DNA from: Misgurnus anguillicaudatus
Taxonomy: Eukaryota > Chordata > Actinopteri > Cypriniformes > Cobitidae
Length of the DNA: 64,000 bases
NCBI RefSeq assembly: GCF_027580225.2
Contig: NC_073339.2
Location: 44,410,501 to 44,474,500, forward strand
Reading direction: 5' to 3'
Position 1 is the stretch's first letter. Each line of letters starts with the position of its first letter. Positions 1 through 64,000 of the stretch are shown here, piece after piece. The notes below the pieces were generated by a model. The model ran no database searches and was not told the origin of the DNA. It was given only the letters and a program-made list of their open reading frames with translations. The translations under genes were made by a program, and so were the position numbers.

Positions 1-699
1 AGAAAATAAACATTCCCCTAATGTTATTTTTAGGTTATTTTAACGTTAGAATAATTGAATTGTTATATTACTGAAATATATATGAATGTATTATAACACA
101 GGTTATTTTTAATAAAAAATACCTCAACACGTCACACATTGTATTTAGATAACATGGTATTTTATCAAATATATAAACAACCAGTGACTTTAACACAATA
201 TAGAAGACTTAAAGCAGATATTTATTAAAAAGGAATAAACATTTAATTCTCTTTAGGTTAACAGATCAGATCCTACCAACGCTAAAACAATGTTAGTCTA
301 TGAGGTAAAAATGAAATGACGTTATTTTATTAAATTACTTGAGTTCGCGCTTTTTTGCTGAGCACAAGAGATAGCAGGTGCTCGTGAAGAGCGAAGCCGG
401 GAGAAGCGCGTGCAGAGGGTCGTACACATATCAGACGTGCACATTAAAGGATGGGTTTATTTTCTGTCAGTTTCACTTGTTACGTGAGGATAATGACTGA
501 CAAGAGGACGCCGAAATACATACAATATAATTTCCTAACTAAATCTGAGACAATGCAAACACATTAAAATATTATTTCCTCCCCAAGATAGCCCGACGGG
601 CAGGGCGGAGATACATCTTGGTAGCCGACAGGAATTCACAATAGCCCCGGGACGTCGGGCTAGCGATTTTGCGAGCCCTGTAATTAACTTGTCAATGGC

Positions 700-1003
700 G
701 GGCAAAGAGTTAACATTGCAACTTTGTAGGTGCGAGCTAAAAGTGCCTTTTTGGGTGTGTCATTTTAAATGCAAATAAGCTGATCTTTGCACTAAATGAC
801 AGTGCCATGGTTGGATTGTGCAGATTAAGAGGCGGTATTATCCCCTTCTGACATCACAAGGGGAGCCAAATTTCAATGACCTATTTTTGTCACATGCTTG
901 CAGAGAATGGTTTACCAAAACTAAGTCACTGGGTTGTCACATTTTCTAGGTTAATAGAAGCAATTATAGCAAAAGTCAGATTTTTATGATATGTCCCCTT
1001 TAA
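700..1003. repeat. interspersed teleost-type repeat, one end at TGTCCCCTTTAA
   Basis: The stretch from about 770 to 1003 (landmarks: GACATCACAAGGGGAGCC near 851 and ATATGTCCCCTTTAA at 989-1003) is one I recognise as multicopy in cyprinid DNA. No coding capacity. The left boundary is uncertain. Confidence 0.6.
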
Positions 1004-1055
1004 GAGGAGCTAAGTGTACTACAGTCATATTGGTGGCAGAAGCCATCATCTGTTT

Positions 1056-1210
1056 GCATTTATATGATGCATTTGGCAGATGCATTTATCCAAAGCAATT
1101 TACAATGCATTCAAGCTTTAAATTTGGGGGTTTTCTGGGAATCGAACCCACAACTGTTTGCATTGCTAACGCAACCATGTACCAGTTGGGCTACAGAGCT
1201 ACAGCTGTTT
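1056..1210 (-). repeat. tRNA-derived SINE (HE1/DANA type), reverse orientation
   Basis: Read on the minus strand, a tRNA-like head at 1140-1210 (B-box-like GGTTCGATTCCC region, here GGGAATCGAACCC on plus) is followed by the conserved tail around CTTTGGATAAATGCATCTGC at 1075-1097. Dispersed relatives lie at 8826, 36010, 41133, 45180, 51671 and 61259. Retroposed by a LINE in trans; no gene. Confidence 0.85.
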
Positions 1211-2618
1211 AGACTTTGTAAATGACATTCATGTTGATTTTAATACCACCCACAAGAGATGTCTGTGACATTCCTGACCAGTTGTTGTGTTTATGTAATA
1301 GTCATCAAGGTTGTCCTCACTCCAACACGACTGTTTTTCTGTCCTTGATTTGGCCTCACAGTGTAATCGCGTTCATGTGAACTTCATCCCTCCTTAGGTC
1401 TTTAATCCCGCTTCTGTTTGCCATTGCGTTTAGTTAAACCTTAGAGCGTTGACCTATGAAGAGACTTCCATGGCTTCCAGTCCTGTCACCGAGCCTCACA
1501 TATTGTGTGGTAGAGGTGGTTATGCGTTTCCGAGTACTAGAGTAGCTTACTCTGAAATGATGGCAATGATCAGTCATTAAAATGCGATAATTGTGTGACT
1601 TGGTTTCGAAATGTTTCTATTTTAATGTTTGGTTACAGTGGCACTTCCTGGCATTATGTTTGGTTGGCATTTGGTTGGAGAAGACGTGACCTAACTAAGC
1701 ATGTGATAAGATCTTGCATTCAAAAACATCTCACGTCTCGTGATTGGCGTCACATTTTCTGTTGGTCTTCTGTTACCTCTCTGTGAGCCACAAAGTTAGC
1801 AAACTTTCTGGCAAGCAACCTGCAACGCTGTGATATGCCAAATACCTTCGTGTCATTTTACCATGAGGCGTCAATGCTTGGAAGACATTTTCAAGCCACT
1901 TCTTCTGATTCAAGGCTCATTTTTGCCCCAGATATTTTATTCAGCAAATCTTTTCAGTACCAGCCTGTGTAGAAAGTTTTCCCTGACAAATTGTTTTGTT
2001 CTTCGTAGGCCGATGGGAATACGGTTATGCAACCAAAGAGACCGAGTTGTTGACTCGAGTTGTTGATGTTACATGCAGCGTCAGGCGATATCCTCCCTAA
2101 GACGAGCACAGCGCAGTTTCAGTTTAGCCGGCGAGGCCTTTGGTTATCACCTCAGAACTGAATGCTCTGTTCCCGTGTGACCAATTTAGGGTTCATTCTT
2201 TTTAACATCTGTGGTTGATGAAGTACGTCACAGATATACAATGGAAGAAATGTGGCTTGTCTCGCTTTCATTCATTACACTGCACGCTTTGAGTTAACGC
2301 AGCAAAGCAGACTTTCAATTTATCTTTGAGAAAATGTGTCATGCCGATACCAGATGTGTTTGTCTAGAAACTACATCCTGCCAATTTCACAGCATCTATT
2401 TCTGAGGACTTATTTTAAATTTTTCAACTTGTGCCTTGTTTTGTGTTCATATTTTTGCTAATTTAAAATCCCAACACACACGCACACAATCTGCGTAGCC
2501 TTATGCTTACTTAAACAATGACACAATTACCCATGGGACATCTCTGGATTGGGAAGTGTCCGTTAAACCATAATGATAAAACCTAATTTGTATGCGTTTA
2601 TCTTTTGCCCTTTCCCAG

Positions 2619-2784
2619 CTGCACAATGAGGACGATCCCTCTGAAGAGTCTGCCAGCGCCGAACCGTCCACCTCCTCCCAGGCTTCTGCCGCTGTGCTAG
2701 GCATTAGCAACCCTGCGGCAATAGATACGGAAGCCCCGCCTCCACCTTATGCCAGTGTGGCCATGGGAGCAACAGCTGCACCAG
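2619..2784 (+). CDS. ndfip2: ndfip2 exon 2 (first exon in window)
   Basis: Preceded by a pyrimidine tract and CAG acceptor (ends 2618), followed by a GTATGA donor at 2785. It is 166 nt and starts in phase 0 at CTG (Leu-His-Asn-Glu-Asp-Asp), matching the LxNEED-like start of this exon in vertebrate NDFIP1/2. It encodes an acidic Ser/Ala-rich stretch and the first PPPY motif (EAPPPPYASVA). It ends after one base of a codon (G|AA, Glu). Confidence 0.95.
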
Positions 2785-5700
2785 GTATGAAACCATTGTC
2801 TGTTCACAGTGTTTATTGTTACGGTGTATTTCCACTGCAAATCTCACGGTACATTCACACGGGGCATTAACGCTTGACGAAGGGCGTGTCTGAAGCATGG
2901 ACCTGATGTGATCGTCATAGTTACAACCGTCAATCACAGTGGACTGCGACACATGCTCCAATGTTCTCTGGTCTTGCATACATGTAATTGGCTAGCATCT
3001 GCACTAGGTTATTTGAATAAGGTGATCTGATTGGCTGACGCCAAAGTTGAGAAATGTTCAACTTCTGCCACAAGCAACGACATTGATGCGACGCCGACAG
3101 ATCCACAATTCAGTTCGCCAATGCATGACGGCATCCATTCAAAGTAAATGAGAAGCGTTAACGGTGGCAACGCTGAAATGCCTTCGCTTTGGGGCGTGTT
3201 AGTTCATTTAATGTAAAGCACACCTTTGGAAAAAAAATTCCACACAGATTGCGTTTCCTCATTTTCTTTGAACTTCATTGGTGCTATCTACCAGCTGAAG
3301 TTCAAAACGCCTGAACAATTCAGCAAATGTTCAAGACAGCCCTGTATAAAACACACAATTAAAGTAAATGAGACGTGATTTCAGCTCTGTAATCTACCAG
3401 TTCCCAAATTTTCAGAAACAAACATGCAGTTCGCAAACTACACACTTTATTTGTGCGATCTTCAATCTAAAGTTCTAAACGGCTGAACAATTCAGCAAAT
3501 GTTCAAGGAAATGACACATGATTTCAGCTCAGTACTTCACCGGTTCCGCAAACAGTCGTCAAAATCTTGGCATACTTTTCACAGTGATAGGGGCCCGCCG
3601 TTTTCCACTTGATATTTACCTGAAGTCGAGAAACGCCAACTTTTTTGCCACTCTTAACCTCTTTCAGCACTCGCTCCACTGTCCCATAATGCATAACTTC
3701 CTTTCTTGAATGAAAATCCTCACTCCACGCCAGTGGACACGCACCATAAGAGTGTGACATTGTCGATGTTAGCAAGTGCGACATTAGCAAGTGTGACACT
3801 GGTGATGTTAATAAGTGTAATGTTGGTCATTTTATTGTTGGCAGTGTTAGTGAGTGTAGTATTGGTAATGTTAGCAAGTATAGTTAAAAAAAGTAAAACA
3901 TGAGTCATGGCACTGTATAGTTAGGCTGTATGTAGATGTGGACTGTAGACTATAATCGTCATTGTTAGTGTCAGTGTTAAAGATTAAGCTTCTTGGAAGC
4001 AGTTGGATAAAGCAAAAGTTTCAAAGTTCCAAAGAGAGCTCAAAGGTGAAGTTTAATTTCTGTGGTGCTATTGGCATCAAACATAAACTTCCAGAACGTT
4101 TCCTCTCAGATTCCATTAGTCGGAAAACTGATATTCGGCCCCAAACACGCATCATTGGTTGAGCTAATATTGATTGTGTCTGATTGCTTCAACAAATAAA
4201 ATAATGGAATATTGACTAAATAATGTTTCACAATTGCATTTTTCACAGTGTGAAAGCATTTTAATATATAAATGTGACCCTGGACGACAAAAGTAGCACA
4301 GGTATAGCACAGGATATAAGTAGCACAGGAATAGCACAGGTCGTAAGTAGCACAGGAATAGCACAGGTCGTAACTAGCACAGGAATAGCACAGGTCGTAA
4401 GGAGCACAGGTCATAATTAGCACAGGTATAGCACAGTTCATAATTAGCACAGCTATAGCACAGGTCATAAGTAGCACAGGTATAGCACAGGATTTAAGTA
4501 GCACAGGAATAGCACAGGTTGTAAGTAGCACTAGAATAGCACAGGTCGTAAGTAGCACAGGAATAGCACAGGTCATAAGTAGCACAAGAATAGCACAGGT
4601 CGTAAGTAGCACAGGTATAGCACAGGTCGTAAGTACCACAGGAATAGCACAGGTCGTAAGTAGCACATGTCATAATTAGCACAGGTATAGCACAGGTCAT
4701 AATTAGCACAGGTATAGCACAGGTCATAATTAGCACAGGTATAGCTCAGGTCATAAGTAGCACATGAATAGCACAGGTCATAAGTAGCACAGGGATAGCT
4801 CAGGTCATAAGTAGCACAGGTATAGCACAGGTCATAAGTAGCACATGAATAGCACAGGTCATAAGTAGCACATGAATAGCACAGGTCATAAGTAGCACAT
4901 GAATAGCACAGGTCATACATAGCACAGGTATAGCACAGATCTTAAGTAGCACAGATATAGCACAGGTCATAATTAACACAGGTATAGCACAGGTCATAAG
5001 TAGCACAGGTATAGCACAGGTCATAAGTAGCACAGGTATAGCACAGGTCATAAGTAGCACAGGAATAGAACAGGTCATAGGTAGCACAGGTATAGCACAG
5101 GTCATAAGTAGCACAGGAATAGCACAGGTCGTAAGTGGCACAGATATAGCACAGGTCATAAGTAGCACAGATATAGCACAGGTCATAAGTAGCACAGATA
5201 TAGCACAGATCTTAAGTAGCACAGGTATAGCACAGGTCATAAGTAGGACATGAATATCACAGGTCATAAGTAGCACAGGTATATCACAGGTCATAAGTAG
5301 CACAGGTATAGCACAGGTCATACATAGCACAGGTATAGCACAGATCTTAAGTAGCACAGGTATATTTGTGGCAATAGCCAATAATAGATTGTATGGGTCA
5401 CAACATTTTTTATGCCAAAAATCATTAGGATATTAAGTTAAGATCATGTTCCATAAAGATATGTTGTAAATTTCAAACTGTAAAGATATATAAAAATGTA
5501 TTTATCATTAGTAATATGTGTTGCTAAGGACTTCATTTGTACAACTTTTAAGCCAATTTTCTCAATATTTTGATTTGGATTCAAATTCCAGATTTCAAAT
5601 AGACAAAAATTGTCCTTTCCTAACAAACCATACATCACCGGAAAGATTATTTAATCAGCTTTCAGATGATTTTAAAAAACCCTTTTTGGTCCAGGGTCAC

Positions 5701-8700
5701 AAGTATGTTTTAGATTTTCGAATGAAATTGTGAGTGGGGTGGGATGTTTTGTCTGCCAAGCAAAAGTCATCCAGTCATTTAGAATAGCAACATCACACTT
5801 TCGTTCAACAGGCCACGTAAATTTGGATGCTATTGAGGTTTTAGCATAAACAATGGTTTGTGATGCTAAAGCAAACGCCACTAATAAAGCCCAGTGTTTA
5901 GTGTTCATGTAACTTAACTGGTAGATCATTGGGTTGGAAACAAAGGTTGTGGGTTTGATTTGGATGAAAGTGTTGAAACGTGGCATCAGGTTGACCTGTG
6001 GCCTTTATCTTTGCAGAAAGTGCATTTCCGGGGGACTTCCCCGTGCCTCCGCCCTACAGCGTGGCCACATCTCTGCCTACGTATGATGAGGCGGAGAAGG
6101 CAAAAGCGGCAGCCATGGCCGCATCGGCCGTTGAGGTCATTCCACGAGATGAGTATCTCATGCACCCACGTGCGCTTCAAAACACAAGAACGTTCCAGGG
6201 CACAAAACTGCTGTGATGTTTTGCTGGACGCAGTAACCTTTAAGCTTTGATTTGATCATGACCACAGCATCTGAAAATGCCTGTATCTTCATTTTTGATC
6301 AGATATCTTACTCATAAAGTCTACATTGTGATTAGTCTGTAAGCAGTAGCGTGACAAACCGTGTGGAAGACGTGGTGTACCATGGAAACCGTGACCCAGA
6401 TTCAGAATCCCTCAGATACTCACTCGTTTTTTATGAGCTCGGATGATGAAGTGTTATGTAACGTGACCCCAAAAAGCATTTGGACTTATGATTTAGAAGG
6501 GGTGTACATTACTTTAAGCATCAAACCAAGTGGCATCTGCGGGCAAATGATACCAAAGCGTTCTGCTGTGACTTTTATCACATTGTCAAGGTGATTTTAG
6601 TGGATGTACGTCTGTTTCCTGGAAATGGTCTGCGCTTGTGGTGTCTCTATAAAAACACGTGCCACTTTGGTTTAAACTTTTTACACTTCTAAAATAGTAC
6701 TAGTTTGAATTGAGTTATGCATGGACTGAGTTTTTAAAGCATGGTTAAGAAATCACTTCGGGAAACAATGAATTACAGATGTAAGGCGTTTATTGTTATA
6801 CAACCTCCTTATTTTGTTATAAGCTTTAGTAGCATTGTCCTGTAATTGAACTTTGACTACAACTGTTACATAATTCACCTCTTTTTGTATATTTTGTGTG
6901 CAATCTAAGAGTCGATTTGTTTTTTTGCCCCATTTGGTTTAAAGATGCTATATTCTACATGACAGTTTTAATTTGCTATACACTGCAAAAAATAATTTTC
7001 AAGAAAAAAATTCTTAGTATTTTGTCTTATTTTCAGTAAAAATATCTAAAAATTCATAAATTAAGATGCTTTTTCTTGATGAGCAAAACAACCCAAGAAA
7101 ATAAGTCTAGTTTTTGGACCAAGGATATCAAATTTGGGTGATTTTGTGCATAAAACAAGCAAAAAATCTACCAATGGAGATAGCACATTTTTCTTGATTT
7201 TTTTCTTGAATTTAGTGTTTAAGAAACATTTTCCAAGTTTCCAATTTTTTTTGCTTACCCTATTGGCAGATTATTTTGCTTGTTTTATGCACAAAATCAC
7301 TTACATTTTATGTTTTTGGTCTAAAAACTAGACTTATTTTCTTGGGTCGTTTTGCTCGTCAAAAAAAGCATCTTAATTTAAGAATTTTTTGATATTTTTA
7401 CTGAAAACAAGACCAAAAATACTAAGATTTTTTTTTCTTAAAAATAATTTTCTGCAGTGTAGTATCAATTATCAAAATATCTTTTGTGTTCAACAAAATA
7501 AAGAAACTTATAAAGGTTTAGAACAACATGAGGGGGATTCAATGATGACATCCTTTTCATTTTGGGATGAACTATCACTTTAAAAAGAATATAAATGGAG
7601 GTGAAATTATTTTTCATATTTTTATTAAACTGTTATTTTAAGAGCACACTATGTCCATACTATGCCTCTGTTAAGACTTTTCCTTTTTGTAAGTCTTTTT
7701 CTCTTTGTTTGAGGATGAGGATTTTCCGGTTCGGGATGACTTCAGTGATGCCGACCAGCTGAGGGTTGGGAATGATGGAATTTTTATGCTGGCCTTTTTC
7801 AGTAAGTTAAGGTGACTGTATCTGTGTGTCGACTCAGGATGGCATACTTTTATACCTTATACTTTCATATTTATCAGTAAGCATGATGTGCCCAGTATAA
7901 TAATTTATTTTTAACAAGTAAGTAATTTACTTTTAGTCTATGTTTGTTGACTTTGAAGTCATCTCTAAGCTAGTATACTCCCAAAAGTCTGAAATACATC
8001 AACACGGCAAATAAACAGCACATTTCAAGTGAATTTAGTGGGTATTTAACTCATTATTTCAATGCAATGCCAATAGTTATACATAATAGACATATTAAGA
8101 GTTATTTATTTTCATGATTATAACAAACTCTACTTAGTGAACTGCTTAATGTTTCATGTACTATTTCTAACAGTAGATGGCAGCACAGAGACACTGCAGA
8201 ATCTAAACCAGTATTGAGTTTTATATTGCTTATCTGTGTGCGCCATCTGGTGGTGTTTTGATGTATTGCACGTTGTAATATTAGAAACAGTGGAGATTGC
8301 CTGTTATTGCCTTGCACACTAGTGGACATGAAAGCCAAAACAGTGCATCATATGAATCATACTGTGTTTAGGATAAATTCTGTTTGAACGAGGCACATTT
8401 GAAGCTTTTGTGAAAACCTAGAAGACGTATTCACATGCATACAAGTCAAAGTTGCTTTCTTGTAACTTCTTTTCTATCTAATACAGTGACTTAGTAGTAT
8501 TAAAGTACTAGTATAGTAGTATTATATACTGATTATTATTAAAAGGTAATCATTTAAACGTTGGTCTCTTATTGTTTTGCTATTGCTGTTTTATAAAAGC
8601 AATAAGCCATCCAATGAAAAATTTTATAATACTTTAGTATACTTTATTATTTACGATATAAAACTGTAGGACAATTCTACATACTACAGTGTTTTTAATC

Positions 8701-10764
8701 TAACTATAGTAAATATTAAAGTACACTACAGTAATTACTATAGTTTATTAATTCACTATAGTAATACTACAGTAAAAATTATGGTATGCTACAATTTACC
8801 ATTTATGACATAAACTGTGCTCCTGTATAGGTCAATGATAGAGCGTTGCATTAGCAATGCAAAAGGTAGGTAGACTTTCATTTAAAAGCAACCGCCTTAA
8901 AATAAAGACTCTTTATTAAAGTGTGTGTGTGTGTGTGTCCTAAGCCTGTTTGAAGTCTGTTTTCATAAATGCAATGCACTTTTTTTCTGTGAAACTAGTG
9001 GCTTTTCTCTTCAACTGGATCGGATTCTGCTTGTCTTTCTGTTTGACCAACACCATTGCCGGTCGATACGGTGCCATCTGTGGCTTCGGCCTGTCGCTCA
9101 TCAAATGGATTCTTATCGTGCGGGTGAGTCTCTTAGCTCGATGTATAAGTATGCATACAAAGGGAATTACACCTTTAGTTTTAGTAAAGAAAAGTGTACT
9201 CTTACACGTCTTACAATGTGGTCTCCAACATGGAGCCCGCGGGCACCAATTTGCCATCACATAGTCTGTGAGTTGCCCACCAAAGCACATTCTGTTAATA
9301 GCCTCAATGTCAATATTTATTTATAACATATATTAGGTTTTTAAACTATAATAAAACATTTCAAAAAGTAAAATAAAATAAAATTAACAAGTAAAAGAAT
9401 AACATTTGTTTTATCCATTGTGATAGCCCTTGCTCACAAAAAGTTGGAGACCCCCGTGTTAGACCATATTGATAAATTATAAAAATTTTAGATTTCACAT
9501 TATGTGTAGCAATTTTAAATCTGGATTGAAGTTTTTGCAAATCTGTTTTTTTTTGTCTCGACTTCTTATCAAATTAAAATGAATTTAAAATGAAAATGTT
9601 ACAGCTCACAAACAGTCAATGTTTAATCAAAATCATTTATCTTTAAAGTTTTCAGATTACTTTACCGGATACTTCAATGGACAGTACTGGCTCTGGTGGA
9701 TTTTCCTTGTTCTTGGTAAGTTCATTTTTTGATAATATGGTAAAAAAGTAAGGCAGAAAGTTGCTTCCAAGCTATTTTGTTTTTGAACTGAGAACTAGGC
9801 AGGTTTTTTGCAGCACTGTGGCGCCATCTGGTGGAATATTCACAACATTACATGTTTTTAGATTCAAAATGAAACTTGACATATAATTTATTATTATTAG
9901 TATAAAATTGAATGCACTGTGACCTTTTACGAGAATTATCATTTTTATCATAGCAAAAGACACAAACATACATTAAGTGTTGCATGTCTAAAAGAACTGC
10001 TTTGCTGCTGTTTTGTGACCCTGGACCATGAAAACTGAGATTTAAATAGAGATTTATACATCAGCTGATTAAATAAGCTTTCCACTGATGTATGGTTTGT
10101 TAGGATAGGACAATATTTTGGCTGGGACACAACAAGATTAAAAAATCTGGAATCTTAGGGTACAAAAAAAAAATGGAGAAAATCGCTTTTAAAGTTGTCC
10201 AAATGAAGTCTTTAGCAACACATATTACTAATCATAAATACATTTTTGATATATTTATAGTTGGAAACTTATTAAATATCTTTTTGGAACATGATCTAAA
10301 TGATTTTGGCATAATTTTTTATTTTTATTGTTGGCTATTGCTACGAATATACCATGCGACTTTTGTGGTCCAGGTTCACACGTGTGAGGAGCTCAGATGC
10401 AAAATCCGCTAAACGCCATCTCCGTCAAAAATGTAATAATGATATTAACCGAATGCTCTCAGCACGTATTATAAGTTCATGTTTGCCTAAAATCCCGGCC
10501 TAGGGCCATTCAGAAATACTGCTTTGTTGGCAGAATCCATTAAAAAAAATTTATTTCCAAAAAAAAATGCACTTGCATTTGGTTTTGCATTTGAGTTTTC
10601 ATATACATATACATGCATAAGGCTGATGCATGCTGACCTATTTATTTTTTCCACCTCCAGGTTTGCTGCTTTTCTTCAGAGGGTTTGTCAACTACCTGAA
10701 GGTGCGTAACATGTCGGAAAGCATGGTGTCTTCGCTTCGAACCCGTTTCTTCCTTCTTTACTAG
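2619..10764 (+). CDS. ndfip2: ndfip2, NEDD4 family-interacting protein 2 (3' part, six coding exons; exon 1 outside window)
   Basis: Membrane adaptor of Golgi and endosomes that recruits and activates NEDD4-family (WW-HECT) ubiquitin ligases. Exons 2619-2784, 6017-6135, 7714-7801, 8999-9123, 9649-9715 and 10661-10764 total 669 nt and join in one frame: 222 residues plus TAG. Counting from the first visible Leu, an acidic Ser-rich N-terminal part is followed by PPxY motifs at 41-44 and 66-69 and by LPTY at 75-78; these bind WW domains. Three hydrophobic segments follow at about 118-140, 146-166 and 179-200, then a short tail ending Leu-Leu-Tyr. The stretches FPVPPPYSVATSLPTYDEAE and NTIAGRYGAICGFGLSLIKW resemble NDFIP2 more than NDFIP1. 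The initiator exon is upstream of base 1. Function is from the family; identity and exon joins are read from sequence. Only the end of exon 3 is uncertain. Confidence 0.96.
3290..3560. repeat. local tandem duplication, about 175-bp period, two copies
   Basis: CTGAACAATTCAGCAAATGT occurs at about 3310 and again at about 3483, each followed some distance on by a diverged GATTTCAGCTC segment. The second copy is incomplete. Confidence 0.6.
3750..3890. repeat. degenerate short minisatellite
   Basis: Loosely repeated GTTAGCAAGTGTGAC-like units of about 15 bases produce overlapping low-complexity open frames on both strands. No support for coding. Confidence 0.5.
4273..5701 (-). mobile_element. MITE with TGTGACCCTGG / CCAGGGTCACA ends, enlarged by an internal minisatellite
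   Basis: Inverted ends TGTGACCCTGGACGACAAAA (4273) and TTTTTGGTCCAGGGTCACA (to 5701) frame an interior related, in reverse orientation, to a compact copy at 10014-10381 and a split copy at 41392-42442. The compact copy is 368 bp; this one is 1429 bp because about 1070 bp of 27-bp tandem repeat sits just inside one end. Non-autonomous, in ndfip2 intron 2. Confidence 0.85.
4291..5361. repeat. 27-bp minisatellite, about 40 units
   Basis: Units read approximately AAGTAGCACAGG-TATAGCACAGGTCAT, with A/T, G/A and C/T variants and some shortened units. As 27 is nine codons, the array gives long open frames on the minus strand (nine-residue repeats such as MTCAIPVLL and other-frame YDLCYSCAT); these are artefacts of period, not genes. 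The unit matches the MITE's own subterminal sequence at 5340-5361. Confidence 0.95.
5903..5972 (+). repeat. possible SINE head fragment
   Basis: CATGTAACTTAACTGGTAGA and a following GGTTGTGGGTTTGATTTGG resemble the diverged tRNA-derived A- and B-box head of the SINE family, without the tail. It lies about 45 bases upstream of exon 3, close enough to overlap its branch-point region. Confidence 0.4.
6017..6135 (+). CDS. ndfip2: ndfip2 exon 3 (PPPY and LPTY motifs)
   Basis: Acceptor TTTGCAG ends at 6016. The exon encodes ESAFPGDFPVPPPYSVATSL, then PTYDEAEKAKAAAMAASAVE. The frame stays open past the likely end to 6213. The donor was set by phase: exon 4 must begin in phase 0, and among nearby GT sites only GAG|GTCATT at 6136 leaves phase 0. 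The better-looking GTATCT at 6153 leaves phase 2 and would shift the frame. The chosen donor is weak, so the end is the least certain boundary of the gene. Confidence 0.85.
6136..7713 (+). other. ndfip2: ndfip2 intron 3
   Basis: Contains a nearly palindromic MITE at 6981-7459 ending about 255 bases before exon 4. 6136-6980 and 7460-7713 show no recognised feature. Confidence 0.8.
6981..7459. mobile_element. palindromic MITE, ends CACTGCAAAAAA / TGCAGTG, flanked by TA
   Basis: Two arms of about 230 bp are mutually inverted: CTTAGTATTTTGTC, AAGATGCTTTTTCTTGATGAG and GTGATTTTGTGCATAAAACA in the left arm recur as complements in the right arm in mirrored order. TA on both sides suggests a Tc1/mariner-like or similar TA target. 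A second full copy is at 41730-42215 and a half copy at 42216-42400. Confidence 0.9.
7714..7801 (+). CDS. ndfip2: ndfip2 exon 4 (start of membrane segment 1)
   Basis: A T-rich tract ending TTTGAG at 7713 is the acceptor and GTAAGT at 7802 the donor. It encodes DEDFPVRDDFSDADQLRVGN, then DGIFMLAFF, the most conserved cytosolic juxtamembrane part of the family and the beginning of the first membrane segment. It ends after one base (A) of the Met codon completed in exon 5. A second AG six bases downstream (7719) is an alternative acceptor in the same phase that would drop Asp-Glu. Confidence 0.93.
8610..8805. repeat. AT-rich repeat with CTACAGTAA motifs
   Basis: Multiple alternating ACTATAGTAAAT and ACTACAGTAA words in both orientations, as in AT-rich palindromic MITE relics. 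Boundaries approximate. Confidence 0.45.
8826..8882 (+). repeat. SINE head fragment (tRNA-like)
   Basis: ATAGAGCGTTGCATTAGCAA followed by TGCAAAAGGTAG matches the head of the SINE copies at 36010 and 45180; the tail is missing. Confidence 0.55.
8922..8938. repeat. (GT)n microsatellite
   Basis: Short uninterrupted GT run 60 bases upstream of exon 5, upstream of that exon's pyrimidine tract. Confidence 0.9.
8999..9123 (+). CDS. ndfip2: ndfip2 exon 5 (membrane segments 1 and 2)
   Basis: Acceptor CTAG ends at 8998; donor GTGAGT begins at 9124. It encodes MAFLFNWIGFCLSFCLTN, then TIAGRYGAICGFGLSLIKWI and LIVR, which is most of membrane segment 1, the loop and segment 2. It ends in phase 0 after Arg. 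A (GT)n run lies just upstream at 8922-8938. Confidence 0.96.
9124..9648 (+). other. ndfip2: ndfip2 intron 5
   Basis: The central half is a MITE-like repeat at 9214-9460; the rest is AT-rich unique sequence. Confidence 0.8.
9214..9460. mobile_element. short inverted-repeat element, ends GTGGTCTCCAAC / GTTGGAGACCCCC
   Basis: GTGGTCTCCAACATGGAGCC near 9218 is mirrored by AAAAAGTTGGAGACCCCC ending near 9456, with AT-rich DNA between and no coding content. Looks like a hAT-type MITE; target duplication not clear. Confidence 0.6.
9649..9715 (+). CDS. ndfip2: ndfip2 exon 6 (aromatic loop and start of membrane segment 3)
   Basis: Acceptor TTTAAAG ends at 9648; donor GTAAGT at 9716. The 67-nt exon encodes FSDYFTGYFNGQYWLWWIFL and VL, the aromatic loop before membrane segment 3 that is almost invariant in the family, and ends after the first base of a Gly codon. 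Confidence 0.95.
10014..10381 (+). mobile_element. complete compact MITE, ends TGTGACCCTGG / CCAGGTTCACA
   Basis: 368-bp copy of the family at 4273-5701 in the opposite orientation, with the same landmarks in order: ATACATCAGCTGATTAAATA, GTTGTCCAAATGAAG, TTGGCTATTGCTACGAATAT and the terminal TTTTGTGGTCCAGG. It lacks any minisatellite and so shows the unexpanded state. Confidence 0.88.
10385..10640 (+). repeat. dispersed repeat, GAGGAGCTCAGATGC start
   Basis: GAGGAGCTCAGATGCAAAAT to CTTTGTTGGCAGAATCCATT is matched by a second copy broken by an insertion at 36143-36192 and about 36890-36965. Terminal limits unclear; non-coding. Confidence 0.7.
10661..10764 (+). CDS. ndfip2: ndfip2 exon 7, terminal coding part with stop codon
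   Basis: Acceptor CCACCTCCAG ends at 10660. It encodes GLLLFFRGFVNYLKVRNM, then SESMVSSLRTRFFLLY and TAG (10762-10764). Basic residues follow the third membrane segment and the tail ends in a hydrophobic Tyr-terminated motif, as in vertebrate NDFIP2. Confidence 0.96.
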
Positions 10765-10851
10765 AGGTGAGGAGATTATTATACATACATACAAACATAC
10801 AAAAAAGACTACAGTTTGATTGTATTACGTTTTTTTTGTTATCTAGGAAGA

Positions 10852-11160
10852 CAGTGGCGGCCGATGCGAAGCTCGTCTTATGTATTTAGCCCGTAATGTG
10901 TGCAGCTCATCATTTCAAAATACATGCATCACGTGTCATGTCAAAATATATGTCTGCTGCAAACGCTTCGAAGGGCTTTGTGATAAAAGAGACGCTCACG
11001 TTTGCCAGATACCCTCTTAATCTCATGTGTAATCAGAGTTTAGTGTTCATTTTTTAGTGAACGTGAGAGTTTCTTTTATTATAAACCCTTTTGACGTATT
11101 TTGACATGATGCAACTTATTCATATTTTGAATTCGCGCCCCTCAGAAGAGAAGTCACAGG
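10852..11160. repeat. multicopy teleost repeat in proximal 3' UTR
   Basis: CAGTGGCGGCCGATGCGAAG at about 10853 to GAATTCGCGCCCCTCAG at about 11150; the interior words are ones I recognise as multicopy in cyprinids, and GGCGGCC / GGCCGCC form a weak inverted pair. Begins less than 100 bases past the stop codon. Confidence 0.6.
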
Positions 11161-11826
11161 CCGCCATCGCTAAAAGAAAAGATTTAAAAACCAAAATTTT
11201 TCATCCAAAGATGCTGTTTTTATTATTTCAGCTAAATGAGTAGCAGATTGAATCCTGCTTTAAACGAAAGCCGTTTTGTGTTTTTAATATCGCATCATAA
11301 ATTGGATTAATCGTGGCGAACAGAGAAAAACCAGGCAAGCTCGTATATGTTTCCTGTTTTAAAAACGCCTCAGACTTTTTTCAATTGTGGTTAAATATTT
11401 GGCTGGTGTTGCTCAATACTTCAATTCAACATGCTGATCACATTTTCTGTGGTGAACTTAATTGCTGCGGTCGTCATGTTATTTGTTAAATGTTTCCTTG
11501 TGAAGGAGCGCTTCCTTTTTGGTCAGGAATTGCCTCATTTGCCATCTAGATACTGTGTGGGAATATAGCTCAGGATTTATGCATGCCGATTACTGCCAAG
11601 TAGATTAAAAACGTTTAATACCAAGTTAACGTTCAGTATGTACAAATGAGAGTCATGAAATAAGGGTCACCAAACATCTAACGGCTCTTTTCGGAACTTA
11701 ATGTCCAAATTCAAGCAAAATCATCACAGACGTATTGTATTTGGCTTAATTGAAGCATGCATATCACCCAGACCTACAACAACAAGTAAAATTGTCCTCA
11801 TCTGATGTTTTGACATAAGAGTAGGC

Positions 11827-12012
11827 CAGTGGTCCCCAAAAAGGGGGCACAAGATGGTGCCAGGGGGGGTCCCAGTTTTAAAATTAACCATAGAGATATA
11901 AGGCTACTAATCAATAGCACTACATTGTATCATTTTTAAAGGTCAAATACTAAGTTTGAGATTGTTTTATGTCATGATTTTCTTTGGGGCGCGAAAAGTT
12001 TGAGAACCACTG
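11827..12012. mobile_element. hAT-type MITE, ends CAGTGGTCCCCAAA / GTTTGAGAACCACTG
   Basis: CAGTGG...CCACTG hAT-like termini; flanking 8-mers GAGTAGGC and AGGTAGGC match at six of eight positions. A longer relative with intact duplication is at 13437. Lies inside the inferred 3' UTR. Confidence 0.75.
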
Positions 12013-13060
12013 AGGTAGGCGGACACGATTGGGTTCAGTCATAATGGCTCTTATAACTCCTATGCGGTTACCCATCACAGTAAACTTGCGAAAAACAAGC
12101 TTGACACTCATTCGCTCTCTTTTTCAAGGTCGCCTCACCAAACATTCCTCCCTAATGTGAAATTCCTTGATGATTTGCAACCCGTCAAATGAACTGGACC
12201 GGATCCCACGGAGGAGAAAGGGAAGAAGGAAAAAACAAAGAGTATCTCTGCCACATGTGCTGAACTGAACTCGGTAAAAGCGAACGGTTTCGCTGCACTT
12301 CAGAACCACAACATGAAGTTTTTACGTATTAACTTCCCTTTTGTGCTTATATTCAAAACTATTTTTTAAAAAACTACGATTCCCACACTGCATGCAAAGT
12401 AATGACGGCACAAATGATCATTAGTAATATGCAGCCAAGATGTCCTATGCAATGTTTACTCGTAGATGGATGAAACTAGACTAGGCTTTTTCTTAGCTTT
12501 GTTGTAGGGCCTTGGCAAATTGGATTGCATTGCAGTATTATTAATAAATCGATCTAGATAGACTCTAGTTAAATGGAGCGATGTAAAATATAATTGCACA
12601 ATTTCGCTTAACTTTATAGTAAATGATTAAGTGACTTCATCAATTGTGTTTCAAACTGGAAGTTGAATTTGTACTTATCCTAAAGTATATATTTGCCTTT
12701 TGCACCTTCTTGATTTGTCTCGTGTCTCTTTCTTTTTTATGATTATTGTTATTGGTTGTTTTACGTCGCGTCTTGCTCAAGCTGTGACCTGCTAGTTACT
12801 CGAATGCCTGAATGCTACTGTCATTTGTTTCTATTCATTACAAGCCTCTTAGCAATATCGCATATTAAAGAAGTGCATGGTTAACCCGGTTACAGCAGTT
12901 TAAGTGACGACTAATTCGGTAAAGAAAACCTGAGACAAATGCAAGCCTACATTATTAAATGTATGTAAAACTATTTTGTTGGAAAAACTGATTTTGGATA
13001 TGATTCTCTGATTGACGGAGATTGATCGTGTGATGTATGTTTGATGTTTTGCGAAATGCC

Positions 13061-13066
13061 AATAAA
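13061..13066 (+). terminator. candidate poly(A) signal of ndfip2
   Basis: Canonical AATAAA after about 1 kb of repeat-free sequence on the gene's strand, followed by a T-rich stretch within 30 bases. Confidence 0.55.
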
Positions 13067-13436
13067 ATTTGGAATCTCGGGAGCTTTTTACTTTGCTTCT
13101 TTGACGTCAGACAGTTATTGTAACGTCAACCCATTTTAACACGTACTCTGGTTATATTGTGGATGATTCATCTACACATACTTCTTAGTTTGTCACACGT
13201 AGATTAACATAAAGGGAATAACAGTTTTTAACCCTTAGTGCAGGAGTCACAAATGTTTTGTTTTAGACCGATAATAACAGGTGATGGTTAAATTAAAGGA
13301 CTGTTAAAAGGAAAGCTGTTAATAAATAAACTAATAAACCTACCATATGTGGTAGGCATAAGAGTTATAATTTAGGAGATCATTAGATATCATTTTGACA
13401 AATGGCTTAAAACAATACACTGTATATTCACTAGGG

Positions 13437-13705
13437 CAGTGGTTTTCAAACTGGGGGCCGCGAGATGGTCCCAGGTTTATGACATTTTATGAAATACATT
13501 AATTTATAATGACTTCTGTGTAATTAAACCTAAAAAAAATAAGGCTACTAACCAAAAGCACTACTTTTTTGTATAATTTAATGTTTTTTTTATTAAAATG
13601 TTGAGTTTTAGAACAGTGTTTTGTTACAAATTTTCTTTGGGGGGGCGCGAAGGAATGCACCGTACACAAGGGGGGCCGCACACTGAAAAAGTTTGAGAAC
13701 CACTG
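13437..13705. mobile_element. hAT-type MITE with perfect 8-bp target duplication
   Basis: Termini CAGTGGTTTTCAAAC and GTTTGAGAACCACTG; CACTAGGG is duplicated exactly at 13429-13436 and 13706-13713. 8-bp duplication plus CAGTGG ends define a hAT-superfamily non-autonomous element. A minus-strand open frame crossing it is not a gene. Confidence 0.93.
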
Positions 13706-14469
13706 CACTAGGGCTGTCAGAAGTTTCATACTAAATAAAAGTTTGTTTTGGCATAATATATGTGTGTGCACTGGGTGTAATTATTTTGTTTATATAAATA
13801 CACACGCATGCATGTATGCATTTAAGAAACATTTTCTCAGTCAGCATGCCAGTGAGCCACCAGCCGGTCAGCTGAATCTGTTAAACAAATTAAAGAAACA
13901 AAAAAAGTCATCAAAAACAAAAATAAAACAAAGGCACTAAGAAAAATAAGGAAGGAAAATCATCTTTCGAGAAGACAATGAAAATTAAGGACAAACATTT
14001 AAAGATAACATTTTCAAAAGACCAAATTAAGGCCTTAGGCAGACTACAAAATGTATGAAATGGAGCAATGAACACAATCAAGAAGGAATTAAAAATTTGC
14101 TTTGCGGCTGGATCAACAGGTTACAAGACCTTTCAAGAATTGCAGATTCCTTGTCCAGGAATAAGAACCCTGCAAAGAAAGATGCAGTGTGTTAAATTTG
14201 AGCCTGGGGCCTCATTTATAAAGCGTTTTTACGCACAGATTTGATCTTAGACCGTGCGTACGCTCCACCCCAACGCTCAGATTTATAAAACTCGTCTTTG
14301 ACGTGGAAAAGTACTTACCTCCACGTCAGGTTCTGACTTGACGTACGCACGTTTCCTTGTGGCATTATTGTAGTATTGCAGGTAGGCATATATTCGAAAC
14401 TTTTACAGCGTCAGCATCATCTGTATGAGCTTATTCGGCCCAAAAAAAACATAACCGAAGCCCCCTACA

Positions 14470-14765
14470 CACTCTAAAAACAAACGGTGCTATATAGCAC
14501 CAAAAGTGGTTCTTTGCTTGTAATCATATTAGAACCGTTTTTAGTGCAATATAGCACCGGTGAAGCACTGGTGAAGCACCTGTATAGAACCATATAGTGC
14601 TATGTAGAACCAAATGTGGTGCTATATAGTGGTGCTATATGGCCCCTATATGGTTCTACACAGGTGCTTTACCGGTGCTATATGGCACTAAAAACGGTTC
14701 TTCTATGGTTACGATTCAAATCAACAGTTTTGGTGCTATATAGCACCGTTTGTTTTTTTAGAGTG
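14470..14765. mobile_element. palindromic MITE, ends CACTCTAAAAACAAACGGTG
   Basis: CACTCTAAAAACAAACGGTG at the left is mirrored by CACCGTTTGTTTTTTTAGAG-TG at the right. The interior repeats GCTATATAGCACC, AGAACC and GGTGCT words symmetrically, so the strand can fold on itself over nearly its length. Confidence 0.9.
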
Positions 14766-14850
14766 CACGTTGTGTCCGACCCGACCCGAAATGAACTGTA
14801 ATTATAAAGCCCGATACCAATTTAAACCCGACAATGTTTTAATAGTGCGC
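14766..14850. repeat. fragment of a GACCCGACCCGAA-type repeat
   Basis: TGTCCGACCCGACCCGAAAT and following CCCGATACC/ACCCGAC words resemble the terminal region of hAT elements with CGGGT-rich ends; a relative occurs at 56290-56405. Confidence 0.4.
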
Positions 14851-15170
14851 CATGACGTTCTCAACTACAACTCAGAGTTGTTTGAACTACAGAAATCTGT
14901 TCAGAATTATCTTAATGAACTAATGCAACAAGGACGAAGCATGTAAACCGCGATGTTGGTTTATTCAGATTAGGAAAATAATAAAAAACATGCAACAATG
15001 AATGATGCATACAGAAAATGAACAAGAAGGAAAGACATACTACTCCAAAATAATTTAACAAGGTTTTAGAATATATTTTAAACAAAATGTGTTGGCCTAT
15101 TTTGATATTTTAAAATGTATGGCAATTCCGATGCAAAAATGTGTCCATAGGTTCAGGAAACGATGTTCTA

Positions 15171-15866
15171 CTCTCAAAAAAAATGAACTTGGTTGGAGTC
15201 AGTTTTACTAAATAATTTCTTGTTCACTTTACTTAACAAACACAAGTAACTGCATATAATTACTTTAACTTGGTAATTTCAACAAAAGACTGTGTCTGTC
15301 AGCTTTACTTCAAAATTATTTGTTCAGCCAAAATAACATTGTTGCGTAAAAGTAACAGATGAATAAAACCAATACAGACTTGTATCTCATTGGCTGATGA
15401 TGCTGCAGTGTATTATGGGTAAATTGTTGTTCTGGCACCCTCTTGCAGAAGTGTAGCACCATTAGATAGGTACATGAGTAATAAGTGTTCAAGTATGAGT
15501 CAATGAACAAACCAACAAACGGATTGAAATGTAACATTGCATTTCAAATATGTTTGTGATATGTTTGATTAACTGTAATTAAATAAAGATTGTATTGAGC
15601 GGCTGCACTCTGATTGATTGATTTGTTGTTATGGAGATATTAAATCTTATTCTTAATTTTGTTTTCATCAATTAAATGTTTCATAATAGTGATTTAACTA
15701 GGATTTCTTTAGTCCATGCAACATTTAAATTGTCAATTTTACACAAACTTTTTTAGTAAATACAACTTACATTTTATTTGTTGACATTACTTAACAAAGC
15801 TATGTGGAACCCACTTGACAAAGTTTTTTTTAAGTAAATCCAACTTTTTCTTTTTTTGAGTGTAGT
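15171..15866. mobile_element. non-autonomous DNA transposon, ends ACTCTCAAAAAAAATGAACTT
   Basis: Left ACTCTCAAAAAAAATGAAC is mirrored by CTTTTTCTTTTTTTGAGTGTA at 15846-15866; subterminal ACTTGGTTGGAGTC and GTGGAACCCACTTGACAAAG also correspond loosely. About 700 bp, no coding sequence. The minus-strand open frame at 15316-15537 is unsupported. Confidence 0.65.
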
Positions 15867-16290
15867 TCGTCATCTGTTCAACAAATATAAAACAAATATA
15901 GCAAAATTGTTTCGTGGTGTTTAACGCATATGTAAATGTTACAAAACGTGCTTATTAAATGAAAGTAAAAACGAATTCAATGATTTAAAGGACGTGAAAG
16001 GAACTACATTTTAAAGCCTCGATGGAGCCTACAATAAGGGACATGCGACATTTAAGAGTGATGGGTATTTAAAAAAATTCATATAATTTATTCCCATGCA
16101 TTGATTTTAATGTTAAACATCTGTAAATACAAATGAATCCATATGGAATATATTCAGACAGTTTATGATAGGATTTTTGAATTTTAAAGTAAAAAATCTC
16201 TTATTTTTACACCGCCGTGCAGGAGGCATGGCAAACTGAAACATTTTAAGACACAAATATTAAGTTTACGTGTAAAAAATATATTTAAAT

Positions 16291-16600
16291 GGGTAACACT
16301 TTTACAATAAGGTTCATTAGTTAACTACATTAGTTAACATGAACTAATAATGAACTGCACTTATACAGCATTTATTAATCTTTGTTAATGTTAATTTCAA
16401 CAATTACTAATACTTTATTAAAATCGTGTTAACGTTATGCACTGTGAATGCGAATTCAATTGTTTTAACATGGACAAAACCTTTATTCTATTAACTAACA
16501 TTAACAAAGATGAATAAATCCTGTAACAAATGTATTGCTAATGGTTGTTCATGTCAGTTCATACATTAATGTTAACTAATAAACTTTATTGTAAAGTAAA
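16291..16600. mobile_element. MITE, ends GGTAACACTTTTACAATAAGG
   Basis: GGTAACACTTTTACAATAAG and TAAACTTTATTGTAAAGTAA are inverted ends; repeated GTTAACATTA/TTAATGTTAA words lie inside. The same family is found, split, at 40999-41295 and partly at 63434. Confidence 0.8.
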
Positions 16601-17352
16601 ATAAAACACGTGAATTGAAAGGTCAACTAACAATCGCCTTAACGTTGTGTTAGAATTTAGAAATATAAAAAAATTTAAGCAATCAACAACAAAGATGTTT
16701 TTTTGACCACTGCCATTGTAGCAGTCAGAGAATTTGGCCTTTGATAATTTTATATTTATATGCTAATGAATTAAATTAGGGGCGTTTACAAGGCGGATTT
16801 CTAAGAGCATTCGGCTGCGCACAATTTTAAGATCATTTGTGATTTATAAACTGCACATCTGGAAAAGAGGCCTACGCACGTTTTTTGTGCGTACGCTCCT
16901 TTTCTCTGAATCACATCTAAGATCATTTCAGAAATGGTCTTAGATGAAATATAGGATAGTCCCTACGTCACACTTTTATAAATGAGGCCCCTGGTGTTTT
17001 GACAGAGGTTTTTGATTTTTTTAAACTTAAGGTAGATGTTATATCACCACTGACAAGGGTAGCCCATGTAAAAATCCTTTGGGGTCACCACACCAAAACA
17101 TCAGTGCCACATCCAGCAACACAAGACAGGCATCTCTATTTTATGCCTGATGTCCCACATTTGGTGAAAAATCTTAAAAGTGCATTTGTCCGTGGACAGG
17201 TTTTCCAAATTCCAAAAGATGTTGTCAGCAAGAAAAACCTGTGTTCCAGTGAGGTTTCTGTGGTCCCAGTTAAGGACTTGTTGGGCTTTCAAGAAGGGAT
17301 GCCATTAAAAAAAGCTCCCCATCAATCAGCTTCAGCTATTGAACCACTTTAA

Positions 17353-17730
17353 AGGTGCAGTGTGTAATTTTTAGAAGGATCTCCTGACAGAAATGCTAAA
17401 TAATATACAAAACTATATTATCAGGGGTGTATAAAGACCTTTAATAATGAACCGTTATGTGTTTATTATCTCAGAACGAGACCTTTTTATCTACATACAC
17501 CGAGGGTCCCCTTACATGGAAGTCGCCATTTTGTGGCGCCATTTTTCTACAGAAGCCCTTAACGGATAATTTTTTTTACTAAGTTGTCTCCAATGATGAC
17601 ATGTTTGTCCGGTGGTGGCTACCATAGCTTCTCTATGTGTTTCAAAAGCGAAGGGTGAGCAGTGGACTAACATGTTGGTTGCAATTCGCAACCTCACCAC
17701 TAGATGCCGCTAAAATTTACACACTGCACC
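17353..17730. mobile_element. MITE, ends AAGGTGCAGTGTGTAATTTTT, between TTAA-like sites
   Basis: AAGGTGCAGTGTGTAATTTT mirrored by AAAATTTACACACTGCACC-TT; CTTTAA borders both sides, compatible with a TTAA-type duplication. Inserted immediately beside the end of the recognisable transposase frame, so it may mark where that frame was cut. Confidence 0.85.
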
Positions 17731-17859
17731 TTTAAATCATGTATTCAGTAAGGCAGAAGTGCTGGGATAAAGTACATGGTGCATGGTGCAGGAAAAACGC
17801 CCTCTGACTTACTCTGACTACAAGATTTACACAAGATTCCCTTAATAATATAGTGGCAA

Positions 17860-17945
17860 GAAAAAGTATGTGAACCCCTAGGAATGAACTTGTTTTCTAT
17901 AGTGATTTGCCATAAAATGTGAAGATGTACACTTTTCCTATTCAA
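17860..17945. repeat. Tc1/mariner-type terminal fragment
   Basis: AGTGGCAAGAAAAAGTATGT and GAACCCCTAGG resemble the end of a fish Tc1-like element; the remainder is absent. Confidence 0.5.
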
Positions 17946-17954
17946 GTTTTTCAG

Positions 17955-18101
17955 TCACTCAGTCTGGCGCACGACCTCAACGTCATCGTTCTTAGCCACC
18001 CCCTCTGTTCGCTGATTGGACCTGCAGATTCCAGACGTTGTGCTGAAGCGAAATGAAAATTAAGCGGAAGCACGTAGGAGGGTGGAGCCAGGCTAATGTA
18101 T
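17955..18101. mobile_element. short MITE, ends AGTCTGGC / GCCAGGCT
   Basis: About 147 bp with short inverted ends and GC-rich, CpG-containing interior; resembles known GCCAGGCT-ended fish MITEs. Target duplication not resolved. Confidence 0.5.
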
Positions 18102-18367
18102 TAGGGTTTATACCAGTGGTTTTCAAGTCACGCTTGAAAACATCCTTGTAACGGAGTGCTGGTCGGCCTACAGGACGTGTCCTGCTAGTTTACCATATAG
18201 TAGTATATCCTTGGGCATGACCTATCCATCGTAGCCTTCGTTGAGTTAGCAAAATGTGCATGCTGTGGGAATTTCTCTGTTCCAGGACAGATGTTGGGGA
18301 TCTTGTCTTCCCAGGTTATACCAAGGATTCATCGCAGGCAGCGGAGATGGAAACTTTCCAAGTCTGG

Positions 18368-18488
18368 CATACACACCAAAGTATCATAGTATAACTATCA
18401 CTGATACCATGGTACAACCAGAGTACCATTACAAATATTAGTTGACTTTAAAATGCATTGATTTATTTTTTATGTTGCTGTAATTACT
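18368..18488. repeat. locally duplicated unit, copy 1 (left piece)
   Basis: CACACCAAAGTATCATAG through GATACCATGGTACAACCAGA to GTTGCTGTAATTACT. It continues after the inserted element at 19405-19690, and the next copy begins there with the same CACACCAAAGTATCAT at about 19692. Confidence 0.8.
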
Positions 18489-19404
18489 TAGCCTGACGTT
18501 GTCATACTCAATTCTAGTCAGAATTTGAGTCTGATACCGCTCCATTGAGCTAAAATTATGAGGCGTGTCTCAACAGAAAAATGCCTCTGCACTCAATTGG
18601 ATAGACATACGACCAATCAGAGCAACGGAGTGTGTGATGTTGAAATGGCGTCTTTAGCAGCCTGACCGAACTGCTAGTAATTTCGCTACAATGATACTAA
18701 CATCATTGTAATTATACTAAGTCTGAGTTAGCGAAGGTACATCAACACCTACTATGTTTACAACATTTCATTTATAACACAACATTAAGTATTTACTAAG
18801 TCATACAGTAAGACTATCTCTTACCATTTGTACGTTAGGTGAACTTCATCCACGACGATAGCTACCCATTACGTTGGCTTGAAAAATATCGGAGCCTAGC
18901 ATGTCCCTCCACTTATTCAGCAGTCACGATTCCAGGCTTCCGAAAAGAAGCTGGCAACGACCGCTAATTATATCCATCTCGTCGTGCACGCCGAGTTGCA
19001 TCGCCGTGATACCCATTTCAGTTGCTTCTTTAACTTTGTCCTCCATAGGAAGGACGGCGAAAACATAAACAAATGCCTTGATCGCGTTTCTCTGTTCCGC
19101 TTTTTAAATCAATGCTCTGTCGATATCTTTTAGAACAGACTCAATTTCAGAATCCACACATCTGAATTCACCAGCGGCAGCCATTTCATTGTAAACAGAT
19201 TGAACACACGCGCTCTTTGGTGACGTGGTTGATATGTTAGTGTTGATCATCTGTCCATCATCGTATAAAGCCCGCCCTCACAATTTGATTCGTCGGCCGG
19301 TTTTGGTATTCGCATAGTAGCTCCTCAACGGTGAATCCCCAGACCGATCTTCCCGTTTTTCAAATCGTGGTGGGCGGGGCTAAGATTGGCTGGCACCCAG
19401 GCTA
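18489..19404 (-). mobile_element. TAGCCTG-ended element carrying a RecQ-like helicase relic
   Basis: Begins TAGCCTGACG and ends CACCCAGGCTA; GTAATTACT is duplicated exactly on both sides (18480-18488, 19405-19413). The 7-bp terminal repeat and a 9-bp duplication set it apart from the hAT and TTAA families here. The sister unit at about 20310 has the empty site, confirming the borders. The interior contains a minus-strand helicase relic and GC-rich flanks. Non-autonomous by deletion. Confidence 0.82.
18822..19184 (-). pseudogene. RecQ-like DNA helicase relic (N-terminal part)
   Basis: From ATG at 19184 downwards: MAAAGEFRCVDSEIESVLKD, then KAEQRNAIKAFVYVFAVLP, MEDKVKEATEMGITAMQLG, VHDEMDIISGRCQLLFG, and after a frame change VVDEVHLTYKW followed by GTAAGAG, a plausible intron donor. 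This resembles predicted RecQ-like helicases common as multicopy genes in fish genomes: QxxAI-type motif, the motif II box DEVH and the exon end. The Walker A region is absent between AVLP and MED (deletion), and stops occur at the TAA near 19107 and a TGA near 18929. Host role unknown; dead copy. Assignment rests on motif recall. Confidence 0.7.
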
Positions 19405-19783
19405 GTAATTACTATGACTTTATCATGACAGTTTTTTTGGTAACAGTTTTCATTTGAGTGCATTATTTTTACAAAATTGTACTATGATAATAATAGATTC
19501 TGCCAAAACACTACACTCACTACAGTCATTGTTACTACACTAAAGTGGTATACAGTAAGGTTGAATTATTTTTATGAAATTGGTGGCAATAGCCAGGTTA
19601 CCGCAGTAAATTTTTCATACTAAATTGCACTAACTATTGCATTTTGGCACATTTTGGACATGGTGCCATTGCAATAAATGGTATGTGGACACACCAAAGT
19701 ATCATGGTATAACTTACTGATACCGTGGTACAACCAGAGTATTTTTGAGTATCATTACAAAAATTAGTTCATGTTAACTTTAA
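19405..19783. repeat. locally duplicated unit, copy 1 right piece and copy 2 left piece
   Basis: AATTACTATGACTTTATCAT, ATTGTACTATGATAATAATA and CTGCCAAAACACTAC recur at 20310-20410; CACCAAAGTATCATGG at 19692 repeats 18369. Indicates unequal duplication of a roughly 350-400-bp unit before the two transposons inserted. Confidence 0.8.
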
Positions 19784-20278
19784 CCCGTTAATTGGCGCTG
19801 TCCCGTGAGCGGAAAACCTACATTTATTTCAATATTTTCTATGTAAATGTTAATCTATCACGACAAACTATATATTGTTGGAAAGGTCTAAGAATGTAGT
19901 TTTCATATTTCAAAACCTTTTAGCAGTAATAATAATGCAGTAACTGTAATTTATTCATTTGTGACACAAGTATGCAGCAAACCAGCACAAACCTCAGTTT
20001 TTTGACAATTTTATGTATTAAAAATTATACTATATTGCATTTTTATTTATTACAAATAAATGTAAACTGCTATAAAATATATATATATATATATTTTCAC
20101 CTCCAGACACTTCCCTAAAAAACGTTGAAGTGTCTTCTTTAAAACCAAAAATTACCAAAATTAAAACCAAAATTAGGCTTCTAGACCAAAAAAAAAAAGC
20201 CAGAGTTATATTAATTTAAAGGTTTATATCACCTTTTCACCAACCCCCCACTCAAAAAGGGCTGCGCCAGTTAAAGGG
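19784..20278. mobile_element. piggyBac-type MITE in a TTAA site
   Basis: CCCGTTAATTGGCGC at the left and GCGCCAGTTAAAGGG at the right, flanked by TTAA at 19780-19783 and 20279-20282. CCC/GGG ends with TTAA duplication are the piggyBac signature. The sister unit at 18450 (GACTTTAAAATGCATTG) shows the empty site. AT-rich interior with a (TA)n run at about 20078. Confidence 0.88.
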
Positions 20279-20640
20279 TTAAAATTCATTGATTTATTTT
20301 TTATCTTGCTCTAATTACTATGACTTTATCATGCAACAGTTTTCAGGTGAGTTCATTATTTTTACAAAATTGTACTATGATAATAATAGGTTCTGCCAAA
20401 ACACTACAATCACGGTTACTACATTTTTATAAAGGGGTGGCAAAAGGTTACCCCAGTAACTTTTTTTAGACTAAATTGCACTAACTATGGTATTTTGGCA
20501 CTTTTTGGTGCCATTGTAATAAATGGTATATGGACATATCATAGTATTACTGATACCATGGTATTTTTGTAAGAGCTGTTTGTCCATCTTCACCACTAAG
20601 GGGCACTTTTCTCATGCGCACATTTTTCTATCATTCCTCT
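20279..20640. repeat. locally duplicated unit, copy 2 right piece
   Basis: ATTCATTGATTTATTTTTTA, TTACTATGACTTTATCATG and ATAAATGGTATATGGACATA repeat copy 1. A further worn piece is at 22885-22990 (ATAAATGGTATGTGGACATG, then TTTTCCATCTTCACC). Confidence 0.75.
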
Positions 20641-22170
20641 CCAAACACACCGAGGGGAGAGAGAGAGAGAGACATGCATGCTCTCTTGATAAACTTTTAA
20701 TGAGTGACCCATTTACATAACGTCTTTCCGGTCGGCACATGCTCATCGTACTGTTGTGAACTGCATTTTTTTGGCCTTTCTGGATGGCTTTTCTAACAAC
20801 TATTCACATTACATGTTATATGTGACATTATGACACTTCTTATATTTATATACCATATATTTCAATAGTAAAAAATCCATAAAGAATCCCTTTATTTTAT
20901 CTTTTTTAGTACATATGTAGTTTTTTACATGGTTACATGATTTAAATTCACAATAGGCCTACTGTATCTAAACGCTATTGCTTAAATTATAAGTACTATA
21001 AGTGTATTGATTTTATGTGTAAAAAAATATATTTTACTGAACTGATTGAATGCAATGCATTTCTGTACTGTTTTTAACTATATCCAAGGTACACACACAC
21101 AAAAACTATGGTATCACCAGGGTAACACTTCCAAATATCCATGGTGGTACCATATGGTACTTTTGGTCTTCCGCTCCGTATTTATGTGTGATCTGTAATA
21201 TGTGTGTGTGTTGGAGAAAGTGCAAGGGCCATGCTGACAATTGCTGTCGGCAGCGTTTTCACGAGCTTTTTTTTGTTGCTGGCCACGTTTAAACTGCCTA
21301 ATGCACCCGCTGGCCTCTCCTCCTCTCCCTCCGCCTGAGGCTTTCCGGCCCCGCGGGTAAATAGTGGCTCTCTTAAGCTCCGACACACCTCCACTCATTC
21401 TGCAGTTTCCACAGGTACTGATAGGAATGTCAGGGGCTGGGTCTCAACCTGCTCGGGTTCCTCACTATGAACTGCAAGTCTGAAAGCCTCGCACGGTCAA
21501 ACAATGCACGCAAACTAGATTTAACACTGTAATATTTGACAAAAATCCGCTATAGAGTTTGATTTGGTGACCTTTGTGCAAACCACCTTTTATATCAAGG
21601 ACATGCATATCAATTTACATTGAAAGCTATGTTTACAAACTTAATGAGAATTTGTTTGATATGTAGTTATGTGGAGAAGGATTTTGGACCAATGACGTTT
21701 TACTGTGGGCGGTGCTACGCAGTGCAACCTGACAAAATGAAACAAGTGGCCAAAAAAAGTGTTGCATGCTGGAAGTTATTGGAGCAAATCCAGCATTATG
21801 CATGTGACATTTGCAATCTTGAAATATAATTTCTTATTTATTGCCAGTATATTAATCAATTTTTTTTTATATTTTCCCAAATCCCAGATGGGTCCAAACA
21901 TTAAAAAATATCAAGTCTAGTGTTATCTTTTTTAGATGAGGGAAAAATGCATGCATTATGGATGTGACAAAGATTTGGGAGAGTAAAATAAAATAAAATG
22001 CAAAAACCAGAAGCAATAATACAACAAATGAAAAACAGGACGGCTCTTAAAAGAAAAACATTTCTTTTATTTTAATTTTGTATGCACAATTATAAGGAAG
22101 GAACAATGGATGTGACATTTCTCTGTTATGGACGTGACAATTCTGAAATTTTGGAAAATAATACAAAATG
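20641..22170. other. intergenic stretch, partly unique
   Basis: 20655-20672 holds a short (GA)n run. 21280-21470 is a CpG- and GC-richer patch without recognised repeat. 21620-22160 has GGATGTGAC/GGACGTGAC words repeated four times and may be an old repeat. I see no gene; open frames are short and mutually overlapping on both strands. Confidence 0.6.
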
Positions 22171-22175
22171 CTTTA

Positions 22176-22851
22176 ACAGGGTTCCCATGGGTCATTGAAA
22201 TCCTTAAAAGTTTGTGAATCTGGGGGGGGGGATTAAGGCCCTATAAGTTTTTGAAAATATACATGCAAAGATACAGTTATAGATACATTTTATGCAAGAA
22301 GTTTTCTGGAAAAAATCCATATTATTCCTTCTGTAGTGTAGGATAATATCATAAAAATTCTAGACTTTTTAAGCACACGTGCTAAACTGTTCACTTTAAA
22401 AGCTTATATCTTCTGTATGCGAATGTTGATTCATACCAAAATGCTTTTTTGCATAGTTGTGTTTAACACATGAAAACATCTCGGGTTACGTATGTAACTG
22501 TTGTTCCCTAAGAAGGGAACAAGACTCTGCTCTCCATTGCCATACTTCCTGCGTCCCTGTAATGCCGTCTTTGTCAATATTTCAGATAGCGATATAATTC
22601 CTGACTCCTGCGTCAACCTGTCTTTGTTGTTAAGCCTCACTATTGGTTGAATTTGATTTACACGCAGTGACGCAGTGCAAGTTCCCTCGAAAGGGAACTG
22701 TATGTATCTTAAAAGGTACCACGATGAGGTAACCTTGCTCTCACTTGAAATGTGTCCCCACATTTAGTCTATGAATTTGAGGGTATTGGACCTGAAAAGT
22801 CCTTGAACGGTCCTTGAATTTGAAGTTAACTAAGGTGTGGGAACCCTGTTT
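22176..22851. mobile_element. inverted-repeat element, ends ACAGGGTTCC / GGAACCCTGT
   Basis: TTTAACAGGGTTCCCATGG at the left is mirrored by GTGTGGGAACCCTGTTTAA at the right; subterminal CCTTAAAAGTTTG and GTCCTTGAACGGTCCTTGAA are typical of this multicopy fish repeat. A different repeat lies inside at about 22478-22710. Confidence 0.8.
22478..22710. repeat. nested repeat with GGGTTACGTATGTAAC start
   Basis: TCGGGTTACGTATGTAAC, GTTCCCTAAGAAGGGAAC, then near its far end GTTCCCTCGAAAGGGAAC: words of a common fish dispersed repeat, here AT-mutated and inserted in the ACAGGGTTCC element. Confidence 0.65.
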
Positions 22852-22884
22852 AAGAACTTTAACAAAGACTGAAGTTTGTATTAG

Positions 22885-22990
22885 TCACTTTTTGGACATG
22901 GTACCATGGTAATAAATGGTATGTGGACATGGCATAAGTATCACTGATACCGTGGTACAACCAGTGTATTTTCCATCTTCACCCCTGAGT
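22885..22990. repeat. worn copy of the local duplicated unit
   Basis: GGACATGGTACCATGGTAAT, ATAAATGGTATGTGGACATG and the following TTTTCCATCTTCACC-CC match 19650-19740 and 20510-20640. Confidence 0.6.
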
Positions 22991-23329
22991 GGCAATTTTT
23001 CCATGCACCCGCTTCTTAATTTTGAAATTTGCACTTGCAAAATAATAATAATAAAAAAGACGCTTTAAAAACTTTAACAAAGACTTTGCATTGGTATTTA
23101 TTTAAACCACTTAAACCACATATTGGCATCTGAAAAACCAGTATGATTAAACATTTAGGGTAAATACTTTTCATAATAAGAATAAGGTTGATATTGTGAT
23201 GTCCGGTTTATGGTTAGATGTAAGTGTTGCTACACAATTACAGCATCTAATTGTATCAAGCCTTGTTTTTTCTTCCAAAAAAAAAAGATCATCTAAAGTT
23301 TATAAAAGAATTACTTTTTGGAGCTGGAT

Positions 23330-23900
23330 TTCAAAATCCTTTTTTTTTTCTTTCTCGATTTTAGCGTGAGGCGTTTACCCTCCGTATGGATTGGGAGTAA
23401 GTGCCGCCCAGGGCTAGCATGGCACAGCGCCACACCTCCCTTGTACGTTGTCAACGGCCTGTCAGAATCTCCGAAAAACTTCCACCTGTGTTTTTCAACA
23501 CGGATCTCGCAAGAACCTTTCGTTGAGACTCATTCAGCGCCGCGTTCAATGGAAAACCACCGGTTGAAACATACCGAAAACATACTGTGTCTGACGAATA
23601 TCAGAACGCAGGTTCAAATGTTAACATTATATGTGTGCCAATGGTTATTTTGCCTGTTGCAACTAAAGCCCGACACTTCCGTGCGTTCCCGGGCCTTCGG
23701 GGAACACAGTGGTAAATTGAAGAGCATATCCTCTGCCTTTCAAGTGGGCACGAAACACTCCACAGTGACTTGGCTTTCACTTGTTTTTTTGGCACGGAAG
23801 GCTGTGCTTTTTCAAGATCATTGAAATAAAACCACAAACTGGCTGTATGCCGGCGTTTTAGCTTGAGCAGGAGATCAACAAAGTTCAGACTTGTGCTCCA
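23330..23900. other. unique, CpG-containing stretch; candidate conserved non-coding element
   Basis: Base composition is closer to even than in its surroundings, and no inverted repeats or SINE words were seen. A 168-codon open frame at 23318-23824 on the plus strand contains no domain I recognise, begins in a poly-T/Phe run and has no splice or Kozak support; I treat it as chance. Function unknown. Confidence 0.3.
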
Positions 23901-24647
23901 AGGGTTGCAAACAAAGATTTGAACACCTAAACTTCTATTTTTGACTATATGTGATGTTCGGTTATTTTGGATACAATATTATTGTGAATTAGTTTTGTGC
24001 ATCAAAGTCCATGTTTGCAGTTGCCTCGTAATACCGACAGACATCTTTGTACACTGCCAGTTATTTATATATATATATACAATAACGGCAGCCATATGTT
24101 AAACGTGACTGTCGCTATTTTCAAAGCCACTGAACAAATAAAAATGTATTGCTTTACGATTTTCCACACAACTGATGATGCCGACATCCAAGGCACTGCA
24201 GCTGTTCGATGTAATTAATCCCCCAAACGTAAAGGTTTTCTCATGATAAAGATTCATCTTCAGGTTTGGTTTACACTCGCTTGTAATGACAGAAGAGTCT
24301 TTGAATGCTCGACAGAGGATCGCAGAGGTCACTTCCCCGTGCCAAACCTTTAACAGCTTTGACCCCTGGGTCGTCCTGTCACTTTGGGAGGAATTCGTAG
24401 GTTAAGTGTGAAGTATGATCAAAGCAGAAAACTTTCGGCTAGAATAGCATACTACCATACTAATTTCTACAGTAGTACATAGTATGCAAGTGTTTCATAT
24501 GATGGCTATATATTTGTATGCAACAGAGCAAGTGTATCCTATAATAAATATGCTTGACTTTCTGTCCTTGTATGTCAATTTGCATATTATCCATCTTAAA
24601 TAGTACTTGAAATGTACAAAACATAGTGGGCTATGTAATCTTACACC

Positions 24648-25851
24648 TGGCGCAATGCAGCGCAATGCGCGATGCAAGTGTATTTTGCTAGTTTCCACCC
24701 TGCGCAATTATCCTTTTCACGTTTAGCGCCACGTTGTTTAAATAGCAAATGCATTTGCACCCCCTTTTGCGCCCATGGGCGTTCTGGTCTGAAAACGAGG
24801 TGTGTTCAGGTGCATTGTTGGCGCGTTGCTATTTTGAGGCAGCTAAAATAGACTACGCCATTGACCAACTAAAACCTGGTCTAAAGTCTAAAGTCAATGG
24901 CGCAATATGTTTTTTTGTTATCTAAAGAGCGCATTAGTAATATGTGCCTATAAACGGGACAACAACGTGGGTTTGCTCATCACATACATGAATGCGCAGC
25001 AGCACAAAAACGCTTTTTAATATGAAAGATTAAAGGATTGAATGTAAAAGATTATTATTGAGTCTCTTGGACATAAATGAGGACTAATTATGAGACGTTA
25101 GAAGGCACAAAGAGCTGCTTCACCTGCAGCCTGGTAAGTAAATAAATGCTTTGCTTTAAACAAATGCATCTGTTTTTAAATGTTTTTTTTTAATGCTACC
25201 TCATTTATTGTATATGATGACTCTGTACCTGCGGATATGGTGAGATGAGAAACATTTTTAAGTAATGCGTAAAAAAAGTGCTGAAATTTGCAAAGAGACA
25301 TTTGTAAATCTTTATCTCTTGCTTATTACAAATAAAGTATTTTTAGGGTACAAACCTTTTCTTACATACTTGTAAATTATTTTTTGATGATATTGGATAG
25401 CCATACATTTAAAGCAATTAAAAGCTTGCTTTTTTACTTCTATGACTAAAAGAAAACAGGTTTTAAAGGTTTTAATAAAAAAACAATTTCAATACAAGTG
25501 AAAAACAACACAATTATTTAACATTAATCTTAAACGGGGATCTTCTTCCTCTGCTTAGTTTTTCAGTTTACAAAGTCCGTCATCTAAATAGGGATTAGAC
25601 ATAACGCCAGCACAACTGGCTTTTAAAGGGGATGAGAGCTGAGACTCTCATTGGTTTATTGCACGTTACGCCCAAAAAACTCCCATTACTCATTAAAAAA
25701 AATAAGACCAACCCTTTTCGACCGTGTGCTCGGCGCACAAACCATTTTTCCCGTCGCTAAAATAGCAAAAGTGGATTCGGACACACCCATTTAGACGTTG
25801 CGCTGTGCGCTTTAGACAATGCACTTAGATCGTTAAAATAGGGCCCAGTAT
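24648..25851. mobile_element. GC-rich-ended element with GGGCCCTATTTTA-type terminus
   Basis: Right end CGTTAAAATAGGGCCCA and repeated GCTAAAATAGCAAAAG, TTGCGCC and AAAGTCTAAAGTC words on both flanks match a common cyprinid MITE. The left end, near ACACCTGGCGCAATGCAGCG, is worn. The interior at 25000-25560 is AT-rich and may be another insertion. No coding sequence. Confidence 0.7.
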
Positions 25852-26578
25852 GTTGAAATGAGTGTCCTGGAAGCACACAGATCTACTTTAAAGTACAGAT
25901 CCAAAGCCCAATATTACCCACAATTCATTGCGAGAAGGAGGAGTTATGCCACACCAAATGAATACCTCACTAGTAAAGCAAAATAATCAAGTTTTACTAA
26001 ATAGTAAACATCACGTAAGAAATAATGAACAGAGGCATATTTTTATGTACATGTAGGCAACAATGGTCACTTCTGTTACGTGCTAGTCGTATATTTTCCA
26101 TCACAATCAGTACATACTTTTAGGGTAAACATTTGGGTCACAGTGTGTGTTTGTGTAAATAGAAGTAAGGTAAAACTAATCATGGAAATGTTAAATATAT
26201 ATTACATCTTAGATTTTTTTTGACGTTTAGGGGCAGCAAGTATTACTTGGGTTGTGTTGAAGAACCCTCGCCAAATGACATTTAAAAAAAATTACCAACA
26301 GAACGAAAGAAAAGTCGTAAAATGACTCCAAACTTTGGGAATATACAAATGCTGTGATTAAGTCAACTGATATAAACCAAAGAAAACATTAGTGTGAAAC
26401 AAAAAAATGGGTGAACTGGAGAAGGATGTAATGTTTGGCGTGTTTGTCTGGTGGGATACACTCGTGTAACGACACAGAGAGACTGTTAAAGGAGACGCGT
26501 GTTTGCGCTCCCTCAGGAGTGAGGAAAGGCCTCTGTGGTGTTGAGTTAGATGTGGAGTCAGCTTGCCTGCCTGCCAGC

Positions 26579-26616
<38 letters not shown>

Positions 26617-27061
26617 CACACACTCACTCACTCACTCTCTCCCCTTTGCTTCCTGGTACACCCCCACTTGACAAGGTTAATCTGTCCTGATGATGAGCAG
26701 CTGCGCTTGGCTCCACTTTTTCGTAGATTCCTTCCGATAACCGTAACATGAACCCTGTGCACGAGAGAGAAGCGCGGAGGGCCGCCGCTCTCCTCACGTA
26801 CCTCCTTAAATCCAGTTCTGTCTTGGACTTGACTCACAAGGTTCACACACCTTCAACCCATGAGCTTGCATTAATGATTTCTGGATAAACAATTTTAAGG
26901 CTGGCAAATCTTGAGTGTATGTTTACTTCAGAAAATGATTTTTTAACATTTGATTTGCCCTATTTTTCTCCATCCTTTTTTCCTCCAAACTTTATTTTAC
27001 AGTTATGATTGAATAACTAACTTGCTATATTGAAGTGCAAATAATTTTAGCATTGTTGGAT
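25852..27061. other. intergenic stretch with a CT microsatellite
   Basis: No gene seen. 26440-26870 is less AT-rich and contains the microsatellite at 26581. Several overlapping open frames across it are generated by the CT run (Ser-Leu and Arg-Glu repeats). Confidence 0.6.
26581..26613. repeat. (CT)n microsatellite, then CACA/CTCA-rich
   Basis: About 16 CT units followed by ACACACACTCACTCACTCAC. Source of the spurious Arg-Glu and Ser-Leu open frames on the two strands. Confidence 0.95.
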
Positions 27062-29596
27062 GTCAGATTACTGATGTATTTAGATATTTTTACAGAACAA
27101 ACTACAGTAAATAACAGTGATGTATAACATGGAGACAGATAACTGATCCATTTAGATATTGGAACAGAACAAAACTACAGTAAATAACAGTAGGCATAAC
27201 GTATAACATGGAGACAGATTACAGATGCATTTAGATAATGGAACAGAATAAAACTACGGTAAATAACAGTGATGCACAACATGGAGACAGATTACTGATC
27301 CATTTAGATATTGGAACAGAACAAAACTACAGTAAATAACAGTAGGCACAATGTATAACATGGAGACAGTTTACAGATGCATTTGGATATTGGAACAGAA
27401 CAAAACTACGGTAAATAACAGTGATGCACAACATGGAGACAGACTAGTGATATATTTAGTTATTGGAACAGAACAAAACTACGGTAAATAACAGTGATGT
27501 ATAACATGGAGACAGATTACCGATCCATTTAGATATTGGAACAGAACAAAACTACAGTTAATAACAGTAGGCACAATGTATAACGTGGAGACAGATTACA
27601 GATGCATTTGAATATTGAAACAGAATAAAACTACGGTAAATAACAGTGATGCACAACATGGAGACAGATTACTGATCCATTTAGATATTGGAACAGAACA
27701 AAACTACAGTAAATAACAGTAGGCACAATGTATAACATGGAGACAGATTACAGATGTATTTAGATATTGGAACAGAAAAAAACTACAGTAAATAACAGTC
27801 GGCACAATGTATTAGATGGAGAAAGATTACAGATGCATTTAGTTTAGATAATGGAACAGAACAAAACTACAGTAAATAACAGTGATGCACAACATGGAGA
27901 CAGATTACTGATCCATTTAGATATTGGAACAGAACAAAACTACAGTAAATAACAGTGATGTATAACATGGAGACAGATTATCGATGTATTTAGATATTGG
28001 AACAGAACAAACTACAGTAAATAACAGTGATGTATAACATGGAGACAGATTACTGATCCATTTAGATATTGGAACAGAACAAAACTACAGTAAATAACAG
28101 TAGGCACAATGTATAACATGGAGACAGATTACAGATGCATTTAGTTTAGATAATGGAACAGAACAAAACTACAGTAAATAACAGTGATGTATAACATGGA
28201 GACAGATTACTGATGCATTTAGATAATGGAACAGAATAAAACTACGGTAAATAACAGTGATGCACAACATGGAGACAGATTACTGATCCATTTAGATATT
28301 GGAACAGAACAAAACTACAGTAAATAACAGTAGGCACAATGTATAACATGGAGACAGATTACAGATGCATTTGAAAATTGAAACAGAATAAAACTACGGT
28401 AAATAACACAACATGCACAACATGGAGACAGATTACTGATCCATTTAGATATTGGAACAGAACAAAACTACAGTAAATAACAGTGATGTATAACATGGAG
28501 ACAGATTATCGATGTATTTAGATATTGGAACAGAACAAACTACAGTAAATAACAGTGATGTATAACATGGAGACAGATTACTGATCCATTTAGATATTGG
28601 AACAGAACAAAACTACAGTAAATAACAGTAGGCATAACGTATAACATGGAGACAGATTACAGATGCATTTAGATAATGGAACAGAATAAAACTACGGTAA
28701 ATAACAGTGATGCACAACATGGAGACAGATTACTGATCCATTTAGATATTGGAACAGAACAAAACTACAGTAAATAACAGTAGGCACAATGTATAACATG
28801 GAGACAGATTACAGATGCATTTGAATATTGAAACAGAATAAAACTACGGTAAATAACAGTGATGTATAACATGGAGACAGATTACCGATGTATTTAGATA
28901 TTGGAACAGAACAAAACTACAGTAAATAACAGTAGGCACAATGTATAACATGGAGACAGATTACAGATGCATTTAGTTTAGATAATGGAACAGAACAAAA
29001 CTACAGTAAATAACAGTGATGCACAACATGGAGACAGATTACTGATCCATTTAGATATTGGAACAGAACAAAACTACAGTAAATAACAGTAGGCACAATG
29101 TATAACATGGAGACAGATTACAGATGCATTTGGATATTGGAACAGAACAAAACTAAATAACAGTGATGTATAACATGGAGACATATTACTGATGCATTTA
29201 GATAATGGAACAGAACAAAACTACGGTAAATAACAGTGATGTATAACATGGAGACAGATTACTGATGCATTTGGATATTGGAACCGAACAAAACTACAGT
29301 AAATAACAGTGATGTATAACATGGAGACAGATTACCGATGTATTAAGATATTGTAACATAACAAAACTACAGTAAATAACAGTGATTTATAACATGGAGA
29401 CAGATTACCAATGTATTTAGATATTGTAACAGAACAAAACTACAGTAATAAACAGTGATGTATAACATGGAGACAGATTATTGAAACAGAACAAAACTCC
29501 AGTAAATAACAGTGATGTACAACATGGAGGCAGATGCATTTAGATATTGAAAAGAACAAAATTACGATAAATAACAGTAGGCCTAATGTATAACAT
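27062..29596. repeat. satellite array, 73-79-bp units, about 34 copies
   Basis: Units contain, in order, GATGCATTTAGATATTGGAA, CAGAACAAAACTACAGTAAA, TAACAGTGATGTATAACATG and GAGACAGATTACT. Two main forms alternate: AACAGTGATG(TATAAC/CACAAC) and a form about 6 bases longer, AACAGTAGGCACAATGTATA. Runs of the two forms in the same order, plus rare ATTTAGTTTAGATAATGG variants recurring at about 27840, 28143 and 28975, indicate higher-order units. The array decays toward the right end. Minus-strand open frames are artefacts. Confidence 0.95.
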
Positions 29597-29786
29597 ATGA
29601 AGATTTTGGTTCCAAAACGAGATAATTCCAATTAATATAAATGCAGTTGGTTTGTTTTTATATAAGCCTTCATAACAAAAAAATAAAAAAATGACTGCTG
29701 AGTAGCCCAATAAAACATAATAACAATAAAATTAAACATGTTTCGACAAAAAAAGAGTTATCTAGTTTTGGAACCAAACTCTTCAT
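29597..29786. mobile_element. 190-bp MITE in the satellite, ends ATGAAGATTTTGGTTCC / GGAACCAAACTCTTCAT
   Basis: Near-perfect inverted ends of about 27 bp (TGAAGATTTTGGTTCCAAAA versus TTTTGGAACCAAACTCTTCA) with TA at both borders; AT-rich core. Inserted in a satellite unit right after TATAAC. Confidence 0.9.
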
Positions 29787-29791
29787 ATAGA

Positions 29792-30155
29792 CACATTGTA
29801 AAAATTTACTGTAGTTATGCAGCTGTTTGCCAGTAACTTATTGTAGATTTAAATGTATGTTATTTAATGGAAACAGTTTGTTAAAAGTTAAATGAATATT
29901 AAACATTAACAAGTATTTGCCTTTACATAATAAAACTATAAAATAACAGCCGCATGCAAAGCATTCTGGGAAACAGAAATCCTCATCAACCTTTCTTTGT
30001 TTGTCCTTCAGACTTCGGTTCCCAGAATGCTTTGCATGAGGACGTTATTTTAGTTTTATTCTGTAAAGACAAAGACCTGTTCATGTTTAATGTTTATTCA
30101 ACTTTGAACAAACTGTTTCATGTAAATACATTTAAATTTACAGTAAGTAAGTTAG
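29792..30155. mobile_element. palindromic MITE in the satellite, right end truncated
   Basis: Left end CACATTGTAAAAATTTACTG; arms meet around 29955-30035, where AAAGCATTCTGGGAA and TTCCCAGAATGCTTTGCATG are inverted. A complete 405-bp copy is at 32133. This copy lacks the last part of its right arm. The open frame at 29954-30235 crosses it and is not a gene. Confidence 0.85.
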
Positions 30156-30264
30156 ATTTTATAACAGCACAAGTCAATAACAGTAATGTTAAACACGTAG
30201 ACGGATTACATATGTATTTAGATATTATCACATAACAAACTACAGTGTGGATACAGATTACCGA
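30156..30264. repeat. satellite remnant
   Basis: AATAACAGTAATGTTAAACA, GATTACATATGTATTTAGAT and ATAACAAACTACAGTG are diverged satellite words, showing that the array once continued past the two MITEs. Confidence 0.8.
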
Positions 30265-30464
30265 CACCGTAAAAATACTTTGCTGCCTGTCAACAGAGAT
30301 GAGTTGTCACAACTTATAAAATATAGTTGAGAAAAGTCAACTAAATTTTATAAGTTATAACAACTCATCTCGAGTCAAGATAAATAATAGTAAGTTGAAA
30401 TGACTTGTAAATCCGAGTTGATTCAACAAAAAATTTTTAAGGCAGCAAAGTATTTTTTACAGTG
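30265..30464. mobile_element. 200-bp MITE, ends CACCGTAAAAATACTTTGCTG
   Basis: CACCGTAAAAATACTTTGCTG-CC at the left and GGCAGCAAAGTATTTTTTAC-AGTG at the right, with ACAACTTATAAA/TTTATAAGTTATAAC and GATGAGTTGTCAC/ACAACTCATCTC inverted inside. A worn satellite piece (GATGCATTTAAATGG, CAGATTACTGAC) follows to about 30505. Confidence 0.88.
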
Positions 30465-30539
30465 GATGCATTTAAATGGTTAACTTTACAGATTACTGAC
30501 AATCGGTTTATTGAAATACAGAAAACGATAATCAACTAT

Positions 30540-32132
30540 TAGAATCCACTAAAGAAAAACCCGTAAAAACTATTTCCAAGAATAAATATCCCGTGGCATC
30601 TTGTGTTGAGCAGTAATAAGCTGTAGCTGGAAGCGTCTGGCTTCACGCCATCAGGAACAGGTTCTAGGTGAAGTGAATCCAGACAGCTGTTGCCTGGTCG
30701 TGACCATGGCAACTGCCACACAATATTTGTATTAGGATGTGTGTGGGGACATCTGATACAGACGGCGTGGACGGGCTCGGCTGCAGCTGTCCCAGGAAAA
30801 ACAACTTTCCCTGTCTCTCTTCAATTGCTCTTTTCGTGCTCCTCTGGATGCAAGCACGTATGGATCGTACACTCGTAATAATAAATGTTATTTGTTGTCT
30901 GTACATCCACTTTAACAGTTTTCTGTTGCATAGAAGTGGAAAAAGGTTCTTCAGACTATAAAAGGTACGAAAGAAGACATGGTTCTTTTTAAAAAACTTT
31001 CATTTTTAATGATGTAAAGCATCAAATAATCTGATATAAAATTATGTTTCAGCTCGTGTAGTTTAGCCTAATGCGAAGCAAACGTCTGTAAACATTTACA
31101 GTCTATGTCGAAGACGCCACCTGGCTAACCTTTGCCACAAAACACCCACTCGACAGGAATTGTGGCGTAGCACAAAGCTAACAAAAGAATATGGTTTGAC
31201 TTTATTGTGGAAAGTGTCCGAGGATGTATAACAGGGTAGCTGTGCAGTATGTCCTTTAACACAAACAATGAGTCACCATTAAAGGTTTAGCCCCACGGTA
31301 AAACCTAAATCACGTGTCATGTTCAACATGCGTGCTTGGTTTGTTTGTAAGCAGCACATTATAATGCCAACCGCTTTGTTTTTTTGCACTGCGTGACAGA
31401 TTAAACATGCTTTAACAGATAGGCCGATAGCTGTTTACTTGTTTACCAGCTGCGCTTTATGCTCACTTTATTAATTGTAAATATTGGTAAAAGGATCATT
31501 CAAATCGGGATAGATGAAAAATAAACAGATCTTTTGTTGTGATATTCTAATATGAACCTCTTTTTAGCATAAAGTATTGCAGTCGTATGTGCATTAACCT
31601 AAATGGATAAGCTAAAGGGTATGTTAGTAAGATAATTATTATTTGTAGCCATATTTACTCTATAATTATTATTTACTCAAAGGGTGTTTCTGAATATAAG
31701 CCTGTCCTGCGGAGATAGTACTTAGCTTTGTTATGGCCAGCATCCACGTTCAGTTTCCAGAACGTTTATGAATTGCTTGTTTTATCGGGTGTGATATTTC
31801 ACGAACACACATGAAAACCGCTCTGTTTACCTCCTATATTGACTCGCACTTCACCACAGGTCTGTTTGCAACTTTATAGTAGGACAAAAAAGACAGTCGG
31901 TGATGTGAAAGTAAACATTGAGTCGTAGAAGCGTTTTGTGTGGCTGCTTTTAAAAGTGATGATGGGATGCACTTTCTATCTTAAAATGATCATAAAGTAT
32001 TAAAACATTTGAAATCTTCAAGACAGACAGACAAAACCAGGTTTTTTATTTGCATAAACAATTGAATGCACTTTCTTTTTTCGCAAAATGTGGCACTAGT
32101 ACCTTGGCGCAAAAAGCACATTCAAAGTTTAT
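30540..32132. other. largely unique intergenic stretch
   Basis: No recognised repeat. 30560-30960 is more GC-balanced, with CAGGAACAGG, CCATGGCAACTGCC and CAGCTGTCCCAGG motifs, and is a candidate conserved non-coding element; overlapping short open frames on both strands there have no domain. 30961-32132 is AT-rich and featureless to me. Confidence 0.45.
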
Positions 32133-32537
32133 CACTGTAAAAAATTTGCGGCTGTTTGCCAGTAACTTACTGTAGATTTAAATGGATGTTTTTCACTGGC
32201 AACAGTTCGTTCAAAGCTAAATGAACATTAAACATTAACAAGTCTTTATCTTTACAGAATAAAACTAAAATAACAGCCTCATGCAAAGCATTCTGGGAAC
32301 CAGAAATCCTCATGAACATTTTTCTGTTATTTATTCTTCTTCAGATTTTGGTTCCCAGAATGCTTAGCATAAGACTATTAATTTAATTTTATTCTGTAAA
32401 GATAAAGACTTGTTAATGTTTAATTTTAATTTAACTTTGAATTAAAATTTATTTTGAGCATATATTTAAATCTACTGTAAGTTACTGGCAAACAGCTGCC
32501 AGTAATACTGTCATTTCTACAGAGATTTTAAACAGTG
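32133..32537. mobile_element. complete 405-bp palindromic MITE, ends CACTGTAAAAAATTTGC
   Basis: CACTGTAAAAAATTT at the left, TTTTAAACAGTG at the right; arms carry GGCTGTTTGCCAGTAACTTA and its complement near 32480-32500. The centre has GCATTCTGGGAACC and GGTTCCCAGAATGC around 32290 and 32350. Shows the full form of the truncated copy at 29792. Confidence 0.9.
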
Positions 32538-33810
32538 CATGCTTACAAATACGGGCGCACAATATATCGAAAGTAGCTAAATATCAGAATTGAGCGTATT
32601 GCAATACATCGCAAATATTTCTATTACTTCAAAGTTATGTAGACGGTTTCAGCAGTAACATCATAAACAAGCGGCTGTCGTGGTCCGCACGTAACTTCTG
32701 GTAAACTGCGCTAAGAATAAAAAACAACAAAGTTCTTTAAACGTAGTTTATTTATATAACAAGCAAAAAAAACCAACAACAACACATAGATTACATAGGA
32801 AACCAAAACATTTGTTATTTTCGACGAGGCATTTGTTCAAGAGATCAGTTTAGCAACTAGTCAGACCATTAAAAAAACAAAACCGCAATTAATGTTCGGA
32901 TCCAGACGTGTGCGTCCGATTAAACCGTCTATAGTCAACGTTTTTGGGGTATGCATGAGTTTATGTGCATGCTTTGATGTTTGGAATATGATTAATAACA
33001 TGTTGGTTTTTAGTTATAAATACATTTAATATAGTATTTTACAAACATGTTGAATATCGCATTATTTAGAAAGTTATCGTATATCTAACGTTACATTTAT
33101 GACTCCCTACTTACAATCGTTGAGCACTTTTCATGCTTCTCAGTGCTAGAGCAAACAAGTAATGAAATGTACACGTGCTGTGACAATGAATTTAAAATGG
33201 TTAAAGTTTGAAATAGCACAGGAAAGTCAAAAGTTAACTGATCATTGGCTTGTAACAATATTTATGAGGCTGAACCCAACACGTGGCAAAGACTTGCTTG
33301 TAGCCCTGTGGTGTGGTGTCTAAACCCTTCACAACCCGACTCTGTGTTTTCTTTATAAACACGGCCTGAAACAGGGGAACTTTTATCTCCTCACTTATAG
33401 GGCCATTAATAATTTGACAAGTACGTCTATTTTTGTCCTTTCCTGAGAGTAATTATGGTACCGAATGAACGCCAATTATATGGTGGTGGTGAACTCCCCA
33501 AAATCAACTTGGGCTTCGTTTCCTCAACTCAATTTTCCACTTATTGAAGGGCTGGGGTGAACGAGACGAGGCGTGTTTGGATCAATATTAGAGTGCCGGT
33601 ACATTGTGACATTTAACAGAAGCCTGGCAATGCTAAAAAATATGCAAAGGACTTCCAGGAGAAAATTGGGTCTTTGACATCACGGCGGGAGTCATTTTTG
33701 AAGTTACTTCAGGCAGGACGTATTTGAGAAAAAGCTTGCGAGCAGTTGCCACACTTTGAAAAAAAAAGTTGGTTCAACTTAAAAAAGTAAGTTACCTCAA
33801 AAAAGTTGTT
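32538..33810. other. largely unique intergenic stretch; 33290-33560 candidate conserved element
   Basis: No gene or clear repeat. 33290-33560 has a more even composition with homeodomain-like words (CATTAATAATTTG, AGAGTAATTATGG, CCAATTATATGG). This is pattern resemblance only. Confidence 0.35.
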
Positions 33811-34345
33811 AACTCTTTCCCTGCCAACGTTTTTTTTAGTTGCCAGCCAGCATTCCTTACAGAAAATTTTCTTCTTTAAATATATAAACATACAATAGAT
33901 CAAATGAACCAATTGAACCAACCCTCTGCTTTAAAAAAGAAAACATTTCATCCTACCTTCATTAGTTCTCTTTTATCACCTCCCAAATATGGGTAGGTTT
34001 CTACGGAGCCCCTAAGGGGACATGGAGCAAAAATTAAATAAAGTTTAGTTTCAAGTGTAAACTACCTCGTTTAGTTTCACATGCGCGCGCGAAAGTTTCA
34101 CGTGAGCACGCGAAACTGAACTTAAAAAAATTCTGCACATGAAGGTTTCGCGTGAGCAGATGAAAGTTTCACGTGAGCACATGAAACTAAACTTTAGATT
34201 TTTTTTTCACCTTAGGGGCTCGGTAGGTTTCTTCAAAAACACCAGAGAGATAATTACATTTTTGTAAAGGACTATTGATAGAGATCAGATTCAGAGCGAT
34301 CCTCAAAACTTACACAGACATACAGCTGTTTGCCCTAGGGCGATA
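33811..34345. repeat. TTAACTCTTTCCCTGCC-type repeat with a nested MITE
   Basis: TTAACTCTTTCCCTGCCAAC and following GTTGCCAGCCAGCATTCC are the start of a common fish repeat; it is interrupted at 34003-34222. The far end, near TGTCCACCTAGTGG at about 34360, is uncertain. Confidence 0.6.
34003..34222. mobile_element. nested 220-bp MITE with exact 10-base flanking duplication
   Basis: ACGGAGCCCCTAAGG and CCTTAGGGGCTCG are inverted ends; GTAGGTTTCT is present at 33993-34002 and 34223-34232. Inside, GAAAGTTTCACGTGAGCA and related words repeat about four times. Borders could shift by a base, so the duplication is 9-10 bp. Confidence 0.82.
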
Positions 34346-34531
34346 TATCCGGGTTTTGTCCACCTAGTGGACAATAGCAGAATTACGGATTGCCGTTTTC
34401 TGTATCGTTTTGACATCTTTCGTGGTTCTGTGTGATTTGGACGTCAAGTTACGCCACTGCTTCAAGTTATGCCCTGTCCTGTTACGTCATTGTCTTGCAG
34501 TCCGCAGATAGACTTCTCTCAAATATTTAGC

Positions 34532-34537
<6 letters not shown>

Positions 34538-34595
<58 letters not shown>
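34538..34595. repeat. (TA)n microsatellite
   Basis: About 29 uninterrupted TA units. Confidence 0.97.
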
Positions 34596-34599
<4 letters not shown>

Positions 34600-34619
34600 T
34601 TTAAATTGAATTAACTCAA

Positions 34620-36000
34620 AATTTTAAGTTAAACCAATTTTTATAGTGCATGACATGTTTAATACTAAATGATTGTAGGACTTTGTATAGAAAATGATGT
34701 AATGTTGTTTTGTTTAACTGGCTGTCTATACAGTACTTACAACTATAATGTGGATGCATTTTTTCCAATGTTTTCTGAAGCCACTGTCGATTTTCTTTCA
34801 CAATTTAACTCTTTTATACAGTTGTGTTTGCATCGTGTATGCATACAAAATGTCGCTAAAATAAAATAAAATGTATAAATATAATACACAAATGTCATTT
34901 AATATTCGTTAGTTATCAAAACATGACTTATACTGTCAATTTTTGAACATTCGGTCGCCTGATACGTTTTGTTTAGTGTTGCACATAATTGTGTCTAGTT
35001 CAGCTGAAGCAAAAACAATTTTGTGAAACTTCCACTTAATGTTCTTCTGCCACCACATGTTTGAGTTCGGGGGCCGGCGATCCCACAGGTGCTGCTTATA
35101 AACTTGGCCGAGCACAATGTGGCGAGTGTCCCAGTCAGACTGGACGGACGATGATAAGGACCACCTGCTTTCCTAGCTGCCTGGTCATAGAGGGGTCTCT
35201 GTGACCCTTAGCACACACACCCTGTTGTCATTAAGCTAAATCCACCCCAATGTCCTCCCAAGATTTGTATTGTTTGCGAGGAAATGAAGTTGAGTTGAAC
35301 CGTTAAGAGCAATGTCTTGAAAACATCCTTCCCCATATTGCTGGATGGAAATAGCTTACCGCTTTGAAACATAATTGATCATTTCTTGTTCACGCTTGAA
35401 TGAATGCAATATCACACTTAGACACTCTATCTTACATAGCTGATATATGTTACATGCTATATGTTATTGCATTATACAACAAGGTTTAGAGGGTTCAGGG
35501 TGCATGCTTACATTTCAAATTTTTTGATAAGCCTTTTGCTTCAGTGACAGAGCTGGCTGATGGACTGATAATTCACATGATTTCTCGAATAACATCTTGT
35601 GTCTTACAGTAGAAACAAGGAAATCAGACTTTTATGTTCAAAAGATGTAACATACATTAATGTTTAAAGCATTCATTATTTTTTATAAAACTGCATGTTT
35701 GTTAAAGCTTCAGGTCCGGCTCTGCACCAGAGGAATTTCATTCTCAACTTCCACCCTCCTCCTACTTCATCATCCATCTGTCCGTCCTCCCCCATCCTCA
35801 GCTGCTGTCTCTAATTAAGAGCCATATGAAGTCAGGACTCACTCACTGGACATTTAATGGGCCATGCAGCTGCGACTCTCACAGGTTAGTCGAAAACATA
35901 TCAAAGTTACACCAAATCATTAGCTATAATACATCTTTCTTTCGTTGCTGTGTTATTAAAAAAAAACTTTAATCATTTTTATATAAATAATGCATTTAGC
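34620..36000. other. intergenic stretch with two candidate conserved elements
   Basis: 34620-35030 AT-rich, nothing seen. 35030-35300 and 35710-35890 are unique and more GC-balanced; the second has GTCTCTAATTAAGAGCCATA and GGACATTTAATGGGCC (homeodomain-like ATTA cores). No repeat words or coding signal. Conservation not tested. Confidence 0.35.
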
Positions 36001-36009
36001 AAATAAGCA

Positions 36010-36138
36010 TTAGTTGGTAGAGTATTACATTGGCAGTGCAAAGGTTAAGGATTTGATTCCCAGGAAACACACATACTGATAAAATGTATAGCATGAATGC
36101 ATTTTGGATTAAAGCGTCTGCCGAATGTGTAAATGTAT
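36010..36138 (+). repeat. tRNA-derived SINE (HE1/DANA type)
   Basis: Head TTGGTAGAGTATTACATTGG, B-box-like GGATTTGATTCCCAGG, and tail TTTTGGATTAAAGCGTCTGC near 36103. Adjacent on its right to the dispersed repeat starting at 36143. Confidence 0.88.
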
Positions 36139-36142
36139 ATGA

Positions 36143-36965
36143 GGAGCTTGGATGCAAAAGCTGCTAAATGCCATCCTCAGTCAAAAACAATTTTTAATTC
36201 AATTTTATTTATATAGCGCTTTTCACAATTGGTAATTGTTTCAAAACAGCTTTACATTAATAGAAGCAGTGGAAATACAGAAAAATCGACAGATAGCATA
36301 ACAAAATACAGATGGCATAAGGAGCCAAATTTGCTGCGACTATGAATCAACATTATAAGCGAGCGTATTACTAATGTATCGTATAGAAGCGGGTGATAAG
36401 TTAAGCCAATGAAGGCTGACTCCCCGGGTGGAAAACCCCCTAGGAGAAAAACCCCCAGACTTTTTTAGCCGGGGGAAAAAAGTCCTAGGAGGAAAAAACC
36501 CTTGGGAGTATATATATATACTGTATGTATGTAAACGAGTAAGGGACTTAAATGGATTCAGCCGGTGGTCGTTGGTCAGGCATCAGCTGGGCATCACGTT
36601 GAAGGATGGGATGTTCCGACCTTCACATTTACCGGAACTGGGTCTGTTTGTCTCATTGTCCTCGGGATCGAGGACGAGACAGGGAGAGAGAAGCAAAATC
36701 CTATTAGCGTAGGGGCCGTTCACAAGTAATGCAAGTTTCACACAGTGACGTGGTTCAAGTGAGTTCGGTTCCAGACAGGCTAACTATTGCGGCATAAGTA
36801 TATTACCCATAGTTGAGGATTTAGCAAATTTGTGGGCCCAGGGTGAATCTATGTATGCCCCCCCATCTGATCTTTAAAACAGTAACACATCCATTTAATC
36901 CCGGCATCAAGTCATTTGGAAATACCGGTTTGTTGGCAGAATCCATTAAGAGTTTGATAAAAAAA
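36143..36965 (+). repeat. copy of the GAGGAGCTCAGATGC repeat, interrupted
   Basis: Left piece GAGGAGCTTGGATGCAAAAG (36143-36192) and right piece AATCCCGGC to TTGTTGGCAGAATCCATTAA (about 36896-36950) match 10385-10560. About 700 bp of another repeat separates them. Confidence 0.75.
36195..36890 (+). mobile_element. TTTATTTATATAGCGC-type dispersed element, nested
   Basis: Starts AATTCAATTTTATTTATATA, then GCGCTTTTCACAATTGG and CAGCTTTACATTAATAG, words typical of a very common teleost repeat. It continues through a CCC/GGG-rich segment at 36420-36510 and GGATCGAGGACGAGACAGGG at about 36665. The open frame at 36428-36712 is within this repeat. No transposase seen. Confidence 0.7.
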
Positions 36966-38310
36966 TGCTAATTTACAAGAAAACATGTCAGACGCACTTT
37001 CATATCCAAGTTCTTCATATAGTTTCCGAAATCATGTTTTCACATAAAATTTATTGAACATTTATATTTTTTATGAATCACCAGCATTTGCTTATTTTGA
37101 GTTCATCACTATTCGCCATCCTATTAGATCATTACCTTATCACACTGATAAGATAAGCATGTAGACTGTACAATGACACCTATTGAATCGTAGGGTGTGA
37201 TGGCTGTGACACTCGCTAGCGCAAACACATCAGCATGCCCTGACGGTTTGGTCATAAATAACAATATTTGTCACAAACAGCAGGTTTTTATGTAACTTCA
37301 AAGAGTTTTCTGTAAAATGATATAAAGATATTGCATTTAGTCCACTTTATGTGGTTATGGGGACACTTCAAATATTTTTAGGCGGAAATTGAATACAAAA
37401 AGGGTATTATTCCTCCTTTCAGTTGGAGTAAAATAACTTTTGCATAGATTATGATAGAGAAAAATTTCCTGCTGGAATCAAACAAACCTGTCTGCAGGTT
37501 TTGTTACCACTTAGGGCCAGAGTTATACACTTTTAAATACAGACTTTAGAAAAAAAAACATCAAAAAGCGCCTATTTATTTTTGTGTTTATTAGAGGACT
37601 GACAAAACATACAACCATGTTTAGCACTTTCAACAGTGTGTTATGTCAGTTCAAAGGGTTTCCTGTAAAATGATACCAAACGTTTGCATGTACACCTCTG
37701 CATGTGGGTATGGGAAGTTTTTGAAATTGGGTAGGCCAAATCCAGGTGGAAATCCCCAATCCCCAGTGTAAGTATTTCAGTTAGCTTTACGTACCAGCTT
37801 TGCACACAGCTTGATTATGATTTACAAAAATATCAAAAGTTAAGCAGGTGATGACACAAAACTGCTGACGTGTCTGCTGCATGAATTGTAAGCTTTTATT
37901 TAAAAACAATATTTTAATTATTTTAATTATGAAGTATCTTGCATGCTAGACCTATAGCCGCTAACGCAGTTTGGATTATCCATTAGTAAGTTCAAGACAT
38001 CTACATCTAATCTAATTGCGAAAATAAGCATATTTTGACATATTTTTCTTATGGAGGGCTCTGGATCCGGAGTGAAGCTCAAAATCAGAATCCAGGGTAT
38101 GGCCCGAACCCGGAAAACTAAGTAGGATAAAAACAGATTAGAGTGGGGGTTGGGGTGGTGGAGGGTTGTTGAAAAACGATCTAAGGACTGAGGTAGGTAG
38201 GATGCATGTATAGGTAGTGTTTAGGATGATAACCTAATGAGATGCACCTGTGCTGAATTAGTTAATTATCTGATCGTGCTCGTCCCTAACCTTGCTAATG
38301 AAGCATTATT
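36966..38310. other. intergenic stretch, no clear feature
   Basis: AT-rich, no gene. Two similar passages (about 37255-37400 and 37610-37740: CAAAGAGTTTTCTGTAAAATGATATAAAG versus CAAAGGGTTTCCTGTAAAATGATACCAAA) suggest an internal duplication with about 365-bp spacing, or an old repeat. Confidence 0.5.
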
Positions 38311-39271
38311 GGCCTGTCCCACATGGCACACTCCAGACTTGTGGTCCTTCTCAGAGTCCACACTTTGATGACATCATGTAGGGCAGACTTTAGGGACCCT
38401 TGATGCGAGTCCACGTGGGTGCACCGGAGTTATATTTTGGGAAAGACTTGAGCGTCACGCCGGAAATACGAAGAGAAGTTGCCCATCAGTGTGAACTCCT
38501 CCCTTCCATCGTCTGATTGGTCTGATTACTCTTTCGCAAGGACTTCTGGGTTGGTAAGGTGCGCGAAGCCTGCTGCAGTCCGGGCTTCACCGAAGATTGC
38601 ATCAAGGGGGCAAAGGGGGCGCCGATGAGCACACTTCAAAGCGCAAAAATTACGAATGGGACACCCTACGGACTCGTAGACTAAGCGAGCATGCGCAATT
38701 TAAAGGAATAGTCTACTCATTTTCAATATTAAAATATGTTATTACCTTAACTAAGAATTGTTGATACATCCCTCTATCATTGGTGTCCGTGCACGTAAGC
38801 GCTGGAGCTTTAAATACTTCGATTCGCCTGAAAAGTCTGCTCCCCTTCTCACTCTCATAATGGGAGAGGGAGGGTGTTACTGCGCCGAAGTCGAAGTACT
38901 CCTAAAAGTGCTATTACGCCATAAAATATAGTTCCTCTTTTAAATCCACTTAGAAAAGCGCTACGTTTTATTTTGTTCCACCAAACTTGCTCGTATAACT
39001 ACTCGTCTTAAATAGGAAAAACGTTGATGTGTTTGGTCACTTCTAACTTTATCTCTAAATGGTACCATTGAATGAATGGGGCTAAGCTAAATGCTATCGA
39101 AGCGTCGCAGCGCGCTCCAGCGCTTACGTGCACGCACACAGATGATAGAGGGATGTATCAACAATTCTTAGTTAAGGTAATAACATATTTTAATATTGAA
39201 AATCAGTAGACTATTCCTTTAAGGCCACGAGATCGAAAGTCCACATGAAGTGTGCCATTTGGGACAGGGCC
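38311..39271. mobile_element. MITE, ends GGCCTGTCCCACATGGCACAC, with nested MITE
   Basis: GGCCTGTCCCACATGGCACA at the left and TGTGCCATTTGGGACAGGGCC at the right are inverted; subterminal AGTCCAC words also pair. 38701-39222 is a later insertion, so the host element is about 440 bp. Confidence 0.85.
38701..39222. mobile_element. nested MITE, ends TAAAGGAATAGTCTAC
   Basis: About 75 bp of each end are inverted repeats: TAAAGGAATAGTCTACTCAT, ATGTTATTACCTTAACTAAG and ATACATCCCTCTATCAT return as complements at 39120-39220. TTTAA-like borders on both sides. No coding sequence. Confidence 0.92.
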
Positions 39272-39534
39272 ATATATTGCAAGAACAAATTTTGATCAGG
39301 CATTAGTGCTAGGTACCAGTCGGGGTCCTAAAGAGACCAAAATGTGAGGACACATTGTGCGTTGACCATGCTGAATTTTTAACACTGTCAGAAAACGATC
39401 GGAGTCTATCTTTGGTCGCAAGACCGGGAAAATGGCCACCTTTGAACCTCCCTGACTGTACAAAATAGGACCACAGATAAAGAACCACGATCACAGAAAT
39501 GAAGATTGTGTCACAATGGCAATCTTTCAACTGG

Positions 39535-39712
39535 GACAGCCATAAATCATGTTTGAGTTGCCTTATTTTAAAAACATCATGCACTGACATATTTTAAAGT
39601 ATATCAGTGCCATTGTTTTGTCACAAGATGCACACCAGTATTGTTTTTTCGAATGTCCTAATATAGCTAAGGCCTAGTCCTGGATTAATCTAAACTCTGT
39701 CCGTAATGTTCC
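39535..39712. repeat. partial copy of the CTAGTCCTGGATTAATCTAA repeat
   Basis: ATCATGTTTGAGTTGCCTTA, CAGTGCCATTGTTTTGTCAC-AAGATGCACACCAG and CTAGTCCTGGATTAATCTAA match 40770-40945; the left end is missing. The plus open frame at 39714-39908 just beyond it has no recognised domain. Confidence 0.75.
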
Positions 39713-39935
39713 TTTGACAGAACATGTGCCGTCAATGAGAAAAACATCAACATGTACTGCCAGGATCAAGAGGTCAAAAGCCCTTAATGAAGAAAAGCTT
39801 GTAGTGTCTAATTTGGAAACACAACCGCGTGCTTATCAGACGATCAATGGAGGCTCTTTCACCAAGACAAAGAAAAGGAGCAAGACATCGAACACAAGAT
39901 GTTTTTGATAAAAATCTGCCTGGTTAACCCAAAGG

Positions 39936-40690
39936 TTACTTACACACTACAAATGACCTCGGTGCCCATCGTATCGGGGTTGGAATAAGGTTAACGGCAG
40001 GAATTTTCTTTGAAACAAAGGCATTCCCTTGGGCTACACAAGCCCAGAACAACAGAAGGGGAAATGCCTTATAAAAAGCTGAAGGGTTATCAGTTTTATA
40101 ACCGCATCCCCAACAAAGCCAAGATAAAAGTTGCTTATGGGAAATGCTCGTGTCATAACTTAAGTTGTGTAATAGGCAATAAAAGTTACTGCTGAAAAAG
40201 CACAACAATCCGTCATAAGCAATAGATTTCAAAAAATACAATCCTGTATTTCACATTTAGATGCGACCCAATGTGTGAAAACAATGCTAAAGTCATGTTT
40301 ATTTACTATTTTCTACATACAATCATCCCAATGTAAAAAACATTTTGTGAAAATATAATCTTGATATTTTAATTAGGTCATGCAAAATATTGAAATTAAA
40401 CTTATCTTATTGTTGGGGGTTGCTATGCATTTGCTAAGATGTGAGAGTTTGATTACTGTGTTGCTATGCAGTTGCTAGGGTGTTCGAGCTGTTGCTAGGT
40501 GTATCTTTCTGGCCCAAATTAAACCGGCCCAGCCTCAACATGTTTTGGTTTTAAGATATGGCCCGGGTCCTTCCTTCAGTGTAAGTCCAAAGGATTTTTT
40601 TATTTGTTTAATCGCCTGCCAAAATTCGAGTCTGATCGCACTTCTCTTCACATAATTTGAAGTATCTGTCTGTTGCACAAATGGTATGAG
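39936..40690. other. intergenic stretch, no gene
   Basis: 39940-40250 holds overlapping open frames on both strands without domains. 40410-40500 has repeated TTGCTATGCAGTTGCTAGGG words, a short repeat also seen at 62655-62720. Confidence 0.55.
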
Positions 40691-40734
40691 GTGAGTTACA
40701 TGTTTAGTTTGAATTCCTAAACCATCTTTCTGGG

Positions 40735-40965
40735 TAACACAGGGTTTATCCTAGTCTCAGACTAAAATGCATGTTTGAGCTGTCTTAATTTAAAAACATC
40801 TTGTACTGACATATCTTAACATATAGCAGTGCCATTGTTTGTCTCGAGATGCACACCACCACTATTGTTTTATGTAAGGTTTGTTTGTAAAAATGTCCTA
40901 ACATAACTAAGTCCTAGTCCTGGACTAATCTAAACCCTGTCCAGGAAACTGCCCCTACTAATATA
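40735..40965. mobile_element. near-complete MITE with CCTGGACTAATCTAAACCCTG end
   Basis: ACAGGGTTTATCCTAGTCTC-AGAC at the left pairs with CTAGTCCTGGACTAATCTAA and ACCCTGT at the right; interior CAGTGCCATTGTTTGTCTCG and TGCACACCACC match 39600-39640. Confidence 0.78.
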
Positions 40966-40998
40966 GCTAGTCTAATTAAAGCTAATTATATTGAATTG

Positions 40999-41295
40999 TT
41001 AACACTTTACCAAAAGTTTGTTGCATGAAATTACCATTGACACATGCCAAGGTTAATAAATGTATATTTTTAACATGAAATCAACATACATAAATGACTC
41101 ATTTGTTAACTAAACGTTAACTAATAGTTTACATGTAAGCATTTGGCAGATGCTTTATCCAATGTGACTTACATGGCATTCAGGATATACATTATATTTA
41201 TCAGTCAGTATCATGTTATTCATAGGATCAAACCCATGACCTTTGTTAACTAACGTTAACAAATAAAATGTTGTAATGTGTTACTATTATTAAAT
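40999..41295. mobile_element. TAACACTTTA/GTTAAC MITE split by a SINE
   Basis: TTAACACTTTACCAAAAG at the left and TAATGTGTTACTA at the right, with TTTGTTAACTAAACGTTAAC before and TTTGTTAACTAACGTTAACA after the SINE at 41133-41253. Related to 16291-16600. Confidence 0.7.
41133..41253 (-). repeat. SINE (HE1/DANA type), truncated, reverse orientation
   Basis: TAAGCATTTGGCAGATGCTT and TATCCAATGTGACTTACATG are the reversed SINE tail; GGATCAAACCCATGACC is the reversed B-box region. The A-box end is missing. Confidence 0.82.
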
Positions 41296-41729
41296 TTTAC
41301 TCCTTCTATAATGTTATAAAGAAATGGTCAAAATATGTACCCCAGTTGTCATGGGGCAGTACCCCATTTAGGTATACATTTGGTACCAATATGTGACATT
41401 GGACCACAAAACCATCCATAAGGGTCAATTTTGCAAAATTGAGATTTATACATCATCCAAAAGCTGAATAAATAAGCTTTCCTTTGTTAGGATTGGACAA
41501 TATTTGGTCGAGATTTTCGGAAATTAAAATATTGAGAAAATCGCCTTTAAATTTGTCCAAATAAAGTCCTTAGCAACACAAATTACTAATGATATTTTTT
41601 TTGATATATTTACTATAGGAAATTTACCAAATATCTTCATGGAACATGATATTTACTTAATATCCTAATGATTTTTGGTATAAAATCAGTAATTTATTTT
41701 TAGCTATTGCTACTGTACAAACATACCCA

Positions 41730-42215
41730 CATTGCAACAAAATATGATTTCAAGAAAAAAATTCTTAGTATTTTTGTCTTGTTTTCAGTAAAATATCTAA
41801 AGGTTATTTAATTAAGATGCTTTTTCTTGATGAGCAGAACGACCCAAGAAAATAAGTCTAGTTTTTAGACTAAAAATATCAAATAAGTGATTTTGTGCAT
41901 AAAACAAGCAAAAAAAAAAATAATAATAATAAAAAAATAAATAAAAATCTGCCAATGTGAAATTTTTCTTGAATTTTTCCTGAATTTAGTGTTCAAGAAA
42001 AATTTTAAGATCCCTTTGCTTACCCCATTTGCAGACTTTTTTGCTTGTTTTATGCTTAAAATCACTTAAATGTGATATTTTTGGTCTAAAAACAATACCT
42101 ATTTTCTTTTGCTCATCAAGAAAAGCATCTTAATTTAAGAATTTTTAGATATTTTTACTGAAAACAAGACAAAAATACTAAGAAAATATTTTCTTGAAAA
42201 TCATTTTTTGCAGTG
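41730..42215. mobile_element. palindromic CACTGCAAAA-type MITE, innermost full copy
   Basis: CATTGCAACAAAATATGATT to TTTTTTGCAGTG, with the same mirrored arms as 6981-7459. A further partial copy in the same left-arm orientation follows directly. Confidence 0.88.
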
Positions 42216-42400
42216 TACTCAATATGTTTGTCTCATTTTCAGTACAAATAAAAATTCTTAAATTAAGATGCATTGTCTTGATGAGCAAAATGACTAGTTT
42301 AGTCTAGGTTTTAGACAAAAAAATAAAATTTAAGTGAATTTGTACTTAAAACAAGCAAAAAATTCTGCCAATGGAATAACTTTTTTCTTAAACACTTAAA
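42216..42400. repeat. half copy of the CACTGCAAAA-type MITE
   Basis: TTAAATTAAGATGCATTGTC-TTGATGAGCAAAATGAC and ACTTAAAACAAGCAAAAAAT repeat the left arm; no right arm. Probably a separate insertion or a partial duplication. Confidence 0.75.
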
Positions 42401-42615
42401 CGCGTCTAAAATGTTCTATGACTTCTGGTTTTGTGGTCCACATACCTTTGATATACTAATATGTATGTTTGAGGTATTAATAAGGTCTCTTTGGTACCTC
42501 CTATGAGGAACTAATATGAACTCTTTAGGTGCAAAGCTGTACTTTTTGAAAGGGTACAGCCCCAGACAGATGGGATATACTGTATATTTTGACCATTTTT
42601 TAACACTTTTCCAGA

Positions 42616-44080
42616 AACTACTCCAACTGGGATGCGAGTGAATTCCTAAAGCTTTTAAGATGTTTAAACTCTTTAAGTAACACAGAGTTTCCTCACTTAA
42701 GCTTATTAGTGCACTGAATTTACATTTTCAAGTTTTTTAATCATAGATTTTTAATAATCAGTGTGGGAACCGCGTGTGCCGTATCCATGCATGTTAAGCA
42801 TATGCGAGTGAGTTCAGTGCAAAAATATGCCACCGGCTGGTTGCAATAAATAACGTGTGAACTGTGATTTGCGTTCAGACTTGCATCTGTCACGTGCTAC
42901 GCAGAGGGCCTCATCTGTGTAGCAAATGAACATATGTGTTAACCAGATGTGCGTTTGAAAAAAAAACACGATAGTGAGGACTTGTTTGGAATACCACTGT
43001 CAAGATTTGCACACGGTCCGTCCAAGTTCACTTCAAAATTCAGAGTTCATAAGTTTGCACAGACAAACTAACACTGATAACCCACTGATTTGCACTCACT
43101 TATAAGTTAAGAGCCACATAATAATAATTTAGCAAATTGTGTTTGCCTTATCTCTGATTACAACATATTTATAAGAAAAGCTTGCCAGAAACGATATCGC
43201 ATAAAACTTGGAGCTCTCCATGCGTATTTGGACAGTAATGATGTTTGGGTTTTTTCTCCAACTTTTAAACACTCCAATATGGATCCACACCTCCTTGAGC
43301 AACCATCCCAACTAAATGATTTGGACTGCCATTCGCTGCCTAGACCTGAAGTGTGTGGCCGACGTCGCTATGTGTTTAAGAGGTTGCATAGTGTACACAC
43401 GCATACTACTGCCTTAAAGTGACATTTGTTTGTGGAGCACGATCCCACGTAGTTATTTTTCCATAATGCAAATGAATTGGCGTATCAAAGGTGCTATTCT
43501 TTGGTCAGAAAAGGCAAGCGTGCGAAAGCGCATGGCGCAACAGTCGGTGAGCATTTTGCATACGATATGCAAAAAGGACCAGGGCTGGTGATGGTTATCA
43601 TTGTGGAAAGGAGGAAAAAGCATGACAGCATACAATAACTGGTTTTAGTTTACATACGTTTCGGTTATTAAAACCAAAACTGCTGTCTGCGGGCGTGCAC
43701 CATGCAAATTTAAAGGTATTTAAGCAAGATGCTTCAATAGATAATTATCATAGATCTGTAACTAGATGATTTATTTGGTTTTTAGATAAAACCCATCACC
43801 GGGGTGGTTGCTATGATATTTTTCAGCTATTCTAGTCCAAGTTAACAGAGTCCAAGTATCCATGATCTGATTTTGATGTGCCTAAATGTGAAAGAAAAAC
43901 AAGTAAGTTTTGCAAAAATCACCAAGTATGAGCAATAGTAATCATTATGATTGCCTTGGCAAACAGCACTTATTAGAAATATATTTGTGATGGGCCAAAC
44001 CACCGTGCATTAATCAAAAGGTCATTTTTTTGCATACATGTCATATGACCGCGTCCCTTGCCAGTAAGGTTTCTTCTATA
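42616..44080. other. intergenic stretch, no gene
   Basis: Mostly unique. Short overlapping open frames at 43129-43635 on both strands have no domain. 43240-43640 is moderately GC-balanced; not assigned. Confidence 0.5.
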
Positions 44081-45125
44081 TCGCTGAAACACAGCCATGG
44101 AGAGTGGATTTATCCATAGAGAAATCAGGGATAGAGATTGCCTTCTGCCAGTACCGGACACAAAGCTAGGATTGTTCACCCGCTGTCTGTCTGTTGGCGC
44201 TAACAATGTACCATTCTGTACCGTGGCAGAACTTAATTTATTCCAACTCTCTGCCCTGACCTGTAATCTCCCCCACCCCCCGGTTCCTCTCTGAAACCAT
44301 CTGACCCCTCCACGGCTCATTTACACACTCCTCAGCATCTCGAAAGGTCCCCCTTCGCACCCTCCCTCAACTGAGGCCCCTGGCGGACAGACCCTGGCTG
44401 TATTCCCTCTCCGTGCACCGCATCCATTCCCCTCCGAAATAACAGCGAGAGAAAACAACCATCAAGTGTGTGTATGCCCTTTTTTGGGGGGGGGGTATGA
44501 GGGAGGGGTTATGGCAGAGCGTGGAGAAAACAGAGCCGGCTTTGTCAACGCCAACGGCGAAAAACTCTGGAAGCTCTTTCAATCATTTGCACCCGACCCG
44601 CTACTCCAATGCATTAATGCGATCAACATCAAGTCTGTTGCAGCCATCTCTCTCTCTCTCTCTCTCCTTTTTCCGTTCTTACTCTTTTCTTACTCGACAA
44701 CACTCCCCTAGAGTGAATAGAGACGCTCGCTAACATTCCAGGCATGCACTTCACCCCCCCGACCCGAAAACACAAGGAAACGACAGGATTGTGGGTATTG
44801 AAATGAGAGAAGAAGCCAAAGTGACATAGGAGAGAAAAAAGGAGATTGGCTCCTGCGTGCTGACGCTGGTTTCTTAATAAGTAACTTCCTAAGCATGGAG
44901 AGGTTTGCACGATTGCTGCAGGGCTGAGGTGGGGAGGGTGGCGAACGTTTGCATAAGTCTCACTGTACCGCAGGTCCGGGCTCACGCCTTTCAGGATTTG
45001 GATGAGGAATTAGTCTTCGTGTTATACTCCGTCACTGTATTATGCACAGAGGGTTCTTTGTTTCACCTTGTGAAAAAGTCGACGGGTGTCCATGTTTTTC
45101 AGTCATTCAGAAATATGGCCTAATA
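44080..45125. other. GC-richer unique block; candidate conserved regulatory DNA
   Basis: About 1 kb with raised GC and CpG, a C/T-rich strand bias at 44260-44420 and a (CT)n run at 44640-44670. At least eight open frames overlap on both strands, none with a domain or splice support, which is expected from composition rather than coding. No SINE or MITE words. Whether it is conserved needs alignment. Confidence 0.3.
44640..44668. repeat. (CT)n microsatellite
   Basis: About 12 CT units with a following pyrimidine-rich tail. Confidence 0.9.
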
Positions 45126-45179
45126 AAGATATACTGCATCTTTAACCCAGTGCCTTAAAAAAATTACCCTGTGTAATGT

Positions 45180-45312
45180 GGTGGAGCAATGCATTAACAA
45201 TGCAAAGGTCATGGGTGCGACCTCCAGAGAACACACATGCTGATTAAAAGTATACAGATTGGATCCACTGTAAGTCGCTTTGGATAAAATTGTGAGCTGA
45301 ATGCATAAAAGT
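45180..45312 (+). repeat. tRNA-derived SINE (HE1/DANA type), near full length
   Basis: Head TGGAGCAATGCATTAACAAT, B-box-like CATGGGTGCGACCTC, then ACACACATGCTGATTAAAAG and tail TGTAAGTCGCTTTGGATAAA. Best preserved tail in the window. Confidence 0.9.
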
Positions 45313-45419
45313 ACATATTTGAATCAAAAAAGCCCACTGGTAACATCATAAATGCTAGAAACTTCTTTTTTCCGTAGTTGGACACTTAATATAAGAAGTC
45401 CCCAAATGCCACCAATAGC

Positions 45420-45860
45420 CCCTACTGATGTGGTTTTGTGCTCTGAGGCACACTAAACCATCTAAACATCAGCGTTTTTCTCTACATTGTGACCACATCC
45501 TCCCGCCCTCCATTTGTGACAAACTCCGCCCATCACCAGACCTCAGACCAACTCTTGGCAGCCTGGCAAGATCCTGTCTCTGCCACCCAACGCCCCCTGT
45601 TCTCGGCCCCGTCCACTCTTTTCTCCCTCCTAAAGCAATGGGCACCAACAATCTGTGGCATTGTGAGAGCGAAGCGGCCGGTTTGTTCTGGCATCTGATG
45701 TCCCTGTTTCGGAAGGTCCCCAAAAAGCGCGGGGAACGACAAGGGGAGAAAAGGTTTGCTCTGCTCCGATTGCTCGACCATTATCAATGGCTTTTGTCCG
45801 GTATAGATGGTTAAACAGAGGCTGTGCTACCCTTGCGTTGCTCGCATTATTCAACCAAAT
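45420..45860. other. GC-richer unique block; candidate conserved non-coding element
   Basis: Even base composition, no repeat words. Five mutually overlapping open frames (longest 128 codons at 45428-45814 on plus) without domains, introns or a start context that supports translation. I do not call a gene. Confidence 0.3.
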
Positions 45861-46289
45861 ATATATATATAACCTTTATTATCCTACCAATAGACAGTTC
45901 ACTGCAGTATCCTATGCACTGTATCAATTTAAGTTTTATAAAGAGCAATAACAAATCCTCTGTCTTCGCTTAGGTGCAGATTGCCATGAATAGCCTATTA
46001 GTGTAAAGAGGAAGTTTTAAACGGTAGGGGGTCGACACATGCTTTCCACACAAGTCTCAAAGGCTTTGAATTGTAAATAATCACATACAGTTTCCATATG
46101 AATGCCTGCAAGCGTGAAGAACACAAGATGAAAAGTGTAATAATGGCTAGGCATTGCATACCTCACTCAATGACACAATTTTTTACAGTCAGATGTTGCG
46201 AAATTATTTTTACCAAACATTTGTGCAATACATTTCCTAAGTGTAAAAGTAATCCAAGAATAACAAGGAGGCCAAATAAAGCCAAAGAA

Positions 46290-46757
46290 ACTCTGACCCA
46301 ATAGCTGCATTTTCATCACCATTCAAACTGCGCAAATAGAAATAGCGAACAAAAAAGGCGGTAGAGGCGTCAAGCCCGAGTGATTTTAATGTTAAGTCAA
46401 TGTGAAGACACGTTGACGCGCGTTTGGAGGTCTTGCGGCAGGAATAAGCATTTAGCGCTGCGCAGTAGACGTGATTCCGCCTCATTTGCGCTTCTAGTTC
46501 GCACGAATGCCGTGAATTGAGCGTTGCCGGGGGAAACGCGCAAGTTGAAAAGCGTAACCTTTGGCGGAAAAACGCTCCGTGTTAACCAATCAGGAGCTTG
46601 CTCAGTAGTGACATGATTACAGAAAGCGAGCAAAGTCGCAGAAGCCCCTCCCATGATGTGAATTTTCAAGTGAATGTCTCAAAATGTTCAAGCGGCAAAC
46701 TAGAAGCAGTAAACGCAAATTTGACGCCTCAAACGCGGCTGGTGTGAACCCACAGTA
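46290..46757. repeat. GACGCG-rich dispersed repeat ending CTGGTGTGAACCCACAG
   Basis: Contains GACACGTTGACGCGCGTTTG, GGCGGAAAAACGCTCC, AACCAATCAGGAGCTTGC and ends AACGCGGCTGGTGTGAACCC; I recognise this as a multicopy, CpG-bearing fish repeat. The apparent island is therefore repeat-derived. Open frames inside are not genes. Confidence 0.65.
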
Positions 46758-47700
46758 AAGAAAACACAGTGATTTTGCATAAACTCCCATATATCGCAAA
46801 ACATGTGCTCAAGTGAGATTGTTTTTCAGGCAAAATGGCAATGTTTTTTCATTTACAGGTCACCTGAAGTGCGTAAAAGTCACATGATTGTTTTTAAATA
46901 TGGTGCGTATATTTGATTTGAAGGCAGAAAAAATGTGGCATCACAAGAACCGACAAGCGCATGACATCCAAATTCTACGAGAGCGATTAGGAGTTGACTA
47001 CTTTGTATGTTAAGTCGTCCTCGCAATATTTTGATTTCTTCCTCATGTTGGTCTGCGTGGTATCGTATTATCACCATGTTTTTTTGTAATGACATCGCAA
47101 GACAACAACATTTTGTTGTAGTCGCATGACATCGGTTAATTGAAACACCATTATTTCGCAATCGTTTTTCTTCAACATTTAGAAAATATTAGTGCAAATA
47201 TTTAACGGAGACGTAGCTAATAAAGTACATAAAATATTTGCATATATTTGACACATCAGTTTTATGAAATTATACGATAAAAAAAGACCCTTAAATTTTT
47301 TATCACATATACCGATGTGCACTATATTTCAAATCTTCTAAAAACATACCACATTTCACTTTCATGGTGCCTTGTTTTGATTTTCAGCTCACCAGACCCA
47401 GTCCCTATTCACTTTTATTGTGTGAAACAAGAGGACAGATAAAACATGTGGGGTTTGAAATGGCATGTGGTTGAGTTTTCCTTTAAAAATGAATCCCCTG
47501 AGGTTTCTGTTTTTATATCCACTTCATATACAGTAGTGTATCCAGTGTGTATCCTGAAACTGAAAGATGTTAGCTTCATTCTTTGCTTCTCTACCCGTGT
47601 AACTAAAGAAATATTTATCCTCTGAGAAGTAATTAAGTATCTGGGAGGTTCTCTCTCTCTCTCCACTCTCTCTCTCTCTTTAATTTTCTTATGTCTTAAT
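46758..47700. other. intergenic stretch, no clear feature
   Basis: AT-rich. 46865-47160 has GCATGACATC/GTCGCATGACATC words and may be an old repeat. A CT/GA-rich run is at 47650-47682. No gene seen. Confidence 0.5.
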
Positions 47701-47739
47701 TTATCCCCCTTACATCCTAGACAGGTGACAACCCAAGGC

Positions 47740-48425
47740 AACCTGTGATCCGATTCTTTCCCCTTCAGCCTTTTTCGGAAAGGGAGGGCACTCCAAAACA
47801 AGCAGTCTCAAGGATATTTATGAAGCCATTTTCCTTTTTCCACTCGCCGAATTGCACGTCGTCTCCTCCTCAGGGGCCCTTGGGCAGACCTCTGTTTGGG
47901 CTGCTTTCTAAGGAGCCCTTTCTTCTGGGTCATAGTGTCCAGGTGACCACAGGATGTTGTCAAGAGGTTTTCCAGCCCGTGTGCGCGAGGCTGTCTTGCC
48001 ACAGGGACTTCCTATTTTGGCTGTTAGCGCTGACCGCAACGTGGTTCTCCGGCCCTTGCGTGTGAATGAGGAGCACTTGTTAGCTGAACTAACTACCCGT
48101 GAGCTGATCGAAGCATAAAAATGAGCGTTCTGTAACTAACGCTGGCGGGGAAACTTATGTACTTATGCACTTGAAATAATGCCTTATTTTTGCCTGCAAT
48201 TTGTTTGCGCAGTAAACCTAACCGTCTGACCCTACCCTTCCCTATTAATCAAGCTGGAATGCCAAGCGAAAGGAATTCTGTTTGGATTGGCCTCACTCCA
48301 GAAATGTCCATGCCTCCGTCCCCATGCACAGATGACATTGTTAAGCCGCGGTTTATTCCTGTTAATTGCAGCCTATCGCTGTCTAGATAGTGCGACCGTG
48401 CGTTTCACTCCGAGCGAGTTTATTT
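47740..48425. other. unique, evenly composed block; candidate conserved non-coding element
   Basis: No recognised repeat. Landmarks: GGGCAGACCTCTGTTTGGGC, CCCTATTAATCAAGCTGGAA and GGAATTCTGTTTGGATTGGC. Overlapping short open frames on both strands lack domains. Resembles the texture of vertebrate conserved elements in gene deserts; conservation not tested. Confidence 0.35.
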
Positions 48426-49620
48426 TGCAAGATATTACTTCTTTTTCTTCTGCAAACTGAAACCCGGTCACAATATACGATCGGTGCTACTCACAAAGAG
48501 CTCTTTGTTGCGCGAAACCTTGCACCTGCGCTAATTTCGCAGACGATACCTTTGGCAAGAGTGGCCTTTTTTTTCTTCCACTCAGGTACACCGGAGCTGG
48601 AGAAATTCAAGGCATGTTGGCTATCTTTCATTCGATTCTGTTTCAGTTTTTCGGGCCACTGCAAAAGAAAAACTACCCAGACACTTTTACACAAATATCA
48701 ACGACCGTTACAGGAGAGCTTGGGGCTTGTTTTGGTTAAAGCTCAGGCATGGGGAACGCTAACCAAAATTCCTCACCTTACATGCTATGCGTGGATCCAA
48801 TAGTGGGTTTGCACCTGCCTCTGGTAACCTGACACTCGAGCCCTTGGCCCCTTCATAGTTGTATGACAGACTCGAGATCAATTTCCTCTGGTTGGAGGCG
48901 TGAACGCTGTTCTGACACGGTTTCGCCTCCAAGTCTGCGAGGCTGACAAGGTGAGCCTGGAGGAGTGAAGGACACCGGGTACCTGGGGGTCACATTTAGC
49001 ACCTCTTATTGTATAACTGTTTCGTTTCGAAATATAGGGTTGTGCTTTGAAGACTGACACAAGAGGGGTGTGGAAATAATAAAGTACTTAACACATTCCA
49101 ACACACCAAATCCTCTTTTCCTGTGTCACAAACAAATCTTTTACGTGCTTGTCCCTCAAACTAGTACTTTTCGGATTTAGCCGTCTCACCGCCGAATGAG
49201 TGCGAAGCGACGCACTACAAAACCAGAGACAAACACAAAATAACATTCATTTCAGAGAGGCCGCGCTTTCCCGGATTGGGTGAAAGCTCGCCCGCTCTCA
49301 GCCAGCTTTCTCGACGTGGAAATCTGCTTGAGATTAAGTCTAAAAATAAATCAACACAGGAATGTTTTCATGTGTGCAGATACTGGGACCAGCTTTCCCC
49401 ACAGACCATATTGGCAGGATGGGTTGGACCTCCCTGGTGCCCGAGGACCCAGAGAAACAGACTCGAATCCACTCGGAAATTGCTGGTTTGATATAATAAC
49501 ATCACAGGAAACCACTCGAAACACAATTTTTGTGCTGCGTGTGATGTTGCGCTGTCTGAGTTATATTGTCCAATCAGTCACTGACTCACCTCAGAGGAAC
49601 ATTAAAAACTGTCCTTAAAA
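48426..49620. other. intergenic unique stretch
   Basis: A 137-codon open frame at 48390-48803 (plus) and a 112-codon one at 49280-49618 (plus) show no domain and overlap others on the opposite strand. 48840-49080 is GC-balanced. No gene is supported. Confidence 0.45.
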
Positions 49621-50018
49621 ACTGTATCCGTGTATAAATTGATGTTGTTATATAGCAAAATATTTAACCTTACTCATATGCAAACACATGGTAGCATTGT
49701 AACTATTTACACTTACACACCTTCAAACAATATAAACATTGACATGTTCAACCAACATTTACAAAAGTCCAAATACTTTTTAAATGGTTATTTATTTAAG
49801 TTTTATTTATTTATTATTTAAAAATCCAACTTTGAGACTAAAGATTATAACCTAAGACCTGGCACACAATGGAAGATTTTCGAATCTTAACCAATTTTAA
49901 ACCAATGATCGAACACAGACGTAAGGACAGTTTTAAGCCACTGGATGATTCGTCCGCACACACACACACCTTATGACTGTAGTAACGATTTTAAGGTGAT
50001 GCGAGATCTCACCAGCCT

Positions 50019-50236
50019 AATCTCACGAGAATTCGTACATATTTTACGAGTTGGCTAATTTGTATTATTTCGTACGAAGTTAATCATGCAAAAATGTATA
50101 ATTATAAAAAACTCCATCCCTAATGCCAAAATCACAGGGGCAAAGGCAAATCGTAAAACAAAAACGAATGTGGTAGTACAAATTAATACGAATTAGCCAC
50201 CTCATAAAATACATACGAATTGCCATGAGATAGCGT
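50019..50236. mobile_element. MITE, ends TCTCACGAGAATTCGTAC
   Basis: CTAATCTCACGAGAATTCGT at the left and ATACGAATTGCCATGAGATA at the right; TTGGCTAATTTGTATTA and TAATACGAATTAGCC are further inverted words. About 218 bp, non-coding. Confidence 0.8.
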
Positions 50237-50879
50237 TTGATCTCAAAGAAATGCAAGATCAAACGTGACATGAGAAAAAAACATGGTTGAAAACATGTTT
50301 GATATTTACGATTTAGTATCGGGAGGCTTCAATGCGATCGGGAGCAGCAAAGTAATCGCAATGACACCACACACCAGAGTTTTTCTTTGACACAAAAACG
50401 ACGGCAGAAAACACTAATCGGGCCATGCCCCCCTTTCGATTGCAAAGGGTGCAAATTGGGCTTAAAATCTTTACGTTTGTGGCAAGCCTAATTGTAATTT
50501 ATTGGTGGAGTACACTTGTCTTGGCCAGATCTATGCATTGTACAGTTATATTTTTTGCCTAGGAACAATCACGTGATATTTTTCTTCAAAAACAATTTGA
50601 TCAGTTTATGACGAAAAAAAGCAAGAAAATGTTACATGAAAAAAATATAAATGAATGAAAAGTTAAGTAATTGGTTTTAATAAAAATATGCATTTATAAC
50701 GATTGATGTGACACCATTTCCATTTTCATATCACATTTTGTAGAAAAGTTATGGAGCATAAACGCATAAAATTAACTACTTTGATTCAATTTTGACCTGA
50801 AGCTGTATCTTGGATTTCCTGGCACAATTCGGGTCAAATTTTGCTGCTTTCATTTACGAGGCTTTCTTCTTGTAGACCA

Positions 50880-51400
50880 GTGTTGTTATATTTTATTACC
50901 TGGCTTGTTGGAATGATCGATTCTGATTGGCCAGTCACGACATTTGCACGTTTGTTATTTCCAGATAACAAACGCTCAAAACTAATAACATACAGTAATG
51001 CGGAAGATGCAAATAATTCTGACAGGTACTGTTTAAATTTGCACAAATTTTTTTATATAAACATGTCTTTTAATAACATACATGACACTTTATTTACAAA
51101 TGATTAAATAGTGTGTTCGTGACATTTGAACATCTTGTCTTATCTTAAAATCAAAACTAAACAGGTTTTCCTCACGGATGGTCTGCATTTGTTAAAAATG
51201 AGTAAATCAAATATTTTAAATAAATATTTAATATTCCTGACCTTACTTATGAGGAAAATAGCTGTGTAACAAGTGGCAGCCAGTTGTTATCACAGAAATA
51301 AGCCCGGATGATGTGATCAGGACCGGACGTGAAACAGAGGATCTTGTATTTACGCAATATTTCTGCGATAACAACCGGCTGCCTCTACATTACCCCTTAC
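50880..51400 (+). repeat. dispersed repeat R-A, copy 1
   Basis: Shares ordered words with 57225-57650: GTTGGAATGATCGATTCTGA/TTGGAATGCTTGATTCTAAT, CCAGATAACAA, AATATTTAAATAAATATTTA and CAACCGGCTGCCT. One end has GCAGCCAGTTGTTATC and the complementary-like GATAACAACCGGCTGC. Overlapping open frames are not genes. Confidence 0.75.
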
Positions 51401-51670
51401 TGAGCATTAGTAATACTACTGTGACTCAAGAGCTTATAAGCTATGTATACACATACTATGATAGAAACATAAACAAATGACTTTGGTAATTATCAATACT
51501 GTTAGTTTAGGGCAGCTGTGGCATAAACCTTACATTGGGTGCTGGTCTAATAAATTTTTGTGCATTAATATCTATTGTATTCTGTCTACAGTCTGCAGAG
51601 AATGATTCAAGAAAGTTTAGAATTTTACACAATATTTGCACACATGTCAATAAAAGACTTTGATATTATA

Positions 51671-51776
51671 AAGTGCAGCTTTGTGCATCGTGTTAGCCGT
51701 GCAAAGTTCATGGGTTCGATCCCAGGGTAATGTATGTATATAGCTTTAGATAAAAGTATTTACTAAGATGCATGAA
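51671..51776 (+). repeat. SINE (HE1/DANA type), diverged
   Basis: GTGCAGCTTTGTGCATCGTG, B-box GGGTTCGATCCCAGG, tail TAGCTTTAGATAAAAGTATT. The central segment is shortened. Confidence 0.8.
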
Positions 51777-52460
51777 TCTAAACCAGCACACGTCACTTTA
51801 GATTTTAGGTTTACTTTCAAATGGAAAATAGGTAAAGTCATAGCCTCTAACCATGCTGTTACAGCTTTGCGTGGGTTGTGTGTTTCCTGATGAGGTTTAG
51901 ATGTTTTTAACACATCATCAACGTTAGACATTTTTATAGCTCGCTTGATTTGCGTGATGTAAATATGAAATGCTGTGGTCGTTTTCATTCCGACCCCTTT
52001 ACTTTGTAAATGCAGAAACATTTCCACAGAATATAAACTACATTACCAAGCATGCATCAGGTTTAAAACAGGTCGAATGCAGGTAGGCACCCGGCTTTCA
52101 TAGCAACAGTTAGGAAAGAAATTCTCAGTGATTTAATTGCTGAATTTTGTGCTCGTAATTTCACGCCAATTTGTTTCTGCTCTCTTTAGCCAAGCGAGGA
52201 AATCTGGCTTGTGTTAACCTTTCAAATTTGATTCAGATCAACCAGATTCCTTAGTCAGTGTTTACAATTCAAGTTTTCCTGCATCTATAGCGTAATCTGT
52301 CACTTGAATGACCTTTCTAAATGTCTACGTGTTAACACAATCACATTTCACATATGTAAACATCAGAAGTGCTAGTTAAACTGAGAGGTTGAATAGATAA
52401 TGTAGAGTTTTGGCTAAGCACACTGATGTCTGGTTGCATTCAAATGCCAATGCCACTGCA
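51777..52460. other. intergenic stretch, no feature
   Basis: Unique and AT-rich; a 93-codon minus-strand open frame at 51746-52027 overlaps the SINE and has no domain. Confidence 0.55.
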
Positions 52461-52468
52461 TCTATCTA

Positions 52469-52500
<32 letters not shown>

Positions 52501-52503
52501 GCT
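52461..52503. repeat. (TCTA/TCTG)n microsatellite, left part
   Basis: TCTATCTATCTGTCTGTCTG and continuing to CTATCTAGC; the same tetranucleotide run resumes at 54066 after two MITEs. Confidence 0.95.
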
Positions 52504-52508
52504 ACCTA

Positions 52509-53526
52509 CCCAGATAGCATGCAACCATTGAAACAATGTTAAAAATCGTTGATTTCTCAATGTTAATACCATTGAATCAATATCAAGTTTGCACCCTCCA
52601 TTAATATTTGAAAAAATATTTAAATTTCAACAAATCACCATTATCGTGATCAGTGTTTGCTTTAGTTGGGTCATTGACTCTTGTGTTTTAATGGTAAGTT
52701 TTCTTTGGCTGCTGAAGCAGTGTTTTAAAATACATCTGCTATTGCAAAAGAAACAAAGATCTAATGTTATCAAGTAGTTGAATTCTTGTAGATATACCTA
52801 AATGATATTAATGAAATACTGTTAAAGTTATGCAAAAAAAATGGATGTTTAAGTACTAGTTTGAAACAGTGTCAGGTCTGTTATTTTGAGGATAACAAAA
52901 ACACATTTAAAAAGTTAAACTACTGAATCTATCTCTGACATAATGAATCGGTCTATAAATCTCATCAATGGTGATGATCAACAAAAGAAAGCTTCATGCT
53001 GCAATGCATGCTGGGTATCATCGTAGTACTAAACTAATTTATAACTCCCAGCGTGCATTGCATTTGATCATTTTATATGAATTTGTTTGATTATTGTCAC
53101 CATTGTTGAGATTTGTAGGATGAGTAATGATGTCTGAATGTGTCAGCAATTTTTCTTTTTGTCTTGTCACAGTGTATTTACAAACCAAAATAATTATAAA
53201 TGTCAAAAATGGATCAACATAATCCTGTAAAGCAGCTTAATTTTATAGTTTTAACTTAACTTTGAAACACATCTTTCTTTACCAATGAACATGTGTTTCT
53301 ACATAAACACACACAAGCACTAAAAAAAGAAAGATTTAACTTAGTGTATAACAAGAGTCAAGGACCCAACTAAAGCAGACACTGATCACAATAATGGTGA
53401 TTTGTTGAAATCTCAATATTTTTTCAATATTAATGGAGGGTGCAAACCTGATATTGATTCAATGCAGTTAACATTGACAAATCAACTGTTTTTAACATTG
53501 TTTCAATGGTTTGCATGCTATCTGGG
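52509..53526. mobile_element. 1.0-kb inverted-repeat element, ends CCCAGATAGCATGCAACC
   Basis: CCCAGATAGCATGCAACCAT at the left is mirrored by ATGGTTTGCATGCTATCTGG-G at the right. Arms extend at least 180 bp: TGCACCCTCCATTAATATTTG, ACAAATCACCATTATCGTGA and AGTTGGGTCATTGACTCTTG recur as complements at 53350-53450. The core shows no transposase. Two short open frames in it are by-products. Confidence 0.9.
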
Positions 53527-53531
53527 TACCT

Positions 53532-54063
53532 ATCCAGCTAACAGAAAAAAGTTTCCAACGTTCCCAAAAACTTTATGCCAACAATAAAAGTGTCCAATTT
53601 GTTTATGTTTTAAGAATGTTTCTTGGTTGTTTGAACTTTAGAGAAACTGTACATTTTATAATTTTCAAGCGTTATGACAATGTCATGTTTTAATGTTCAC
53701 ACAATGTTTAAAAAACTGTTTTCTATATTTACTTTTTTATGTAAATGATAAGGAAAAAAATCATTTTATTATTCTGAAGCAGTTATAAAACATCCTTTCT
53801 GAATGTTCTGTAAAAATTACTGCAGAAAACACATTTTACTTATTAGGTTTAGATGTCACCATTATGGTGATCAGTGTTTGTTTCAGTTTGACTTTTGACC
53901 CTTGACGTTTTGTTGCTAGTTTTCCCTGGTTGCATTAACTTTGTGTGTATAAAACACATAAAAACATTATTAAAATAAAAAACTGGCACTTTTAATGCTG
54001 TCATAACATTTTTGGGAACGCTTGAAACGTTCAAGATAACATTCTTGGAACTTTTCTCTGGGT
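53532..54063. mobile_element. inverted-repeat element, ends CCAGCTAACAGAAAAAAGTTTCC
   Basis: ATCCAGCTAACAGAAAAAAG and TTTCCAACGTTCCCAAAAA at the left pair with TTTTTGGGAACGCTTG and GAACTTTTCTCTGGGT at the right. AT-rich, no coding sequence. Lies only five bases from the previous element. Confidence 0.78.
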
Positions 54064-54065
54064 AC

Positions 54066-54106
54066 CTGTCTGTCTGTCTGTCTATCTATCTATCTGTCTA
54101 TCATCT
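54066..54106. repeat. (TCTG/TCTA)n microsatellite, right part
   Basis: CTGTCTGTCTGTCTGTCTAT and following TATCTATCTGTCTATC; counterpart of 52461-52503. Confidence 0.95.
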
Positions 54107-54199
54107 GTGCAATTTTAAAACCAGCATAGCATGCTTTATTTCAAGAAGACCCGTAATGCTTTGCAATGATGTCAGTTAAAACACGAAGCGTCTGTATAT

Positions 54200-54278
54200 T
54201 ACATTAGCTGAACAAAAGGTCCCAGAGAACACACATATACTGATCAAATATATACATTATAATGCACTTCTATGCTTT
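54200..54278 (+). repeat. SINE middle fragment
   Basis: GGTCCCAGAGAACACACATA and TACTGATCAAATATATAC match the region between head and tail in the SINE at 45180. Confidence 0.45.
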
Positions 54279-54359
54279 TTATGCTTTTTCAAGTGACACT
54301 GTTAAACTTAGCAGCATAGAAACAACAAACATAAGTTTTTTATTTTAGTTCATTTTCAA

Positions 54360-55280
54360 AGCTTCATTGATCAGGGAATGTTTTGATAGGAAATGGATTG
54401 AGGGCCTGTTTTTATCTTGTATGCCTCCACCCTGTATCTCTTCACCTATTCAATGAGGACATGTTTCCTGTCCTCAAACAGGTTCTCTCTTGCACCAGAG
54501 ATGAATGGAGTGACACAGTCTGATCCCGGACCGCCGCATCTGTTTTTGTTCGCATTACGCCCTCCTTATAGACAAGAGCAGCTGTTTTTTTGTCAAGTTA
54601 GATTTGTAGGAGAATGAGGCAAGCGGAGGTTGAACAGCCTATCTTTTCATTGGTGTGGCCACGCTCTTTAAATACATATTAAAGAAAACATGCTAGTGAA
54701 AAACTAATTCAGAGATCAAGGGTTCACCATTCTTTTTTCTTATGTTAGCTATATTTTAAAAAACGTATACAGTTTCAAAGTTGTTCTAGCTGGTTGCTTA
54801 CTATTCTGAGTTAAAAGCTATCCTGGCTTATGCAAAACATGCCTCGGGCGTTTCTTCAATGTGAATTTTTTCAACACGGAAGATAGAAACTGTAAATCAA
54901 ATGCTTTGAAAGGTAATTTGCACTTCTCCTCAACAGCCCACACGCCTTACACCTATCATTCATTTCCGTGGCACAGATGTGCAGGGCGAGTTCAGCGACT
55001 AAGTCGAACGCTCTGGCCTAAGGTTTGGTTCAAATCCTGCAACGTTTTAAGTGACGCTTGCCTTAGCAAGCAGCACTAATAAACTTTGGCTGACAGTGGG
55101 ATCCACAGCTGTACGGAGAAACCGCTAATAAAACGGCTCCATTAATCACGCACCCCGGTTTAATCCCGCTTTCCCAGATTTATGGAGCTTTAATTGAATT
55201 TAGCTGCAGATCATGGGAAATCTGTTTAAGAAACGAGCGTCGCTGCAATACTTTATGGGAAGTTTCCTTGGTATGTGGAA
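54360..55280. other. unique stretch with candidate conserved non-coding elements
   Basis: 54360-54620 and 55085-55270 are repeat-free. The latter holds several homeodomain-type cores close together (CTCCATTAATCACGC, GGTTTAATCCCGC, GCTTTAATTGAATTTAGC) plus AGATTTATGG. No coding signal. Regulatory role is inference from motif density only. Confidence 0.35.
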
Positions 55281-56280
55281 AGTTTTGGAAGAAAGCCGGT
55301 GTTGTACTTGCTGAATGTCTGTGTGGCTCATTTGTCCAACCAGCTCAATGTTTGTTAAGGAAGTGTGGTCTTACCCAGTTTTATTGACCATGTGACAACG
55401 GATATTTTCATTATCACACAACCCTAACTTGCCGCTAACTTGTTTTATACTAGTATATGAATGTGCTCCAATGCATTCATGATTTTTATGTAGTTATGTG
55501 ACTTTGTGTCTGTCATGCACATCGAGTATCAATGGATCTTTTAACAGAAACTCATGCACAAAATTTAAACAGAGGCAGTAGTTTTTATGAGGTTTGCATA
55601 TCTGATAACACTTCCCCTAACGCTAACGGATTTAATTATTAATACATTTGCATAAATGCAAACTGTTTAACTAACTTTCTTTTAGTATTTCTTTTTTAGT
55701 ATTATTATTTGCCACACTTAATATGCTTAAATTATATATAATTTATAGTTACATATTCCAACCTTTAACCGGACTTTGAACATGCAAACTTGCATATATA
55801 CAAGTTTTGCACGTTATACATCCCTATAACGCTTTATATGTATGTATATATTGGGTTTATATGTATTTATCTTTAAATGCATGATATCTTATCAATCTTA
55901 TATGTATGCATATGTATGTGTACACTGTCAGCAGATTCTGATCATGTTTACATTCACACTGTATATACTGTACACATATATGTTTACACTACATACTTTG
56001 TATACATGCTTACACTGCACATGTATTATCACTTTAATATGCACACACTCGCACATTTGTAATTGAGTAATTTAGTGAATGTGTACTTTGCGTGTCCTCA
56101 TTTTCATATTTTAAGGATTTATAGAGTAAGAATTTCATTGAATAGCGCAACAGAGTGTTTCTTGTGCATTTATGACAATAAACTGTTGTATCTTGAGTAG
56201 CATACTCTTACTATTTCTGCAGTCAATACTGCATATAACACTTGTTACAAATGGCAAAATGTGTTGAATAACAACCCATA
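55281..56280. other. AT-rich intergenic stretch
   Basis: No gene or repeat family recognised. 55780-56060 is rich in TATGTATG/TACACAT words that create two overlapping plus-strand open frames (Tyr/Thr/Leu-rich); low complexity. Confidence 0.55.
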
Positions 56281-56284
56281 ATGC

Positions 56285-56410
56285 ATTGTAGTGATGCGCA
56301 GGTCGTGGTTTTCTCAAACCCGCGGGTCCCGCTTTTATGAAATTATTTGGGCCACACCAGCCCGCACCACTGTATCTATTTTTATTACCCGCTCCACGAC
56401 CATTAAATAG
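56285..56410. repeat. fragment of a CGCGGGTC-type hAT repeat
   Basis: GTAGTGATGCGCAGGTCGTG, CAAACCCGCGGGTCCCGC and ACCCGCTCCACGACC resemble the terminal part of a widespread fish hAT-type repeat. No duplication identified. Confidence 0.5.
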
Positions 56411-57224
56411 ACATATAGGCATTGTAATGTAAGTGGAACAGGCTTTATTTCAGCCTAAAAGTGCTTGAAACAGCCATTAGATTAAATCGCCATGTTAACT
56501 GGCAATACCATACATATATAAACCATAGAAACCAGCATGGTCATATTAATAGCAGCTTTCTTTTTCTTCTTAGTGATGTAAATTCCCGACCTTAATTTCC
56601 CCGCATTTCGTTTTTAATCTTCACTTTTATTTCTCCGTTTGTTTTGTTGTTGTGGATGGCGGTAGCTGCTTGGCGCTTTCTTGACGTGAGGTCACATCAC
56701 GCAAGTTATGTTGCTACGTAGGCCTACATATTGTAACCTTAAGTGACAATTTCTTTACTCACCCCAATTCAACCGACGGGTTACCCATGCATTGTGCTTG
56801 ATTTGACCTTACATATCCCATCTAAGATATATACAACAACTCTCGTAGTTTTAGCATTTTAATGTAGCATGGAATGTACATAAGCTTTGTCTAGATCTGC
56901 TATGCTGCTGCTGCTTGCATGAGACTTTTGCTGAATCATGCATATAATTACAGAGGATAGAAATAAATCCTGCTGCAAGGAAATAGGGAGAACCCCTGTA
57001 GCAGATCTAGGCAGGTGGTGCTGGGGAAGAGGTGGGCTAGGAATAATCCTATGGTCCGCTGCATTGATATGAACCAGGACAGAATGGATTTAAATAGGTC
57101 ACGATTTATGAAAAATCAATTGGCTGCGCTGCCAGCTTTGAGAACCAATCAGCTGGAGGTTTTATTAGTAAAATATTTGATACTTTTTTATTTTTTTAAT
57201 CATTTTCTCAAATGTAAAAACAAT

Positions 57225-57650
57225 GTGGAATTCAGTATTTTATATTTATCACTCGTTGGAATGCTTGATTCTAATTGGCCAGATGGGACATTTGTTATTC
57301 CCAGATAACAACCGCAAACTGCAAATAATTTTGACAGGTACAGTTTAATATTACACAAAAATTAAATATACATATGTTTTGTAATAACATATATGACATT
57401 ATATTTAATGATATATTTAATATCAAATGATTGAATAAAAAATAAACGGGTTTTCCTTGCGGAAGGTCTGCGTTCGTTAAAAATGAGCGAATAAAATATT
57501 TCAAATAAATATTTAATGTTCCTTACCTTACTTATGAGGTAAATAGCTGTGTAATAAGCAGGATAATGTACAGGCAGCTCTGCTTTACGTCAAGTCCTGA
57601 TCACACTGTCTCGGCTTATTTCTGTGATATCAACCGGCTGCCTGTACAAT
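57225..57650 (+). repeat. dispersed repeat R-A, copy 2
   Basis: Same order of words as 50880-51400, including CAAATAATTTTGACAGGTAC, GGTTTTCCTTGCGGAAGGTC, TTACCTTACTTATGAGG and CAACCGGCTGCCTGTACA. About 75 bp shorter than copy 1. Confidence 0.75.
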
Positions 57651-58029
57651 ATCTCTAACATAATTCATTCTGATTCACTGATTCACTAGATTAAGACATT
57701 TATTACATTCGAAGCTGCCTATTTAGATATTATTTTTCTTGCTTAATTTGTATTTTTTTGTACAGGCATCATCACTCCGAACAAGCGAAAGTGTCTCACA
57801 TAAAGAACAAATTATTCAGCGATGTCTTCGTCTGCGACACAGCGGCCGTTTATGAAGCAGTTGGCGCCCTGCTCTCGGTACTAAAGCTATAAACTTAACC
57901 ACCTTGTTTATACATCAGAGCCTTTGCTTCCTCGTGAAGATAAGGCCGAACATGAAAGTTGGTTGAGCTCACACACAAGAGCACTTCAACACTTTGAAGT
58001 GACAATAAAAGCTTAGATGTGACAACTTT

Positions 58030-58560
58030 GTTCATCAGTGAGTCAAATAACGTCTGGGCCAAATGAATGTATAAAAACGGCACGTCTTCGGTTAAGAAAC
58101 TGCTGGTGTTTGGAAACAGATGTAGCGTGGAGACATGGAGACTTCTGAGCAATGTGAGTCAAGGGCTTTTGGTGTTGATCCTGTTTGTCGAGGCAGTGCG
58201 AGAGAGGGATTCTGCCAGACACGGATAGCGTTGGTTTAGGAAGCGTACACATAATCTCTGTCGCTACCATAGAGCCCTAAAGCTCCAAAGCAGATCACAG
58301 CCCTGGTGTCGCCTGGCTGGTGGCGGTCTGGTTAATGATTTTCCAAAGCTAAAGAGCTCTTTTCCTGTTGAACGGTTCGTGTTAAATGCTGTTGTTCGTC
58401 TTGCTCTTGAGAATGCCATTGTCTGTCACCGGCTGCCTGTTTGAGGGGAAGTGAATAGGTTAGCTGTGGGACGGAGGGGGACGTGGGGTATTTACAGTCG
58501 GCCGTTAATTATACAACATGTCAGTCGGAGGGGCTCTGTGACTTTGGTACTTTGGCCGAC
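58030..58560. other. unique block; candidate conserved non-coding element
   Basis: Even composition, no repeat words, short overlapping minus-strand open frames without domains. Landmarks: GAGACATGGAGACTTCTGAG, GGTGTCGCCTGGCTGGTGGC. Conservation not tested. Confidence 0.3.
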
Positions 58561-59401
58561 CGACTGTAAATGATAGCTTCCTCTTTATGCCATTCCATAG
58601 ACTTCAATACAGATTCACACTTAAGAAAACACGTTTTGTTTTTAACAGAGCTCAGGAGATTTATTGGAGGTTCAACTTTGTCGTAAATGTTTCTTATAAG
58701 ATTCCTTAGAAATAACAAGCGAGTTAAAGAACTTAATTTATTTGAACACTTTGACAAATCTGGAGGTTCCCCAGGGGGTTCCAAGGGGTCCATGGGAAAT
58801 TTTAAGAAAAAAAGACAAAGCAAAAGATTGTGAAAAGTCTAAAGCTGGGTTTCGAATCTTTTTAAAATTCGCAAAAAAAGGAAAAACAAACAAATGGGAA
58901 TTAGGTGCGTTTCCATCAAGTTGTCCGAGTGAATGACGTGGTATTTGTAACCTAGTAACCAACAGTAAATTAAACAAGGCACGCTTCGAAAATGGAGACA
59001 GGAATGCATTCAGTTACGATTTGGCAAGTTATAAATTTACAAGCAGTGCAGCTTGTAATTGCTAAACTGAATGGTGTGCACAAACGAAGAAATGCCAAAT
59101 TTTTGATGCAGGCACTAGCAGTATGGGCATTGCGATGACGTCAACACCTATATACTGCATGGTAAAGACAACGTCAGCTGATACAGCTAGAAGATCCGTC
59201 ACATGGGTTTAATGTTCGCTACATCAGAATTTATTCTGCAAATGCATTTCCATCTCCCATTATTTGCATTTACTCTTTTTCGCAGTTAAAAATTAAAAAC
59301 CACCTTAAGCAAGCCTAAAAACGGTTTTGTAAATTAATGGATTTTTATCCGAATTTTTGGCGTTTCATATGAGATACTTCAAAATGTGCATAAAATCCAA
59401 C

Positions 59402-60290
59402 CTGATCTCACAAAGTTTTGTGGGATAGTCACAGAATTTTTTCCGTGGCATTCTCACGGATCTCCGCATTTTTCCGTGGCCCTTCCACATTAAACATTGC
59501 AGAGATGAGAGACAAAGAGAACGGGAGAACTTTTAGCCTATATTAACACCAACAACATTATAGATGAGAATAAAGGTTTCAGACATCAGTGCCCAGTTAG
59601 GGAAAACCGGATAAAAAATGAGAAACGTCTAAAGGATACAAGTATGTAGATTGCCCTGCCACCCATGTAATTACAGTATGCTATCTGATTATAAGTTATT
59701 GTATAAGTATGTATGTTTATGCCTAGAATTAGTTAAGGGGGTTGTATGATTCTTTGGTTCATAACTTCCTATTCTAAAAGTTTCATCAATTGTGCATAAT
59801 GACATGTGCAGCAACTCCATAGAGTAAAGTCTATTTAGTATTTTTCAGTAATGATTTAAGGTGTGCCCTAAATTTTCATATCCGGGGCCTGGCCACGGAC
59901 TGTCTTTTTTGTGGCATTCTAACGGATTGGTTGCTTGACTGATTTTTCCTATTTTCAAACCATTGTCGCTTCGGTTTAGGGTTAGATTTGGTGTTTGCCT
60001 TAGTATGTCACTTTAAGTATTGGTTTATCCTATTTTTTTGCTTTATTCTTTTATATTTTCTAAACTTTAAACAATTGTCCCCTGGCGTTGGGGTTAGAGT
60101 TGGGTTTGGGTAAGGATGTCATCTTACGTAAATTTAACCCAAAAGCGAAACGACAATGGTAAGAAAATAGGACAAAACAGTTAAGTAACCAATCCGTGAG
60201 AATGCCACGGAAAAAGACAGTACGTGGCAGGGCCACGGAAATATTAGCAAAAAAAATCTGTGACTATCAAACGGAAATTCGTGAGATCAG
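59402..60290. mobile_element. inverted-repeat element, ends CTGATCTCACAAAG / CGTGAGATCAG
   Basis: CTGATCTCACAAAGTTTTGT and GGGATAGTCACAGAATTTTT at the left pair with AAAATCTGTGACTATC and ATTCGTGAGATCAG at the right; TTCCGTGGCATTCTCACGGA pairs with CCGTGAGAATGCCACGG. About 890 bp, no coding sequence. Confidence 0.85.
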
Positions 60291-61258
60291 ACTGATAAAA
60301 TCAGTGTGATGGAAACCCAGCTTGTGTGTAGCCGATTATTTAAGTTTGTTAACAATATGCTGTCTTTATAATATCACAATTTCTATTCATATAATACAAT
60401 ATTTCTTTATAAATAATATATATATGTTTTAGTAAAAGGGTCCTTTTTGATTTCAACATAAAAGTCCAGGAAACAAGGTTTGTTTCTTGTAAGACAAATC
60501 TGAGGAACTTCAAAGAAACATCTCTATTTGATTTACATTTTATTTAGTTTCTGTCTTAGTTTTAATGTATGTACAAAAAAAGATCAAATAATCACAAAAA
60601 TAAAGATTCCATTTGATGAGATGCCCACCGTGATATTGCTGATTTTTTTCCAAGATTGTGATGCCTAAGGTGGTCAGATTTACCACGATATCAAAGTCGC
60701 AGGTTTCCGTATGAACTCATCAAATACAAAATTAGCTAAAATTTTCCATGTTATATCTTCACAATCAAGTTTATTTTTATGTAACTAAATAAATACAATA
60801 GCGAAACACCTCAAACTAAGTTGATTTCACATCAACAAACTCGACGAGTGCTGGGCGCTAGACATTTCCTCTGGGCACATTTGGAGAAATTAATCATTAA
60901 CACGACACACGATTTGTTGTGATCTGACATGACATGTTGCAGATCTACACGGCTCACTTACGTTTGTCGTGTTTGTGATCGAGACAAACATTTGACATTT
61001 CATGCATAACTTTTGCCTTTCCTGTTGTGTTGGTCTTGTGCTGTGATTACACTTCGCCTGACAACCTCATACATCCAGCAGACGTGTGGGCTACGTGCCC
61101 GGGACGCTGTTTACGTGAGAGGTCTTGGCGATGGGTTTTCATATCATTTATATGGCCATCTCCTTGTTGTGTTCAACATGCAAAACTACATTTTTATATT
61201 AATATATGTTTAAACGTAAGAAGGTAAAACTAGCCACCAGTTGAAACAGGAGTTAACA
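60291..61258. other. AT-rich intergenic stretch
   Basis: Nothing recognised to about 60830; a short GC-balanced patch at 60840-61150 carries two overlapping plus-strand open frames of 66 codons without domains. Confidence 0.5.
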
Positions 61259-61338
61259 TCCGAAGGGAACACACATAAATGCTTGAATGCACTGTAAATC
61301 GCTTTGGATTAAACCAAATGTCTGCATACATTTAAATG
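61259..61338 (+). repeat. SINE tail fragment
   Basis: GAAGGGAACACACATAAATG, CTGTAAATCGCTTTGGATTA and AATGTCTGCATACATTTAAA match the 3' part of the SINE family. Confidence 0.8.
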
Positions 61339-61339
61339 T

Positions 61340-61965
61340 AGATCTCTCACACCAAATCGAAAATGAATAATCTGCTGCAACCCCGACTTCGGGCCAGATC
61401 TGCACCGGAGCTGCTGACTTTTTTGCGCAGATCTGGCAGACAGTTGACTGCTGTCTAAGAAGGGCGACAAAACCAAACTACAATCTACAAACAGGAATTC
61501 CTCGAGGCTCTCCGTCGGCCTTCCGGCTCTCCAAAAGCCCAATGGACTCCCCGCCTCGGTTCCTCTCTAATGAGTCCCGTACCCCCACCAGCCCTAATGA
61601 CCACGCGGGCCTTTTTCAGGGCTCCTTCGTGTCTTTTAACTCAATTAACCCCGAAGGCAAAACCGCTGCCCTTCTAGTCGTCTGTCCCCACCCCTCCTTC
61701 CTTTCCCTCCAGGCTGGATTATTTATTTAGGAAGTTCTCCCCAGCCCTAATGCGCAGTGACGCCTATTACATAAGTTAAAGGCGCTTCTTTCCTTTCTTG
61801 TTTCGCTGGCCCAGCGTTCACCTTTTTCCTGTGTCGGTTCCGCTCTCTTCTCTTTCAAAGGGAGATAATTGATATGCCCGGGATTCACGACGGTTCTGCC
61901 GCGCACCCATGTGTCCCTGCATGCTCATTTTGATGTCTTTGTGTGTGCTCGCCTTTTTTGTGTGC
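61340..61965. other. GC-richer unique block; candidate conserved non-coding element
   Basis: Contains CTAATGAGTCCCGTACCCCC, CAGCCCTAATGACCACGC, CAGGCTGGATTATTTATTTA and GGGAGATAATTGATATGCCC. No repeat words, no coherent coding frame. Closely spaced ATTA/TAAT cores and even composition resemble developmental enhancers; inference only. Confidence 0.35.
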
Positions 61966-62484
61966 AGAAATATGAATGCAAGTAAGTGCATGTGTAATTC
62001 TGAATGTACCGCGGCCAGAGAGCCAGATTAAAGCAAAATGAAGTGCATAATATAAGTGCATTATAATAGCTTATTTCCCCTTCAGGTTCGCTCCCAAAAT
62101 ACTCGCTTGTTGCGAAGCAATGCAGTACGTTGATCTCATCTTACTGGTGATGTTTAAAGTTGTGGATGGGTGTGATGTGTGGTCTATTCATTGTCTTTGT
62201 TCGTCTGTGGACAGATCGTGAGGTTAGTTTCCACAGGAAATGGCAGACAAGCAGAAGTTTCTCAGAAACGCAAAAAGCGAGGTGCTTTCTTGCTGCTTAC
62301 TCAGAGCCTTGTCCATATCCTGTGCCTGTATATGAGCATGCAAATATACCTGCATGCCGATTTGTTTTAAATTAAACTTGTTTTTTTATCTTAAGGTCCT
62401 AGTAAGGTCTTAAACAAAATATTTATTGTATATTGTAAATATGCAAAGATTCAAACAGAAACCCAAAAGTCCCGAACTACAATG

Positions 62485-62632
62485 TAAAAAGCAAAACTTA
62501 AAAATACTTTGATTGGTATCACAGAAAAGAAATTAAGTTGTTTCAACTTAAAATATAAGTATAAGTTGAAAATATATAAGTTGAAAAATTAGTTTTTTAA
62601 ATTGATCAAACTTTTCACTTTTTACAGTGTAT
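62485..62632. mobile_element. short MITE, ends ACAATGTAAAAAG / CTTTTTACAGTGT
   Basis: ACAATGTAAAAAGCAAAACT at the left and CTTTTCACTTTTTACAGTGT at the right, with AAGTTGTTTCAACTTAAAAT repeated inside. About 148 bp. Confidence 0.7.
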
Positions 62633-62639
62633 GTCCTGG

Positions 62640-62720
62640 GAACTTCTACGGCACCATTGTGGTTGCCAGGGTGTTGCTGTGCAGTTGCTAAGGTGTTTTA
62701 AGCAGTTCTTGCCGTCTTGA
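62640..62720. repeat. TTGCTAAGGTGTT-type short tandem words
   Basis: GTTGCCAGGGTGTTGCTGTG and CAGTTGCTAAGGTGTT match 40440-40500; a known style of short degenerate fish repeat. Confidence 0.5.
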
Positions 62721-63211
62721 GTAAAAAATACCTCATCGGTTCTTCAATACACATTTCTTGGCTTATTTCACCAATTTTAGCATTCGCTAGATTAAAACAA
62801 ATAATGTATAAGCACTGATATCATTCATTAAATGCTTTCACTTAAAATAAAAATAATTATTTGCAAGAAAAAATAACCACACAGATTGTTTTGCACGAAG
62901 ATATGATTTGAAATGACAGGGTGTAAATGCATACTTCATACTGTAATATACTGCCATTGTGATCGAAATAAAAACATCCAATGATTGCATTACTGTCTTT
63001 TGTGGTGACTTGGTTTTTATGTAAGTTATGGTGCTTGTTGTTGAGAGGAGAAAGGGGTGGGAAGGTGTATGAGAAGGGTGGAAGAGAATAGACCGTGCAA
63101 TTATGGAATTTCATCCCTCTTTCTGTCGGAAACTTAATCTTCCCTGCCTTTAGTAAAGCCGAGGGCTCATTCAGGCAGGAATGTCAGGACGAGTTTTAGA
63201 ATGTACCCTGA

Positions 63212-63249
<38 letters not shown>
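63212..63249. repeat. (GA)n microsatellite
   Basis: About 18 uninterrupted GA units. Confidence 0.97.
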
Positions 63250-63251
<2 letters not shown>

Positions 63252-63594
63252 CAGCACAATTTTACAATATAAGTTTACAAGGGAAAAGGAAATACAAATG
63301 CACATAAGGCTTGTGTGCTTGTTTACACCTTGTGATTTTATCACAGTGTCTAATTTTGGATTTCATTTAACAATAAGGCCTGAAGCATTCTTCATATAGG
63401 CCTACATGAACACAAACGCTTATAGCAAGAATTAAAGTAACACCTTACAATAAGTTTACATTTACTAACGCATTAGCTAAAAGTAAAAATAAGAATAACA
63501 TTACAAATGTTGATTGTTTATGTTAATGCATCGTGCATTTGATTTTAAAAATGCATTATCAAATGTTGAAATTTAGACATATTTTTCATTGACC

Positions 63595-64000
63595 ATGTTT
63601 ACGTGCATGCTCATAATGTGATTATAATGGGATTTTGCCGATATTGCTTTTATACTTTACCTCATGTAAACACGTTACTTCGGTAAAAAGAATGCGATTA
63701 ATCTCATAATCGCAGCAAGTATAATCGTATTAAAACAAGTGGCGTACACCAATTTTAATCGTAGTATATGGCCATGCCAACACTTTAATCGCACCTATAG
63801 CGCACTAACTGAAGTGCACGTGTGTTAAAAATAAGCATGTTTGTCATTTAACGTAAGTAGATTAAAACAGAGGACAGTATATCTGCCTTGTGCGAATAAT
63901 AAGCACAATCATTAGCGAATAATCAAAAAATAAAAACTATGTAAACATGAGTAAAGAGGTTACTGTAGCTCAATTTATGCCAAGTCCTATTGGAAATAAT
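63595..64000. repeat. dispersed repeat with GACCATGTTTACGTGCATG start, runs off the window
   Basis: GACCATGTTTACGTGCATGC, ATGTAAACACG and alternating AATCGTATTA/TTAATCG words are typical of a common fish repeat. Right end is outside the window. Confidence 0.6.

Follow-up and report, generated by a model that had tools for sequence, protein, structure and literature searches.

A stretch of 64,000 nucleotides from Misgurnus anguillicaudatus, hereafter the window, contains a short element in which part of a RecQ-like helicase can be read. The locus raises the question of whether this helicase is what is left of a host gene or belongs to a mobile element and, in the second case, to which lineage of transposons the element should be assigned. 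An earlier note on this DNA had read it as a transposon with a helicase relic, and had suggested that at least part of the multiplicity of RecQ-like genes in fish genomes is the cargo of such an element.

Results

The element is 916 bp long (18489–19404, with the relic in the minus direction) and terminates in the inverted repeat TAGCCTG, present at 18489–18495 on the plus strand and at 19398–19404 on the minus strand. Exact copies of a 9-bp duplication, GTAATTACT, lie immediately outside it at 18480–18488 and 19405–19413, and the span and length agree exactly with those of the earlier note. The inverted ends are perfect for 7 bp, and pairing between them is lost beyond base 7. With a spacing of 200–1500 bp, the element is the sole pair of 7-bp inverted ends with an exact 9-bp repeat in the window; four such pairs appear when a spacing of up to 20,000 bp is allowed. 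None of 20 mononucleotide shuffles contained a pair of this kind; of 150 first-order Markov simulations, 11 did, so that chance alone would yield one in about 7% of windows of this size. The ends and the duplication alone are thus weak evidence, and it is homology that decides. TAGCCTG itself occurs four times in the window, against 5.1 occurrences expected.

No second copy of the element was found in the window. A scan for like elements, allowing at most one mismatch in each 7-bp end and at most one in a repeat of 8–10 bp, with a spacing of 60–6000 bp, returned only the element at 18489–19404, and the CAGGCTA sites at 18089 and 36776 are therefore without such a partner. Just left of the element, GGTGGAGCCAGGCTA (18081–18095) resembles its right end; a partner end with a duplication was not found for it in the window scan.

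The relic of helicase exon 1 spans 18825–19184 on the minus strand, from MAAAGEF, which begins at 19184, to DEVHLTYKW. The block MEDKVKEATEMGITAMQLG is present letter for letter on the same strand. The reading crosses two in-frame stops and then shifts frame once, ahead of VVDEVHLTYKW, leaving the DEVH box in another frame. Three stretches of the relative P0001, of 3, 36 and 1 residues, are absent from the relic; the Walker A segment lies within the 36, so that its deletion, proposed earlier, is borne out; the corresponding junction falls at 19046–19047 on the minus strand. TYKW is followed by the splice-donor-like GTAAGA (18819–18824, minus strand), which the earlier note had taken for an exon end. 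This exon end looks conserved, since YKW is the exact end of the protein in 6 of 74 relatives and YKWG is contained in 20 of the 74.

A read-through of the relic, 119 residues long, matched 29 of 31 candidate proteins at E ≤ 0.01, including proteins of plaice, Anabarilius (named ‘helicase Q-like 3’), anchovy (‘RecQ-like’), grouper and snailfish. Scans of the relic with Pfam and NCBIfam gave no match, and no solved relative was found at E ≤ 1; the relic is 91% identical to a plaice member of the family over 74 aa.

The helicase and the ends of the element are linked by several proteins. Seventy-four relatives, that is, those of two protein searches together with P0074 of a third, the other 118 proteins first listed in the third search being left out, were compared with the whole window by tblastn. 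All 90 matches, which came from 57 of the 74 proteins, fall inside the element. Upstream of exon 1 lies a leader (19185–19404, minus strand), and residues 17–79 of P0029 align to 19401–19213 of it with 41% identity over 66 columns, stops included. This homology starts at the codon adjoining the terminal TAG of the element, in place of which P0029 has Q (residue 16), and for residues 1–15 the 1.3 kb surrounding the element gave no match at E ≤ 1. Residues 58–131 of P0029 align to 19277–19047, entering a helicase exon 1 in which the block lost from the present element is retained, although the Walker A there reads TGFSKN. P0029 would thus come from another copy with the same end, the same leader and the same helicase exon. 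Parts of the leader are also contained in plaice P0004 and P0019.

The opposite end region is represented in plaice P0020, in which exon 1 continues into a C-terminal stretch that matches 18606–18521 on the minus strand (19 aa at 79% and 10 aa at 90%). Inner parts that differ among copies are missing from P0004, P0018, P0019, P0020 and P0026, five of the 17 relatives read out of 29, which suggests that these may be non-autonomous derivatives of a DNA transposon. Four of the five, P0004, P0019, P0020 and P0026, come from annotated genomes as gene models, and some of the apparent deletions may therefore be predicted introns. If the gap in P0020 is an intron, its end region would even so follow the helicase exon on the same strand.

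Intact full-length helicases of this family were found in several fish. A second protein search, with the length window widened, scored 1180 candidates, of which 44 matched at E ≤ 1e-10. The family includes members in killifish, loach, gobies and lancelets, as well as in anchovy, where a cluster comprises 31 member sequences; more distant relatives occur in bivalves, a sponge and an octocoral. The full-length relatives have about 590 aa; P0030 of shad, with 596 aa, is 85% identical over the query. By pattern match, Walker A, DExH, QxxGRxGR and CCxxC are all kept in 16 of 18 relatives of 560–660 aa, the exceptions being P0050, without Walker A, and P0051, without DExH. P0030 matches the DEAD and Helicase_C domains. 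Among solved proteins it is closest to RecQ (9.8e-34) and WRN (2.4e-33), followed by human RECQL (1.5e-22). Of the 50 Foldseek matches listed for a predicted model of P0030 (mean pLDDT 86.2, pTM 0.74), every one is a RecQ, WRN, BLM or RecQ1/RecQL entry; the TM by query length is at most 0.59 and the rmsd is often large.

Motifs, best relatives and the predicted fold agree in that the full-length relatives look like intact RecQ-type helicases. P0030, P0031, P0034 and P0035, four of four, missed the curated cut-off of NCBIfam recQ_fam (178.8–193.5 against 219.8 bits), and for this reason the family is called RecQ-like here. The names given to it in databases are helicase Q1, Q-like 3, RecQ-like and RecS. 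In flounder, the first 60 or so residues of P0060, a ‘centrosomal protein of 41 kDa-like’, belong to the helicase family; P0060 would be either a gene model that absorbed the exon of a transposon or a true insertion.

Taken together, the linkage seen in P0029 and P0020, the confinement of all matches to the element and the existence of intact full-length relatives indicate that the helicase is part of the element. The central claim of the earlier note, a transposon with a RecQ-like helicase relic, is supported by the same confinement, by other copies in which one or the other end region is joined to helicase sequence, and by the closeness of the relic to a fish family of many copies.

The second gene envisaged earlier for longer copies, a transposase or nuclease, did not appear: no transposase was found in the 916-bp element or in the protein searches. 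The third search scored 7991 candidates and found 528 matches; the 120 listed are mostly RecQ-type proteins of bacterial or unassigned origin, with no named fish protein and no recognised fusion of helicase and transposase among them. None of their labels is one that we take to denote a transposase. Viral contigs searched with P0001 and P0030 contained no relative, and neither did prokaryote genome contigs searched with P0030.

Other features were observed in the surroundings of the element. An open frame of 130 aa, beginning LYFMPDVPHLVKNLKSAF (16960–17349, plus strand), is reminiscent of transposases of the P-element/THAP9 type; it had no Pfam match and only a chance match in the PDB (E 0.11). 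Directly after it, a short element at 17348–17736, with 35-nt inverted arms that are 89% complementary and 319 nt apart, looks like a MITE. A NEDD4_Bsd2 domain (E 1e-18) is encoded at 8944–9261 on the plus strand, and PPPY motifs occur in upstream frames at 2739 and 6046 on the same strand; these frames are presumably exons of a host gene of the Ndfip type. Large tandem arrays are present at 27064–29484 (period 73, 32 copies) and at 4291–5364 (period 54, 19 copies).

Discussion

We consider it likely that the element is a dead, non-autonomous cut-and-paste transposon, derived by internal deletion from a parent with a RecQ-like helicase, which most likely belonged to the AcademH lineage of the Academ superfamily, given the cargo and the length of the duplication. 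The parent would have measured several kb; its helicase gene would have pointed inward from the right end, presumably accompanied by a gene for a DDD/E transposase. Internal deletion of the middle, which would have comprised the remaining helicase exons and the transposase gene, may have given the 916-bp form; this could then have been inserted with a 9-bp stagger by a transposase acting in trans, the copy decaying after insertion. In the parent, the helicase may have aided transposition, for example by unwinding or remodelling DNA at the site of insertion.

The title of the AcademH reference, Kojima 2020 (Mob DNA 11:15), names animals and fungi. According to the extract of PMC10045372, AcademH encodes a helicase and generates duplications of 9 or 10 bp. 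The 9-bp duplication of the present element falls within this range, in one copy only and with a chance of about 7% per window; the helicase is represented by the exon 1 relic inside the element and by relatives with the same end regions. As a helicase-bearing AcademH with duplications of 9–10 bp is already in print in that extract, the idea is not new. The likeness, which extends to the occurrence in animals, lies in the helicase as such, a RecQ-like type not being stated for AcademH in the extracts found, and it was drawn from the description of AcademH, not from AcademH sequences. The present copy also differs in that it lacks a transposase and keeps no more of the helicase than a broken exon 1. 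DEAD and Helicase_C domains are listed for AcademH, KolobokH or Helitron in fungi (extract of PMC10799480). AcademX, which is of the same superfamily as the proposed parent, differs in its duplications of 3–4 bp and in a nuclease in place of the helicase, and the duplication lengths of the two seem to be tied to helicase and nuclease, respectively (extract of PMC10045372). Because no transposase was found, the element is filed as non-autonomous and AcademH-like as a probable assignment, not a proven one.

An origin in a different superfamily that makes 9-bp duplications, MuDR in particular, is rather unlikely; the RecQ-like helicase would then be an accessory gene of that superfamily or captured cargo. 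MuDR generates duplications of 4–10 bp according to the extract of PMC10045372, a range compatible with 9 bp, and there is no transposase to decide between the two. Against MuDR, a helicase-bearing member is not named in the literature found, without a dedicated search, and AcademH alone, of the kinds considered, fits both cargo and duplication. Moreover, the large number of members, from several fish as well as lancelets, favours a stable gene of the element over a single capture. KolobokH, the other named transposon lineage with a RecQ helicase, resembles the proposed parent in carrying a helicase of RecQ type within a DNA transposon, and differs in that it is reported only from fungi and duplicates TTAA (extract of PMC9587614). 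The 9-bp GTAATTACT is observed where TTAA would be expected, and KolobokH, which is hardly credible as a source, was rejected for this difference in duplication.

The relic could also be an ordinary pseudogene, that is, a decayed host RecQ gene or a duplicate of one, with the ends and the repeat arising by chance as they did in the simulations. Host RECQL, WRN and BLM do share the helicase fold and the motifs with the full-length relatives. The likeness is only distant, as the E value of a full-length member against human RECQL attests, and the relic, close as it is to a plaice protein and without a solved relative, sits inside a mobile element. In addition, the homology of P0029 begins at the end of the element, and other copies again have the leader or the opposite end region together with the helicase. 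With human RECQL as the host reference compared, a simple pseudogene of host recql, which had been named as the finding that would overturn the transposon reading, is largely refuted by this linkage and highly improbable. To our knowledge, Helitrons have neither a target duplication nor inverted ends, and a Helitron was rejected since both are present in the element.

The AcademH-like transposon proposed here leaves its spread among fish to be considered. The relic is close to a fish family of many copies. Identity in pieces of exon 1 is 92% for shad and plaice (115 aa), 88% for shad and the cyprinid Anabarilius (133 aa) and 95% for plaice and Anabarilius (73 aa); two plaice copies are 83% identical over 115 aa. 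The full-length proteins of shad and anchovy, the closer relatives, are 58% identical over 593 aa. It is possible, and in our view unlikely, that a helicase-carrying transposon lineage of its own, distinct from AcademH, has passed from one distant fish order to another. The identities of exon 1 would be explained equally well by horizontal transfer and by the presence of several old lineages in each genome.

The suggestion that the fish RecQ-like multiplicity is partly transposon cargo is upheld in one respect, the end regions being linked to the helicase in P0029, P0004 and P0019 on one side and in P0020 on the other; a full-length gene between both ends was not found in the DNA examined, which is the window. 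Part of that multiplicity is thus likely to be the cargo of transposons. The end and leader sequences described here could be used to find full-length copies, and in this way to test the need for the helicase in transposition and in the 9–10-bp stagger. The element may offer a reason at the level of DNA for the many RecQ-like genes predicted in fish genomes, and the family, being probably the cargo of transposons, should not be counted among the DNA-repair genes of the host.
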